Assembly: GCA_001599595.1 (NCBI GenBank)
Contig: BCHH01000005.1
Span: forward strand, 910,671-974,670
Source: Beverwykella pulmonaria
Taxonomy: Eukaryota; Ascomycota; Dothideomycetes; Pleosporales; Melanommataceae
DNA length: 64,000 bases
Reading direction: 5' to 3'
The notes under the pieces were generated by a model, which made no database searches, was not told where the DNA came from, and worked only from the letters and a program-made list of their open reading frames with translations. Shown here one piece after another: positions 1 to 64,000 of this stretch. The first letter of the stretch is position 1. The number at the start of each line of letters is the position of its first letter. The translations under genes were made by a program, and so were the position numbers.

Positions 1-429
1 CCTCGCACGATGGCGGCCGAATCCTAGCGGGCAGTGCTCTCCGTTAGGCGCGCTCTTCAAATATCCGTGGGGGTACATGTCCGATGAATGGATTTCAAAG
101 GCAAAAGGTAGGAGTGGAGACTTGCAGACACAGACGGTCGCAATTGCGTGCGGGGATGAGATGTCCATATATCCAAGCATTGCTCTTAGCCCTCTTTTGA
201 TTTTCCATTCTGTCTTTAGCGCTTTTTTTCGATTCTTCAGTCATTCTTTTCTTGTTACTCGTTTTAGATGTCGGTGTTGATGTTGATCTTGTTTTCTTTT
301 GCTTCTTTTCTTTCTCTCGTTTGAGTTTTGATAACCTGGGATCATCACACTCGTTCATTTCTTTTATAGAACCTGCGCTGTGCGCAATTTTTTCGTCTTC
401 TCTTCTTTCTGCATGCGTTACCGCGCACC
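1..429. other. 5' end of window, no gene recognised
   Basis: Short open frames occur on both strands but none shows a recognisable domain or a splice structure. The stretch from about 180 to 330 is T-rich and could be the promoter and 5' leader of the LtrA-like gene that follows. Confidence 0.4.
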
Positions 430-2783
430 ATGGGTCACGAAACACACCACTCCGAAGCCCAGCCGCTGCACTGGTTCGCCTCACCCTTACTCGAGCCGGC
501 CTCCTCCCCCTCTTCCTCCACAACTTCCTCGCGCCACACCAGTATCTACAAAAAACACTACTCCCTGACCGTCTCATCAACCCACGACAGTGATCTCCTC
601 GAATACAACAAGCCGCAAAATGACAAAGTGGAGATACTACGCTCTCTCACGTCGTCCAGTTCTCGAGATATGCCGGCTTTCAAGCGTCATGCGGAGGCGA
701 CGACTGCGGAGCTGTTCTATGATTTGTTTTTTGTGGCCAATTTGACGACTTTTACGAGTATGCTCGAGATTAATGATGGGGATAGCTTGAGGGCGTATGT
801 GGGTTTTTTTTCGTTATTGTGGTTAACGTGGTATGTATAGTTGACGCGAGTTCATTGTCTCGCCGCGACCTCGGAGCCGTACTGAACCTCTATCATAAAA
901 CCGTTCTAACAACTTACGCGAAATCAGGTATCAAGTAACATTATACGACGTTCGTTTCGCAGCCGACTGCGTATTTGAGCGCATCGCCAAAGCCTCTCAT
1001 TTCGGCGTCATGGTCGGCTTCGCTGTCCTCGGCCCCGCATGGAAACCTAGCGACGCTATCGAAAACTTCAAATTCTACAAAACCTTCGGGATCATGCTTT
1101 TAGTCTCTCGCCTTACCCTCTTCTTCCAGTACGGCTCGACGCTCTACTTCTGCCACAAGGCTGGATATAAGAAGACAGTCCTCCCGCTCCTTACGGTCAT
1201 GGTGTCTACCATTCTCGCAGCGATCTTCTACAGCGCGACAACGCGCGCGTTCCCAGATATGAAGACAAAAATGGTAGATGGGGAGAGGGAGGTTGTCAAG
1301 CAGACGTCCCATGTGTACATTCTGTGGTATGTTATCATGCTGCTGGAAACGCTGCTTACGGTGGGCGTGTCGATGGTATGGCGCGTTATTAGCTTCAAGG
1401 GCACGCATATGGTGCAGCGGATGTCGCTTCTCACGCTTATTATTCTGGGAGAGGGGATTATCGTTATTTGTAAGGCTATAAGCAAAATTGTGAAGAACGA
1501 GGCCGAGTGGACGGGGAGTATTGTTGCGCAGATCATTGCTGCCATACTGATCATTTACTGGTATGTAGCTTTATCCCTTGCAACTCCCACCTTCTCCTAT
1601 GAAAAAAGTTTCTTACTGACTCTTCTTCAGTAAGCGACCCCTCTCAACTTTTGCATTTTGTCAGCCAAAACACCAGCTATGATATCTCCTATTATTTACA
1701 ACAACGGCCCAACCCCACATACCTATCACTCCGCTAACCCTTTCCTTTCCTCAGTCCTCTACATGTCCTACTTCGACCGCCTCCACGAAGAGCACTTCGG
1801 CAGCATCAAGCAACAACTCTGGTCTATCCTCCACTTCCCGCTGCACATCGTCCTCGTTCTCGTCCTCCAAGGAATATCTATCCTGGTCATCTACCGGCAA
1901 GCCATCGAAACACTCAACGCGCTCAACAACTCCATTACCTTTGTCCAATCCCATGAGGCCAACTACTCTTCACCTCTTGCCTACGGCGCAGCCCTAAACA
2001 GCACCGTGTATGCCACTATCTTCGAAAAAGTGCCTTCCGCAGGGGGTATTGACTTCGACACCGAGATGCGGGAGGTAGACGAGGCGGTGCAAGCTATCGT
2101 TCAGAATGCTCCGTATGTTAATATCACGATTAATGGGGTTAGGACAGTAAATGAGACCGCGCAGGAAGGCTTTGATGAGGGGCAGAATGATCTTATGGCT
2201 GCGACAATTACAACGCTTTTTTCGGCGCTGAGTGTGACAGTGCCGAAGAATAACTGGGCGAAGCCTGTCGGACGGAATAAGTTTGCGAATTTCGATGTTA
2301 TTTTGACGAAGTATCATGAAGTCTTCGCTTTAGTCGTTACTTATGTCTTCGTCAGTGTAAGTTATCTTCTCATCTTCTCCCTCTATTCCACATACAAAAG
2401 CTAACAGATGTGTGATTGTTAAGGGTGGCCTAGCACTCGTCCTAAACGCAATGCTCGGAATCCTCTCTCTCCCCTCGTATCGCCGCCGCGTCGTCGAACT
2501 CATTCGCCTGGGTACCAATATCGTCGCAGGCGTGAGTCTTTGTCTCGTTTCGCTGGTACGATATAATAATAAGACTATGTCTGAGTTTATGTGCAGTCCG
2601 TGGATGGTACCGAGCATTGGGTTTGTTATGTTTGCTTGTGTGTTGGTGAACCATGTAAGACTACCAGGGATGGGGCATTGAGGGGTAGAGGAAAGGGGTT
2701 GAGTAAAATATCATTTAATTTTGCAGCGTTTTCAGCGATTTTTGCATTCTTGGAGTACTGTTTTGCAATACCCTAGACTTTAG
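430..2783 (+). CDS. LtrA-like (low temperature requirement A) multi-pass membrane protein
   Basis: Predicted 650 aa integral membrane protein of the LtrA family (Pfam type PF06772); the biochemical role in fungi is not established. Proposed exons are 430-830, 928-1560, 1631-1659, 1755-2356, 2424-2654 and 2727-2783; their summed length is a multiple of three. After a Ser/Thr-rich N-terminus, the family signature begins near residue 90 with TAELFYDLFFVANL. Long hydrophobic segments follow, including LTLIILGEGIIVI, which is typical of the family. A hydrophilic loop after the FDRLHEEHFGS segment precedes the last membrane spans. The 29-nt third exon is required to keep frame: a single intron 1561-1754 would shift it. 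The introns flanking it have CTGAC and CTAAC branch-like sequences. The start at 430 is the first ATG in frame. The family call is good; the small-exon model needs RNA. Confidence 0.75.
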
Positions 2784-3412
2784 ATATAGATCATGCTATG
2801 CTCAGTCTTCCCTCTACATACATGGCGTGTGAGATCAATCAAACTAGACTTGTCTTGTTCGTTTGTTTAGTCTACACATCCACCCATTCCTCCAGATGTC
2901 CCTCTCCATCCCTCTTCTCCCCTTCTGCTACTGTTTACTCCTTCCCGACACTAATCCCTGCCTTCTCCGCCTTTCGGCAAACGCCTTGGTCAATGAATCG
3001 GCCTTTTCCCCTGCAGCTTGAGCACGAGTTACGAAGGAGCCAGGCCTGGTCTTTGCTGCCCTTGGCCTGGTTAGTGTATACGTTAGTATGTTGATGAAGG
3101 GTTGTGAAGGGGAGAGAAAGGGTTGGGATGGGCACCTACCTCTGAGCACTAGAAGTTGGAGGCAACGCTCTTGGTCATGAGTATCAGATAACGGCGTCTG
3201 AAAACTAGACCAGTATTGGAAAATACCTTACCATCCAAGGCTCTTCAAATCTGCAGAACAAAGAATGCATTAGTGTGCCTGAGTTTGCCTGCATTGCGGC
3301 AAAATATGTTAGCTATGATGGTTTGGCCTTCGAATAGTCCCACACAATCGCATACCTCACGAGAAGTGATGCAGAGGACAAAGTGTATAATATGCTGAAT
3401 GCGCCAAGCGTG
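2784..3412. other. convergent intergenic region, no gene recognised
   Basis: This lies between the 3' ends of the LtrA-like gene and the E3 ligase gene. Only short open frames without domain character are seen. It should hold the 3' UTRs of both neighbours. Confidence 0.5.
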
Positions 3413-4920
3413 TTATTGCGCTACCTCAGTCTGCTGATCCTCCTCCATCTGTATCCTCATCGCCTCTTGCTCGTAAAAGTCCGCTAAGTGTTCAGCCCCC
3501 CTCCTTCCACCAAACTGGCCATCGCCACCCTCGTCGCCCTCGGCCATATCCATCAGCCTTTGATAACAAGTCTTATTCTTCTTGTCATTGAAGTGTGCGT
3601 ATGGGTTGGAAGAGTTAAGCCAGGCGCCACAGAGATAGCAAAAGTGTGTTTTGCATTGGAAGCAGGTCATGTGGTTGCAACCGTATGCCTTTTGGCATGG
3701 AACGGAACATTCGGGGCAGGGCGAAGTGAATTTGAGGATGTAGTTCAGGGAGGCTTGGTCGTCTTCGGTTAGCTCCGAGGGTTGTCGTGACTGGCAGGCG
3801 ATGAAGTCGCCACTGTAGGTGTCAGCAATGTCAGTAATTTGCATAGGGTGGGGCTCACGTACTGCCACGAAGCCAGGCATGTTCGACAAAATGCGAGGTT
3901 GCAATCCTCGCAGATGACCAAACGATCCATACCTTTACGACCCACGGGCCTTTTCTCTATACCAGGACCAGGCTCGTCTCCATTATTTGGTACCTCGACG
4001 GCCTCCTCTTCTTCCGAATCAGATTCATCCATCTGACTGACGTCCGTAATCTTTGGATATTTCTCCGTCCGCATAGCACCCTGACACCACGACCTTGGAC
4101 AAAAGGCAATGCTTTTATCCGCCTCAATCTTCTTTTTCCTTTTCAACTCCGCGAATCGTTGGACCGTTTCCAGCGCCAACGGAATCTGCAGCAGCTCCTT
4201 GGGCGAAAGTATACGACCCTTCTTCCGGCGATCCAAAGCTGCGTTGCCGGTCTTTCCGCAGTCAGGCGACAGACACTTGACGTTGTCCACGTCGCCCTCC
4301 GTAATGCAGTTATTGTAGAAATCCTGCAAGCAACTTTGGCAAAAGACGTGACTGCAGCGTTCTAGCCGGTAACACACACCACCTTTCTTTGGCTCCAAAC
4401 AGACGCCACAATCGAAGGTCTCGTTGTCGAAGGTCTCGCGCTTCATGGTCCGGTTCAGGTCTAGCATGGCAGTCTTGAGCGGTAGAGGGAGCTTCACAGG
4501 CCCCTCTGGGTTATCTGCTAAGCCGAATGCCGTCTCGGCAGCCTCTTGAAGTTGGCTAATGTAAGCGAACAGCATTGGCATATCTCCATATTCTTCCCAC
4601 AGAGATTTTCCGTCCCCTGCCAGCTTCTCCAGCACAGCATCCGGGAGCCATGGCGGCGTGGTCGTCAGCTTGAGACTAGGCGGGCACTCCTGCGGATAGC
4701 CTTGGGGGAGGGTAATTTCGAGATGGAGGGGAGGAAGGTAAGAGAGCCGGTGGATGGCCTGCTCGGGGTCGAAGGCGACAGGAAGGGGCTTTATCGGGGC
4801 CACGTTCAAATCAATGTGTGCGGAAAGTGGATCGTTCAAGTGGAGGGTAAGCTCTGGATAGATGGACCGAAGCGTGTTCAGTTCCTCCATGCGCTCATCT
4901 TCCAAGTCATTGTCGGCCAT
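3413..4920 (-). CDS. RWD-RBR type E3 ubiquitin ligase, Itt1/RNF14-like
   Basis: Ring-between-ring E3 that takes ubiquitin from an E2 onto a RING2 cysteine and then transfers it to substrates. Two exons (4920-3863 and 3812-3413, a 50-bp intron) give 485 aa. An RWD domain fills about residues 10-140. RING1 starts with CGVCLEPKKGGVCY near residue 167 and has a C-H-C-C pattern. A cysteine-rich IBR region (CPRSWCQGAM, CEDCNLAFCRTC) covers roughly 270-350. RING2 reads CPECSVPC then GCNHMTC; by analogy with parkin the Cys of GCNHM, about residue 398, is the catalytic one. Domain order matches yeast Itt1 and human RNF14, implicated in translation-related control. The C-terminal tail is acidic and Gln-rich. 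Splicing GTACGT...CTACAG restores the frame exactly. Confidence 0.9.
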
Positions 4921-5331
4921 GGCGTAGGCTATGTCTTCCCGTGTAGGAAATTTTATTGGCTAGCATATATGAATGTTTTCTACTCTGCGCCGTCGTTTAC
5001 GCTCGAGTGGTGACAGTGTGGGATTACGTCGTGCGCCAGTGAGATATGAGAAAATTGTGGGATGTAAGCTAATGGGGGAGGCGGCCGAGGACAAGGACGA
5101 CGAGGTTTATAAAGCATTTGAGCCAGGGATGTGACTCAACGCCCTTATACGTCTGTAGATTTGCCTGCGGGAAAGAAGCGTGAAGAAGGGCGACACAGGG
5201 CGAATCCCATGTGGCGTTGCGGTGGCTCACTTCCGGCCCTAAGCCGGTATCGGGTAGCCTGCTCAGCCCGAACGCCTCACCTGCACCAGCAGATCGTCAT
5301 CCTCCTGCCATCAACCCTCACCGCCGCGGCC
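4921..5331. promoter_or_regulatory. divergent promoter region of E3 ligase and dolichyl-diphosphatase genes
   Basis: The two flanking genes are transcribed away from each other, so this ~410-bp gap must carry both promoters. No specific binding site was identified by eye. Confidence 0.5.
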
Positions 5332-6156
5332 ATGGAGGAATACGCGCCGCTTGCGTCGCTCTCTGTAACGCATGTGCACTATGTATGAACTCCATCTCTC
5401 TGCCTCTATGCAATTTCGCCTTTCTAACTACTCAGAACCCCGATGACCGCATTTCGTACCTCTGTGCATGGCTCGCCCTCGCCCCGCAAGCGCTTTGCGT
5501 GATATACGCAACACTCATATGGTCCAACCGGGAAATTGAGATCATGCTCATGTTTGCGGGGCAGCTAGCGTGCGAGGTGCTGAACTTGGTGTTGAAGCGG
5601 TACATCAAGGAAGAACGGCCACGCGGTTCGTCCGCTCCCACCTTCTCCATCCACGGCCCTATGTACTAACCAACAGGTAGAAATGCACGGCAAGGGCTAC
5701 GGAATGCCCTCCTCGCACGCCCAATTCGTTACCTTCTTCTCGCTGACCCTAACCCTCTTCCTCCTCTTCCGGCACGTCCCCCACCCAACCGACACCCATA
5801 CGCCCTTTACCTTTTTCCAGCGCTTCCTGCTTTCTATTCTTGCCATTCTGTCCGCAGGCGCAGTGGCGGGCAGCAGGATCTATCTCAATTATCATACGCC
5901 GAAACAGGTCCTGGTTGGATGTGCCGCCGGCGCCCTATTCGCGTTGGTGTGGTTCGGCTTCACTACGTATTTGAGGCAGGCTGGGTGGGTCGAGTGGGGC
6001 CTGGAGACGTATTTGGCGCGGCTGTTTAGAGTCAGAGATCTCGTGATTCAGGAGGACTTGGTGGATTCTGGGTGGGCGAGGTGGGAGGAGCGAAGGCTGA
6101 GGATGCAAGGTGCCGCGTTGAGAGTACAGGGTGGAGAGGGACGGAAGACCAGATGA
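5332..6156 (+). CDS. dolichyl-diphosphatase (Cwh8/Cax4-like, PAP2 family)
   Basis: ER membrane enzyme that removes a phosphate from dolichyl diphosphate so that the lipid carrier can be reused in N-glycosylation. Three exons (5332-5382, 5436-5625, 5681-6156) give 238 aa, normal for the family. The PAP2 phosphatase motifs are visible: KRYIKEERPR, then GKGYGMPSSHAQF, then SRIYLNYHT with the catalytic His. Four or so hydrophobic segments fit a polytopic ER protein. The splice from CCACGCG to AAATGCACGG rebuilds ERPREMHGKGYGMPSSH, which is the main support for the second intron. The start MEEYAPLASLSVTHV resembles the short cytosolic N-terminus of this family. Alternative calls such as general lipid phosphate phosphatases are less likely because of the GKGYGMPSSHAQF block. 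Confidence 0.92.
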
Positions 6157-6635
6157 GGAGCGCGGACTGGACAGAGCGTTGAAGCATTTATAAACCAATC
6201 TATACGTGCGAGCCTTACCGTAGAGCATGCTTATAGCGCAAGGATATTCTTCTGTCTCTACCTGCCAACACCTATCTATCACTCTTCACTTTTGGTTTGC
6301 AGTTTGAAATATAACTATAACCACATCACGCTTTCCCATTCGACGGGCTCAAAACGATGGTTGGACAGGATTGGTGGTTGTAAAGCACTGAAGTTATGTT
6401 CATGCTCTGTTGGGGGGAATTTTTGTATATTTATTTGGGTGTTGGGGAGGGGATATAGATAGTCGTGATGCTTACCTACGTTGCCTACCTACCTAACCTA
6501 CCTAACCATCTACCGAATACAAAGTTGTGTTTCTTTCCTGATCTTCCTCGTCGATTGGTATCATTCCTTTTTCAAGCCCTGCTCAGCGCATCACACAAAT
6601 CCTTCTCTCTTCCCCTCGTCACTGGTCACTGCATC
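6157..6635. other. convergent intergenic region, no gene recognised
   Basis: 3' flanks of dolichyl-diphosphatase and CSE1. It contains a short CCTACCTAA-type repeat tract around 6480-6505 and otherwise nothing recognisable. Confidence 0.5.
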
Positions 6636-9628
6636 TCATAGATACTCCGCTAGCGCCTGTTTAACCTCCGGCGCCAACCTCTCCTGCACCAGCGTAACAA
6701 TTCTGCCATTGGTCCGGCTGTTTGCATCTTTCAAGTACTGTCCGACCCAGCTTTTCACGTTCTTGATCTCCGGATAGGGATCGCGGGGTGCCTTCTTGCA
6801 CGTGTTGAGTTGCGTGAAACCGACCCCAAAGCTCAACTCATCGACATCCGCGTCGGGGATGATATCGTCGTTCGCCGAGGGAACCGGCGGGTTCACTAGC
6901 AGCTCGATCAAGCGCTGGCATGTTAGGCCCCAGCCCTTGGGATACCTGTCAACAAATGCTTGGGAGTCGGTCAGCGTCTTCGTGTACGACACGACAGCGG
7001 TCTTGCGGTCGACGGGACGAGGGAGCTTCTGGGTGTCGGGAAGAATGATAGTGAGATATATGGCCTTGAAGACGCTAAAAACACGCGTTAGCGGCTGTGC
7101 ATAGGGAAGGAAGAAGGTACGTACTCGTGCTGGACTTGGTCGGTGACGGCTATGAAGAAGTCCGTGCCTAGTCCCTTGTCCTGCCGGGCCGAAATGAAGT
7201 GGTAGAATGCAATAAAGCGCTGTTGGAAAACTTCCGTCTTCATGCTCGACAGTCGCGTCAACATCAACTGGAGAATGGTGACGAAGTATGGCTCGAGGGC
7301 CGCTGGAGGTAAATTGGTGATGAGAGTTTCAATCAGTTCGAACGAGTACACCTCGTGAGCTTTTGAGGAAACGAGCTTCTGGAAGATGCCCAGTATCGGC
7401 TCGATTTGGTTTCGTGCGACAATGCCTTCGACGTCACGAGGAATCATGGCCGTAAGCAGACGCACTAAGGCGGGCACATTACCTCTTACATCCCACGCAG
7501 GAGGCAGAATGACGAGTGCGAGCAACTGGATATACAGCTCCGTCAGCTGTCCGGCGGGGTTGGCTTCTAGGAGAGCGGCAAACAGCTGGAAGACGTAGGG
7601 GATGAATTCGTCAACGCCTTCCTGGAGTATCGCCGAGAAAGGATCATATAAGACCTGCTCGAACTTGGCACTCTGGGTAGGGGCGGCAAATCGGATCAAC
7701 GCCCCCAGTCCTTCGAAGAGGTAGTACTGGAACCGGGGGTTGCTGGGGTTGTGCCTGATGACTTTGGTGATGTTGATGAAGTTGTTCAAGACAATGTCGG
7801 TTATGGGTAACACGCCTTCGCGGATGAAAATGAGCACTCTCATGACGCACTTCATCAGGAACTCGTTTTCCTGGATTTTCTCCGGGGCCGAGTTTTTGGT
7901 GATGAGCTTGAACAAATGCGACAGAAGATCCTTGGAGGCGCCCACGACATCCGCTTTGGGTATGATGGGCTGGCGGTTGTCGTCTGTCATGAACAAAGCT
8001 CGCTCGACCGCAATGGCAGCATAGGTATGGATGACGTAGTTGTCGTTGCCCAGTTGGTTGACGAGAAGCGGAAATGCGGCGCGCCATAAGTCGGGAGACA
8101 GCTGACTCCGGAACACGTAGATGTACTTGATCGAGTCGACCTTCAGTATGGGGGCTGCATGGGAGGACTGCAAATCTGCGGCGATGTTCTTCTGGAAGAA
8201 GTCGAGGATGTCGACGTTTGCGTTCACGCTCAACACTCCCTGAGCGGCCGTTGCCGTTCCTTTGGCGGCAATGGCCGAGAAGAGGTAGACGGCGGTGTCC
8301 TTGGGCTTCCAATTGGCGTTGTTCTTTTGGTACTCCTGGAGGTAGTGGTCGATGTACGTTTTTGCTGTCGTGGTAACCAGGTCTTCGTATCGGGACATGA
8401 GCTGGCGGAGGAAATTGGTGGCAGCGCGTCTCCTCGTGTCGTTGTCCGAGCCTTCCAGGTCTCTTCGGATGAACTCGATGGGCTCGTCTTCAAAGAGCTC
8501 CTCGTCAGACTCTCGCAGTGTGAGGTTGGGCAAAATGACCTTTTCGATGATCTGCACCAGGACGGCCTGGTTATTGAAGGACTCTGCGTGCGGGGTGCCG
8601 GCAACGGCGGTGAGAAACTGCAGGGCCTTGCTGACGACAATGTCGTACTTGGTTTCCAGCCCCACCGACATGAGGAAGTTCCACGTGCTCTCGATGAACG
8701 GGCCGAGCTGGGCGCCGAATGCGTCCTCGTACTTTTGCACGTAGAGCATCAAGACTTCGAAGATGCCTGCCTTGACATATTCCTGGACGCCGGATTCGCT
8801 GTCGTCGTCGGTGTGCAGAGCCGCGTTATCGTACACGAGGTACTTGTGCAGCAGGCTCGATATGGCGGCGATGTTGTCTTCAAAGACGGGGGGCAGGTCC
8901 TGGCACGAGAGGTCGTAGAACAGCTTGACTACCAAATCCAGCGTGCCGAACGCGCTTTTGAGCGCGTCCGGGTTGCTCTGAGAACTGGTTATGGCGGCGT
9001 CCGTGTGCTCCATGAGCTGGAGGAAGGGGGCGCTGAATTTGGAGAGGACGTGGTTGATCTCGGTGAAGAGGTCGTCGGACCGGAACAGCGGCCGCCAGCG
9101 CTTGAAGATGGAGTGGGCGACGCGCAAGACGCCGTTGTTGACGGCGGCATTGTCCGCCGTCAGGCGGGAGATGAGGTCGTCGACGAGCGTGTCCCAGCGC
9201 TGCCAGAAGTCGCTGTCGGCGATGGCGCTGATGGCCTCGCCGAGCTGGGCCTGCAGGTTCGAGGGCACTGCGACCATAAGGCCGATGAGCTCGCGCTTGA
9301 TGGCCGTGACCTCGTCCTGGGGCAGCAGGTGGTTGCCATCCTCGTCGACCCAGTGCCGCTTGACGAAGTTCTTGAAGTAGAGGGCGCTCGCGAGGCGAAC
9401 GCTGGCGGAGAAGTTGTCGGATGCGACGATCTGGAGGAGGGCGAGCGAGAAGCCTGGCTTGCTCTTTTCCTGGGCTATGGCGGCCTCGGCTGGTGTATAT
9501 TAGCTGGCGTCTGGAGGAAGTGAAAGGTACCTGCGTAAACACAGCACCAACACACCTTGCTTGTTTTGGCGGGGGTCCAAACTCGCCTCCAGCAGCCGCG
9601 AGAGGGCGGGGATGTCGGTGGCAGCCAT
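6636..9628 (-). CDS. CSE1: exportin-2 / CSE1, importin-alpha re-export receptor
   Basis: Nuclear export karyopherin that returns importin-alpha to the cytosol with Ran-GTP. Three exons (9628-9556, 9489-7125, 7074-6636) give 958 aa, close to the ~960 aa of yeast Cse1 and human CAS. The N-terminus has an importin-beta N domain: after the first splice it reads NKQAEAAIAQEKSKPGFSLA and LLQIVASDNF, a very conserved block. The rest is helical HEAT-repeat sequence, including the Cse1 central domain (DSIKYIYVFRSQLSPDLW). The last splice gives QHDVFKAIYLTIILPDTQKL. Start at 9628 (MAATDIPALSRLLEASLDP) was chosen because it matches the family length and N-terminus; an upstream in-frame start exists but would add low-complexity sequence. 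It is an essential housekeeping gene. Confidence 0.93.
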
Positions 9629-10216
9629 GATGGCGATGGAGAGCACACCGGGCAGGTGGAGGGAGGGTAGGTGGAGGGAGGGGGGGTAGAGGAGGTGGTG
9701 CGGGCGGGCTGTTTGCGCAGACACAAGAGACTGGCCGTGGGGCTCTGCTTTTTCGGTGGTTGCCCGTTGCTGTGGTTTGCTGATTGGGCCCGAGCGGCGA
9801 CGCCTTGCGCCAAATGTCGAAGCGGGCCCGCGCTAGCCAATCGGGGCGCTTGGCCGGCGCCGACCCCAGATTTTCACGAGGCGCCAATTCTCGGTGCTCC
9901 CATGACACCGCGAATACCCTCCTGGGCCCTTTCTGACTGCGCGCTCCCCCAACGCCTGACCACGACATTCACCCGCCAATATGCCTCTCACGCACGCCTG
10001 AGCACCCGTCCGACTGCCCCGCCCCGCCCTCCAGCGCCTGCCTGCCTCGCACGGCAGTGAATGCCCCTCTCCTTGCCCCCGCCGCCGCTCCGCCGCTCCG
10101 TCGTCGACCGCCCCCGTCCCCCGCTCCCAGCGCGCTCATGACCGACTCCTCCACCCTGAGCGCCCGCAGCCGTCGTCGAAGCCTGCCGCTATAGCCCCAC
10201 GCTCCCGCCGAGTCAT
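9629..10216. promoter_or_regulatory. bidirectional promoter between CSE1 and the TSC2-like gene
   Basis: A ~590-bp GC-rich gap separates two diverging housekeeping genes, so it should carry both promoters. It includes a purine-rich run near 9655-9695 and a C-rich stretch around 10010-10115. No open frame here has domain character. Confidence 0.5.
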
Positions 10217-13200
10217 ATGTCTCCGTCCTATGGCGATGTCCCCCAGACGCCCGAGCGACGCACCTCGTCGTCGACGCTCTTCAACGCCTTCAGGAGCTTC
10301 ACCACCAACCGCCTGAGGAGCCCCACGCCCCCTACCTCGGCCTCGTCGACCACGACCCCGATCCGCACGCCCTCGCTGGGGACCAACCGGTCGGGCTCCG
10401 TCATTAGCGGCTCCGGGGACGCCATTGCCAATCCCATCGCCCAGCATGTCGTCCAGACCATCGGGAGTGGAGTGCTCGGGGGCCCGGCAGAGCTGGACGA
10501 CCTGGTCGCGCAGCTGCACAGCAGCTGCTCGCTGCAGCAGCGGATGCTCGCCATTGAGAAGATCTGCCCGATACTGGACGAGTACCCTGTCCGCAATGTG
10601 CTGAGCATGTGGGCTGTGGCCAGCGACCTGCTCCTTCCCGAGCAGCCCAACGAAGCGGCTGCAGCTGGGTACAAGCTGCTCAAGAGCTGTGTGTCTCTGG
10701 AGCATCTGACCCCGGTCGAGCGCAACGTCTTCTTTGGGGCGGCATCGCTGCGCAAGGCCGACAGCAGCTTCCGTCTGCGCCTCGACATCATCTGCACCCT
10801 GACCAACGGCGGCAAGAACGTGGAAGCGTGCGAGTCCTCGCTCGCTTCCTTCCTACTCTCGTCTCTCGACGAGCGTTTCAAAGAGAGCCGCGATGCCTTT
10901 GATGCGGCCAAGAAGGCGAAGAAAAAGACGGATCAGCCCACCCCGGAAGCAGATGACCTGGCCCGCCTGTTCTCTTACATCACCGAGATCTCCAGGTTCA
11001 ATCCCAAGATCTTCAGCGACGAAGAGCTCGAGCAGCTCCTCCTCAAGACCATGACGATATGCCAAGAGACAAAGCAGCGGAGCGACATTCAAGACGCCAT
11101 CAAGCTATTCGACGTGGTCATCACCTACCGCCATGTTCCCAAACAGATCCTCAAACCGTTCCTCGAGGTCTTGTGCATCATCCATCGCCAGCTCGAAGAC
11201 CTGCAGGAGCAATCGTGGAATACCCTAAGCAACATCCTCAAATCACACGTCGGCCAAACTGCCGTTTCGTCTCTCCTCCATACCCTCCTCAACGGTCCCC
11301 ACCGAAAGAGCCGAGAATATCCCGTGTACCGTGGCGTCATCCAGGTGCTGCAGCGACTCTTGCTCGAGGAGGGACGTGCTGGTCTGCCAACGGTGCCCAT
11401 AGCCCTGCTCCTACCAGCGTTGAAGTCGTCCATCAAAGGAGAGCATGAGTCGCAGGAAGGATTCGTTGTTGACCTCATAGACGCCCTATTGGCCGAAGGA
11501 ACCATGAGGGAGCTGCTCCGCAACGAGGCTGACTGGAGCGACCTCATTCACATCATCCACACATGCATAGAACGCGACGATGCCCGAAGAGCCAATGCTG
11601 CTACAACGGCTGCTGCAAATTCAGCGACTAGCAAGGCGTCAATAGAGAAGCCAGCCTCTGCTGCTGGCATGAGCTCCCCTCCAGACGGTTTGTTACCCCC
11701 TACTCATGACGTAACCCCCGGCTAAACTGTCCTCAGCCACTGGTGCTTCTGCCTCTATTGCATCCACTACAGGCGATCCTGATGGTGACCTCATTTCCAG
11801 CCCTGATTCGTCCGCTGCCATACCAGCACGAACCGAGCCTGCTCATCGGAACAAACAAGATAGTATCTCCAAAATTTTGGTGAAACTGGATAGCATTAGC
11901 AACGATGTTGATTTTGTTCAAAAGGCCGCCATTATGGAACTGTTCATGCGTTTTGCCAATCGATTGAGCGACTCCACCGCCGAAAATATGATCAAATTCT
12001 ATGCCGAACAGCGCTATTTTCATCCATCCAACGGAGAGTGGCTGGAGGCATGCCGCACCCTCGTCGCTGGTATACTGAAGGATGACACAAGGCCACGTTG
12101 GCTAAGAATCAAGTGTGTTGAAACCCTACGCGAAACGTACGATACAGTTGCAGGTCTTTGTGCTAGCGACACCGTACTTCAGGTTGCGACACTCCTCTTG
12201 AACAACATCGAACCCGAAGACGACGTCGAGGTCCTGGGTGCGCTCGTTGACTTCGCCGTGGACATTGCCGATCACGCATCCGATGCGAGCTTTGTTGATA
12301 TTATAGCACTGTTGAAGAGACGACTGGATCGACCCAAGCCACCCTCTCCTTCTACAGCCACCTATTCACCACTGTGGACCACTGCTGCCTCGCCTACTAA
12401 GACCGATCCGCATTTTGGATCATCATACAACGTCATTGCTACTGCCTTTGTGCGACTGTTCACACGAAGCGTGACGAGGTCAGCTCCAAAAATACGCATC
12501 CTGTACGAAATCTTACGCCAAGTTGCGAGATCCGAAACGATAGACAGCGATGCTCGCTTGACTGCTCTCAAGCTCCTCTTCCGATTACGCGCCGACTTCA
12601 ATCATGCCCTCATTGTGAGTGCATCGTCGGAAGGTGAGAGTATAGCGGCAGTGCTATGCCGTACGGCCGAAACTGCTATCACCCCTGACGAATTGAACGG
12701 TATTGTGTCGTTTGATTCAAGTAAACATGAAGATCATGTCTCGTGGCGGGAGCAGCGAAAAGCCTCGAGTAATAGCCCGCGCTCATCTCTTAATAGGCAA
12801 ACTGGGCGTCAGACCAACGCTACGGGACGCATTTTGAAACCTGTCCCTCCACTGTGGATGTATCCTGGCCCAAAAGGCCTTCCTGAAGAACCATCCGCGA
12901 GGTCCAGTAGGGTTGTATTTTCTCACATCGACGCCGAGAAATACCCGCTCAGTGACGATGTTCTTGATCTGGAGGTCACACTGTGGCTCGAACTCATAAT
13001 TTCCCTGTTGCAAAAGGCACCCGACTGGGAGATATACAGCTACGTGCTTGTTCATCTTGGGCCGCAACTGTCCAACCAGTCGCTGGTTCGAAGTTGTGTG
13101 CCACAACTGAAGATGTTGAGAAGCGTCATTTGCGAACAAATTAGAAATTCGACCTTCCACGAACCTCCAGGTTACACGCTTCTGAAGAAGGCAGACGTAG

Positions 13201-15199
13201 CAGTCTGTTTGTTCCACATCCTCACAGTCCTCATCAGTTACCATGACCATTACGAGAAGAGCGAAGAAGATGACATGGTGAAGACGTTCCTCCACGGTAT
13301 CGCTTTTTGGGATAGGACACCAAAGTGGTGCATTCATGCGCTGACTGTTTGTTGCCATGAAACTCCACTTTCGGTAGGCAAGTCTCTGGACAACATTGTG
13401 CAAAAGATGTCTCAGATTGTCACCAAACCGTCGACTGCCATACACATCCTTGAATTCCTCACCTCTGTTGCGCGTATGCCTGAGCTATACAAGAATTTTC
13501 GCGAAGCCGAATTCAAAATCGTTTTTGGTGTCAGCTTCCGCTACCTACAGCACATACGAGATCAGCGCGAGCGAGCGGCTGCCTCTAACTTATCGCACAA
13601 CACGCACCACCGATCCATAAGGTATAGCGGTACGTCGCGAGACTTTCTTGCTTCTTCAGATCCAAACGCATCAAAGAAGCAGTCAGCCGCAGACGATTTG
13701 CCTCAGTATTTGTACTCTCTCGCTTATCATGTCATAACGTTTTGGTTCATGGGTCTCAAGATGGAGGATCGCCCGAGGCAAATCCCATGGATCACGAAAA
13801 ACCTTTCCTATACTGACAGCACGGGCAGGATGATCATGGAGGAGCAGGGCCAGGTTATCGTAGACATGATGAATATGGTCGCCTATTCAGATCGTGATGA
13901 AACCATTCGGGACGACAAGTTTGCAACGCCCGGCGATGGTGAAATTTGGAAGAAGACCTGGATAGTCGGACATAGCTTGGTTACGATAGAAACCGCTGCA
14001 AGAACCGGCGTTTCCCTGACGACAAGCAGAAGACCTGTAAGCATCACCATCTCGAAGTTTGGGCTAGTGATAAGTTACTTACTTGCAATTAGTGTGGCAC
14101 TCGGTACTTGTATACGCGCCCACTTCTCGCACCGCCCCCTCGTCACCAGGCTCCCTTGACTGTTGGGCTTGCATCTGAAGCGTTCTATACCTCGTCGTAT
14201 GTCGGCATCCTGCCCGATGATATATTCCAAACCTACTACGCCCCTTTGAATTTGTCGGACCCTCCTATTCCCTTGCCTGACGATGACATGACCCGCCGTG
14301 CCATCAGCTCGTTTGACCACAATGCAACGGTAGACAGCCACAAAGTGGGCGTCATTTATATAGGCGAGGGCCAGACACACGAGAAAGAGATTCTGATGAA
14401 CAGCATGGGCTCTACAGCGTACACCTCCTTCCTCGACGACTTGGGAACACTCGTTCGCCTAAAAGGCGCAAGGTTTAATACAGGTGGGCTGGACTTCCGC
14501 AACGACATGGATGGAGAGTACACGTATTGCTGGAGGGATCGCTGCACGGAGCTCATTTTCCATGTTCCGACCATGATGCCAACTAATCCTGACGACGAGA
14601 TGACCTACCCGAACAAGAAGCGCCATATTGGCAACGACTATGTGAACATTATTTTCAACGACTCCGGGCTTCCATACAACTTCGACACTATACCTTCTGC
14701 TTTCAACTACGTCCATATTGTCATCACGCCGGAAGCGAAATCCTCCTTTATCGACAGGCGTCTCGCTACCGATCCAGACGGAAAGAATCGCTATTACAAA
14801 GTACAGGTCATTACAAGACCAGAGTTTCCCGATATTTCGCCTGCAGTGGAAAGCAAAATCATCTGCGGCAAGTACGTGGCCGCATATTGCCGCCTCATTG
14901 CCATCAACGCAAACGTCTTCTCCCAGGTCTGGTCTATTCGAGAGGGAGGCGAGTCTATCTCATCGTGGCGTAACCGGCTCCGCGAGATCAAGAGACTGCG
15001 AGAACGGTACGGTGCGAACGATGTGCCGGCGCCTTCACCTTCTTCGCCGGTGAACCACCAAGGTCACCAAGGTCTGTCGAGCCCACCAAATAGAGACCAT
15101 TCCAACAAAACTTTCAATCGCACCAGTGTCGCTACTTTTATTAGCGAGGGCACGAATCGGAGTAGTTTCACAAGCAGTTCTCAGGATGTCGCGCTCTGA
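10217..15199 (+). CDS. tuberin (TSC2) homologue with C-terminal Rap/Rheb GAP domain
   Basis: Predicted GTPase-activating protein of the Tsc2 type, which acts on Rheb and restrains TORC1. Exons 10217-11687, 11737-14036 and 14093-15199 give 1625 aa. The N-terminus is Ser/Thr/Pro-rich, then long helical tuberin N-terminal (DUF3384-type) and central tuberin regions follow. The GAP domain lies around residues 1330-1530, starting near KVGVIYIGEGQTHEKEIL. It contains HIGNDYVNIIFND, whose Asn is the catalytic 'asparagine thumb' equivalent, and ends after YVHIVITPEAKSSF. The C-terminal tail is Ser-rich. Both splices restore an open frame of exact codon length. It diverges from CSE1. A general RapGAP is the alternative, but the length and N-terminal half favour tuberin. 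Confidence 0.9.
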
Positions 15200-15876
15200 G
15201 TGAGGGCCTGATGCAAATTTTGGTATCGAAAAACCAAAATCGAAATCGAAACGACAGCATGTTTATTTCCATCTGCGCATGCATTCGGATTCGGGTTTCC
15301 ATCACCTGGCTTCAGGCTTCCTATCTCAAACTGGTGTTTTTCCTGAATGCATTTACAGCAGATATACCCCGGCTTTTCTTTGACCGTTATATTCTCTCTC
15401 TCTCTCTCCTTCCTCCCTTTTTGAGGGTTAGGCCAAAAGTTTTTGATTTGAGTTCTGGCGGCTGTTGTAAGCTTTTTCTTCGGCTTGATTTCGGTTTTGC
15501 ATTGGGTGGTTGGAATGAGCACATGAGTGCTACTAAAAGTTCTTTTTTGATTCGGTTGTTGGGGGTTCGGACAATATATTCTTAACGGAAGAGTGAAATA
15601 GAGAGATTTTCGTGGGATGAAGATGGCGTCAAGGCTTGGGGCTAAGGTAGATATTGAGCGTGATATAGGATCCTGGATTTGTAGCGTAGTGTATTTTTAA
15701 CTTCGCGTACTCTGCCCAACTAGCAAATTTCTATATTTTTGGATGTTTACCCTGCATGACAAATGCGCTCTGGTGTCTCTCGTACAGTACCTATATATCC
15801 CATGTCGTGTCCAAAATTGCACATACAACCTACGACTCATCTATGCTCCACCTTCCATGCTCCCTTTCTACTCGCA
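15200..15876. other. convergent intergenic region, no gene recognised
   Basis: 3' flanks of the TSC2-like and AlaX-like genes. It includes a CT-dinucleotide run near 15392-15415. Short open frames lack any domain signal. Confidence 0.5.
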
Positions 15877-16770
15877 TCAGAGATCAACAACATCATAGCT
15901 GACCTTGCTAACTCCCTTCTGCCTTTTAATCCCTTTGACTACCACTCGCCCCACCTCTTTCAAACTACCGACATGCGTCCCACCACACGGATACGCGCCC
16001 GCGCCCTCAATCTCCACCACTCTTACCCCGTCCTCTACATCCCCTTTCACGCCCTCGGCTACCACGCCGCAACGCTCTAGAGCCTCGGCCTCGCTGACGA
16101 AGTGGATGCTAACCGGTAGATTTCGTGCAATGAGCGAGTCGACAGCGGACTGGATAAGTGATTTGGCGGAACCGGGGATCAGGCCCGTAAATTCTACACT
16201 AGAGGCGAGGGGAAAGTGGGAGGCTTTTCCTTCTTTGAGGTCGGTTGGGAGAAGGGACGAGGGCATGGTGGTGAGGGACATTATGGCGAGGCCAAGGGCA
16301 TGGCCCGCAGTGTGCAGGCGGGAGTGCAGGGTTCGAGCAGGTATGTTGATCTTTTGGGTTATGGAGATGTTGGGGAGGAATGGGGAGGAGAGGGAGGAGG
16401 AGAAGATTCCGAGGTGCAGAATTGAGGGGGGTGAGGCGCGGACGTGGCGGACGTGGAAGGTTGGGTATTCCTTCTCCTTCGCATCACCTGTCCCCGTTTC
16501 GGCTGGTGGGGCGGACAGCGTTATCGTCCCTGTATCGCTCGGCTGGCCGCCGCCTTGGGCGTGGAAGATTGTTTCTGGAGTGATGAGAACGTGCTCTTCC
16601 TCTCCTTCCTTCTTTTCTTCCCCTTCTAAGGGTTGAGGTTTCTTGAATAGGGCCTGGGTTTCTGCGGGTAGCGAGGAGAAGGGTGTTATACTGGATACGG
16701 TTGTTGTGTGCGTGTGTAAATTGCCGTCTTTTTGGTAGAGGGCGATTGTTTTACGTTGTGGGGATGTCAT
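15877..16770 (-). CDS. AlaX-type alanyl-tRNA editing protein (trans-editing deacylase)
   Basis: Freestanding editing domain related to alanyl-tRNA synthetase, expected to hydrolyse mis-charged Ser- or Gly-tRNA(Ala). A single exon encodes 297 aa. The N-terminal half has the OB-like entry region with ETIFHAQGGGQPSDTG, typical of AlaX (FYPxGGGQPxDxG). The zinc-binding editing motifs are both present: HTAGH (HxxxH) near residue 155 and CGGTHV (CxxxH) near residue 262. The central lid region KASHFPLASSVEF and the C-terminal GVSKVSYDV complete the fold. Length fits AlaX-M/L rather than a full synthetase, and no catalytic aminoacylation domain is present. Confidence 0.9.
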   Translation of the reverse strand: MTSPQRKTIALYQKDGNLHTHTTTVSSITPFSSLPAETQALFKKPQPLEGEEKKEGEEEHVLITPETIFHAQGGGQPSDTGTITLSAPPAETGTGDAKEKEYPTFHVRHVRASPPSILHLGIFSSSLSSPFLPNISITQKINIPARTLHSRLHTAGHALGLAIMSLTTMPSSLLPTDLKEGKASHFPLASSVEFTGLIPGSAKSLIQSAVDSLIARNLPVSIHFVSEAEALERCGVVAEGVKGDVEDGVRVVEIEGAGAYPCGGTHVGSLKEVGRVVVKGIKRQKGVSKVSYDVVDL

Positions 16771-17413
16771 GATGGAGAATAGAGAGGGTTTAGGCCGAAA
16801 AGATCGAGGGCGAAAGAGAAAAAGAAAAGGAGGAAGCAGGTTGTTTCCCTCGAGACTTGTTGGTGAGATGTGGAAGGAGATGGAGTTGGAGAGAGGACGT
16901 TGCGACTGTTGCTGGAGAGAATTGAGGCAAACCGAGACTTCATATACCCATTTTCGTCGTTGGTGACTCAGAATCCAAGGGGCGGAATGTTACAGTGTCC
17001 TTTGGAATGGAAGCTTCTCGTGGGAAATGGTAATGTCAGAATAAATTCGAGCACGCCCAAGTTTTGACATGCACATGAGCCTAGCCCGATTAGGAAGGCA
17101 TATTCTGACTGAGCACTGCGGCAATGCGTTGTGATAGCAGTGATACAACGGCGAAGCCGCATTGAAGATATGTTCCTGTGAGGAGTACGAAATTCATCCT
17201 GAGTTTTGTTTTTCATAGATATGTAAATTGTATATTTCAAGGCTAGTGAAGCCCTTCTTCAAATCTAAAAGGAGACGAACATGGTCCCAAGGCGTTTCAT
17301 GCCCGTCCAATGTCATACATATACATAGAGAAGCGTAATCGTTCATCGTCCGGCGTCATATATCCATCATAAGCTTCATGCACTGTCGTATTTCACTGCT
17401 CGCATCGATCACT
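16771..17413. other. intergenic region, no gene recognised
   Basis: 5' flank of the AlaX-like gene and 3' flank of the DUF7730-like gene. A purine-rich stretch at about 16770-16900 lies just upstream of the AlaX start. Nothing else is recognised. Confidence 0.45.
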
Positions 17414-18512
17414 CTACCACTCGGCGTCGTCATCATCATCGGATTCTTGATCCGGCCTCGGCCTAATCAGCTCAAACGGTGCATCCGTACACGGAGCCCC
17501 TTCCCAGCTGACATGGACCTCGAACCGCTCTGGCGTCGTCACTTTCCGCAGCGGAGCCAGCATCTTCGCCTCGCACGCCGCATCCCTGAACCCGTCAAAG
17601 TACAGGAGACTGACTCGTACGAATCGGAGTTTGGGCATGTCGGCTATGATGCGCCAGGTTTCCTCCCAGGTTGCTTCGTCGTTGGGCGGGTAGAGGGCGG
17701 GGTTGGTGAGAAGGAGTTGTTGTGCTATGGAATCGTAGATAGGCCATGCCATGCACCACTCGATGTCGAGATTTTGGATCAGGGCGAAGCGGTGGGGGAG
17801 CACGGTGCAGGAGAAGTAGCGCAGGCAGTCGAGATCGGAGAAAGAGAAGGCGTTTGTCGAATAGAGGAGGTTGATGGACTCGGAGTATCTGCCGACGCGT
17901 TAGCACCCTGCTACGTCTCCGATGCGCGTATGGTGAACAGGGACGAACTCACATTTGCCGGCACGACCGCAGCAGCGGGACAATGCTGCCGTCGGTCGGT
18001 TCATTCCTATTCCCGCTCTGGGGCATCCAGATATTCGCACTATCCACGGTCCCCCAGCAGCACTCCCGGCTCAGCGTCAGCCCATTGTATCCCAGCGGAC
18101 AAGCCAGCGCGCTTGCGGCCTTGCACCGGAGATGGCCCAGCTTCTGCTCCTTGAGTATCATGTGCATCGTGCTGTCGCCCAGCACAAAGCGATATATCAT
18201 CTGCCTGAGCTCCAGAGGCAATCGCATGAGCGGGGTCTGTGTCTGATCAATGGTCTTGCCGCGCTGGGCGTCCTGGCAGAAAGCCTCCTTCTGTTGTGGC
18301 GGCACGGGGATACTAAGGCGATGCTCGGGAGCGCGCTTCGCGAGAGGACGAGGCGCCATTTTCTGGCGTCGTTCGAAGCGTTTCTTTTCTGGCGACTCGG
18401 AGGTGCGGGTCAAACGGTTGGGGCAGCAGCACGATGCGACGGTGATCCAGACGCAGAGGATGGGGCCGCAGACTATGCCTACGGCAATGCTGGTCAGGGT
18501 GGAGCCGCGCAT
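17414..18512 (-). CDS. DUF7730-like fungal protein (2EXR/F-box-like 'LPLELRQMIYRFVL' type)
   Basis: Member of a large family of Pezizomycotina proteins of unknown function. Exons 18512-17953 and 17888-17414 give 344 aa. A hydrophobic N-terminal segment (LTSIAVGIVCGPILCVWITV) could be a membrane anchor. The family core follows: LMRLPLELRQMIYRFVLGD near residue 93, then a C-terminal block with CRQIYSESINLLYSTNAF created exactly by the splice GTGAGT...GGCAG. The tail is a run of aspartates before EW. The second such gene in the window is at 36392-37758. Function is not inferred. Confidence 0.75.
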
Positions 18513-19464
18513 GGTAGGAAAAAATAAATAGGTGAGAGCAGAAGAGAAGTAGATTTCATGTCAAGATCTTGTGTTCATGATGACGGACTTCGTTGGCGCG
18601 CCAGGTGTCAAGCCGCCGCGGCGAAGTCACGAGTGGAGGAACACGGAGAGGAAAATTTGGTTTTGCTGGGGGGAGGTGGGGCAGAGATATCGGAGTTAAA
18701 CGGCAAGCTCAACCCTACGCTCGAAGAGCGTATGAAAAGTGTGTTGAAGTGGCCCGGCGAGATGGGTCTAAGGCTAAGGAACGAGGGGCCGGATCTCTGC
18801 CAGGGGTAAAAGTAGAAGCATGAGCGGTGAATAGCGGCAGAATAATGGCAGACTAGCGACGTCATCACATAGCACACTTTCGTTGTTCTACAATTACAAG
18901 CTTTGCTTTTCCGCTATTTTTATTCAAAAGAAGTCGATTTATAGTCACAAGGTCACTTACACCGCAGGTTGAAGGACTGCAGGTTCTACATCCACACCGG
19001 TTTGTTTTGCCTCAGCCTGTGCCATGGGCCAACCACACACGACGTTGTTGAACAACAAATGGATTTCTATATCTCTCTCGAGGCCGAATCTGCTTACTCT
19101 TCTCTCTTCCGGCGTGAGGAATCAAGCTTGAGCATGGCCGTATATCCGAGAGATGCTTGGGGAAATCGGCTCTTCTGAACCAGACCCCAAAGCCCGTGAA
19201 ACGGCCCATAGCCCTTCCTGTGTTTCCCACAACCACTCCTCATTACATGGGCAGAATATCTGGGCAGAATCGCAGAAAGGGCATGTTAGGCTTTCTGAAC
19301 TAGCTGAAGAACTCATACGTGGACTGACAGCGTGGGATTCCAACGAAGACTATGAGGTCGTAATCTCGTATATTGGGTAGCAGGGATACTCGTCTTGGCA
19401 TGCCGATCTCCCGCATCGCTCATTTTTTGCCCACCTCAGTCGAACCCTCCCAACCACGACCACA
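18513..19464. other. intergenic region, no confident gene
   Basis: About 950 bp separating two diverging genes. A minus-strand frame near 19122-19343 contains CPFCDSAQIFCPC but has no other support, so no gene is called. Confidence 0.4.
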
Positions 19465-20271
19465 ATGCTCGAGCTCCCCAGCGCGAAGCGGTACGAAACC
19501 TTAATGTTCAACTTGATGGGGTGGTACTGATATCATTGCAGGGTTTGCCGCAACGAGCTTCAGTCTCCCGTCTCGTCCTCGCGTTCCTCCCCCGACCCCG
19601 CCCTCACAGAGCTCTTCCGCACGAGCATCCACAATGACTTCACATTCACAACTACCGACCGTGGCGATGAAGATGCGGCTGAAAGCGAGGGTGACGAAAC
19701 AGAGCTCCGGCTCTTCGCAGCGCCATCCTCCGCTCCACAAACCCACAAAATTCAAATATCATCTCCCGAAGCCGAGTCCAGAGAACCAGGCTTCCTAGTC
19801 AAGCGCCCTCGGAGCTACTACTTCGCCGACGATCCCGATAGTGAAAAGGAAGCCGAGCTGCGGGCGGCCGCTATCGATGGCGAGACGGTGAAAGAGCTGG
19901 CAAAGATACCATGGCCGGGCTGCGCGCTACCTTGGAAAGTCACCACCATTTCGCCCACGGGGCTACAGAAGGCCGTTTTAGTCGGACATCCCGCATCACT
20001 TGTTATAGTGAAAGAAGAGGCCCCGAAGAGGAGGAGGAAGGGAAAGAAGACTAGGATTGCACTGCGGAAGAAAATCCAGGCTGCCAAAGCTAAACAGGAG
20101 GAGCGCGACAAGCTCGCAAAGGCCAAAGAGGAGAGTGAAAAGGAGAAGAGGACGAGGCGGAATCGGGAGAAAAAGGTGAAAAAGAAGGCTAGGGAAAAGG
20201 CCAAGAAGCTAGCAGGGGCGGCTGGCGGAGACAATGAGAAGGACCTTGGTGACGCTACAGACAGTGAGTAG
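19465..20271 (+). CDS. DUF2011-family protein (nuclear-looking, basic C-terminus)
   Basis: Protein of the fungal DUF2011 type with no assigned function. Exons 19465-19490 and 19542-20271 give 251 aa. The splice reconstructs the N-terminus LPSAKRVCRNEL, the usual family opening. A central acidic region (DRGDEDAAESEGDETELRLF) precedes the conserved PRSYYFADD and IPWPGCALPWKVTTI blocks. The C-terminal ~70 residues are a very basic, lysine-rich coiled-coil-like stretch (KRRRKGKKTRIALRKK), which suggests nuclear or nucleolar location and RNA/DNA contact. The first exon codes for only nine residues. Confidence 0.8.
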
Positions 20272-20855
20272 GTATGATATTAGCTCATGCCTGCGACTAC
20301 CGTGCTCTTGGATTGAAGCTGTCTACGATGACAGCCATATTAGTCATATGGTTTCAGCAGACCTCAGGAAAGCGCGGTGCAAGATTTCGACCATGATTCA
20401 GAAAACAGCAGCATACCGAGGAGGCAGTATCTAGCAAGGCCTTTCTGCTTGCCACATCTCGTCTGGTAGATACAGCGACATTCTACAGGTTCAGCCTTGC
20501 GCTCTTATTCTTAAGCCAAATTGCGATACCCCACTAGCTGGCTCCATCGTAGAGCGGAAGGCGCGTTTATCAAAACAACTACCGCGTCTTGGTTATTCCG
20601 CGTCATTCGACTTCACTGCCTTTCATCTCCGGCCATGGCTCGCTGCCAGGGCCACGGTACTGCCTCTTTCACCTCCCCTTTAACCTCGTCACGCGTCGGG
20701 CATGTAAACAACCCCTCTTGGGCGTGCCTCTTGCTTGCAAACTCATAACTTCACACCGCCGCCTCATCATTGTCATACCAAGCGTGTCGTAAACACGATT
20801 ATTTACTGCGGAAGAGCTCCGTGAGCTGGAACAACAGAATCCATTTCCAGTCGCC
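20272..20855. other. intergenic region; possible upstream exon of next gene
   Basis: No clear gene. Bases about 20810-20855 read open in frame with the downstream start (EELRELEQQNPFPVA), so the gene at 20856 may begin with an earlier exon. Confidence 0.35.
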
Positions 20856-22001
20856 ATGGATATCGACAATATGCTAGACCAGCCGCCAGTCGGCGGTGTC
20901 GTTCAGCAAGGTATATAACCTCTACCGACAGCATTGGACGGAATTTTATCTCACATGCAGATAGATCATATTGAAGCAAACATTCCTCATGAGGACAAGG
21001 GTCTCACCGCCACTGAAGCCGAAGTTGCATTGTCACCTTCGGGCAATGGCCGCCACCCAACTCCATACTCGGCACATGGGGACTTAGAAGACTCCGACAA
21101 GGAGGCAGATGGCTCGAACGAAAACGAAGCCGTTGCCGAAGAGTTCTTTGACAAGCCTAGTAACGTTCCCAGCTTGGCGGAGGGGACGATGAATAAGATT
21201 CCCGAGATCATGCGAATCTACCATGGCTACCACAGTGCATATGCCAATCCGAATGCCACCAAAGAAGGCCATATGCAGCGCGCCATTGTCCTGGCTTCCA
21301 CGCTCCTCGACCATTATTTCCCTAGAAATCAGTGTTTCCTCGTCGAACAGGTCCAGTTCCCGACTGTCAAGAACTTCGGCTGGTCCATCGAACTCACAGG
21401 TGGCGAGGATAAACAGCTCCGCCTCCCTAGACATCACCACATCCCTGCCGAGCAGATCACTGGCTTCAAGGTCTCTCAGCTCTACCAGAGTACGCAAGTT
21501 TTTTATTTTATCGAATCTACTCTGACAGGTGGTTTAATTCTACCACCACATCCTTCCTAAGGATTTGAACGTCTGCTAACCTATCTACGTTTAGTCACGA
21601 ACGAAGACGGAAATCCGATTGAAAAGCCTTACCCGCATATGTATCTCGCAATTGCCATTGACGATCTGTCCACCTACGACCAATGGAAATCCGATTCGAC
21701 AGGCCAGAATAACATCGCTGACATCATGTCGTACTCGATGGGCGTAGTGGCAAAAGTCGAAATTGGCAACGTCGTAGTCATCGTTGGGCCGCGCATCGAG
21801 TTTTATCGGTACAACAACCAGAACCCCAGGCCCATGAAACGCTTCCAGGCCGAAAATTGGACGTTCGATATGCGCACAGAGAGCCCGAATGCGATAGAAA
21901 TGCTTTTTCAGTTCGTGGCAGGGCAAACGGTGCATTATCAGAATAATGTTCTAGGGTACGGATCTACTCTTGATCCTGCGCTTGTGCCTGCGCCTGAATG
22001 A
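20856..22001 (+). CDS. hypothetical protein, unrecognised
   Basis: I do not recognise this protein. A model with exons 20856-20897, 20961-21489 and 21595-22001 gives 325 aa. The second splice is strong (CAGA|GTACGC...TTTAG) and yields QLYQITNEDGNPIEKPYPHM. The first is weak: its donor GTCGTT is chosen only because the stronger donor GTATAT at 20911 breaks the frame, so the true 5' end may differ. The N-terminal third is acidic and probably disordered. The C-terminal two thirds look folded, with MYLAIAIDDLSTYDQW and VGPRIEFYRYNNQNP. No signal peptide, membrane span or catalytic motif was seen. Confidence 0.6.
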
Positions 22002-22580
22002 GGTGGAAATTGGGATCAACTTGAGTTCGCATTCACCGCATCGGGTGGTATTCTTAGGATAATTCCGGCGGGTGTTTATTCAGTGCAATTCAGGATCTGG
22101 ACAGGAATTCGCATCACAATTTGGGGCACATACGAAGTAGTCGGTATTTGGTAGGTATATCAATACAGGCAAGTCTATCAGAAGGTCAAAAAGTCGAAAG
22201 GACCAAAACGGCCTTGCAAAGTCAGACTGTATCTGCGAAAGGTGATTCTGTGTGATTGTTTGGGGGACAATAGATGCTGGGGACACTCTAAGAAAGTTCA
22301 TTTATTAACTCATTGCATAGGTTGACCCTCGAGTAAGAGCCCTAGTCCCCTATCATACCTCGTACGTGAGCATGTCCAGAAAGAAAGGGAAAATTTGGTA
22401 TAACCGTACATAGGAAAACACCCAATCAGAGTGCCATGCCATATCCATATCAGTGAGCGTCTCGTTTCGGCCCCAGATTCGTACCCATACTTCTCGCTCC
22501 AAAATCCCCAAGAAAGTAGTCTTGTAAATGTGCTGTAAAAAACACAATTTCAAAGATTTTCTGTCCCACTCGTCCCCTCG
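22002..22580. other. intergenic region, no gene recognised
   Basis: AT-leaning sequence with only short frames on both strands. No repeat or domain was recognised. Confidence 0.45.
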
Positions 22581-23580
22581 TCATTCCATCTCTCTACTTT
22601 TTGTAACTTCGTCCCCATATCCCTTTCCACCATCTGTGGCTGTCCCTGACACTGTCCCTGCATCCTCTGCGCTTGCACCTCTCCCATAACCTTCCCTGCT
22701 ACACACCCCCAAGTCCTCCCTCAACTTACTCTCCACGAAACCAACCTTCTCCCCGATCCCTTTCGGCAACCTCCCCTTGCACTCGCTCATCACAACCCCA
22801 CACACCCTCACCACCTCCTTCCACATGCCCCTCTCCTCATCGCCCAACTTCGGTATCCCTTTATCTTGTCGAACGCGTTCTAACGCCCCATCATCGTGCC
22901 TTGGATACGGCCTGTTATTGTTTCAAGCTGTTGCGCTGCAGGGGAAACATTTGGAGTTTGTGGGATAGAAGTTGGTAGGGAAGGAGAGGGGAGTAAGAGG
23001 CGGAAAGAAGAGGGCGCCTCGACGCAGAAATGCCCCGCATCCGATCCGGAGAATGAAATTTGTAGCGGAGCGGCGATGGAGTACTTCTCTGGATTCGGTT
23101 GTCCTGGCCCGATCATCAAGCGAGAGAAGGCAGGTAACCCGGAGCCGGTCCCGGCATGGAAGGGCTCGAATGGAGAATCGGCGAGCTGGGCTGCGTGGAT
23201 CTGCGAATATTTTGCTGCTGCCTGACATGCTTCTTTCGTATATGATGCCGGGTTGATGCAGAGGTGCGCCCATGATCGGGCGATGGTCGCGGTCAGCTAC
23301 TTTTGCACGGTGCACACGACGTCGGCGCCGAAGGTCGAATTACATGCGCCTCAGAAACGAAAGGCGAAGGCGATGAGAAAGTCCTGCGCAAGATGCAGAT
23401 GCACGTGGGATATAGAGGTGGGGAGGAACGTGTTGATGTAGTACCCGTAGAAGTACATATATGTTGCCAGGTACTCGTAGGTGACCAGTTGCGCGGTGTT
23501 ATCTAGAAACACGGCCTCAATGCCCAATTTCTTGCAGTATTCTTCTAATTTGACTAGATGTGGGAGAGCAATTGCGAACG
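22581..23580 (-). pseudogene. decayed or mis-modelled gene of unknown family
   Basis: One minus-strand frame runs from about 23580 to 22880 with protein-like composition (VTYEYLATYMYFYGYYINTF, then KEACQAAAKYSQIHAAQLAD). It is broken by TGA near 23354 and TAG near 23298. A shift of frame near 22880 then leads into a further coding-like stretch ending at 22581 (RVRQDKGIPKLGDEERGMWK). An intron from 23404 to 23297 would remove both stops and keep frame, but its donor GTGCAT is weak. No intron long enough explains the shift near 22880. No convincing ATG exon was found upstream. I do not recognise the family. It may be a pseudogene or a gene with unusual splicing. Confidence 0.45.
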
Positions 23581-23842
23581 CCCGCCCTCAAAACGAGAAG
23601 GCGTCATTCCAGTGTGCCCTATTTGGGTTTAGCGGACATCTGTGTCTTGGCACGCTTTGAGTCATCTCCAACAAACATTTCTCAACCCACCTACCAACGA
23701 CTTTTCTTCTCTCCTATCTTTGGATTCAGACCCTTTACCCACCCGTTCGCCGTTGCGCCTCTTTCCACTCGCTTTCCCTGCCACCGCCCCCATCCCCGCC
23801 GGCGCCCGCCCCTGCGTACGTCTAGCCGTCCTACCAACTGCC

Positions 23843-26454
23843 ATGGCCTCCAATCCGGGTAGCCAGGCGAAGCCCACAATCGAGGAGGTAGAAGAGTGGA
23901 ATGAGCACAAGTTGCTTGAGTGGATCCAACAAAATAAACCGACATTGCTCGATAGTGACCGAGCTGAGCAATTCAAAAAAGCAACCATCACAGGGAGCGT
24001 TTTCTTGACACTCGCTGGTGAAGTGGAGACCTTCAAAAAAGAATGCAATCTGCCTTTTGGGCCTAGCAAAGGACTCGCAGACCTAGCAAGGGAGCTTGCA
24101 GGAAAGGAGATCCCCAGTATGGTACAGAAACTGAAGGAGCAAGATATCTGCCCTGGTAAGTCCACCAACCACGCACCTTTTTGTTCTCTTTACACTAATT
24201 TACATTATGGCGACAGAGCTCACCGCAGACTCTAAGACGAGAAAGAGAAAGAGTCTATCTCCTACCAATGTACCGCCTTCGCCAAAGAGAACTCGATCTA
24301 ATTGTAGTAGTCTGGTAATTAACGGTGAACTGGAGCACTTCCAATCCGGAGGAAATTTGAATTTTTCCACACTTCTACAGACAGAGGGCCAGGCTTACTT
24401 TGATCGTACTAGCTATATCTCCCAGTTGGACAAAATGCACCCTCACATCCTTTTCTGCCGTCCACGTCGGTTCGGCAAATCACTAACTATAAGTATGCTG
24501 AATCACTTCCACGGTCTTCAGTATGCAGGTGATCATCAATCACTGTACGAGGTATGCAGCAGTCTCGTTTATTACCATGACATGAGAGCTTACTTGTCTT
24601 TTAATTACTGTAGTATCTTGATGTGCAGAAAGATATCAATGCAGGAAAAGTGAAGCCTGGACAGTACTTCGTCTTGAACTTCGATTTTTCCACAATAAAC
24701 CCTATGCTAGACCTTACTGGGGCGAATACAGAACTCATTAAGTGTTTGAACGATTCCATCACGACGTTCTACGAAGAATATGCTGAGTACTTGGACAACA
24801 CCTATGCTGATCTACGTCAAAATATTGACAATGAAAGTCCCAACAACAGTCTCAAGCAGTGTATTAAGTTAGTTCAAGCTGCGATTAAGCGTAACAGGCA
24901 ACTTGTTGGTATTAAAGGGGTGTACATACTTGTTGATGAGTATGATGCTTTTCCCAATAACTACCTTAACCTGCCTACAGATTCTACCATTGCTTGGGAT
25001 AATACACAAGTTGGCCGGACTTTCAGATCTTTCTGGAGTACAATAAAGGCATTGTCAGCAAAGCACTCCACAAAAATTTTCATCACTGGTATCTCACCAC
25101 TCTCTCTATCCAGCTTCACTAGCGGGTTCAATATAGCGGCAAATCTGTCATTCAATAAGGCCCTAGCCAAGCTTTGTGGTTTGACATCTTCAGACTTAGA
25201 AGAGGCCTTAACTTACATCGACAAAGTCCCCGACGCCCACACGGGTTCTCTTTCAGAAATGACTGAATATTTCAACGGATATCACTTCTGTCAAAATAAA
25301 TCGGTTGACAGAGTTTACAACACAGAGACGTGTTTGGCATACCTTCAGCGTTGTATCGAGGGAGATGAACCAGAAACTAAAGACCCTGAAAACTCTGAAG
25401 TATCTCAATCGTCTCTTAGGATGTTTGCTTCTTCAGCGCCAGTGATAAGAGACTTCGAAAAGGGACTAGTATGTGACAAAGGAGACTTTATACCTATCCC
25501 GTACGAACATTTCAGGCTTGGATTTACGCTTGAAGACTTGGTATGTTAATATCTAAGCTTCTGTTCCTATGTGCGTTAACGTAAATCTTGTCTAGAATGA
25601 GACTAAAGATCATTCTTCGTGGCGTTCACTAATGGTTTACTTTGGCGGTCTTACATTTCACCCAGAAAAGCCGACGACGCACCTCAAGATTCCGAATATG
25701 GTTGCTGCAGATCGAATCGCTCGCGCGGTTCTCGAAAAATATGATATGCATGACTCTCTTGCGGGAGCACTTGAATGTCTCATCGCCGAGGGAGATATTA
25801 AGAGAACACTAGGCTGTTATCGAGAAGTGATGACGCAACGAGACATCCACTTAAAGGATCTTCGGGACACGACTGAAGCAAACCACCGAGATTCCTTCTA
25901 CTTCTGTCTGTTGCGAAACCATCGTCTTGTTCCAAAAATAGAATTCCCAGTAACAAAAGTAAGCTGTTACTTGCTATTAGCTAGAAGATATCTAACGTCT
26001 TGTGTAGCCAGACGGAACAAACGGTTTAGTTGACCTTGTCATCAAGGTTCCTGGATGGTTGATTGTGACTGAATGGAAGTTTTACCGAGTACAATACCTG
26101 GGCATATATGACAAGAAGAATTATCCTACCATGGCAGACGCCGTGCGCGACATGGGACTCTCCGAAATCCTTCAACTTGGGTTTAAGAAAAATGACCAAA
26201 TTAAAATTGGGAACGAGCCCCGCAGTAATCATAATATTCGGTCATGGGTTATGAACCATGAAGCCCCGCAGCTAAGAAATTACGTCATGAGCAATAAGGT
26301 GCAGGAGATGATAAAGAAAGATAAGCTTGGGCTGCAGGCACATTTTGTTATTATTGTCGGATCTCGCCATATCCTGTTGTGGGATATGAATGAGGAAGGA
26401 GAGTTGGCCGAAGAACCTCATCTCGTAGAGGCGCCAAGAAGATTGAAAAGGTAG
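23843..26454 (+). CDS. AAA-ATPase-like / PD-(D/E)XK nuclease-like protein (PF09820-PF08011 type)
   Basis: Five exons (23843-24155, 24217-24551, 24614-25540, 25596-25958, 26008-26454) give 794 aa, all splices in frame. The N-terminal ~90 residues look like a small helical SAM-like domain (WNEHKLLEWIQQNKPTLLDS). A basic linker with KTRKRK and SPKRTR could be a nuclear signal. The ATPase-like domain starts near residue 135, has a degenerate P-loop CRPRRFGKSL (~187-196) and a Walker B VYILVDEYDAF (~319). The C-terminal domain has the nuclease-like pattern GLVDLVIK then VTEWKFYR (Asp ~655, Glu-x-Lys ~668). This architecture is common in Bacteroidetes and in some fungi, often in expanded selfish-like families. 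Start chosen at 23843 as the first ATG before the folded domain. Base composition is AT-richer than the upstream genes. Confidence 0.82.
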
Positions 26455-27011
26455 AATGGCCAAGAGTGTCACTCTTAGTTTTTGATGGCAGGAAGGCGAC
26501 AGTATAAGGAGGTTGTTACTTTGCGCCTATGCTCGGGTTCAGTTTCGACCCCTGCCCAAGGTACATCACATTGGAGACTTCGATTCGGGTAGGTTCAGGG
26601 TGGTTTAGTGGCAAGTCAGCGTCAGAAAACGGCGTCACAGTCCTCCAAAACCAGCAGCCAAAACGCCGTCTGATTGTTTAAGGAGGTTACATAATAGAAA
26701 TTTGTAACTCTGTCCACTTCTGTATATACAAGCTAGACTTCCCCGTCGGCTGTCTGCTACGTTAGCTGATCCGGGCATAGCTGCGGAGAAATCGTGGCTG
26801 AAACCGAGTAGGAATCAATCAATAAATTAACTACAGCGACACGCTCGGTGCAGACTAGGAGCGGAGCCACGGCGTCACAGCTGTTACTGTTTGATGAACT
26901 TCTAAGCGCATAGCGGTGGACGCGTGTCCATCTCTCCCGAACGAGAGGAAGAGAGATGTGTAATATGTGGGTAATGGTCAAAAAAACTGGTCCACAGTCC
27001 TCTGTAACTGA
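26455..27011. other. gene-poor AT-rich stretch
   Basis: No gene called. It could contain the last exon of the small secreted-like ORF on the minus strand (see 27012-27209). Confidence 0.4.
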
Positions 27012-27209
27012 TCATGTACTCTGTCTTATAGCGCAGACATCCTTGATGCAGTTATTAGCGACTTCTGCAAGAATTCCCGCGTTCAGAGTGTACATCTCGG
27101 TACTGTTGTTCCCAAGGTTATGCTTGGGGTCGCAAGTAACAGTCGCAAATGCCCCCAAGGCCCTAAGGCTAAGAACAGCCCCAAGAGCGGGGAGCAAATT
27201 GGGCCTCAT
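27012..27209 (-). CDS. possible small secreted protein, signal peptide-bearing
   Basis: A minus-strand ATG at 27209 opens a 65-residue frame. Its start MRPNLLPALGAVLSLRALGA looks like a signal peptide with an AFA cleavage motif. The mature part has three cysteines (TCD, NCI, VCA) and an N-glycosylation motif NNST. A splice out of the end of this frame (GTACAT near 27018) could add a short tail with a fourth cysteine, but the acceptor is weak. Nothing similar is recognised. It is gene-like mainly because of the signal sequence, in an accessory region, and could be chance. Confidence 0.35.
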   Translation of the reverse strand: MRPNLLPALGAVLSLRALGAFATVTCDPKHNLGNNSTEMYTLNAGILAEVANNCIKDVCAIRQST

Positions 27210-27445
27210 TGCGTGAAAAGAAAGTTGCTGAGCGAATGTAAAGGTTTGGTAAAATGAACAACTGGATAAAAAATGTGTCTGTATCAAACAGAAAGGTGAG
27301 AAACGAATGGTTAAATGAAAGACTAATATGCTAGAAGAAGAAAGAATTCCCTCCTAGTATTTATACCCAAGTTCCTATATGTGCATCTACTCTTGAATGC
27401 TAAACATCCGCAATAAGTTCGTGCGTCTGTAAGGTCTCGTCAGTT

Positions 27446-27790
27446 ACGCCGCCGGACTATACGTTCGTTCGACAACGTTCAGCCATGTTTCATTGATCTC
27501 GCCCAAAGGCAACAGATGCCAGTAGAGCATATCTCCAGATCAGTGGAGCAGTTTCAGACAATACACGATTTTGTTGGCTGGGTATACCAGGTATCGGGAG
27601 CCTGCGCCGCCGGACTCTACGTCCGTTGGTCTACGCCCCCGGGTTTCCTTGACTGTGGCTAATAAAGCGCTGCACATTATGCCTCCAGATCCTTTGATAC
27701 CGCATAGTTTTGTTGGTTGTGCGTAGCTATGCTATCCGGAGACTGTGCCTCCGGACTACTGGTATACGCACCGCGACAACGCCCCAAGGA
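27446..27790 (+). repeat. degenerate tandem repeat, period about 150 bp
   Basis: Three landmarks recur in order. GCCGCCGGACT or GCCTCCGGACT occurs near 27449, 27607 and 27747. CTCCAGATC or its variant occurs near 27531 and 27682. TTTTGTTGG occurs near 27570 and 27709. Spacing is 140-158 bp, so this is a decayed tandem array of at least two and a half units. No coding frame crosses it. Confidence 0.6.
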
Positions 27791-28177
27791 ACTGCTGCTC
27801 TTGAGCTAGCCATGTGCGAACCGCTCACATCATACCAGGGGTATGACTTCGCAACGTCACACCCAGAAGCGAAAGTGTTTAGCCCTCTCGCTCGATGCTT
27901 CAGTCATAGGGAAACAATGAGACGAATGCCTCAAGGGTTACTTAGGGAAATCTTTCCAGTCCACCCCACGTACGCCGCCAGAAATCCATCCAGCCAATGA
28001 TCTGAGCGTAACTTAGCGCTTGGCGAATGCTTGTGTAAGCTAGATTAGGCTGCGACTTGTGGCCCCCAAAGGTGCAACTGTGCCACTCAAGCATTTGACT
28101 AGAAGTTCCGGGGATATAAAGGTTCGCTATGCCATCTTGGCTTTCCTTCTCCCCTCCGATAACTTCCCGCTTGGAAC
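27791..28177. other. intergenic region, no gene recognised
   Basis: Between the degenerate repeat and the 2EXR-like gene. One short frame to 28000 has no domain character. The last ~80 bp, with a CT-rich tract, may be the promoter of the downstream gene. Confidence 0.4.
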
Positions 28178-29493
28178 ATGTCAGCGACTACATTTACACA
28201 ATTGTCGCGAGAGCTGCGGGATATGATATGGTCAGCGGCCGCTCCTGTTCAATATCAGCAGGTGAGTAACCATTTCTGCTTATCCGCTGCTGTTTTTTGT
28301 ATCAGAACACCCGTTGATTGTATTGCAGTAAGCCAAACCCACCGGCTTTGAAGCTGGCTCACCTTGATCCTTCATTCTGTGCTTAGATTGTCTATGAACT
28401 TTAGCATCGCTCATGGCCAGCCAATATCCTGCATATCCCCGTGCGCCGAGCGCTTGCGACAGGCATTCGTTGGCTACGAGAACTTGCCATATGATACAGA
28501 AAAGCAGCCTCTTAGAGTGTACGTCCATGATTCCCACAATAGGGACAAGCTACGCCTTGGTGTAAACGAGTTCCAGACACTAGTCAATTGTCTCCCGATG
28601 GCAACTGTCTGTTCTGAGGCGCGCTCTCAAGCTGCTAAATTCTGCAAAGCTCAAATAGGGCTCGCGAATTTGTTCTACGTCATTGACGCACCTGGCGAGC
28701 CAAGCAATATTGGAGATGAAATCTTAGAACCTATCTTTATGCAGCAGACGACAGTTATGATTACTAATGCAAAAGACAAGAAAGATGGACCTAAGGGATT
28801 TGACTCTGCAGAGCATCTGGTCAATGTAGTTAATCGCGTCTTTAGCAACTGTGTTAAGCGTATTATCTTGAGCTCTTGGTTCAGAAACTTTCATACTCTG
28901 GAAGAAATCTATTGGCCGCATACTACACAAATACTAAAACTAAAAGACATGTAGGTGTCCAGCATTAATTCACCTGTTTGCACACTAACATGCGCATAGA
29001 AGAACCCGCTTCAAGGGTAATCAAGGCCATAATCAACCTGCTGTTTTTATGACGCCAGAACAGACCGCGTACCAAACAGATAAATTCATGGACCCAACAA
29101 AAGGGTACGACTTGGACCGTGTCGCGCAGCATCTCCTAAAGTTTCGTGAGATTTTCGATGCTTCTACGCAAAAGTTACCGCGGCTACAGAGCATTGAGCT
29201 AGAATTGCACACCTACTGCTGGGACGATGTGTTATTGACGCGCATCAAGGCAACAAACAAGAATGGTGTTCTGTGGGTCGATTGGGGCGATGTACAGCTT
29301 GGATTTTACCATCGATTTGACGGGTTCGACGGATTCATACCTGAATACGATAACTGAAGAAGGACAGTGTTATATTGTTGGTGTAAATTTACTGGAACTA
29401 GCGGAATTTCCTAAGAAAATCAAAGTTAGAAGCCCGATACCCGCGCAATACCGTCCGTTCTTGCCAGCTATGGATACCATTCCTTCTTGTTAA
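28178..29493 (+). pseudogene. 2EXR-like (F-box-like) fungal gene with frameshifts
   Basis: The opening MSATTFTQLSRELRDMIWS from 28178 is a classic 2EXR N-terminus, followed by a good donor GTGAGT at 28262. The body continues in an open frame from about 28352 to 28948 (TVCSEARSQAAKFCKA is the family's second hallmark). A clean intron (28949-28999) then leads to an exon ending at 29357. Two joins fail. No canonical splice links exon 1 (phase 0) to the body, where every acceptor needs two leading bases. The C-terminal sequence EEGQCYIVGVNLLELAEF also lies in another frame, overlapping and extending to 29493. The simplest reading is a recently inactivated gene with one-base indels, or an assembly error. 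Confidence 0.6.
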
Positions 29494-30244
29494 GAATGCG
29501 ACAGCTCGCTATAGCCTCTTATCAATCAGTTTAAAAGTGACAAATAGAAAGTACATGTACCACATATCGACAGCTACAGAAGGACTACTATCATTGAAAG
29601 CAACAGAATCTAGAAGACCTGCACCCTGAAAGCCCATCACCAAAACAACCATCCTCTTAGAGCAATTATCTCCTCGCAACCTTAGTCCTCTAAGCTCTAT
29701 GCTTCAAAGCATTTAGCCATGCGCGCAATTACTATCGCCTCAACGTCCCTTATCACCATTAGTCTTCTACAGTATCGCGCTTCTTTTCGTCCTTCTCGTC
29801 CTCTCAGCCACCCACTACAACTCTTGATACATTCTCTACAGGTGTTAGTCTAAATAACAATGGTATTAGCCTAGATGATGGTAGTATTAGCCTTGAGGAC
29901 CTAGAGGATGCTAAACGTAATGCATACACTATGCCTCTACATTAACTAGAATTAAACCTTAACAACCTAAGCTATCTCTAGAATCAGCCCCCCAGATCCA
30001 ATAGTGTTGTGACGTAACAGGTAGGGCTGAGTTCATCCTAGGTGTTGGAGGGTGAGAGGGGTGAATACAAGGTAGATGTTGAAGCAGAGTTTAAGGCGCA
30101 ATGGTAAGGCCGAAGACGATAGAGATCAGTCGGTGAGGAGAGGGCAAGTGGAAGTTTCGAAACATGACATAAACTCAAGTATGGTACAGAACAGACTGGT
30201 TCTCATACGGGGGCATGTCGACTTTCCCCTAATCTTGCATTAGA
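29494..30244. other. AT-rich gene-poor stretch with a short internal repeat
   Basis: At 29841-29925 the plus strand reads as a short repeated peptide pattern (GVSLNNNGISLDDGSISLED) before a stop. This may be a relic of a repeat-containing or transposon gene. Nothing else is recognised. Confidence 0.35.
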
Positions 30245-33015
30245 CTATTTACCAGGTCCGGCACCGCCGCCATGCTTCACTAAATCCTCTTTCTTTACTA
30301 TCTCCACTTTTCTACTCAGCAAGGACCTCAGCTCCGGACTAATGACCCTCGTTTCTTCCTCACTCCTTACTTGCTTTCCTTTATCTACCCCGGAAGCTGC
30401 GGCCTGGGACCGTGATCCCGAGGGTCCAGGCGATGTGGGGGGCGAAGCTATTGACTTGCGTTGTCTAGCTTGTGGGGTAGAGGGGAAGTTATCTTTCTTG
30501 TCGATGGTTTCCACAGTCCGTTGGAAGCGTTGAAACAGTGACTCGGCACGGATGAGCGTTGATTCGAGGTCCATTGTTCCTGAGAGTTCATTCACTGGAA
30601 GCGTGTTAGTGAGGTGTATGCTTGATTAGGGTACAGAATATATCGGCGAACAAAGAAAGAGGGTGAATGCGCATACCGTATTTCAGTACCTCATCGAAGT
30701 GCTTCAGATGGGCCATGATGACGTCCCGATGCTTCTCTAGTATAGCCAGGGCAAAGAAAATGTGAAAGTTGCTGCTAAGGTGGTCGGTCCAGAATGATTC
30801 CCAGAGTCTGAGTACATCTACCCATTCGAACTCTCGCTTGAACCATACCAACAACATACGGAAAAAGAAGAAGAAGTTTGTCGAGTCGGCAGACTGGAGA
30901 TGGAGATATAGTTTCGGATCCATGAGTTGCACGAGATGGTCAAGTGTGAGGAGTTGCTGGCGCATACCTGATTGGTCCCGAAGGAAGTTTCTCTCCTATT
31001 TCTGTCATTAGCATGCGCTTCAATAAGCAACCCTGAAGTTCCAGAATAGCCGCTGTAGAGGCCATCTGAAAGAGAGAACGTACCATTCGGTCCATGAACG
31101 TGACAAAAGCCCAGAATGCAACAGCATCGTCCTGCATGACAGCATAGATAGGTGCCAGCAGATCGCTCATACCCTGAACATAGCCGAGATCCTTGTTGTA
31201 TTCGTTATAAGTCAATAGCATATCCTTCATCTGTTCGAGGTGAACGTTGGTCCCGACGTCTGCAAAGGGCGAGTCTGGGTCAGGGTGAGGGATGTCTTCG
31301 CCCATGAATATGGGAATTGTTCGATCTGTTCGGTGCACATCCTTCTCTATTGCACGAACCCCATAGAATGGGGAAAAGTCAGTTGGGCATATCCCAGCGT
31401 CGCATGGCAGTGATGACACATACCTATTCTATTCTTTTGTTCTTTCCACCACTCTTCCTCCTCAAGCGTCTGGTGGCCTTCAACCATCCGTTCCCACCAA
31501 GCGCCTTTAAGTCTGATGTACTCGTCTCGTCGGCTGTTCAGGTTTGCGCGGCGGTCTTCGTCCGAGCTGTCCCAGTCATAAACTCCGAGAAGGAAGAGCC
31601 ACGCCTCCTTTCGGACCCCGTCATCTGGGTGAAGGCCGCCATGAAATATGCGATCTTTGACTTCATCGGGCGTGAGTTGTAGGCGACCGGTGCTGTCGAA
31701 GAAGCCTTGCCACTCCTTCAAGGTCACGGGCTTTCTCTTATCGCTCATCGATAACTTTGCCACTTCCATGTCCAGGATCTCGAACTCTCCGACATCGCTA
31801 TGTTCCATGGCCAAGACATCCTTTGCTGTCCATATCCTCTGGTTCCGGTCTCGTTCGCTCTGCTCCGCGATGCCCATCGCCCACCTGGCAAGATACAGCC
31901 TAGCGCTGTCGAACTCGTCTTGCAATGTCTGCACTTCTGGGTTCTTCATCAACCGCCGAACCTGAGGGGGAATGTTGGGGTTGTCTGCGACAGCTTGTGC
32001 GGTTCTCCTGGTAAATGTCGTAACTTGGCTGAGCTTCTCGAGGAAATTCCACCTTGCCTCCTTGAACGCTTTCGTCACCGGGTCCATCCCTCCATCTCTC
32101 TTGGCGGGAGTCGATGACGATGCCTCGCCGTGTCTCCCGCCATCAGTGCTATTCCTGGCCGATTTCGACCCTGGCGCGTCTTTTCCAAACGCTCGACTGT
32201 CTTCTTCAGTTGGTTCAATAAGATAGACACTGGTATCATGTCCCGATCGCTCGACCGTAACATATCTCTTCAGCCATCGCAGAACCTCGTCGCCACCCCA
32301 GAACATGCCACCTCCGTCTCCAAAGGGATCGAAGCTCTCCCGCGCGAGTTTCTTCCGCTGCATAATCGTAGACTGACATTCGCTATCGTGGAAAAATAGG
32401 GCCGGAAAGCTATCTCCGGCGCGCGTGTTGACCACCACACTCCCAAACCACCATCCTATGCTCGGCGGTCGCACCAATAGGGAATATATCTCGCTGACGG
32501 GAACGGCGAAGGCATACGTGCCGGCGGAAGCGCCATGCGTGGTGGTGGAAGGTGGCGGAGGAACGAGGTAGGACTGTTTTGGAGGAGACGAAGAGTCGGA
32601 GAGGTCAACCTTGACGTACGTGTCGTAGGCGTCCCCTAGGGAGGATTCGGGCATCCAGGCGAGGAGGAGGTTGGGCGCATGTATGCTTTTGCTGGAGGAC
32701 GCGGTGGTAGGTCGCGCATCGTTGGGTGCAGGAGGAGACTTCTGCTGTACTAGGGCAATAAATCCGGCGATATTGTCTTTCGCAGAAGGCGTCGGATGGA
32801 CGTAGACCTGTGTGGGTGGACTGATCAGTCTTTTGTAGCCACCATCTGTGGGAGACGGCACGCCAACCTACCTTGCTCTTGGTGTACAGTAATTTCACGC
32901 CCCTACCACTGCTCGTGTGGCGGATCGTGTTGTATTCGCCTTCCTCATCGTCGCTGAGGTCGTAGAAGGACGCTGACGGCGACGGGGGGCTGTTTGTAGA
33001 TGCCGGAGACGCCAT
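30245..33015 (-). CDS. Gyp7-like TBC domain Rab GTPase-activating protein
   Basis: GAP for Rab GTPases of the Ypt7/vacuolar traffic type. Five exons (33015-32872, 32807-31424, 31346-31084, 30995-30677, 30594-30245) give 819 aa in one frame. The N-terminal ~200 residues form the Rab-binding DUF3548-like region, beginning GVKLLYTKSKVYVHPTPS across the first splice. The TBC domain covers about 465-740. It contains the arginine finger motif RIEKDVHRTDR (residues ~508-518) and the glutamine finger GYVQGMSDLL (~565). The later splices rebuild MDRMERNFLRDQSGMRQQLL and LKYVNELSGTMDLEST. The tail is Ser/Pro-rich and Lys-rich. The 33015 ATG is used; the codon upstream in the same frame is TTG. Confidence 0.92.
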
Positions 33016-33475
33016 GCGGGGCAAGGCAGCCGCGGGAGGGGAGACTGCAGTTATCAGAGGTAGGAGAGTAGACTGTATCGTTCGATAAGAAAGACGATTG
33101 CGGACTTGATCGTAAAGACGTAGAGGAGGGGTGCAATTGAGGGAGCTGCGTCGTGAGAGGGAGAGTCGTGGTTGTGGCGGGAGAGCTTTGCTTTCTAGTC
33201 ATCCCTCGTTCGCAGATGACGTCCGCACGGTGGCGGGGGCTTGCAGGGGACCATGCGTCTCCACGAGCCACGCCAGAAACAAATCATCAATGGGACAAGT
33301 GCATCTGGTGTTCAAATGGCACGCTTGAATTCCTATGCTGTACTAAAGTGCACGCCCTCCAAGACTTGATATAGTCATACGCCGTGCGCCAGGCTGCCAT
33401 GAAGTTGTGAACCATGCTTGCAACCCGCAAAAGCCAGCGCCGAAGAACGCCAATGTTGTATGAGAAAGACCAGCC
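33016..33475. other. intergenic region, no gene recognised
   Basis: This lies between the 5' end of the TBC gene and the 3' end of the Mso1-like gene, both on the minus strand. Nothing else was seen. Confidence 0.5.
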
Positions 33476-34375
33476 TTAGCGCATGCGTGGCCCGCTCGGC
33501 AGACCGACGCGTCCGCCACCAGGGCGCTTTGGCTTCTCCTCCTCGTAAGCTCCCATGTTGTAGCTTGGACCGTAAGGGTCGTCGTTGCCTGCCCACGGCG
33601 AGTTTGCCGACATGACGTACGAGTTCTGCTGATTCTGCTGCCGTGAAGCCGCTCCTCCTCCCGAAGAGTATCCGCTGTTCCGATCGTCAGGATACGGCGG
33701 TCGTCCTCCTTGAGAGCCAGCCCGATCGTATGGGTTTCGCGCTGATGCACCAGCACCAGGAGTGACAGACGGGCTCGAGTTTGTCGACGACCCCGGACTC
33801 TGTGCCGGGCTCTTCGATCCCCACAGTCGAGCCTTGAGTCTCTCTTGTGCCGTGGTTCCTGCTCCTGAGCCCGCGCTTGGTGGGGGCGATGGCTCGGCGG
33901 GGCGTCCTCCAAACGTCGATTGGTAGCTTCCTCCTCTCTGACTTGGTAGGGGTCTACCCTGGATTTGGGGCTCCGGGGAGTACGAGTCTCCACCGCCCAG
34001 CCGCCCTGGCTGTCGTCCACCGCCACCCCGTCCTTGTGCTCGTCGCAGCGAGGCTGGCTCTTGTTGTTGGGGTTGTTGTGGCGCGTCCCATAGATCATTC
34101 AAGCCTCCTCCTCCCCCGCGGCCCATTTGAGATTGATTAGGTTGACGCCCAGACGAAGACACGAATTGCACTGGTGCAGCCTGTGGGGCTTTGGGATCGG
34201 GGGGCAGCCATTGCGGGTACGGCCTGCCTTTCTCTTGATAATATGCGCGGAAAACTCGGCAGAGATGTGTGTCGTCTTCTGTATCGCCGTCTGCTTCATC
34301 TGAGAGAAGCGTCCGCCGGAGCGTGTTATATTTGGACGTGGTCGTTGTGAGGAGATTGTTAAGGTACGATGACAT
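33476..34375 (-). CDS. Mso1-like Sec1-binding exocytosis protein
   Basis: Single-exon gene, 299 aa. The N-terminal ~65 residues match the Sec1-binding region of Mso1 (MSSYLNNLLTTTTSKYNTLR, then RVFRAYYQEKGRPYPQWLPP). In yeast this segment binds the SM protein Sec1 at sites of SNARE assembly on the plasma membrane. The remaining ~230 residues are low complexity, rich in Gly, Pro, Gln, Ser and Arg, with RGGGG and QQPQQQ runs, and are probably disordered. The C-terminus is basic (KPKRPGGGRVGLPSGPRMR). Fungal homologues share this short conserved head and long variable tail. An overlapping frame at 33343-34098 is open only because of the GC-rich low-complexity tail. Confidence 0.85.
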   Translation of the reverse strand: MSSYLNNLLTTTTSKYNTLRRTLLSDEADGDTEDDTHLCRVFRAYYQEKGRPYPQWLPPDPKAPQAAPVQFVSSSGRQPNQSQMGRGGGGGLNDLWDAPQQPQQQEPASLRRAQGRGGGGRQPGRLGGGDSYSPEPQIQGRPLPSQRGGSYQSTFGGRPAEPSPPPSAGSGAGTTAQERLKARLWGSKSPAQSPGSSTNSSPSVTPGAGASARNPYDRAGSQGGRPPYPDDRNSGYSSGGGAASRQQNQQNSYVMSANSPWAGNDDPYGPSYNMGAYEEEKPKRPGGGRVGLPSGPRMR

Positions 34376-36391
34376 TTCGGCGGTAGAGAAGGGGATAAAC
34401 CGCGATCGGTATTAAGTGTGTACGCAACTTGTGCGATTTGTGGTAGCCGTCAAGTGCTGCGTTGAAGAGCAGGAAGGAGGGAGTGAGTGTAGCGGGGAGG
34501 AACTGGAAGCGCTGGTGCATAGTCTTGGCGCCAAGTTCCACTTCAATTTGGCGAGTCGTTCCAAACGCAACCACGACATTGTCACCACAAGTCACCACGA
34601 GCGGCTAATTCATCTCATTTTGTCTCATCCCCGTCTATACCACACAGCTCAACTTCGAATGACAGAGTGATGTCCTGTCTCTACCTCGTGTCTTGAGCGG
34701 GAAAGGTATACCATCGTCCACAACGCTGTTGGGGAAATCCTTCATTTTGTGTCAATTCTTTTATTTTCCCACCAGTCTATTTGTCTATTTTCGTTCTCAT
34801 TCTCATTCCCTCCAAACCTACTTCTCTCTCACAAAAAGAGCGAGGTTGATCCAAACCTATGAAACATGGCGAAACATTCTCTCGTGGAGACGCAATTCTC
34901 AAACAAACAATGGCCAATTGCTTGGGAAGCATGACTCGGCGACCTGACAGCGCTGCGTAGCCCTAGTCAACCTCAAGTTCAGTCAATCGCTACTCCGTTC
35001 TTCTCGTCTTCCAAGGAATCTCTGTGCTAGTCTAAATGTATCCACCCGACAACGACACCTTGGAACAAAGCCACAAAGACTTTGAGCATGGCCCCCCAAG
35101 CCGCTTCCCTGCCGAATTTGTCGTCGACTACTCTCGAAATTCGACTCTAAATTAACACCTCCAAACCCCCGGACCAGGCCCAGGCCCATGTAGCTTAAAA
35201 CTATTATACGTCCCTGGGAACCTTCTCAACTCTATTGGCATACCTATGTATACATCGACATCCACTTTACAACCCACACGCTATTCATGTCTACACTTAC
35301 CACCGCTCGCCCCGATAGCACTAATCTACACAGAGCTGGTTAAAACCGTCTCATTTCTACCCGGGACAGGATAAATCTGCCACATGCGCATCAAGTGCCT
35401 TGGTGGCGTCATCTTGGGAATGTTACCATTTAGATCTCAGACCTTCTAGCCACAAAACGTGTTGAAGATCGTCGGGCAGTCTTGTTGATGGCGCCATGTA
35501 AGGCGATCTTGGAATAGAAGGCATCGCCATCCCAAGTGGAGAGGGGACAGGAGGAGGGCGGCAGAAAATTTGACTTGCTCGCAGTCTCCGTCTTCCCCAA
35601 AATCGCGGGGTCCCCTGTCCGGGTCCCGCAGCGGCTATCAACCGTCAGAAGGTAAGGTGGGTCCTATAGGTATAATTTGTTAGCTTCGTCTGAGAAATTC
35701 TTGCTGCGAGTGTATTGCCATTCACGTGCCTTGGTATTGTTGACGAAGAGTTGGGGGAAGCGGTCTGAGGTCTGAGACAGTGAGCAAGTGTGGTGTAAGA
35801 ATGATAAGTGGGGGTGCAGCAGACGTCTACCATGCGCGCGGATGGCTTAAAAGAGAAGTGCGAGAGAGACTAGAAGCGAGGACAGGTCCTCATTGTAAAC
35901 TGATCTGACTTCAAGCTCAATGAACTAGCCCCTTGGTAGAGGTTTCTGATACTAGATTTATGTTTGGAGGCGTGTATTGAGTTTGCGACTAATAGTTCAG
36001 GAGAAGAATGGAAAGCTTGATTATGAAGCTGTTAGCATATCAAAAATTTGCACGCAGGTTAATATTCTACGCGGGTGCTTTGGTCCTAATTTCAATCGTC
36101 TTCGCCCATATAAAGACTCTCGTTTTTCTACGATGCCAGTTCTAAAGTCGTTTTCGGGTTGGCATTACAAATAGTGATCCACCCTATTCAGTATGGATGG
36201 TACTAGATCTAAGTTATATATTTTTCTCATTCACTCTACTTTGGTTTCCTTTTATTGTTGGAAATACTAAGATAAGTATTACAATATTTCTATTGTTAGA
36301 TATTATATGCTATTTAGTACGCTTAGCCATAAATCACACTCTCATTCTTCAGTCCTAACCTTTAACATACACTCCTCCCTCTCTCCTCCCT
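34376..36391. other. ~2 kb gene desert
   Basis: No gene with domain character or splice structure was found on either strand. The part after about 35900 is strongly AT-rich. The Mso1-like promoter should lie at 34376-34700. Confidence 0.5.
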
Positions 36392-37758
36392 CTACCAAAA
36401 TCGAAAATAATTACTTAATCTAGGCATAGAACTATAAGCAGGGTTCTCGAGAAGATCATTGGCAGGAAACGGAACTTGCTGCCGCCTTCCCACCTGGTAA
36501 AAACTTCCCAACTGATAAAAACTCACCCTCACAATTCGAAACCCAAACTTATCATGTTCCTCCCTCTCCCACTCCATCTCCGGCCAACCTACATACACGG
36601 TAAACTTGCCGCTGACTTTGACCCCAATCAAGGGTCTGAGTAGATGCGGACTACTGATAAGCGGGCCTAGGCGCTTGTCCTCGAGGACGATGGTGAGAGT
36701 ATCGAGGGAGGGGAGAGTCTTAAGCAGGGTGCAGGTCTGCGCCCAGGAGACATCGTCAGGCCGGGTGTGTATGCTCTGCAGGGAAATGTAGCCGCGGATT
36801 GTGAAGTGAAGATGCATCTTGCGCAGATGGGGGAGGCGGAGGGACGGTAGAGTGCGGGAGAAGAGAGGGAATGTGTGTAAGGAATGGAAAATGAATGTGT
36901 TCGTTGTGTAGAGCAAGGGGAGGGTGTCGGTATATCTGATTTTGGGAAAACCATTCATTAATGTTCTTATTTCATCTCTAGTGCTTAAAAAAAAAGGATG
37001 GAGGATACCTACATCATCCGACACGTTTTCACTAATGCCAACGAAGAATTTCCTTCCTTCCGAACCCACCACCTCTTATATCTCTCCTCTAGCTGGGCAT
37101 GGCTCTGTGAATGGGCGCCGGGGGCATAGAAGTACAACTCCCCGTTTTTGTTCACCCAGCTCAGACATAGCCCGTGCGAATCCCTGCCTAGCTGCACATC
37201 TGCCTTCCCACTATTATCTACTCTTTTAACTCCCACGATGCGCGCAGGATTCAACTTGCATACCTCGTAGTCAAGGCGTGAGTAGAAAGGCTGGGGACGC
37301 AGTGTAAATCGCGGGGGTAATGTACGACTGGGGACGAGGGAGGGGACAATGTGTAAGGCGGTATAAATGGGGAGGATGAGACGGTAGATTTGAAGTCTTA
37401 GTTCCGGGGGCAGTTTTGTAATGAACAAGCATCTGGACTGCGGAGATGTGGATTGTGTTCTAAATTTCCTGAGGACTCTGCAGACGAGTTTCATGCCCAA
37501 CACCTGGGATTCTGATTCCGGTGATGAGGAAATGCTTAATCTGCGCCTCACCAATCGCAAAGGAGGCGGTGGTGCTAAATGAATCCGATTACTCGGATCC
37601 ACCACCAGAGGTGGTTGAGGAGGATGCGCCCAGCGAGATACAGTTGTAGCGAGTATCTTGTAGGGTTTGCGGACAATGCGTTTCCATAATTTTTGGAGAG
37701 CTCGGAAAAAGTCGCGGCGGTGAGGGAAGCGTGGTGCACGTCGTCTCATGGATGTCAT
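36392..37758 (-). CDS. DUF7730-like fungal protein, second copy
   Basis: Exons 37758-37013 and 36935-36392 give 429 aa. It has the family layout seen at 17414-18512: KLPPELRLQIYRLILP near residue 116, then at the splice CRMIYTDTLPLLYTTNTF, then a block ending RPLIGVKVSGKFTVYVGWPE. The N-terminus is long, basic and proline-rich (RRRAPRFPHRRDFF, HPPQPPLVVD). No membrane segment was seen, unlike the first copy. Function unknown; the family is expanded in many plant-associated and saprobic ascomycetes. It sits in AT-richer, gene-poor surroundings. Confidence 0.75.
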
Positions 37759-38748
37759 TTTTGGTAAAAATGGCTGGAGGGGAGGGGAGAAGATGTCCAG
37801 GTTGAGCGTGTTGTTGGATACTGGTAGTTAGGAGCCTGGTTGTGAGGGGATGTGTGGCTGTGCTCGTATTTATGAGGTGAGGCTGAAGGAAGTAGTAAAA
37901 GTGCAAAGAAATCTGTCTTGTAGGAAGTGGACATATACGACAGTGGAATCCTCTCTTGAGAGACCTGCACGAAAGCTGCTTCTCACGTAGGCAAATTGTT
38001 GTTTGTGATCACGTGCATTCACATATTTGAACTCCGCAAATAAGCTGGATGTTGCTGATCACGTCCTTGCCTAGTAGGTGTGCTCTCAAACCCATGGAGT
38101 CAGAATCGAATTTGTTCACGATCAAAATAACAACTCGTGGAATTAAAAGTTCTGATGTCGGTTTTCTCAGCTGCCAACAGGCTGTCCTAGGCTTCGATAT
38201 ATATGCCAAGATTGTGTAACATTTACCCGCACAGCTGAAATTAGATTGCGTGAGCCGAACCATAATATTGAGGTTGCAACTCGAAATTTACATGGGTTGC
38301 AATAACCTCTTAACAATATTTTCACGCTATTAGAATTCTCTCTACTGCAGAATGTAGAGAAAAGTGGAATGAATCAAAGCTGGAAATTGCAGCTGCTCTA
38401 CTATATTCAAACTCTTACTCCAGGAACGTAGGGGATTTGGTGATTGCAACCAAGACTAAGGTTCTTTCCAAGACTGCAGGTGCTTCAGAAACCCTGGTGA
38501 CTATTATATTGCTCAGCTCCTTTTCTTATACCACCTAGGTTCGCATATCTCCGATGTACAATCCATTATCGAGCAGTTGGCGTCACCGACTGGGTAACAA
38601 GTCGGCGATTAACGGTAAGTTTGATGACCTCAGTACGTTCGCTCTGTTGGCAGTATACTACATTTGCAATATATAAGCTCTAACGCTCGCAGCGGAAAGA
38701 TTGTCAAAACTTCCTAGTCACACGAAACAATCATAATTTGTGTCCAGA
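37759..38748. other. intergenic region, no gene recognised
   Basis: AT-rich; a CACGTG hexamer occurs near 38012. Only short open frames. Confidence 0.45.
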
Positions 38749-39330
38749 ATGCCTTTCTTTTCCAAGCCCATCGATCACCTCTTCCTATTCCTTTCTAGCC
38801 TGGGACTTATCCATGGCGCACCCCTCCCATCCGCCGCCGCCCCGGACACTCTTTCTGCGCCTTTAGAAGGATATCATTACTGGCCCATTGATGCTGCAGA
38901 GCGCGAACGCCTCTCCAAACTCCTCGGAGTCGACTTTGCCTCACTGAAGGTCGCTGGGACTTTTGTTGATGCGCCGAAGGAGAGATGTGAGAATTGCGGG
39001 ATGTCGGCCGGGCTGTAAGATCTCCCGCAACTTGGTACAAGCTTTGACGACTTGGTTGCTAATTCCCTTCAGGGATGATTTCGTCAGTAATGTACGCTCT
39101 TTGTCCAATAAATTGGGGGTAAACTTATAGAAGCTAAATCAACATAGGCGCTGAAAGACGGCATCTATAATCGCGAGTTTATGGTTAAGACTCTAAGAGA
39201 GCGGATACCAAATAGATGTCCAGCGCATTTTTTGGAGTGCTCAGACTGTGGGGAGAAGTATAAGCGTGGAACTTTCAGTTGGCCGCTTGGTACTTTTAAT
39301 TGGATCCATGATGCACCTATTGCGGCTTAA
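38749..39330 (+). CDS. small secreted protein with CxxC pairs
   Basis: Exons 38749-39014, 39073-39091 and 39148-39330 give 155 aa. The N-terminus MPFFSKPIDHLFLFLSSLGL ending near IHGAP is a signal peptide. The mature protein has four CxxC-like cysteines: CENCGM before the first intron, and CPAHFLECSDCGEKY near the C-terminus, a spacing that could bind zinc or form two disulfides. The middle exon is only 19 nt, coding for LDDFVSN across its junctions. Splice sites are GTAAGA...TTCAG and GTACGC...CATAG. I do not recognise the family. Size, secretion signal and the repeat-rich setting make an effector-like protein possible but unproven. Confidence 0.65.
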
Positions 39331-39911
39331 ATCTTGTCAGCTCACCGAAAACTATGTTCATGTCTGCTAGCTATAACCTCGAACATTACCCAGCGCGGGG
39401 CCCCTCACCGACACACTTACCCGCCTAATGGGATAAAACGCTTGAATTACACGAAGTGTGATAACTGCCGCCGTGTGAGTATCTACCCAATGCTCACTCG
39501 ATATTCTGCTGCAGCTACGCACTGGCTAGAGCATCACTCTTCAGTTCCTCGCTTCTACGATGGCATCTCCTCCCATAGCGTACTGATATGAACGCCCATG
39601 ATCGCTCTCAATCAGGACGAGAGGCAATGGAGATATAATCAGATGTGTATTATGCACGCTACTATTATAACTCCGGGGCCTCCACAACCAGGAGGTATTT
39701 CGCGCTCGATTTCCCAACACCAGCGATTGGAAGATATATCATCAAGTAGTACCTTTTCTAGACGTACCTAGGTAGATTAATGCGAGACGGCTAGAGTAAA
39801 AAATGTGCGTGAGGTATGTATTGGTGATCTAAGTCCTCTGGTAGACAATTAGCTCGGAAACATGGATGATATCAACTTAAATAGATGGAATGGAACTGAC
39901 CGCTGACTGTC
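39331..39911. other. intergenic region, no gene recognised
   Basis: Only short frames without domain features. Confidence 0.45.
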
Positions 39912-40088
39912 CTACGGTAGCTCATAAGCCCCACTGGTCCTGTTCTTCCGACGATACATGTGGTACAGTTGCAACGCAGCGATAATAACTCCAATGCTTG
40001 ATAAAACTCCAAACACAATTGTGGCACTTGGCGAGTCGACTGACGTAGCAGGAATGGGGAGTGGCATCGGTGTTGGATTTGGAGGCAT
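39912..40088 (-). CDS. single-span membrane microprotein, paralogue A
   Basis: A 58-residue frame from ATG 40088 to TAG at 39912. A Pro/Ser/Thr-rich head is followed by one clear transmembrane helix (SATIVFGVLSSIGVIIAALQ), then LYHMYRRKNRT and a C-terminal ELP. The same helix and ending recur in the frame at 43294-43428, with mostly conservative changes. That is strong evidence for coding selection. A 5' leader of about 190 bp is also similar between the copies, starting with an identical CTCGATTTAAATATGC block. The positive residues after the helix suggest the tail is cytosolic. Family and function are unknown. Confidence 0.6.
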   Translation of the reverse strand: MPPNPTPMPLPIPATSVDSPSATIVFGVLSSIGVIIAALQLYHMYRRKNRTSGAYELP

Positions 40089-40920
40089 CGGTTGATGTGG
40101 ATAATAACGAGTAGCTAATCGGACGAGGGAAATAACTGCAGAATGTATGTGAAAAATGCGTGCTCACAAGAGAGAGCCGGGACGCAAAGTTGATCACTTC
40201 AGCAAGAAACGATTGAAGTTTGCTTTGAGAGATGGGTGGTCGAGAAAGCTGGAGGAGAGGGCCGTCGACGGCATATTTAAATCGAGGTGCTAGGAACTTA
40301 AGGCAAGCTCGAGAGCGGAGCAGAGTGGTTGAGCTAAGTGTCAACGTGTATGGAAATGCGACGACCAATTGTTGATGCGTGCCCTGCGCTAATTTGAACC
40401 TAGGCGCAGCACCACCACGCCACAGCCAAAAGTCACGGATAGCTGCAGGGCAATGACTGGCGCGCCGAGACGCTGCCTATCGAGCATCCGAGCCGCACAT
40501 CTTATCTTGGACGTCTGCACTCTGTTGCAATTTTTAGCGAATTAAATTCACTTTTTAATTTTCACCGCACTCATTTCACTTTTCAACGCATCTGTAGGCC
40601 TGGGCACCATATCAGTCACATGGATATGCCATGGACGAATCCGTCCGTTGTCATATATTCTTATAATAATTTTGCTTAACCTAACTGCCGTGTTAGCAAG
40701 AGTTAAGTCGAGAAAATGGTACCTTGCGATCCGCCAGGACCGCCGCTTTCTCCTACTACCAATTTTTTAGTATTTACCTTCTCTAGTCGTCGTCGCTGTT
40801 GTCCAAAGTATACACTTTTCGTCCGTGTCCACCAATCTAGTACGTGCAAAGGCCCGTCAACTGCATAACACCGCCGAGCGTCTGATACCATAGCCGGCAT
40901 TGGACCTTTTGCCCCAGGTA
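40089..40920. other. 5' flank of microprotein A; otherwise no gene
   Basis: The shared leader of microprotein A runs up to about 40275. The rest is AT-rich around 40530-40680 and shows nothing recognisable. Confidence 0.45.
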
Positions 40921-41376
40921 TCACCAAATCGGTACTCGTGGCTGATACTTGCGCGGGTAGGTGGAATCCTACACGCTTCCATCAACGGTTCCTTTGCCTC
41001 CTTCGTCCAAGCCTCGTGAATCTCGTCCAAGGTTTGATTGTGAAACCACTTCCCCGCAAGACAGCCGCACGTTTGCTTACCACCATGTTGGGATCAATTC
41101 GCAGGGTCACCGCTGTGGTCAAAGCTCGCGGTGCAGGTGTCACCAAATCGGTACTCGTGGCCGATACTTGCGCGGGCAGGTGAAATCCTGCACGCCAACG
41201 GTTCCTTTGCCCCCCTCGTCCAAGCCTCGTGGATCGCGTCCAAGGTTTGATTGTGAAACCACTTCCCCGCAAGACAGCCGCACGTGTGCTTACCACCGTG
41301 TTGGGATCAACTCGCAGCACTAGCCCGCGGTCCAGGGTCGACCAGGGTCGCCGCTGTGGTCAAAGCTCGCGGTGCT
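40921..41376 (+). repeat. tandem direct repeat, two ~220-bp units
   Basis: Unit 1 (40921-41138) begins TCACCAAATCGGTACTCGTG and is followed directly by unit 2 (41139-41376) with the same beginning. They share a long near-identical core from the GTCCAAGCCTCGTG block through GCAAGACAGCCGCACGT. Unit 2 carries a ~25-bp insertion near 41318-41343 with a CCAGGGTCGA duplication. On the minus strand both units keep an open frame encoding LAGKWFHNQTLD, which suggests duplicated ancestral coding sequence. No intact gene spans it. Confidence 0.85.
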
Positions 41377-41566
41377 AGCGCTGGGCGTGCTAGGATATCA
41401 TGGTATGGGAGCGCCGCTATATATCACCAAGAAGATCGAGATCCTCCAGTATACTGAGGTGTTGGAGTTTGTGATCACGTAATATGGACGGGAGAATATT
41501 GAGGGACTGAGTTGGTTGAGAAGCTATGGAGATCAACGAGCATATATACGGAAATGAGTAATCAGG

Positions 41567-41665
41567 ATGTGTGACTAAGCGTATAATGCACGTGATACAC
41601 TCGTGATATCAAAGATATGTGACTAAGCATACGGTGCACGTGATAGCACGTGATGCACCGTGATA
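41567..41665 (+). repeat. short direct repeats carrying CACGTGAT motifs
   Basis: GTGACTAAGC occurs at 41571 and 41619 (48 bp apart), each followed by a CACGTGAT box (41589 and 41637). A further CACGTG lies at 41647, and two more at 42495 and 42512. CACGTG is the core site of bHLH factors. Confidence 0.55.
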
Positions 41666-43293
41666 TGAGGGCTTCGGTGTGAACCATTTCAGACAATTCG
41701 TATAACCGGATGAGTTCAGCCTGGGAAAGAAGTTGCAAGTGGCGCGACTCCAATTCGGCTAGTCGGGTCAAATATCCTGTTCCCGAATTCGCACGTTAAG
41801 TTATCTGGAACATTCACAAAAATTCCATTTCGCAACGAATGCGGAATTAGGAGGATTTCCTCAAGCTCGAAACACGAACGACAAACCAAGTGGTCTACAG
41901 TTATTCTAGAACCCTCTTAAAGACCATTTGCTTCGGTCCCAAGGAAACGACTTACCATAACAGATATTTACAACGTTCCTGGACAATGGAATGAGAAGCC
42001 AGACAAGCATCATCAAAACCGTACTGAAAGCGCTCGACATAGCCAATTATGCATACAAATTTGGTGTATTTAGAGCTTTCATGCAGGGCTTCCAAAGCCA
42101 TCATTGGAGCGGGAGGGGGACATTCAGCAGATGGGAAAAAATGCCTTCTCATACACCTATAAGGATCGGCAGTGAATTACTGCCTATTACAATCTGTGCG
42201 GAGCGAATCATTCTTGTCGACTTAACTCTGCAGTCCAATTTCAAGGTTCTGGCGATTGCTGTCGAACAGCAGGCTCATTACCATTTCGTTCATCCGATCA
42301 GATACCAAAATTCCGATTGAGTATTTCTCCGAAAAATGCTTTCTACGTCAAGCAACTGGCCACCAGGCTCAGTTACAGCAATACAACTTCCTGTTCAGAT
42401 GCATAGATATCGAAGTTAAAATGAGGTGAATTGAGCTCTCTGTGTGTCAGAGAAGGTTGGGCTGGAGGACACCTATATATAGCTAGTACAACGGCACGTG
42501 ATATAGTAATGCACGTGATATAACCGTAACAATAGATTGTATCCAAAATACCGCGGCTTGATGCACGCAAGGACATGAAGAGCGCGGTCATTCTGGAGAT
42601 GCGCTGGGAACCTGGAATGGGGTCTTGGACGTCGAGGTCAGTGCCCGCATGTTCGAAGCTTCGGGCTGTGGCCTTGGAAAATGCAGCCTGCAGGACGCCC
42701 CCAGCGCGCACCGAGCACTTGGCAGCGACATTGCAAAATTACGGTGGTGTCTGATTCTATGCGGGTGTGAATGTCGTTGTGCAAATGATTATGAGAAAGA
42801 CGCTATTGCTCTCGGACGCAGACACTCAAATGCAAGCTCTGGGACACAGTAGAGAATCACAAAATCTGTACGGGGACATAACTGATCACGTTTCCTCGCA
42901 ATGCCTCTTTGTAGAGGAGTCGTCATGCCAGACTATCTATGGCTCCAGTGTGCACTCTTTTGCTAGAGAATGAGTAGAGAAGAAGTGGTGAAGGTCCCTA
43001 GCCGCACTTTCCTGAAGCGGTAGCTCGCTTCCGCATGCTCTCGGACCGATTGACGTGAGTGATGGTCTTAACAGCGGAGTAACATCTCGCCGAATCTCGA
43101 TTTAAATATGCTCTCCACAAACCCCTTCCCCATCTCACAAAGCGAACCTCAACTATCTTTAGGTCAGCTCTGCATTCATTATTTGCACATCAACTCTTAT
43201 CATTTGCACTTAATGCGCAACGAACAACTCAATGTCCCTAGACCAAGAGTATCACTTGCTATTTCAGCATTAACACTGCCCCCAATTACCACC
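41666..43293. other. gene-poor stretch
   Basis: No gene supported. Several small open frames lack homology signals. The last ~190 bp (from about 43095) is the leader shared with microprotein A. Confidence 0.45.
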
Positions 43294-43428
43294 ATGTCCA
43301 CCGATCCACCCAGTGTCACCATCATATTCGGTGTTCTGTCAAGTATTGGAGTTGTCATCGCAGCACTGCAGCTCTATCATACGTACCAGAGGAGGAGAAG
43401 GTTTGAGCAAACTTTCGAACTTCCATAA
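43294..43428 (+). CDS. single-span membrane microprotein, paralogue B
   Basis: A 44-residue frame, the paralogue of 39912-40088. A short head (MSTDPPS) precedes the helix VTIIFGVLSSIGVVIAALQL, then YHTYQRRRRF and a C-terminal ELP. The shared C-terminus and helix, with differences that keep hydrophobicity, argue that both are real proteins. The upstream frame continues open to 43108, so a longer start cannot be excluded, but the ATG at 43294 aligns with paralogue A. No domain or function is recognised. Confidence 0.6.
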   Translation: MSTDPPSVTIIFGVLSSIGVVIAALQLYHTYQRRRRFEQTFELP

Positions 43429-43864
43429 CGGAGACCATGGGCAGTGCTGCTTGTTCCTTTAAAGGTTATAAGCTAACTTGCGTATACAGAGTGCTGGTCA
43501 AAAGGTCTTGGACTGTTCATATATACCGCCCACGATCAAACTTTGTTAGTCCTTCAGTTTGCTCTTCGAATCAGGTTCACATAACTGAGACAAGCCAAAA
43601 GTTAGAAGTGAGAAGTGTTTGCCCCCACGAGTTGGCGTGAAGAAGTAAGGGCGGGATACCCGAAAAACGGAAAGATTCCTTGTAATCTTAGCGCGTAAAC
43701 TGTATACGTTGATTGCTTGTCAACGTTGAAAGTGCACAGGGCATACACAAGAGCATGTACCAACAAGATTACCCCAACTACCTAACAATACAATCAAGGT
43801 GTGTCTGCGCGTACACCACAGTACATATTCTTTAGGCTAACATCTTTACTACAGCCACGCACTT
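43429..43864. other. intergenic region, no gene recognised
   Basis: 3' flanks of microprotein B and of the dihydropyrimidinase gene. Confidence 0.45.
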
Positions 43865-45454
43865 TCATAGCGGAATATCCCACTCACCCTCCGTCCTCGA
43901 CCCCGCCAAAGAACTTAGCCCCCGCTTCACAAACTGCCCGTACCCCTTCTCCCCCAACAACCCTCCATTTTCCTTATCCCACACCACCTTTCCCCTCAAT
44001 AACGTATACCTCGGCCACTGCTTGATGAGCCTCCCCTCGAATGGCGTGTAATCTACATCATGATGCAGCATCTCGTTCTTCAGCTCATACTCCTTCATCT
44101 TGCCCGGCGGATACCAAATATTGATATCCGCGTCGCTTTCGCCTGCGATGATGCCACCCTTTCGCGGCCAAAGCCCATAGAGTTTCGCAGGGTTAGAAGA
44201 AGTGACCTCGACGAATTTCCTAAGATCGAGACGGCCTGCGCCGAGGGTGAGCGCGAGACGTGTTTCAATGCCGGGACAGCCGTTGGGGATATATTTGAAG
44301 TGGCCAACTGGATACTCATCGCTGATGCATGTTTTCTTCCCAGTGACATTGTCGTCATATCTGAACGGGCAGTGATCTGATGACAGGATAGTGAATGTGC
44401 CGTTGGCGAGCCCGTCCCAAATGGAGTCGCAATCGGCCTCTGATTCTCGGGGCGGCGGAGAACAGACACATTTCGCACCTTCGAAGCCGGGCTGGTCGAG
44501 GTCTTTTTTCGTGAGGAAGAGGTATTGCGGACATGTTTCTGCGTAGATGGGGAGGCCGCGGTCTTGGGCCTGCTTGATATGTGCTGCGGCGGCTGGGGTG
44601 GATACATGGACTATCAAAATCGGGGTGTCGATGAATTCTGAGAGGCTGATCGCGCGATAGGTGCCTTCTATTTCCGCCATAGGTGGGTGGCTTGTTCCGT
44701 GGTATTTTGGCGCAAAGAGTTTCCGCTTCTCGAGTTGGGCGGTCATCCAGTCGATTACTTGGCCGTTTTCTGCGTGCACCATGGTTGTGATCTTTTGCTT
44801 TCGGGCTTCGAGGAGCACGTCGAGGATTTGGCCGTCGTGTAGTTGCAGTGCTTCGTATGTCATGTATATTTTCAGTGACGAGATGCCTTCTTCGCGGAGA
44901 GTCTTGAATTCAGAGAGTGCATTAGCGGATGGGTTGCCGACGAGGAGGTGGAATGAGTAGTCTGTGTAGCAGGTGTCCTTTGCCTTTGTGTGAGTTGCGC
45001 GGAGCGTGTCGAGTAGTGTATCTTCAGATTTCTTTTGGGGTGCAAATGTCACCATTGTTGTCGTTCCACCACATATGGCTGATCGGCTCCCTGGAACTTA
45101 TTTTAGCAAATACAGATTCAGAAAAGTAACTCAACGCCCACATACCAGTCTCATAGTTGTCTGCCGTTGAGCCCTTCCCAAACAATGGCGGTTCATCAAG
45201 ATGGACATGTGCATCTATGCCTCCTGGCTACACAAAGTCAGCTATTGCTCTGAACATAGGCGTTGGTGTTAAGAGCCCACCATAACATAACCACCCTCAG
45301 CATCAATGATCTTCGTGGCCTTCGCATCCTCTAACCGTCCCCGAGAAACAACCTCCACAATCTTCTCATCTTTAATCGCAATATCAAGTTCCCCAATCTC
45401 CGTATCCGTCACCACGATTCCATTCAGGATGATGATGTCATATATGCTCGCCAT
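43865..45454 (-). CDS. dihydropyrimidinase / hydantoinase (PYD2-like)
   Basis: Cyclic amidohydrolase opening dihydrouracil, dihydrothymine or hydantoins to N-carbamoyl amino acids. Exons 45454-45281, 45227-45146 and 45090-43865 give 493 aa. Metal-site residues are in place: GGIDAHVHL (His 65 and 67), the carboxylated lysine in SLKIYMTYEA (~159), TTMVHAENG, ILIVHVST and the Asp in SSDHCPF. The two splices rebuild the family blocks GGYVMPGGIDAHVHL and DNYETGSRSAICGGTTTMV. Substrate-loop and C-terminal features are typical of the eukaryotic/bacterial D-hydantoinase branch. It is divergent from the carbamoyl-amidase gene at 45797 with a 342-bp gap, which supports consecutive reactions. Confidence 0.92.
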
Positions 45455-45796
45455 CACAATCTTTGAACTGGTCCTGAGAAGCTAGTTCTTCCGCGACGGC
45501 GAACGCACAGCGATATATAACGGAGAATATCGACATTTGCATGTTGATTGCAACCATTGTCGTGGAAGGATGAGCTAGGCAGAGTGGGATGTTCTCCGTA
45601 TCGGTATCGCTGCCCCTCATTTGCTGCCCCACCTCGCATGCAGCCATCGTCGTCCTCTCCGACGGGAAAGCTTATCAACATTGCGACGGCAAACATCGTT
45701 CCTACACTCCTCCTTACAGTCATAGAAATCTGTCATGTATATAAATTTCGCGGTTCTTTCCACGATGCTCTGCTCGATCGAACAGCAGCAGGCGCG
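45455..45796. promoter_or_regulatory. bidirectional promoter of the dihydropyrimidinase / amidohydrolase pair
   Basis: A 342-bp gap between two diverging genes of one pathway. It holds a consensus GATA-factor site, CTTATC at 45671-45676 (TGATAAG on the minus strand), plus several GATA/TATC cores near 45510-45535 and 45598-45608. This fits AreA-type nitrogen control. Confidence 0.55.
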
Positions 45797-47139
45797 ATGT
45801 CGCCCACCCTGAGAATCAACGCCGAACGTCTCCACTCCACTCTCCAGTCCACCTGCACGCAATGGGGCGCTCTATCCGCACCCTCGACAGGAATGTGTCG
45901 CTTGACGCTCAGCCAGGAGGACAAGGAGGCGAGAGATTGGCTTGTCGGAGAGTGTAAAGCGCTGGGATGTGAAGTCAAGATCGATCAAATGGGCAACATC
46001 TTTGCGATTCGGCCGGGGGTCGCGAGGGATAGGAAGCCCATTGGTATGGGGAGTCATTTGGATACGCAGCCTGCTGGTACGTCGGGTATATGGTGAATGG
46101 AGCCGTATTGGAGGACGGATGACTAACGTACGCAGGAGGCAGGTACGACGGCATCCTCGGCATCCAAGCCGCCCTCGAAGTCCTCCGCACGCTGCACGAG
46201 AACAACATCGAAACATGCTGTCCGATCGCTTTGATAGATTGGACAAACGAAGAAGGTGCGAGGTTCCCGGGTGCTATGATGGCATCTGGCGTCTGGAGTA
46301 CCAAAAGCTCCACGCCCTTAGACGCGTGCTGGGCGACGCAGGACAAGGAGGGAACACTTATGAAGACCGCACTCCAAGAGATTGGATATCTGGGAGACAC
46401 GCCCTGCGACTACCAAGAGAATGGGCTGGAATGCCACTTCGAGCTGCACATCGAGCAGGGCCCGCTCCTCGAGCGCGAGAATAAGAGCGTGGGCGTTGTG
46501 ACATCTGTACAGGGCATGAAGTGGTACGCGATACGCGTCACGGGCGTGGAGGGGCACTCGGGAACGACACCGATGCCGGGCCGAGCGGATGCATTGGTTA
46601 CTGCCTCCCGCTTGATCACAGCAGTTCGAGACATAGCGCTGACGACGGGTCTTGGCTTTGCAACTGTGGGGGTGATTCATAGCGACACGTCGAGTCAAGC
46701 AACTATACCGGCGGGAATCGACTTTATCATCGACATTCGATGCTCCACGGACCAGGAGGTAGATCAATTAGCGTCCGCTATTCTCAAGGCCTTCGACGCC
46801 ATCATCGGCGAGGAGAATAACGGGACTGCGTACAACATTAAGCGAACGTGGGGACTCCCAGAGTCGAAGTTCCACCCACGCTGCATCGATGCTGTGAGGA
46901 AATCTGCACTCCAAGAGGTCGGCGAAGACCAGATCATGGACATGCTTTCACGCGCTGGTCACGACAGCGCCTGGGCCTCTCGCGTGTGTCCCACAAGCAT
47001 GATCTTCGTACCGAGTAAAGACGGGATATCGCATGCCCCGAATGAGTATACGAGCCCAGAGCACTGCGCTTTAGGCGCGCAGATCTTGCTGCAATCGGTG
47101 CTGTATTATGATGAACGGGTACGGAAGGGCGAGTACTAG
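45797..47139 (+). CDS. N-carbamoyl-amino-acid amidohydrolase / beta-ureidopropionase (PYD3-like, M20 family)
   Basis: Zn-dependent hydrolase releasing CO2, ammonia and an amino acid from an N-carbamoyl amino acid, the step after dihydropyrimidinase. In budding-yeast relatives beta-alanine synthase belongs to this same family. Exons 45797-46076 and 46136-47139 give 427 aa. Metal ligands of the M20 type are visible: GSHLDTQPAGGRYDG (across the splice), DWTNEEGARF, FELHIEQGP, and the final SHAPNEYTSPE. The dimerisation lid has GVEGHSGTTPMPGRADAL. The start at 45797 gives a family-like N-terminus. N-carbamoyl-L-amino-acid hydrolase or allantoate amidohydrolase are the alternatives; the neighbour favours the pyrimidine/hydantoin role. 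Confidence 0.9.
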
Positions 47140-47174
47140 CCGTCAGGAGGCAGAAGATAGATTACACCTAAATG

Positions 47175-48938
47175 TTATACCATCTTCTCCAGTGGCTCAA
47201 TCTTCAACGGCGAAAACCACTTCCCCTCCTCACCCTTCCACGACTCCCAAAGCGCCTCGCACCTCTTCCAACTCCTCTCGTTTAATCTCTCATCCTCAGC
47301 CACGCTTCTTTCTACCCATCCCTCGCGTTCGTCCGCTACCATTATCGTCGCCCCTGCTCCAGACTCGTATTTGTACTCACTCCAAGGCGTCTTACCGTTT
47401 GCAATGTCGATCCACAGCTGTGCATGCTTGGTCGATATACTCTTAAGAAATTGCGTCGGGTACCGGAACTGGAACGTCTTGAAGACAAAATATACATCAA
47501 CCCAGTGGTGGGCTTGCTGGTACAGGGGATGATTCGGGAACGGGTTCCTGATATCGAAGATGTAGCGGTAGACTTTCTTGCTCGTGTGGGTGGTGAGATA
47601 CTGGGCAAGAGCGTGCGTCGGCCCATCAAAGACAATATCCCCGATCCAGCGGAATGCGGCTGTGAGAAATAGATTCTGGTCCATATTGGGCGTGATGTTG
47701 TATGCAGACAGCATGAGCGAGGCGTTTTGGGGGCCGAGTTGGGTGGTGATGGATGCGGAGAAGTTTTGGGGTGTGAGGAGGCTAATGTTGGACTGGAAAA
47801 ATGTGCCCTTTGGTGTGTTAGCTCCTAGGCTCTATAGCGAATAGGGATATTTACCTCAAAGCCAGTAGTACCAAGGACGATTTCGTCGACCCACGAACAC
47901 TGGCCCAGCAGCTCGGGAATACGGTCCCAAGTCACGTTCCCCTTTTCCTTTCCAAACCACTCGCGGTCTTCGACAAATGGGGGCATGGCACCTCCATTTG
48001 AGAGCTTCGCGCTCTCATTGACAATTTTCTGTACGTCTGATTCTCTCAGCTTCTCCAACGCAGCTTCACCTTGCTCTTCGATGCCCATAATTTCAACAAA
48101 CTTCTCATATATCTTCTCTGCTTCCACCACAGGAATCGGCGCCATACTAGGCGCCACAACACCAGACATAAGCACTACCCTTCTGAACAGCGGCCCTTCC
48201 GCAGGCGCAGGCGCAAGCATATGATAACAAATCGACATGGCTCCCGCTGACTCTCCAAACACCGTCACATTCCCCTTATCCCCTCCAAATCCACCAATGA
48301 ATTTCTTTACCCAAAGCAGCGCATTCCTCTGATCGTAGAAGCCGAAATTCCGACCCCCGTCAGGCGTGTGAAGGAATCCAAGAGCACCAAGCCGGTATTG
48401 GAGGCTTACACCGATGACGGGCTGAGAGTCAGCGAGGGATTGGGCGACTAGGAGTGCGGTACTGTGCTGAGCATCGATTTTGCCGAGGACGAAGCCGCCG
48501 CCGTGGATGTAGAGGAGGACTGGGAGGTTTGATGGGTTTGAGGGGGAGGAAGGGGATTGGAGACATGCAAGGGGGACGTTGATTTGGAGGATGAGGGAGT
48601 GGAATTCGGAGGTTAGGTGAGGGTGGATTTGGTTGGGGAAGGGTCCGCCGCCAAATATGTCATTGCCGAATGTGTGCGGAGAGGCGAAGCTGGGCTATGT
48701 TAGTTATGGTATTGTCGTAATCGTAGTTCATTGGAAATTGGGTTAGTTACCCTTCCTGTGTGAAGTCCCTACTTGTGTCTGCGAGGGTTTCGAGGAGTAT
48801 GGATTGTTTAAATCGAGCTGGGAGTGTTGCGTATGGTATTGCCCGGAATTGGACGACATTTTCTGGTGTTATGATGCCGGTCATTGGTCCCAGATCAGGG
48901 TGATTGAATGTGAAGGTTGGAGTACTTGTTTTTGCCAT
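47175..48938 (-). CDS. type B carboxylesterase
   Basis: Alpha/beta-hydrolase of the carboxylesterase/lipase type B family. Exons 48938-48751, 48689-47855 and 47807-47175 give 551 aa. The oxyanion-hole motif LYIHGGGFVLG and the nucleophile elbow FGESAGAMS are present. The first splice rebuilds FTQEGFASPHTFGND, and the second rebuilds GTTGFEGTFFQSNISLL. The catalytic His is probably in the PLYQQAHHWVD segment. No signal peptide is seen (MAKTSTPTFTFNHPD), so it is likely cytosolic, unlike secreted family members. It converges with the amidohydrolase gene (35 bp between stops). Substrate cannot be inferred; it may belong to the neighbouring metabolic cluster. Confidence 0.87.
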
Positions 48939-49845
48939 ATTGAGGAATTATTGATGATGTGACGTTACCGAAAAGAAAATTGTGAATACTTATGCTTCTG
49001 GATTATCTGGTGAGGTTGAACAGAGGTTGGAAAAGTAAGAAGGATGCGCATTTGTAAGCTTTCCGCCTTATAGGGAACGAGGCCCGAAGAGCCGGTTAGG
49101 CAGTAGCCAGTTACCAGAACAGAGATAATGAAGATATTTTTTTCTCATTCCCTTTCAAGACACGATGCGCGAAAAAAGATGCTTGAACTGGTTTCGAAGG
49201 CCATTCCCTTGTGATCGGATGAATAGAGTTAAGGGAGGTTTACCTGGTTCAACTGGTTTGATAGGGTCGAACGTCTGGAATGGAATTTTCGCCCGTTTAC
49301 TCGTAAGCTTGTCTTACGATACAAGCGTAGCAGTCGATCCTTGATGCGATTGGCATTAACTGGGCAGGTGAACTGGGAGTTAGAGGGGCCTAGCGATATT
49401 TGAGCTATCCTGGATATAGACATTCCACGTGCCAATCTTGCGACGGGCGGGCTGCATGCCGTCTCCGCTCCTGTCTCCTATCAGGGATACATTAAGTCGT
49501 GTCATGATGCGGTGCGGTGGGTATGTTGGCGTTTTGCAATAAATAGCAGGGCTTAGTCATTGGTAACACGTTATCCAGCATCCTTATCGAACCCCCATTT
49601 TTCTGCCGTCCATCGCGTCGCCAACGTCACATCCACCGTCCAATCCAGCGTATCATTTCAATCCTGGTGATCGCCAATGGAAATGTTGCTGCCATCGGAC
49701 CCGACGGCAAAGTGTAGCCTTTGCAATCGCCGCAGTTCCCGGTCATCGGCTCAGTTCCACGATGTGCACTTCATAACACAACCTCATATGCAGCCGCAGA
49801 GCCTCTGACCATGTCAAGACCTTGACTCTTCTATCTAGTTTAGCC
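48939..49845. promoter_or_regulatory. divergent promoter region, carboxylesterase and monooxygenase
   Basis: About 900 bp between diverging genes, without a supported gene. A CACGTG hexamer occurs at 49426-49431. Confidence 0.45.
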
Positions 49846-51656
49846 ATGAGTAGTGAAAAATTATCTACTGAGCATGTTGAAGTTTTGGTAGTTGGTGGTG
49901 GGCCCGTTGGTATGTAACCTCACAAATATACAGCTTCGAGCCTAACACATCATTCGCAGGTCTTATTACCGCCTACCAACTCGCGCGAAACCTCCCTTTT
50001 CCACACAAAATCAAGATCATTGAGAAACATCACAAGTCGGCCCAGGACCAATATGGCCGAGCCATCACACTCTTCCCTCGTAGTGTGGAGATGTTGGATC
50101 AACTCGGCCTTGCCGATTCCCTCGCACAACAATGCTTCGCTTGTCGGGACACTGTGAACTATGATAAAGATGGGAATGAGTGCCCAGGACGTGGATGGAG
50201 TTTCATGGAGAACATGAAGGATACGACGTGGGACTTTGCGCTGGTCTTGCGGCAGAAATACCAGGAGGAGATATTCAGAAATGCTCTCAGGAGGCACGGC
50301 GTCACACTAAACTCTCTATTTACTTTGGTCGACATCGAAATTTTAGAGAACGTGGGACCATCAGGATATAAAGTCGTGGCCACCATCGAGCATGGGATCA
50401 CGAAACTCAAGAGCGTTGTCAAGTGCAAATATCTTGTTGGTGCCGACGGTGGCCGATCGTCAGTGCGGAGAATCATGGACATTCCCTTCGACGGCTCTAC
50501 AAGTGAGGACAAGTGGGTACGGGTGGATGGCGTGATAGAGACAGACTTACCAAAGCCTCGGACGTACTGTGCCATTGAGTCTCCTACACATGGAAACGTC
50601 TTGTGGGCAGCGCTCGACCACGGAGCTACTCGCATTGGGTTCGCCTTCACTGCGGAACGACAAAAAGCATATGCAGAGTTCAACGAAGAAGCCGCCGTCA
50701 AGGAAGCCATCGCATCTGTGAAGCCCTTCAATCTCTCCTTTAAGCAAGTGGACTGGTGGACGATCTACGCTGTGGGCCAACGCATTGCTCGGTCATTCTT
50801 CGTTAAAGATTGCGTATTCCTGGCAGGCGATGCCTGCCACACACACAGTTCTGGTGCGGCTCAAGGCATGAACACAGGAATGCATGATGCGGTCAATCTG
50901 GGATGGAAACTTTCGCTCGTGCTGCAAGGCCTAGCGAAACCTGCTCTCCTCCATACGTATGAGGCTGAACGTTTGCCGAACGTCCAAAGGCTTATCAACT
51001 ACGATAAGGACATCTCCCGGCTCATGACAATGCAATTGCCAGAGTACTGGACAGGAGACCCTAACGCAGATCCTAACAAGATCCTTGGTACGGTCATGGC
51101 AGAGGCAGCGACGTTCAGCAGTGGTCTAGGCATATTCTACGAGCCGGATTCGGTCCTCAACATTTCTGCAGGCTTCAGTCTCTCTTCAATACAGCCTGGA
51201 CAGCGAGCCCCTGATGTCTCCCTGCAGAAACCCGCGACCTTTGAATCGACACGACTACAGCGTGAGACACCAAACATTGCACGCTTCTACATTGTCTTGT
51301 TTGCTGGATGTGTAGCGCGAACGAAGCCCTCAATTTCTGCGTTCTCACAATCAGTGGAAGGCATGCAGTGGTTATTTGACTCCAATTCTCCAATCTCTTG
51401 GATCTCTATATTCTCTGGCGCTGGAGGCCCGTCAGCCTACGAGACCCTCGGTGGCATGCCTTTTGGTAGAGTCTTCTACGACGAAAACCATAGCGCACAT
51501 AAAAGATATGGTGTCAGCGTAGAGAAAGGCATGGTAGTTGTGCTGCGACCAGATGGATGGATTGGCACAGCGGCAGAGCTCGGAAGTGGGGCTCCTCAAG
51601 CATTGGACAAATACTTCAAGAATTTCCTTATCCTTAGTGGAAACACTAAGCTGTAG
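49846..51656 (+). CDS. FAD-dependent aromatic-ring-type monooxygenase (phenol 2-monooxygenase-like)
   Basis: Class A flavoprotein monooxygenase using NAD(P)H and O2. Exons 49846-49909 and 49960-51656 give 586 aa. The FAD-binding GxGxxG motif VVGGGPVG sits at residues 15-22 and is completed by the splice (VGLITAYQLARN). The DG motif GADGGRSSVRR and the GD motif FLAGDACHTHSSGAAQGMNT follow. The C-terminal ~190 residues resemble the thioredoxin-like domain of phenol hydroxylases (FYIVLFAGC, VLRPDGWIG). The substrate is unknown. Its 3' end faces the O-acetylhomoserine sulfhydrylase-like gene with only ~70 bp between. FAD monooxygenases occur as tailoring enzymes in related clusters, so a cluster role is possible. 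Confidence 0.88.
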
Positions 51657-51727
51657 GGTCGTCATCAAAATACAAACCTATATTCAAACCCGAACAACGG
51701 TCATACCACTTCCACAACCTGTGTCGC

Positions 51728-53337
51728 TCAAGCACCCACAACCTCCTTCAACTTCTCCAGCCCCCCATTCACCCCATTCGGCTTCGGTGCATATAATGTC
51801 CCATCATTCCAATCTTTTCCCTTCATATCTTGCTTCCACGTAGGCGTCCAGCCCTTCGCCTCACTCAAGCCCGCCGCCTTGAACGCCTGCTCAAAATCAT
51901 GAATAATATCATCGATATGTTCTAACCCCAGCGATACCCGGATCATATCCGGCGTCACACGCCCCTTGATCTTCTCCTCGTCCGGAATCTGCTGATGTGT
52001 CGTCCGCCACGGGTGAATAATCAACGTCTTCGCATCGCCCACGTTTGCTAGATGACTGCATAGCTTCAGATTATCCACTACGGCCTCAACCTCCTTAATG
52101 TTCCCCGCCACGCCGAAGGTCAGCACGCCGCCTTGCCCCTTGGGTAGCACGCGCTGCGCGAGCTCATAGTCAGGATGGGATGGTAGACCCGGGTAGTTGA
52201 CCCAATTTACACACGGGTGCGCCTCGAGCCAGCGCGCGAAGGTTAAAGTGTTGTAGACGTGACGTTCGCCACGCAGCGCGAGCGTCTCTAGACCTTGCAA
52301 AAAGAGCCATGCGTTAAAGGGGGATAAGCAAGGCCCTAGGTCCCGCATAGCGTCCATGCGTAGTTTCGCAGAGAGTGATTTTAGGCCGTATGTTTCCCAA
52401 AAGCGCATCCCGTGGTAGCCGTCGGCGGGCTCCGTCATGCCTTACAACATCAAGTCAGTATTTTGGGATGGGGACAAAGAGAGGAAGCAGACGTACAGGG
52501 GAATTTTCCAGAGGCAGACCAATCGAAATGTCCCCCATCGATGACAATCCCGCCCATACTCGTTCCATGTCCACCTATCCACTTGGTCGCCGAATGGGTA
52601 ACGATATCGGCACCCATAGTGAGGGGTTTGGCGAGGTAGCCTCCCATGCCGAAAGTATTGTCGACGATGAGTGGTATGCCATTCTCATGACAGACAGCGG
52701 CAATCGCGGCGATATCTGGGACTGTGAATTGCGGGTTGCCGATTGTTTCTACATAGACGGCGCGTGTGTTGGCGTCTATTGCTGCGGCGATGTCGGAAGG
52801 GACGTGTCTGTTATCTAGTGTCAACGACCTCCATAATCCAATAAGTATAAGCGGCTTACCCTTCAACAAACTTGCACTGAATGTTGAACTTTTTGAAGTA
52901 TACCCTGAATTGGTTGAATGTTCCTCCGTACAGGTTCATCGTTGAAACGAAATTGTGCCCCGGCTCGCAGATCGATGTTATGGCCATGAACTGCGCGGCG
53001 TGGCCCGAGGCGGTGGCGACCGCACCCACGCCACCTTCGAGCATCGCCATGCGGGTTTCGAAGACGGCGTTGGTTGGGTTGCCCATGCGGGTGTACACAT
53101 ATCCGTCTTTGCTCCAAGCTGCCAGACGTTAGTTAGAACCGACAGCAAAGAATGGAAAAACAAAAAATTACCGAACTTGCTAGCCCCGTCCGCGGCGTCG
53201 GTAAAGTTGTACGCGCATGTTTGGTACAGAGGAAGAGCGCGGGAGCCGTTGATGGGGTCGGGTTCTTGGGCCCCGTGGAGAGCGAGGGTCTCGAATTCGG
53301 GGGCTTTGGTCACGTTGGCTAGGTGGCCAGAAACCAT
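51728..53337 (-). CDS. O-acetylhomoserine sulfhydrylase-like PLP enzyme (Met17/CysD family)
   Basis: PLP-dependent gamma-replacement enzyme: it takes O-acetylhomoserine and adds a thiol or, in some specialised homologues, a carbon nucleophile. Four exons (53337-53172, 53118-52860, 52807-52497, 52440-51728) give 482 aa. The PLP lysine lies in [16 protein letters not shown], and the cofactor loop in [10 protein letters not shown]. Other family blocks are [28 protein letters not shown] and [12 protein letters not shown]. The C-terminus is ~40 residues longer than usual ([19 protein letters not shown]). Start at 53337 gives [15 protein letters not shown], the normal opening; a 65-residue upstream extension in frame looks like leader. 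Nearby homoserine acetyltransferase and aspartokinase genes would supply its substrate. Confidence 0.92.
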
Positions 53338-54264
53338 ATTGGAGGCGTTGTGGAGGGGAGTGATTGAAGGCGAAGAAAGGAAGTCCTTGAGAGATCTAGA
53401 GAGTGGCTTTATGTTGATCAGGATCTGAAGATAGAGCAAGTAAGTGCTATTTCCTGTGAGTAGTATTAAAGTCCGCCAGTAAAGACCTATATATTCTGTA
53501 CGAACATTGGCTGCCATGGCAGTGCCATCCATATCAAGTTGCCCAACGCCCGCATAATCCTAACGCCCCGCATAATCTAAGGCCTCCTATCTCACCGCTT
53601 CCGTGCTCGGAGTCCTTAGATAATCGTAAACAACTCCTTATTTCCCCCCTGGGTTGCTTCGCATATCATGCCGAATCCTTCCTTGGTGGATACTATTGAT
53701 GACAATAGGACATCAGAATCAAATACCGAGCTCGGCAGATGTGCTTCGGCAGCCTTCTTATCATCCATCTTTGAATCAAGTGTGGATAATGCGTAGGACT
53801 AAATTTCGGTGGGGTAGAAGGGTGCATTAGGATAAGCACGTGAGATGCCGAGAAGAATGCCGAAGTGCCGCAGATAGAAATGCGCGATGCCGATAGTACA
53901 CCACAAGCATCACTGCGGATATCTGTATCAACCATGAAATCTGCAGCTGAAATTGAGTGGGCATGATCAGTGGTCAGCATGCCGCCAACGAATTTCTAAG
54001 AGTGTTGGCAACCAAGGGGAGGGTCAAGGCGATTTTGGGTTAGGAGATGAAGGACCTAGTAGTATTGTATACAATGCCCTTTGGCAGGACATCACAGAGT
54101 TATGCAATATCTTATGGTATATGGCACATAGATAGGGTTGAAATGGATCGAGTTTGAAAGAAGGCTCAAGGGCTACCGATTGTTGAGCAATTAAACAGAA
54201 TATCAACCAAAGTTATTTCATATTTATTATTATATGGTAGGTACGTTTCTGTCAATAAAAGCTA
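53338..54264. other. intergenic region, no gene recognised
   Basis: 5' flank of the sulfhydrylase-like gene and 3' flank of the nitrilase gene, with CACGTG at 53837-53842. No gene supported. Confidence 0.45.
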
Positions 54265-55497
54265 CTATTCTTTCAACAGGACATTTACCGAACCCTTCGT
54301 GTTCACCGTCAGAGAACTATGATCAACGTTAGCAGATTTCAGTTCATGGTAGGGATAACTTACAAAATATCGGGTCTGGAGTAGCTTCCAACGACGTCAA
54401 AATCCATCTGTAACCTGTTAGTCGAAGTCATAAATGTAATTCAATCTAAGGTCTCACCCTTGCCTCAACCAAATCGTCCATGTTCAACTCTGCATACACA
54501 ATCTGCTCCTTATCCCACACAGGTTCAGCTCCCTCTACGAACGTCCCCAAAGGCCCAACGACACATGAGCCTCCACGACTGAGGACAGTATCAGGTGTCC
54601 AAGGTGAGCTGTCAGGTTGTCTGTCGTGACATTCTGTCATGAAAGGCGGGTAGTCGGCTGGAAAGTCAGAGACCTTGCAGAACTGGTTCACTGAGATCAC
54701 AAAACATCGCCCTTCTTTTGCGATATGTTGCATGGAGGCGATCCAGCTTGGTAGGTCATCAGCGTTTGGGGCGAGGTAGATTCTAATGAAAGTGTTAGAG
54801 AACAGTAAGAATGGAATGGAGAAAATACAGACTCAATTCCTTGCTGGTATAAGGCTAGCCGGGCCATAGGCATGTAGTTCTCCCAACATATCAATCCTCC
54901 AACTTTCCCGATCTCGGTGTCAATCACTTTTAACCCGTCGCCAGCACCGCGACCCCATACTAGCCTTTCTGCTGCTGTTGGAATCAACTTGCGATGAGTT
55001 GAAAGCAAAGTTCCCTTTCGTCCAATCAACACTGCTGTACAGTAGAGCGTTGCTCCATCTTTTTCGATGATTCCAACAGATAGAAAGACGTTGTTCTTTT
55101 CTGCTATACCTAGAAGAGTGTTGAACTCAGGAGACGAGACGCTGATTGCCGAGTTGTAGTATTTTGCGTACCACTTCCGACCTGCATATTACGTTATAAA
55201 TCTCTCTCTTCATTGGCGAATACAAATTACCTCTCGGCTCCCGCGCACCAATGGTGGCATCAAATGCATAACGCCATGGATATGCTGATAGAAATCCCTC
55301 ACTGGAGCATGATGTCAGCTGATCGTTATTTCAACCTCGGGACAGAAAGGAAGTTTGAGAGCATACGGAAACACGACCAGGTCTGCACCAGAATGTGCAG
55401 CTTCTGTGGTAAACTTTGCAACTCTTTCTAAGCTTTTAGCTAGATCAAAGGATACTGGAGCCGCTTGTACAGCTGCGACCTTCACTGATTTCGACAT
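54265..55497 (-). CDS. nitrilase (carbon-nitrogen hydrolase superfamily, branch 1)
   Basis: Hydrolyses a nitrile to a carboxylate, or in relatives a nitrile to an amide. Six exons (55497-55367, 55301-55231, 55181-54833, 54782-54458, 54407-54364, 54316-54265) give 323 aa in frame. The Glu-Lys-Cys triad is complete: FPEGFL (Glu, rebuilt by splice 1), HRKLIPTAAERLVWG (Lys), and GGLICWENYMPMAR (Cys). The sequence around the Cys is that of true nitrilases and cyanide-hydratase-like enzymes rather than of amidases. The last exons give SYSRPDIFSLTVNTKGS and a short tail. Six exons in ~1.2 kb is intron-dense for this window. The natural substrate is unknown; clustering suggests a nitrile intermediate or detoxification. 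Confidence 0.9.
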
Positions 55498-56177
55498 TTT
55501 GATTCTGATAACCAACAAAGAAAGTCGATTGCTATTCAAATCCTGTAGCTATCCGCCGGTCAAATCAGTGTTGGCGCCAGGTAGGCTTAATCTTTGTACC
55601 TCTACTACTTGTGGCATCATGCCGTTCGGACCACAGGCTTGCCGTTCGGTCTACGGGTATGGCGACATATAGGGCTGGATTACGTGCCGGTCTAGATAGG
55701 CAATCGGCAGAGCTACATCATGCGCAAATCTCGAAAAACTCAGGCCACATTGTGATCACGTGAGAAATGCCGCGTGGAATGACAATTGCCACTGTATATG
55801 TAAGTTTGGAGATCTGTCTGATTTGAACCACAGATTCCGGGATATATTGAGTGCTAATATAGCTTTGTCACACAGCCATCTAGACCTGACACATCCAGTC
55901 TCCACTGTGTACGTTGCCCCACCCTTATCACTATACGAGATGACAGTGTTGTTGGGAGCTTACAACTTATTCTAGGGGAGCTAGTTCCAACCTTTTGAAT
56001 GCACATTGAAATCGAAGACCAACCCTGCCTGACAAAATCTAATGAAAGGCGTTAAAACTCAAATACTGTTTGAAAATCGACTCTAATATATCATACTACA
56101 AGATTCGCATTTGTAAGCATTTTTACATGGTCTCCAACATTATTGGAAATCAGGCTACGGAATATCATTTAAAAAAA
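55498..56177. promoter_or_regulatory. divergent promoter region, nitrilase and homoserine acetyltransferase
   Basis: No gene supported. A perfect palindrome TCACGTGA lies at 55756-55763, a bHLH/Cbf1-type core site. Confidence 0.45.
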
Positions 56178-57625
56178 ATGAACGTTGAGACTGAACCATC
56201 AATTCGTAAGCCTGCCCTATCGTATGTTTTGAACTACTTCTCTAATTTCATTATAGAATTGATCTCTTTGGGCGATAGCGGTAACTTTTACTCCTCGCTG
56301 GTCCAGAATCAAAAAGTCGCCCTTGTTCCATCGTTCAAGCTTGAATCTGGGATTACTCTGCGCTCAGTACCTGTGGCGTATTCGACTTGGGGCACTTTGA
56401 ATGAAAACTGCGATAACGTTCTCGTGCTCTGCCACGCACTTACTGGCAGTAGTGATGCACTGGACTGGTGGCGGCCCTTGATAGGTGTGGGCAAGGCATT
56501 AGACTACAGTCGATACTTTATCTTCTGTGGTAATGTCCTAGGATCTCCTTACGGTACAGCCTCACCTTTATCAACAAATCCAGCAACTTGTATGCCATAC
56601 GGACCCAATTTCCCAGCTACTACTATTCGAGATGATGTCAGGTGAGTAAATATCGCAGGAATTCTCTTCAAGGTCTCATAAAATTCAGAATACACAAGCT
56701 TGTACTTGACGCGCTGGGTGTTCAAAGCATTGCTGCAGTCATTGGTGGCTCCATGGGAGGAATGACTACACTGGAATGGCCCTTATGCACACTACCAGGT
56801 TATATCAAGAATATCATCCCTATTGCCACATCCGCCTACCATGGTGCTTGGGGGATCTCATGGGGCGAAACTCAACGACAAGCCATCTATACCGATTCGG
56901 CCTTCCAAAATGGATGGTATGAGCCAAGACCAGCAGGCCAGCCCCAGAAAGGCCTTGGAACAGCAAGAATGATTGCGATGCTCACGTATCGCTCACACGG
57001 ATCCTTTGAGGCTCGGTTTAGTCGTAGACCTGCAACGGGTGTTAAGACATTTGCTCCTTTACCTACTCCACCACCGTCTGACGGGGGAAGCATGTGTTCA
57101 GACCAAGAAGCTGCAGTCGAAGATACTTCGCCAACAAAATTTTCTGCTCAAACCTATTTACAATATCAGGCTGATAAGTTCCTTAAACGATTTGACGCGA
57201 ACTGCTATATCCATCTCACGAATAAGATGGATACACACGACGTAACTCACGGCAGACTCAACGACAAATTTGAGCAGCAGTCGTATCCGCCCAACGAATA
57301 TCAATTAAGCTCAGTATTGAGTACTGTTCCTCCAGGTGCTCTCGTGGTGAGCGTAGGAAGTGACGTGCTGTTCCGCCCAGAGCAACAACATGAACTAGCG
57401 AGATGTCTTCCAGGTGCTAAAATCGTTGACTTGAACTCACCAGACGGACACGATGGTTTCTTGCTGGAGTTTGAGACACTGAACAGGATTGTCAGACGGC
57501 ATTTGGAAGAACGATGTCCTTGGATTTATGAGGGGAATGCAAAGACGACTACGGATTTAGATGTGGAAAGGGAGGATGAAGTGATGAACAGTGTTTTCGG
57601 TGAAGCTGAGATCACGGAGTTTTAG
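56178..57625 (+). CDS. homoserine O-acetyltransferase (Met2-like)
   Basis: Transfers acetyl from acetyl-CoA to homoserine. The catalytic triad of this alpha/beta-hydrolase fold is visible: GGSMGGM (Ser), SVGSDVLFRPEQQ (Asp) and NSPDGHDGFLLE (His). Conserved VAYSTWGTLN, LCHALTGSSD and DDVRIHKLVLDALGV (across the splice 56642-56688) support the call. A putative first intron 56206-56256 is 51 nt with good ends (GTAAGC...TTATAG) and no stop. The product is 449 aa if it is spliced, 466 aa if retained. A charged insert (TPPPSDGGSMCSDQEAAVED) fits fungal Met2. Housekeeping Met2 is the alternative, but adjacency to the aspartokinase and sulfhydrylase-like genes suggests a dedicated paralogue. Confidence 0.9.
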
Positions 57626-58306
57626 TTTGTTCGTCTCGTCGTACTTTACCCCGTCGTACTAGATGTGAATGCCCGTTTGCTCTATGTTCTACACCCAACT
57701 GTGTGTCATTCATTCAAAATTCTAGTTTCAGTTTTCACAAAGTGAGGAATACTGCAAAAAGAATGCTTTTTGTTCTAGAGTTCATTAGGTTGGATGCGGT
57801 AATGATCACGTGCGTCATCTTGTCACATTAATCAGACACACCAGGAAAAACGCAGGCTTTATTTTCAATACGATGCGACTTTGTTCATCAAATCCAAGGA
57901 GTCATTCATAACCACTCATCTCCTTTCAGTCGGGATCGTAAATAACAGCATTTTCAATCCACACGTCGCCGTCCAAATGTTCCTACGAGCCATCTATGCG
58001 GCAATATACAACATGCCGATTGTAGTAGCGGCACTGTCCCATGCCGACCGATAACGATGCCGATGAGCACCGCGGCTGCAGCAATCTGAATCATCAAACA
58101 AAATGCGAAATTCACTCCGAATAGAGATGTCAGACATCTGACGACAATTCATGTTGATGTTCTTGCTGATACTTAGAACGAGCCTCCGAGAAGATGCTCA
58201 CTACAAAACTACATTTGTGGGAAGTGAAATCAAGAACCTTAAACGAGTGATTCTTACTTCCACAATTCCCACACCTTTTTAGAACACGTGAGAGCATATA
58301 GTTAGC
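57626..58306. promoter_or_regulatory. intergenic region upstream of the aspartokinase gene
   Basis: No gene supported. CACGTG occurs at 57807-57812 and again at 58285-58290, the latter only 17 bp before the aspartokinase ATG. Confidence 0.45.
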
Positions 58307-60260
58307 ATGCCCGAACTTCAATCGAAACCTTGGATCGTCCAGAAATACGGAGGTACATCCATTGTAAGTGACTGACATAAATTTCATCCAACATGCGCTC
58401 CGTATTCCATAACCTTCATTACATCTTATAGCGCCCTCATTCTTCATTAATTATACTTACTTTTTGTCTTTGTTTTAGGGAAAGTTGCTCAGCACTATTA
58501 CGAGTGTTATTCTCCCCGAGTATCTCCAGTCGTACAATGTCGCCATCGTGTGCTCTGCGCGCTCAGGCATCATCAAAACTCAGGGGACCACAAATCTGCT
58601 CCTTGATGCTATTCAGTTTGCAACATTGGAGAAGACAAACGATACTATAGCGCTCGAAGAAATCATTGACCGAATAAGATATGAGCACATTCAAGCTGCG
58701 AAACAAGCGATCGGCCTCAAAAATGGCGTCAATCTTCTTCGAGATGTTGACATTGCTATTAAAAAAGATTGCGAGAAAATGAGGTCCATTCTCAAAGCCA
58801 CATGGACGCTTGGAGAAATATCGGAACGAACGCAGGACAGAGTCCTTGCTGTGGGTGAAACTCTTTCGTGTCGTATTGTCGCTGGTTCATTGAGAAGTAA
58901 CGTGTGTGCTTTATCCAGATTCATATCTTTCGAGAGAAGATATGCGACGCTAACCTTAATCAAGGGCATTCCTGCTGAGGCAATCATCCTAAACGACATT
59001 GTCGAGGCTGCCTATGGTAGCGATCATCGTGAGCTATTGAGAGTGTACAAGGCCAACCCGTCTGGCTTTCTTCGCGGGCTCACTGGGGTTCTTCAGAATA
59101 AGATATTAGCGTGCGAAGGAACTGTTCCGGTCATTACAGGTAACCCTACACTATCTTATTTTTATTTCAAGCCTGAACCTAACAGCGAAGGCTTCTTTGG
59201 CTCTATGCCAAATTCTTTGATCAACAGCGTTGGTCGAGGGTATTCGGACCTCTGCGCTGCACTCTGCGCCGTTTCATTAGATGCACAAGAACTTCAGATA
59301 TGGAAAGAAGTAGATGGCATTTTTACGGCTGATCCAAGAAAAATCAAAGCAGCGAGGTTATTGCCGACAGTAACCTCAGAGGAGGCTTCAGAGCTTACCT
59401 ATTATGGCAGTGAAGTAAGTTAGCGACAACCGTTCGTAAACTTTATGCTCACATCTCTTAGGTTATTCACCCTCTTACTATCGAGCAAATCGATACCGCT
59501 GCCATTCCTTTGCGGCTGAAGAACGTCATGAACCCCCAAGGTTCTGGCACTATTATCTACCCGTCGAAATCAACGTCTCGATCCTCAGAGAACAGCTCGC
59601 CTACATCTCGGTCCCCTGAAAGTGAATATATTACAGATACTACCAAGCTCAATTTCATGACCGCAAATGGCTACTATGGCGAAGCCCAGACGAGACGAAC
59701 CCCGACAGCAGTTACAGTGAAAGAAGGAATAACAATACTGAATGTAAAGTCAAATGGAACATCGAGACCACAAACATTCCTCGCCCGAGTGGGAGAAATA
59801 TTGGAAGAACACGACATCAGCATCGATCTGATCAGCAGCAGCCAACAAATGCTCAGTTTGGCTGTCTGCTCAACGCGACCTGAAGTACTCAAAGAGGCGA
59901 CCATAGTACTTTCCAACCTGGGAACCTCGACTGCTGTGCCGCACATGTCCATCATCTCGGTCGTTGGGCACAAGATGAGGAATATGGTTGGCGTAGCTGG
60001 AGAGATATTCAACGCGCTCGCAAGTGCAAAGATAAATATTTATTTGATCAGTCAAGGGGCAAGCGAGATCAACATATCGTAAGCTACCCGGGTCAATCTA
60101 GCATGCACGCGTAATGAAAATTTCCTAACCTGTTCTTAGCTTCGTAGTAAAATCACAAGATGCGTTGTTGGCCATGCAGATGGTTCATACGAATGTAATG
60201 AGGATTCCGTTGCACTCTGAGCGGGAGAACTCATTTATAAGAGGTCCATGGTTATACTAG
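58307..60260 (+). CDS. aspartokinase (Hom3-like)
   Basis: Phosphorylates aspartate, the entry step to homoserine, threonine and methionine. Five exons (58307-58363, 58479-59139, 59191-59414, 59462-60078, 60140-60260) give 559 aa. The kinase domain opens with VQKYGGTSIGKLL, followed by VCSARS and the conserved GRGYSDLCAALCAV. IWKEVDGIFTADPR and ASELTYYGSEVIHPLT complete it. Two C-terminal ACT domains are indicated by VKEGITILNVKS and VVGHKMRNMVGVAGEIFNAL, so end-product feedback is possible. The intron 59140-59190 is 51 nt without a stop, and splicing it restores VITGFFGSMPNSL. Some kinase blocks diverge from Hom3 (CSARSGIIKTQGTT), which would fit a specialised paralogue. Confidence 0.92.
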
Positions 60261-60599
60261 GCGGTCTTTCGACAAGTGATACGTGCTGAAGGCTTTTCTC
60301 ATACGTTTTTAATGTCACGCCTTCGATATGTCTCTTTTCGTCATTGCCGGCGTCTGCAATTCATCCATCGACGTTATCAATAGACAAGTGGAGCAGAAAT
60401 GCGACTTCTAATATATGACTACTGATTAGATTTTCTATCTTGTGGATGCTTCGAGATCATTTGGTTTTCTATCCATAGCACCCTACACGGAATCATTCTG
60501 GAAGTAAGGCTGCATATGAATATGCATGTTTTCCATCTCCCATTCTGAATCCTCCTGTATCTTCGATTAGATGGCCGCCAAATATAAGATGGGCAGCAT
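60261..60599. other. intergenic region, 3' flank of the aspartokinase gene
   Basis: No gene recognised. Confidence 0.45.
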
Positions 60600-61288
60600 C
60601 GCACATCTCGAAGTGGCTCAGTGCAATGCCGATCTAACTCTGTTGAAGACTATCTTGACTCGGACGGGTTGACAGTCGGGGATTTGAGGACTTCCAGTAA
60701 TGCCAATCTAGAGATTGTAAGCAGATTAGTAAACACGTACGTCTGTATGTCTCACCTTCCAAACCAAGGTCTCGTATGTGTAGGCCTAGTTGGTGGTGCA
60801 GATATACCAGTTTTCAAGCTAAGCCATCCGATTCAGAAACTTCAGTGGAATGGTAGTATCGACCTTTTTTCTGGAATGTACAAGTATCTACATAATTCGA
60901 AGCCGACACACGTGCACTGATCATTTGGAAAGATAACTGGGATTTCTATATTGGAACTCACATTGATGGAGAATTGAATTGGAGAGGGAACAGGCATGTT
61001 ATCGTCGGCATGGAGGGTGTAACCAAGAGCGCCAAGCGTGTTGAGGTAGTTCTCAAGGCCCGAACTGACGTTCTACTAGAATGCCGTGCCATATATAAAG
61101 GTTCTTCATCGACAGGAAAGTCAGTAAAACGGAGACTCGATCACAACTCCTTCGCGGTAAGCGCTCTAGACGGTTCCGTTGATAATAGAGCTGTCGCTTT
61201 CGAGCATGAGGTAGGAAAGTGGAGAGCTGATGGGTAGTTGGCAAGCAGTAGATGCTAGTAAAGCTCCTAGCGCGAGTTGAGTCTTCAT
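60600..61288 (-). pseudogene. relic of a secreted-protein gene (DUF7907-like)
   Basis: ATG at 61288 starts a signal peptide (MKTQLALGALLASTACQLP). The family-like segment SSIINGTV, a TAG stop, then SAYREGVVIESP follows. Further down, after more stops (TGA, TAG TAG), the same strand gives GLENYLNTLGALGYTLHADD and MPVPSPIQFSINVSSNIEIP, with the usual order of this fungal secreted family. The early stops read as C-to-T changes of CAG or CGA codons. There is no splice model that removes all of them. The 3' limit is uncertain. The family call rests on pattern memory of fungal secreted proteins and is moderate. Confidence 0.5.
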
Positions 61289-63159
61289 TTTATCAATGGT
61301 AAGTGGATGCGATTTAAAATACAACATTGGGGTGGTGGGATGGATGAGATGAGCGGCGTAGGGAAAGAAGTGATGGATTGAGGCCACTGTCCAAAATAAA
61401 TAGTCGATCTACGGTTGTCTCAAAGCTATCGCCCTGGGAAGAACCATCCCCCCTTACGGATGATGCAACTACCATCTAAGTACATCCGTCTAACAACGAA
61501 TCCTGTGGTACGTAACCGACAGCATCAACGTTGCCAAAAAGCATCAAAATCGTAACTGAAGCCTTCGAAGAGATTGGAGTTGGAGTAGGTGTCAAAAAGT
61601 ATCTCGCACCGAAGTTATGTAACCTGGGCTTACTTTTACAATAAGAGCGGAACAGTTGCACACCATCAGAATACTAGCAGGAGAGTTCCGCCTTGTAACA
61701 ACTCTCACAAGGCGAAACACTGCAGAATTACCCCATACAGAACCTAAGGTTTAGCTCAAGGTCTAATCGGACGATGCAGGGACGTCACACCTGACATAGT
61801 CTTAGCCACTGATCACTCTGCACTGCTTGTCAGCCTACCAACGACTGTTTGGCATCACCTCGCTCAAAATGCACGGATATCCGACGCACAGAAGTACAAG
61901 TAACTTCAAAAGATGTCTTGGGGGAAGAGAGCTACTTGAATCGAGGTGTCGAGCCGGAACGAACGTGACAGTTTAATGAGGATCTATCTAAATGGAAGGA
62001 ACAAGCCAGACAGATATCCGTAGTACAAAGAAGACGACCCCCTTCTCACCGCCAATTCAAAGCCTTTGCATATGCGAGCCTAGTCAATTTTATTCTTTAT
62101 CGCATATCTTGGGACTAGGATATTGTAAGCAGGAGCTACTGCAGCGCTGATTCATCTATTATACTGTTCAGCTGACTCGGCTGATCGCACTTTACCAAGG
62201 ACACAACACATATACAACACACACAGCACACATCTTCATACTTTCTGAAGCCTACCACCCAGTTTACAGATATGGTACAAATAAGCAGATCCCACCCCCA
62301 CGTGGCAAGACGGTTATGTATTATACTTCCCACTGTGGGCTGAATATGGTCTTGCCTTTTATGCAACATTATGTTATGGCGGAGCAAACAATTTGCATCC
62401 TGCACCTCCTTGTGCATTGAAATCTTGAAGGACGGTCAAGGGTGATAATAATTTTCTGCCGGACACCGCCTCGGAATTGTCCATGATTGTATTAGGAATT
62501 GCCTCGATGTGTGATAGGATTTCTTGAGAAACTTGCAGCACCAACCATCGTGCTGGAATTTTCGAACGAAAACTGGAAGCCGTAGCTAAGAAGACCATAT
62601 AACGAATTCCATTTTTGCAAAACAAAAATGCTGTTCGTAGGGCTGTCTATAAGTCTTTAACAACCTCATGTGAACACTTACCTGGCTTCAGTAAATGATA
62701 ATACTTTGCCACATGTCGCATGTACGTGACTTCTCTGTTGGCGAAACCAATGCTTGCTCATGAAAGTTGTGCGGGGATAGAACCTTTTTGAGCTTATTTG
62801 TCCCAAATAAGCTTCACACCTAATCATGCACCTTTCCGCCTTTAGCTCCGCCCTAATGACTAACAACCTATTCGAGATATTTAAGCGCGATTACTCAGCG
62901 TCACTCAGGCATCTAGGCACCTGCTAGGCTCATATCAGCATGGTAATGATGTGTCATGCATGACTTTATCTACACTTTATGACTGGCTCCAGCGATGGAG
63001 AACAGTCGGACAGGCCTAGATTAAGAGATAATGCAACATATATATACGCAGATGGTTGAACCTATGTTGGTCTGACTAGTCCTGAGTGGAAGATAAAGAG
63101 AATCGACAGTCACCTTTGGATCTGAACCTGATTTCATATATGAATGGAGGCTATTGACC
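61289..63159. other. ~1.9 kb gene-poor region before the P450
   Basis: AT-rich, with short frames only. A CACGTG occurs at 62299-62304. The promoter of the P450 should be in the last few hundred bases. Confidence 0.45.
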
Positions 63160-64000
63160 ATGAAGTCCAAAGAATGTGCAGTAGTCTCTCTGCTCGCGGC
63201 TCTCGCGTTGTCACGCAATAATCCATCCTCGTATGGGTACATGAACATCTTTCTCAACTTTCTCAAGTTTTTCGTTGTGCAGTACTTGTTCATAACTGTT
63301 TACAATGTCTTCATATACCCTTTTTACCGTTCCCCCCTCCGCCATCTCCCAGGGCCAAAAGTACTGTGCTCTAATCACCCACCACGCAAGTTTCTGAATC
63401 TAACAACTCTCTAGGACGGTAACATCTTGTTTGGCCAAACTCTCAACTTCATGCGAGCCAAAAGTGGGCACGAACTGCCTGTAAAATTCATGCGCGAGAA
63501 TCCTACCGCACCGCTAATCCGCTATTTGCACGTTGGGAACACGGAATGGGTGCTGTTGAATAGCGTGCACGCTTGTCGAGAGATGCTGCAGACGAAATGC
63601 TATCAGTTTGAAAAGCCGGAGTTCTTTCGGAGGGTGATTGGTGAGATTACGGGGATAGGGTTGGCACAGAGTGAAGGGGAGGAACATATGAGACAACGGA
63701 GACTATTGAATGGTACAGACCTGAGTCCAGCAGTTTATGGAAAAGGAGCTTAAAAATTGTGTAGGCCCGTTTTCGCTAGCAAATATTAAAAAGCTCGTCC
63801 CTGTTTTTAATGAAAAGGCGAGAGAGCTTGCGGAATCCGTTGAAGTGAGGACAAAAGAGAATCCTGGACAGTCTCTCGAAGGTAACTACAAATCACAAGT
63901 GTATTTTACGTTCGGCTCTGGCTAACAGCTTACAGTGGGTGAAATCTTCATGAAGACATTGTTAGACATAATCGGCCGCGCTAGTCTGGGCATCGAGCTG
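63160..64000 (+). CDS. cytochrome P450, N-terminal part, cut by window end
   Basis: Membrane-anchored monooxygenase using NADPH via a reductase. Exons so far: 63160-63360, 63415-63712, 63765-63881 and 63936 onward. The N-terminal hydrophobic anchor (IFLNFLKFFVVQYLFITVYN) precedes the proline hinge YPFYRSPLRHLPGPK. The B-C region EGEEHMRQRRLLNGPFSLAN holds the conserved helix-C W/HxxxR-like element that contacts haem. The last visible part is IFMKTLLDIIGRASLGIEL. The haem cysteine loop lies beyond the window. ATG at 63160 is preferred over an upstream TTG in frame. Splices GTACTG...CTCTAG and GTACAG...TGTAG keep frame. It belongs to the accessory metabolic region and could be a tailoring enzyme. 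Confidence 0.88.

Follow-up and report, generated by a model that had tools for sequence, protein, structure and literature searches.

A clustered O-acetylhomoserine sulfhydrylase paralogue, homoserine O-acetyltransferase and NIT4-type nitrilase in Beverwykella pulmonaria: a possible cyanide-assimilation pathway in Pezizomycotina

In plants, beta-cyanoalanine synthase, a PLP enzyme with the cysteine-synthase fold, is paired with the nitrilase NIT4. The fusaric acid (FUB) cluster contains the polyketide synthase (PKS) FUB1, the aspartokinase FUB3, the homoserine acetyltransferase FUB5 and the PLP enzyme FUB7, and loline LolF is an FMO-type enzyme. In bacteria, the O-acetylhomoserine (OAH) sulfhydrylase of Bacillus stearothermophilus makes gamma-cyano-alpha-aminobutyrate (Omura, 2003, cited in PMC9317851), and Table 1 of PMC13257105 lists gamma-cyano-alpha-aminobutyrate synthase for bacteria only.

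The locus described here lies in a window (the whole stretch of 64,000 nucleotides of B. pulmonaria contig BCHH01000005.1 that was analyzed) and can be compared with each of these systems. Like the plant pair, it would have a PLP enzyme that presumably attaches cyanide to an amino-acid backbone and then a NIT4-type nitrilase, but the PLP enzyme is from the OAH sulfhydrylase family, the putative acceptor has four carbons and supply genes of its own, and the genes are clustered. With the bacterial synthase (Omura, 2003, via PMC9317851) it shares the enzyme family and the proposed reaction, whereas in the window a fungal paralogous clade with a putative activity is tied to a homoserine O-acetyltransferase (HAT) and a nitrilase. 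As in the FUB cluster, a duplicate aspartokinase and HAT stand beside a presumed OAH-using PLP enzyme; in contrast to it, the PLP enzyme is of another lineage, a nitrilase is present and no PKS match was found nearby. The bacterial nit1C cluster is likewise a cyanide cluster centered on a nitrilase, NitC, but its genes nitA-nitH, as described in the accessible part of PMC6368324, include neither an OAH enzyme nor a HAT; the likeness is one of description, not of NitC sequence. The flavin enzyme of the window (PF01494/PF07976, phenol-hydroxylase class) is set apart from LolF, also by description.

A six-gene cluster had been proposed by the sequence-only reading, and all six genes are present as open models (in frame, with GT-AG introns picked by eye), the last ending 1.1 kb beyond the window. 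The FAD monooxygenase of the phenol-hydroxylase class (49846..51656, forward strand; PF01494 and PF07976) is followed on the reverse strand by the OAH sulfhydrylase-like PLP enzyme (51728..53337; 482 aa, 4 exons; PF01053, TIGR01326) and the NIT4-type nitrilase (54265..55497; 323 aa, 6 exons; PF00795). On the forward strand lie a second copy of HAT (56178..57625; 449 aa, 3 exons; PF00561 and MetX models), a second copy of aspartokinase (58307..60260; 538 aa, 6 exons; AA_kinase and ACT domains) and, after a gap of 2.9 kb, a cytochrome P450 (63160..65075, of which 63160..64000 is in the window; 568 aa, 5 exons; PF00067). Nitrilase and HAT point away from each other, with 680 bp (55498..56177) between their start codons; from the layout, this interval is a possible shared promoter.

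The search for core enzymes covered ketosynthase and condensation domains. Neither domain was among the matches listed for the 64-kb window and the next 10 kb, lists that are lower bounds. The nearest ketosynthase match listed, again as a lower bound, is at C5:892404-892625 (55.6 bits), 18 kb to the left of the window. It had been suggested that a PKS or a regulator be sought beyond position 64000: no ketosynthase was listed in the next 10 kb, and a scan of the window, L009, L011 and L012 turned up no unbroken Zn2Cys6 pattern, although an intron within the motif would hide one. A 15-kb stretch further right, beyond L009, reads N and is unreadable. A crude hydropathy screen for transporters returned three short frames (window, reverse strand, 60039; L009, forward strand, 2493 and 7445).

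The clustered aspartokinase, HAT and OAH sulfhydrylase-type enzyme are paralogues, since separate copies of all three exist elsewhere in the genome; the possibility that they are the sole, housekeeping copies is thereby removed. The other aspartokinase (C11:166332-167675) is 37% identical to the window copy over 565 aligned positions, the other HAT (C12:185097-186609) 56% over 124 and 38% over 389 positions, and the other OAH sulfhydrylase (OAHS; C21:141104-142363) 53-68% by stretch. The phylogenies that had been proposed as a check cover the PLP enzyme and HAT. The window HAT is split from the C12 copy with support of 100/99, the C12 row being long, and the PLP clade stands apart from the C21 OAHS with 100/100. 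Against the curated cut-offs of the MetX models, the window HAT scores 346 for NF001209 (over 331) and 405.9 for TIGR01392 (under 500).

By its sequence, the PLP enzyme is a member of the OAH/OAS sulfhydrylase family, with 592.7 bits to TIGR01326 (cut-off 495.1) and with the PLP lysine (SATKW) and the YxR motif (YTRMGNPT) kept. The tree puts it in a well-supported clade of Pezizomycotina enzymes, set off from the 11 other rows, the C21 OAHS of the same genome among those outside, by a branch of 0.62. Compared with 87 other OAHS rows, the clade has 12 nearly fixed differing sites, including H44D, L48K and L51W directly before YxR; its members carry names of methionine or cysteine enzymes in the database. 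FUB7 scores 731 bits to the C21 OAHS and 509 to the window enzyme, and on these scores a FUB7-type identity is rejected, the clade tree being one without FUB7. The fusaric acid precedent invoked by the sequence-only reading thus survives in its supply logic and fails for the key enzyme, and of that interpretation as a whole the cluster of paralogous OAH-supplying and OAH-using genes is retained.

The nitrilase appears from its sequence to be of the plant NIT4 type. Its closest PDB match is NIT4 (6i00), with 300.8 bits against 155.5 for the runner-up, in a listing that names no NIT1-type enzyme, so that these scores do not separate NIT4 from NIT1. E45, K132 and C166 are present, which we take to be the catalytic Cys-Glu-Lys triad. 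In an alignment of 121 rows, R64 is kept in 112, E45 in 114, K132 in 119 and C166 in 118, the remainder being gaps apart from a single G and a single Q. In NIT4 the residue aligned with R64 is also an Arg, and R64 presumably occupies the position of CrNIT1 His80, a match that draws on the alignment and on NIT1 numbering. At the His80 position of CrNIT1, plant NIT4s conserve an Arg (PMC6214922). Beta-cyanoalanine is the best substrate of two purified fungal plant-type nitrilases, and both also accept aryl-aliphatic nitriles, according to PMC7503981, where residues alone did not suffice to class the fungal enzymes studied.

Linkage of these genes in other fungi is well supported. Protein searches were made with HAT, nitrilase and the PLP enzyme as the three queries, and two matches of one fungus were counted as sharing a contig when their longest contig was exactly equal in size; a common megabase contig does not amount to adjacency. 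HAT and nitrilase share a contig for 34 of the 120 HAT matches listed. Locus numbers with the same prefix allowed comparison in four genomes, and in three of these they are neighbors (Fonsecaea multimorphosa 03431/03432, Pycnora 002181/002182, Thermoascus 847/848), those of Hypoxylon CI-4A lying seven apart (122913/122906). In 3 of the 34, Dendryphion, Lepidopterella (a contig of 20,183 b) and Parahypoxylon, the PLP enzyme is on the same single contig. Among the first 35 PLP rows, a contig in common with HAT or nitrilase is seen for only 7; Daldinia EC12 is an eighth case by its close protein numbers (HAT 312762, PLP 312766). One PLP-match row is merged with a DSBA match and is uninformative on mechanism. 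Because of the shared contigs, the adjacent locus numbers and the three triple co-occurrences, PLP enzyme, HAT and nitrilase look like a conserved module of Pezizomycotina, the carriers belonging to several of its classes, here joined by the duplicate aspartokinase. Counting against a module, no shared contig is apparent among the matches listed for 86 of the 120 rows with HAT and for 86 of the 120 with nitrilase; part of these rows are basidiomycetes, bacteria, metagenome pieces or collapsed 90% clusters. Pleomassaria, Trematosphaeria and Amniculicola have close nitrilases and no HAT among the 120 matches listed. The linkage was not found in bacteria, where the 80 nitrilase-relative loci listed (of 583 relatives) hold a PLP enzyme in two cases, a HAT in one and an aspartokinase in none. 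The HAT-nitrilase linkage elsewhere argues that the clustering in the window is more than chance, and the nitrilase, which had been regarded as the odd component, is the gene most often tied to HAT in other fungi. No prior report of the fungal PLP-HAT-nitrilase linkage was found in the titles and opening abstract lines of the papers listed, with subscription journals mostly outside that search, which is weak evidence of novelty.

For these genes we infer a nucleophile, a product and a function as follows. Judging by their families, the aspartokinase would open the route from aspartate to homoserine and HAT would convert homoserine to OAH, whose gamma-acetoxy group the PLP enzyme would then swap for a nucleophile. 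Because the adjoining nitrilase implies a nitrile product, cyanide is the likeliest nucleophile; the PLP enzyme is accordingly proposed, by analogy, to be a gamma-cyano-alpha-aminobutyrate synthase, whose product the nitrilase may convert to glutamate and/or glutamine. The net outcome would be cyanide detoxification with recovery of nitrogen. We give this sequence from OAH and cyanide to glutamate or glutamine slightly less than an even chance. That it represents an undescribed and widespread cyanide-assimilation pathway of Pezizomycotina, with aspartokinase supply in at least this genome, is somewhat more doubtful. Cyanide hydratase is another fungal route for cyanide (PMC7503981) and counts against this reading, and the FAD monooxygenase and P450 lie outside what it explains.

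These two oxygenases adjoin the core and would be accounted for by a specialized-metabolite pathway, in which the PLP enzyme couples OAH with a different nucleophile (carbon, nitrogen or sulfur), both oxygenases modify what is formed and a nitrile intermediate is hydrolyzed by the nitrilase. This is the line taken by the sequence-only reading, which inferred an unusual amino acid or nitrogen heterocycle. Supply by aspartokinase and HAT resembles FUB3/FUB5, and the nearly fixed changes of the PLP clade relative to other OAHS rows make a new substrate plausible. Nevertheless, we consider such a metabolite unlikely: the PLP enzyme is outside the FUB7 lineage, 2.9 kb separate P450 and aspartokinase, no ketosynthase or condensation domain is listed for the window and the next 10 kb (as lower bounds), and the core is found in several classes, in our judgment broader than is usual for a single metabolite. 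Such a spread is more in keeping with a conserved module of metabolism than with the metabolite of a single lineage.

The score of the PLP enzyme above the TIGR01326 cut-off (592.7 against 495.1) would suit a second supply of homocysteine and methionine, with aspartokinase, HAT and OAHS duplicating the Met17 branch and the nitrilase a chance neighbor, but this is improbable given the contig shared by nitrilase and HAT in 34 fungal rows, the adjacent numbers in 3 of 4 genomes, and the branch of 0.62 (support 100/100) and nearly fixed changes of the PLP clade. Many carriers belong to plant-associated genera, and the nitrilase might work on plant nitriles or plant beta-cyanoalanine, with the OAH genes feeding an acceptor for another released fragment. 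The two fungal NIT4-type enzymes do take beta-cyanoalanine and aryl-aliphatic nitriles (PMC7503981), but nitrile detoxification does not by itself explain the recurrent partnership with HAT and an OAH-using enzyme, and its chance appears slim.

If assimilation of cyanide through OAH is the correct reading, many molds would have a dedicated cyanide sink that couples nitrogen recovery to the aspartate pathway, and a group of fungal plant-type nitrilases, together with a paralogous OAH sulfhydrylase clade, would gain a physiological role. The cluster would then be the fungal counterpart, with a four-carbon acceptor, of beta-cyanoalanine synthase and NIT4 in plants. Such a pathway, which is directly testable, would bear on the contests of fungi with cyanogenic plants and bacteria and on bioremediation.

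All six genes named in the sequence-only reading were found as gene models: an FAD monooxygenase (window 49846-51656, plus strand), a PLP enzyme of the O-acetylhomoserine (OAH) sulfhydrylase (OAHS) type (51728-53337, minus), a nitrilase (54265-55497, minus), a homoserine O-acetyltransferase (HAT; 56178-57625, plus), an aspartokinase (58307-60260, plus) and a P450 (63160 to window-equivalent 65075, plus). Domain scans are consistent with all six assignments, and inspection of the PLP enzyme, nitrilase and HAT sequences showed the catalytic motifs expected for each. The nitrilase and HAT genes are divergent, with 680 bp between them, and the closest matches listed come from Melanomma pulvis-pyrius (HAT, 77%; nitrilase, 87%).

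In the genome (45.6 Mb, 31 contigs; the window is C5:910671-974670), other copies are present on contig C11 for the aspartokinase (37% over 565 aligned positions), on C12 for the HAT (56% over 124 positions, 38% over 389) and on C21 for the OAHS (53-68% depending on the stretch). The three genes in the cluster are thus additional to those elsewhere in the genome, and the refuting condition named in the earlier reading, a lack of second copies, does not apply.

The same reading had remarked on the lack of a polyketide synthase in the window. Among the matches listed, none for a ketosynthase falls within the window or the 10 kb that follow it. The nearest one listed is a weak match 18 kb left of the window, and condensation domains are listed on the same contig, C5, at 156-175 kb and 2.05-2.07 Mb. 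Past the P450 lies an S41/CPAF-like peptidase frame (PF23658 and PF03572; minus strand, positions 2815-3924 of L009, the locus directly right of the window); an N stretch of about 15 kb (C5:984611-999551; L010 41-10000, L011 1-4981) lies right of the cluster and hides the right border. Just upstream of the cluster are three open frames, none a full gene model: hydantoinase/dihydropyrimidinase-like (43865-45097, minus), N-carbamoyl-amino-acid/allantoate amidohydrolase-like M20 (46123-47139, plus) and carboxylesterase (47825-48694, minus). These may form a ureide/hydantoin catabolic group of their own.

The PLP enzymes were compared in a 26-protein tree (24 selected database rows and two of the genome's own, without FUB7, the OAH-using enzyme of the fusaric acid cluster). 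Here the window enzyme falls in a 15-protein clade (support 100/100, branch 0.62), all of whose members are Pezizomycotina. The C21 OAHS clusters with Capronia and Aureobasidium, close to bacterial and basidiomycete OAHS. Twelve sites are nearly fixed for differing residues between the 15 clade members and 87 other OAHS; among them are H44D, L48K and L51W (C21 numbering), just N-terminal of the YxR motif, in a segment that presumably borders the active site, judging from structures of the family. FUB7 scores 731 bits against the C21 OAHS and 509 against the window PLP enzyme, and thus seems an offshoot of the C21-type line, unlike the window enzyme. The proposed fusaric acid precedent would stand for the supply of OAH but not for the PLP enzyme. 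For HAT, a tree of 36 rows separates 28 cluster-type Pezizomycotina proteins from the C12 copy and seven basidiomycete proteins (support 100/99), although the long C12 row is of uncertain placement.

Linkage in other fungi was read from the longest contig given per protein match, in a database without gene neighbourhoods, using the best 120 of 4016 (HAT), 7563 (nitrilase) and 7999 (PLP) matches; since proteins are merged at 90% identity in this database, the counts are minimum values, and a common megabase contig does not demonstrate adjacency. For at least 34 of the 120 HAT rows, the longest contig is identical in length to that of a nitrilase row from that fungus. Locus or protein numbers with the same prefix could be compared in four genomes, and those of HAT and nitrilase are adjacent in three: Fonsecaea multimorphosa (AYO22_03431/03432), Pycnora (M1827_002181/002182) and Thermoascus (VTN02DRAFT_847/848); in Hypoxylon CI-4A they are seven apart (122913/122906). 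Among PLP rows 1-35 (rows 36-120 were omitted), a HAT row is on the same contig in at least five cases and a nitrilase row in at least five, together at least seven PLP rows. All three genes share a contig in at least three of the 35 (Dendryphion, Lepidopterella, on 20,183 bases, and Parahypoxylon), which belong to the 34 HAT-nitrilase cases. In Daldinia EC12 the HAT and PLP enzyme are numbered 312762 and 312766. Paraphoma chrysanthemicola has two HAT rows (P0008/P0011) pairing with two nitrilase rows (P0136/P0140) on two contigs, reflecting either two strains or a duplicated pair. The PLP enzyme of Parahypoxylon ruwenzoriense (P0251) is annotated within a 722-aa protein with a DSBA-like domain (residues 628-697); this may be a fusion of two gene models, which would suggest that a DSBA-like gene lies next to it.

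Counting against linkage, 86 HAT rows and as many nitrilase rows, of 120 each, have no partner among the matches listed. Some of them are from basidiomycetes, bacteria or metagenome pieces, though Pleomassaria, Trematosphaeria and Amniculicola, whose close nitrilases likewise lack a listed partner, are none of these. Around related nitrilases in 80 bacterial loci (of 583 relatives) there is no such linkage (PLP match 2/80, HAT 1/80, aspartokinase 0/80). In a Chloroflexi MAG (L084 1730-4363), a gene resembling OAHS (419 aa aligned at 49% identity) is divergent from a related nitrilase, with 478 bases between, a single case that could be chance. A literature search, with most subscription journals outside its coverage, found no report of the fungal PLP-HAT-nitrilase linkage among the papers listed.

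The best solved-structure match of the window nitrilase is Arabidopsis NIT4, a beta-cyanoalanine nitrilase/hydratase (300.8 bits; next 155.5), a match that does not separate NIT4 from NIT1, as the structure listing names no plant NIT1-type enzyme. NIT4 has a conserved Arg where CrNIT1 has His80 (PMC6214922). In the window nitrilase, R64, which would correspond to this residue going by NIT1 numbering, is aligned to an Arg of NIT4 and is present in 112 of 121 rows. Beta-cyanoalanine is the best substrate of two purified fungal plant-type nitrilases; for one of them, over 500 homologues that share more than 50% identity are reported from Ascomycota (Dothideo-, Eurotio-, Leotio- and Sordariomycetes; PMC7503981). 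A further nitrilase-family gene of the genome (L022, C4:2747570-2748328; 31% across 254 positions against the window enzyme) could be cyanide-active.

The recurrence of an OAH-using, gamma-replacement PLP enzyme beside an OAH-making HAT and a NIT4-like nitrilase suggests that OAH is converted to a nitrile, and the simplest nucleophile that would bring this about is cyanide. A bacterial OAH sulfhydrylase is known to run the OAH plus cyanide reaction (Omura 2003, as cited in PMC9317851), and gamma-cyano-alpha-aminobutyrate synthase is listed for bacteria in PMC13257105. The FAD monooxygenase and P450 are left unexplained by such a pathway. We infer the PLP reaction, its product and the physiological role, putatively cyanide detoxification, as follows: the aspartokinase would supply precursor, like its counterpart in the fusaric acid cluster, the HAT would make OAH, the PLP enzyme would convert OAH and cyanide to gamma-cyano-alpha-aminobutyrate, and the nitrilase may then turn this into glutamate and/or glutamine.
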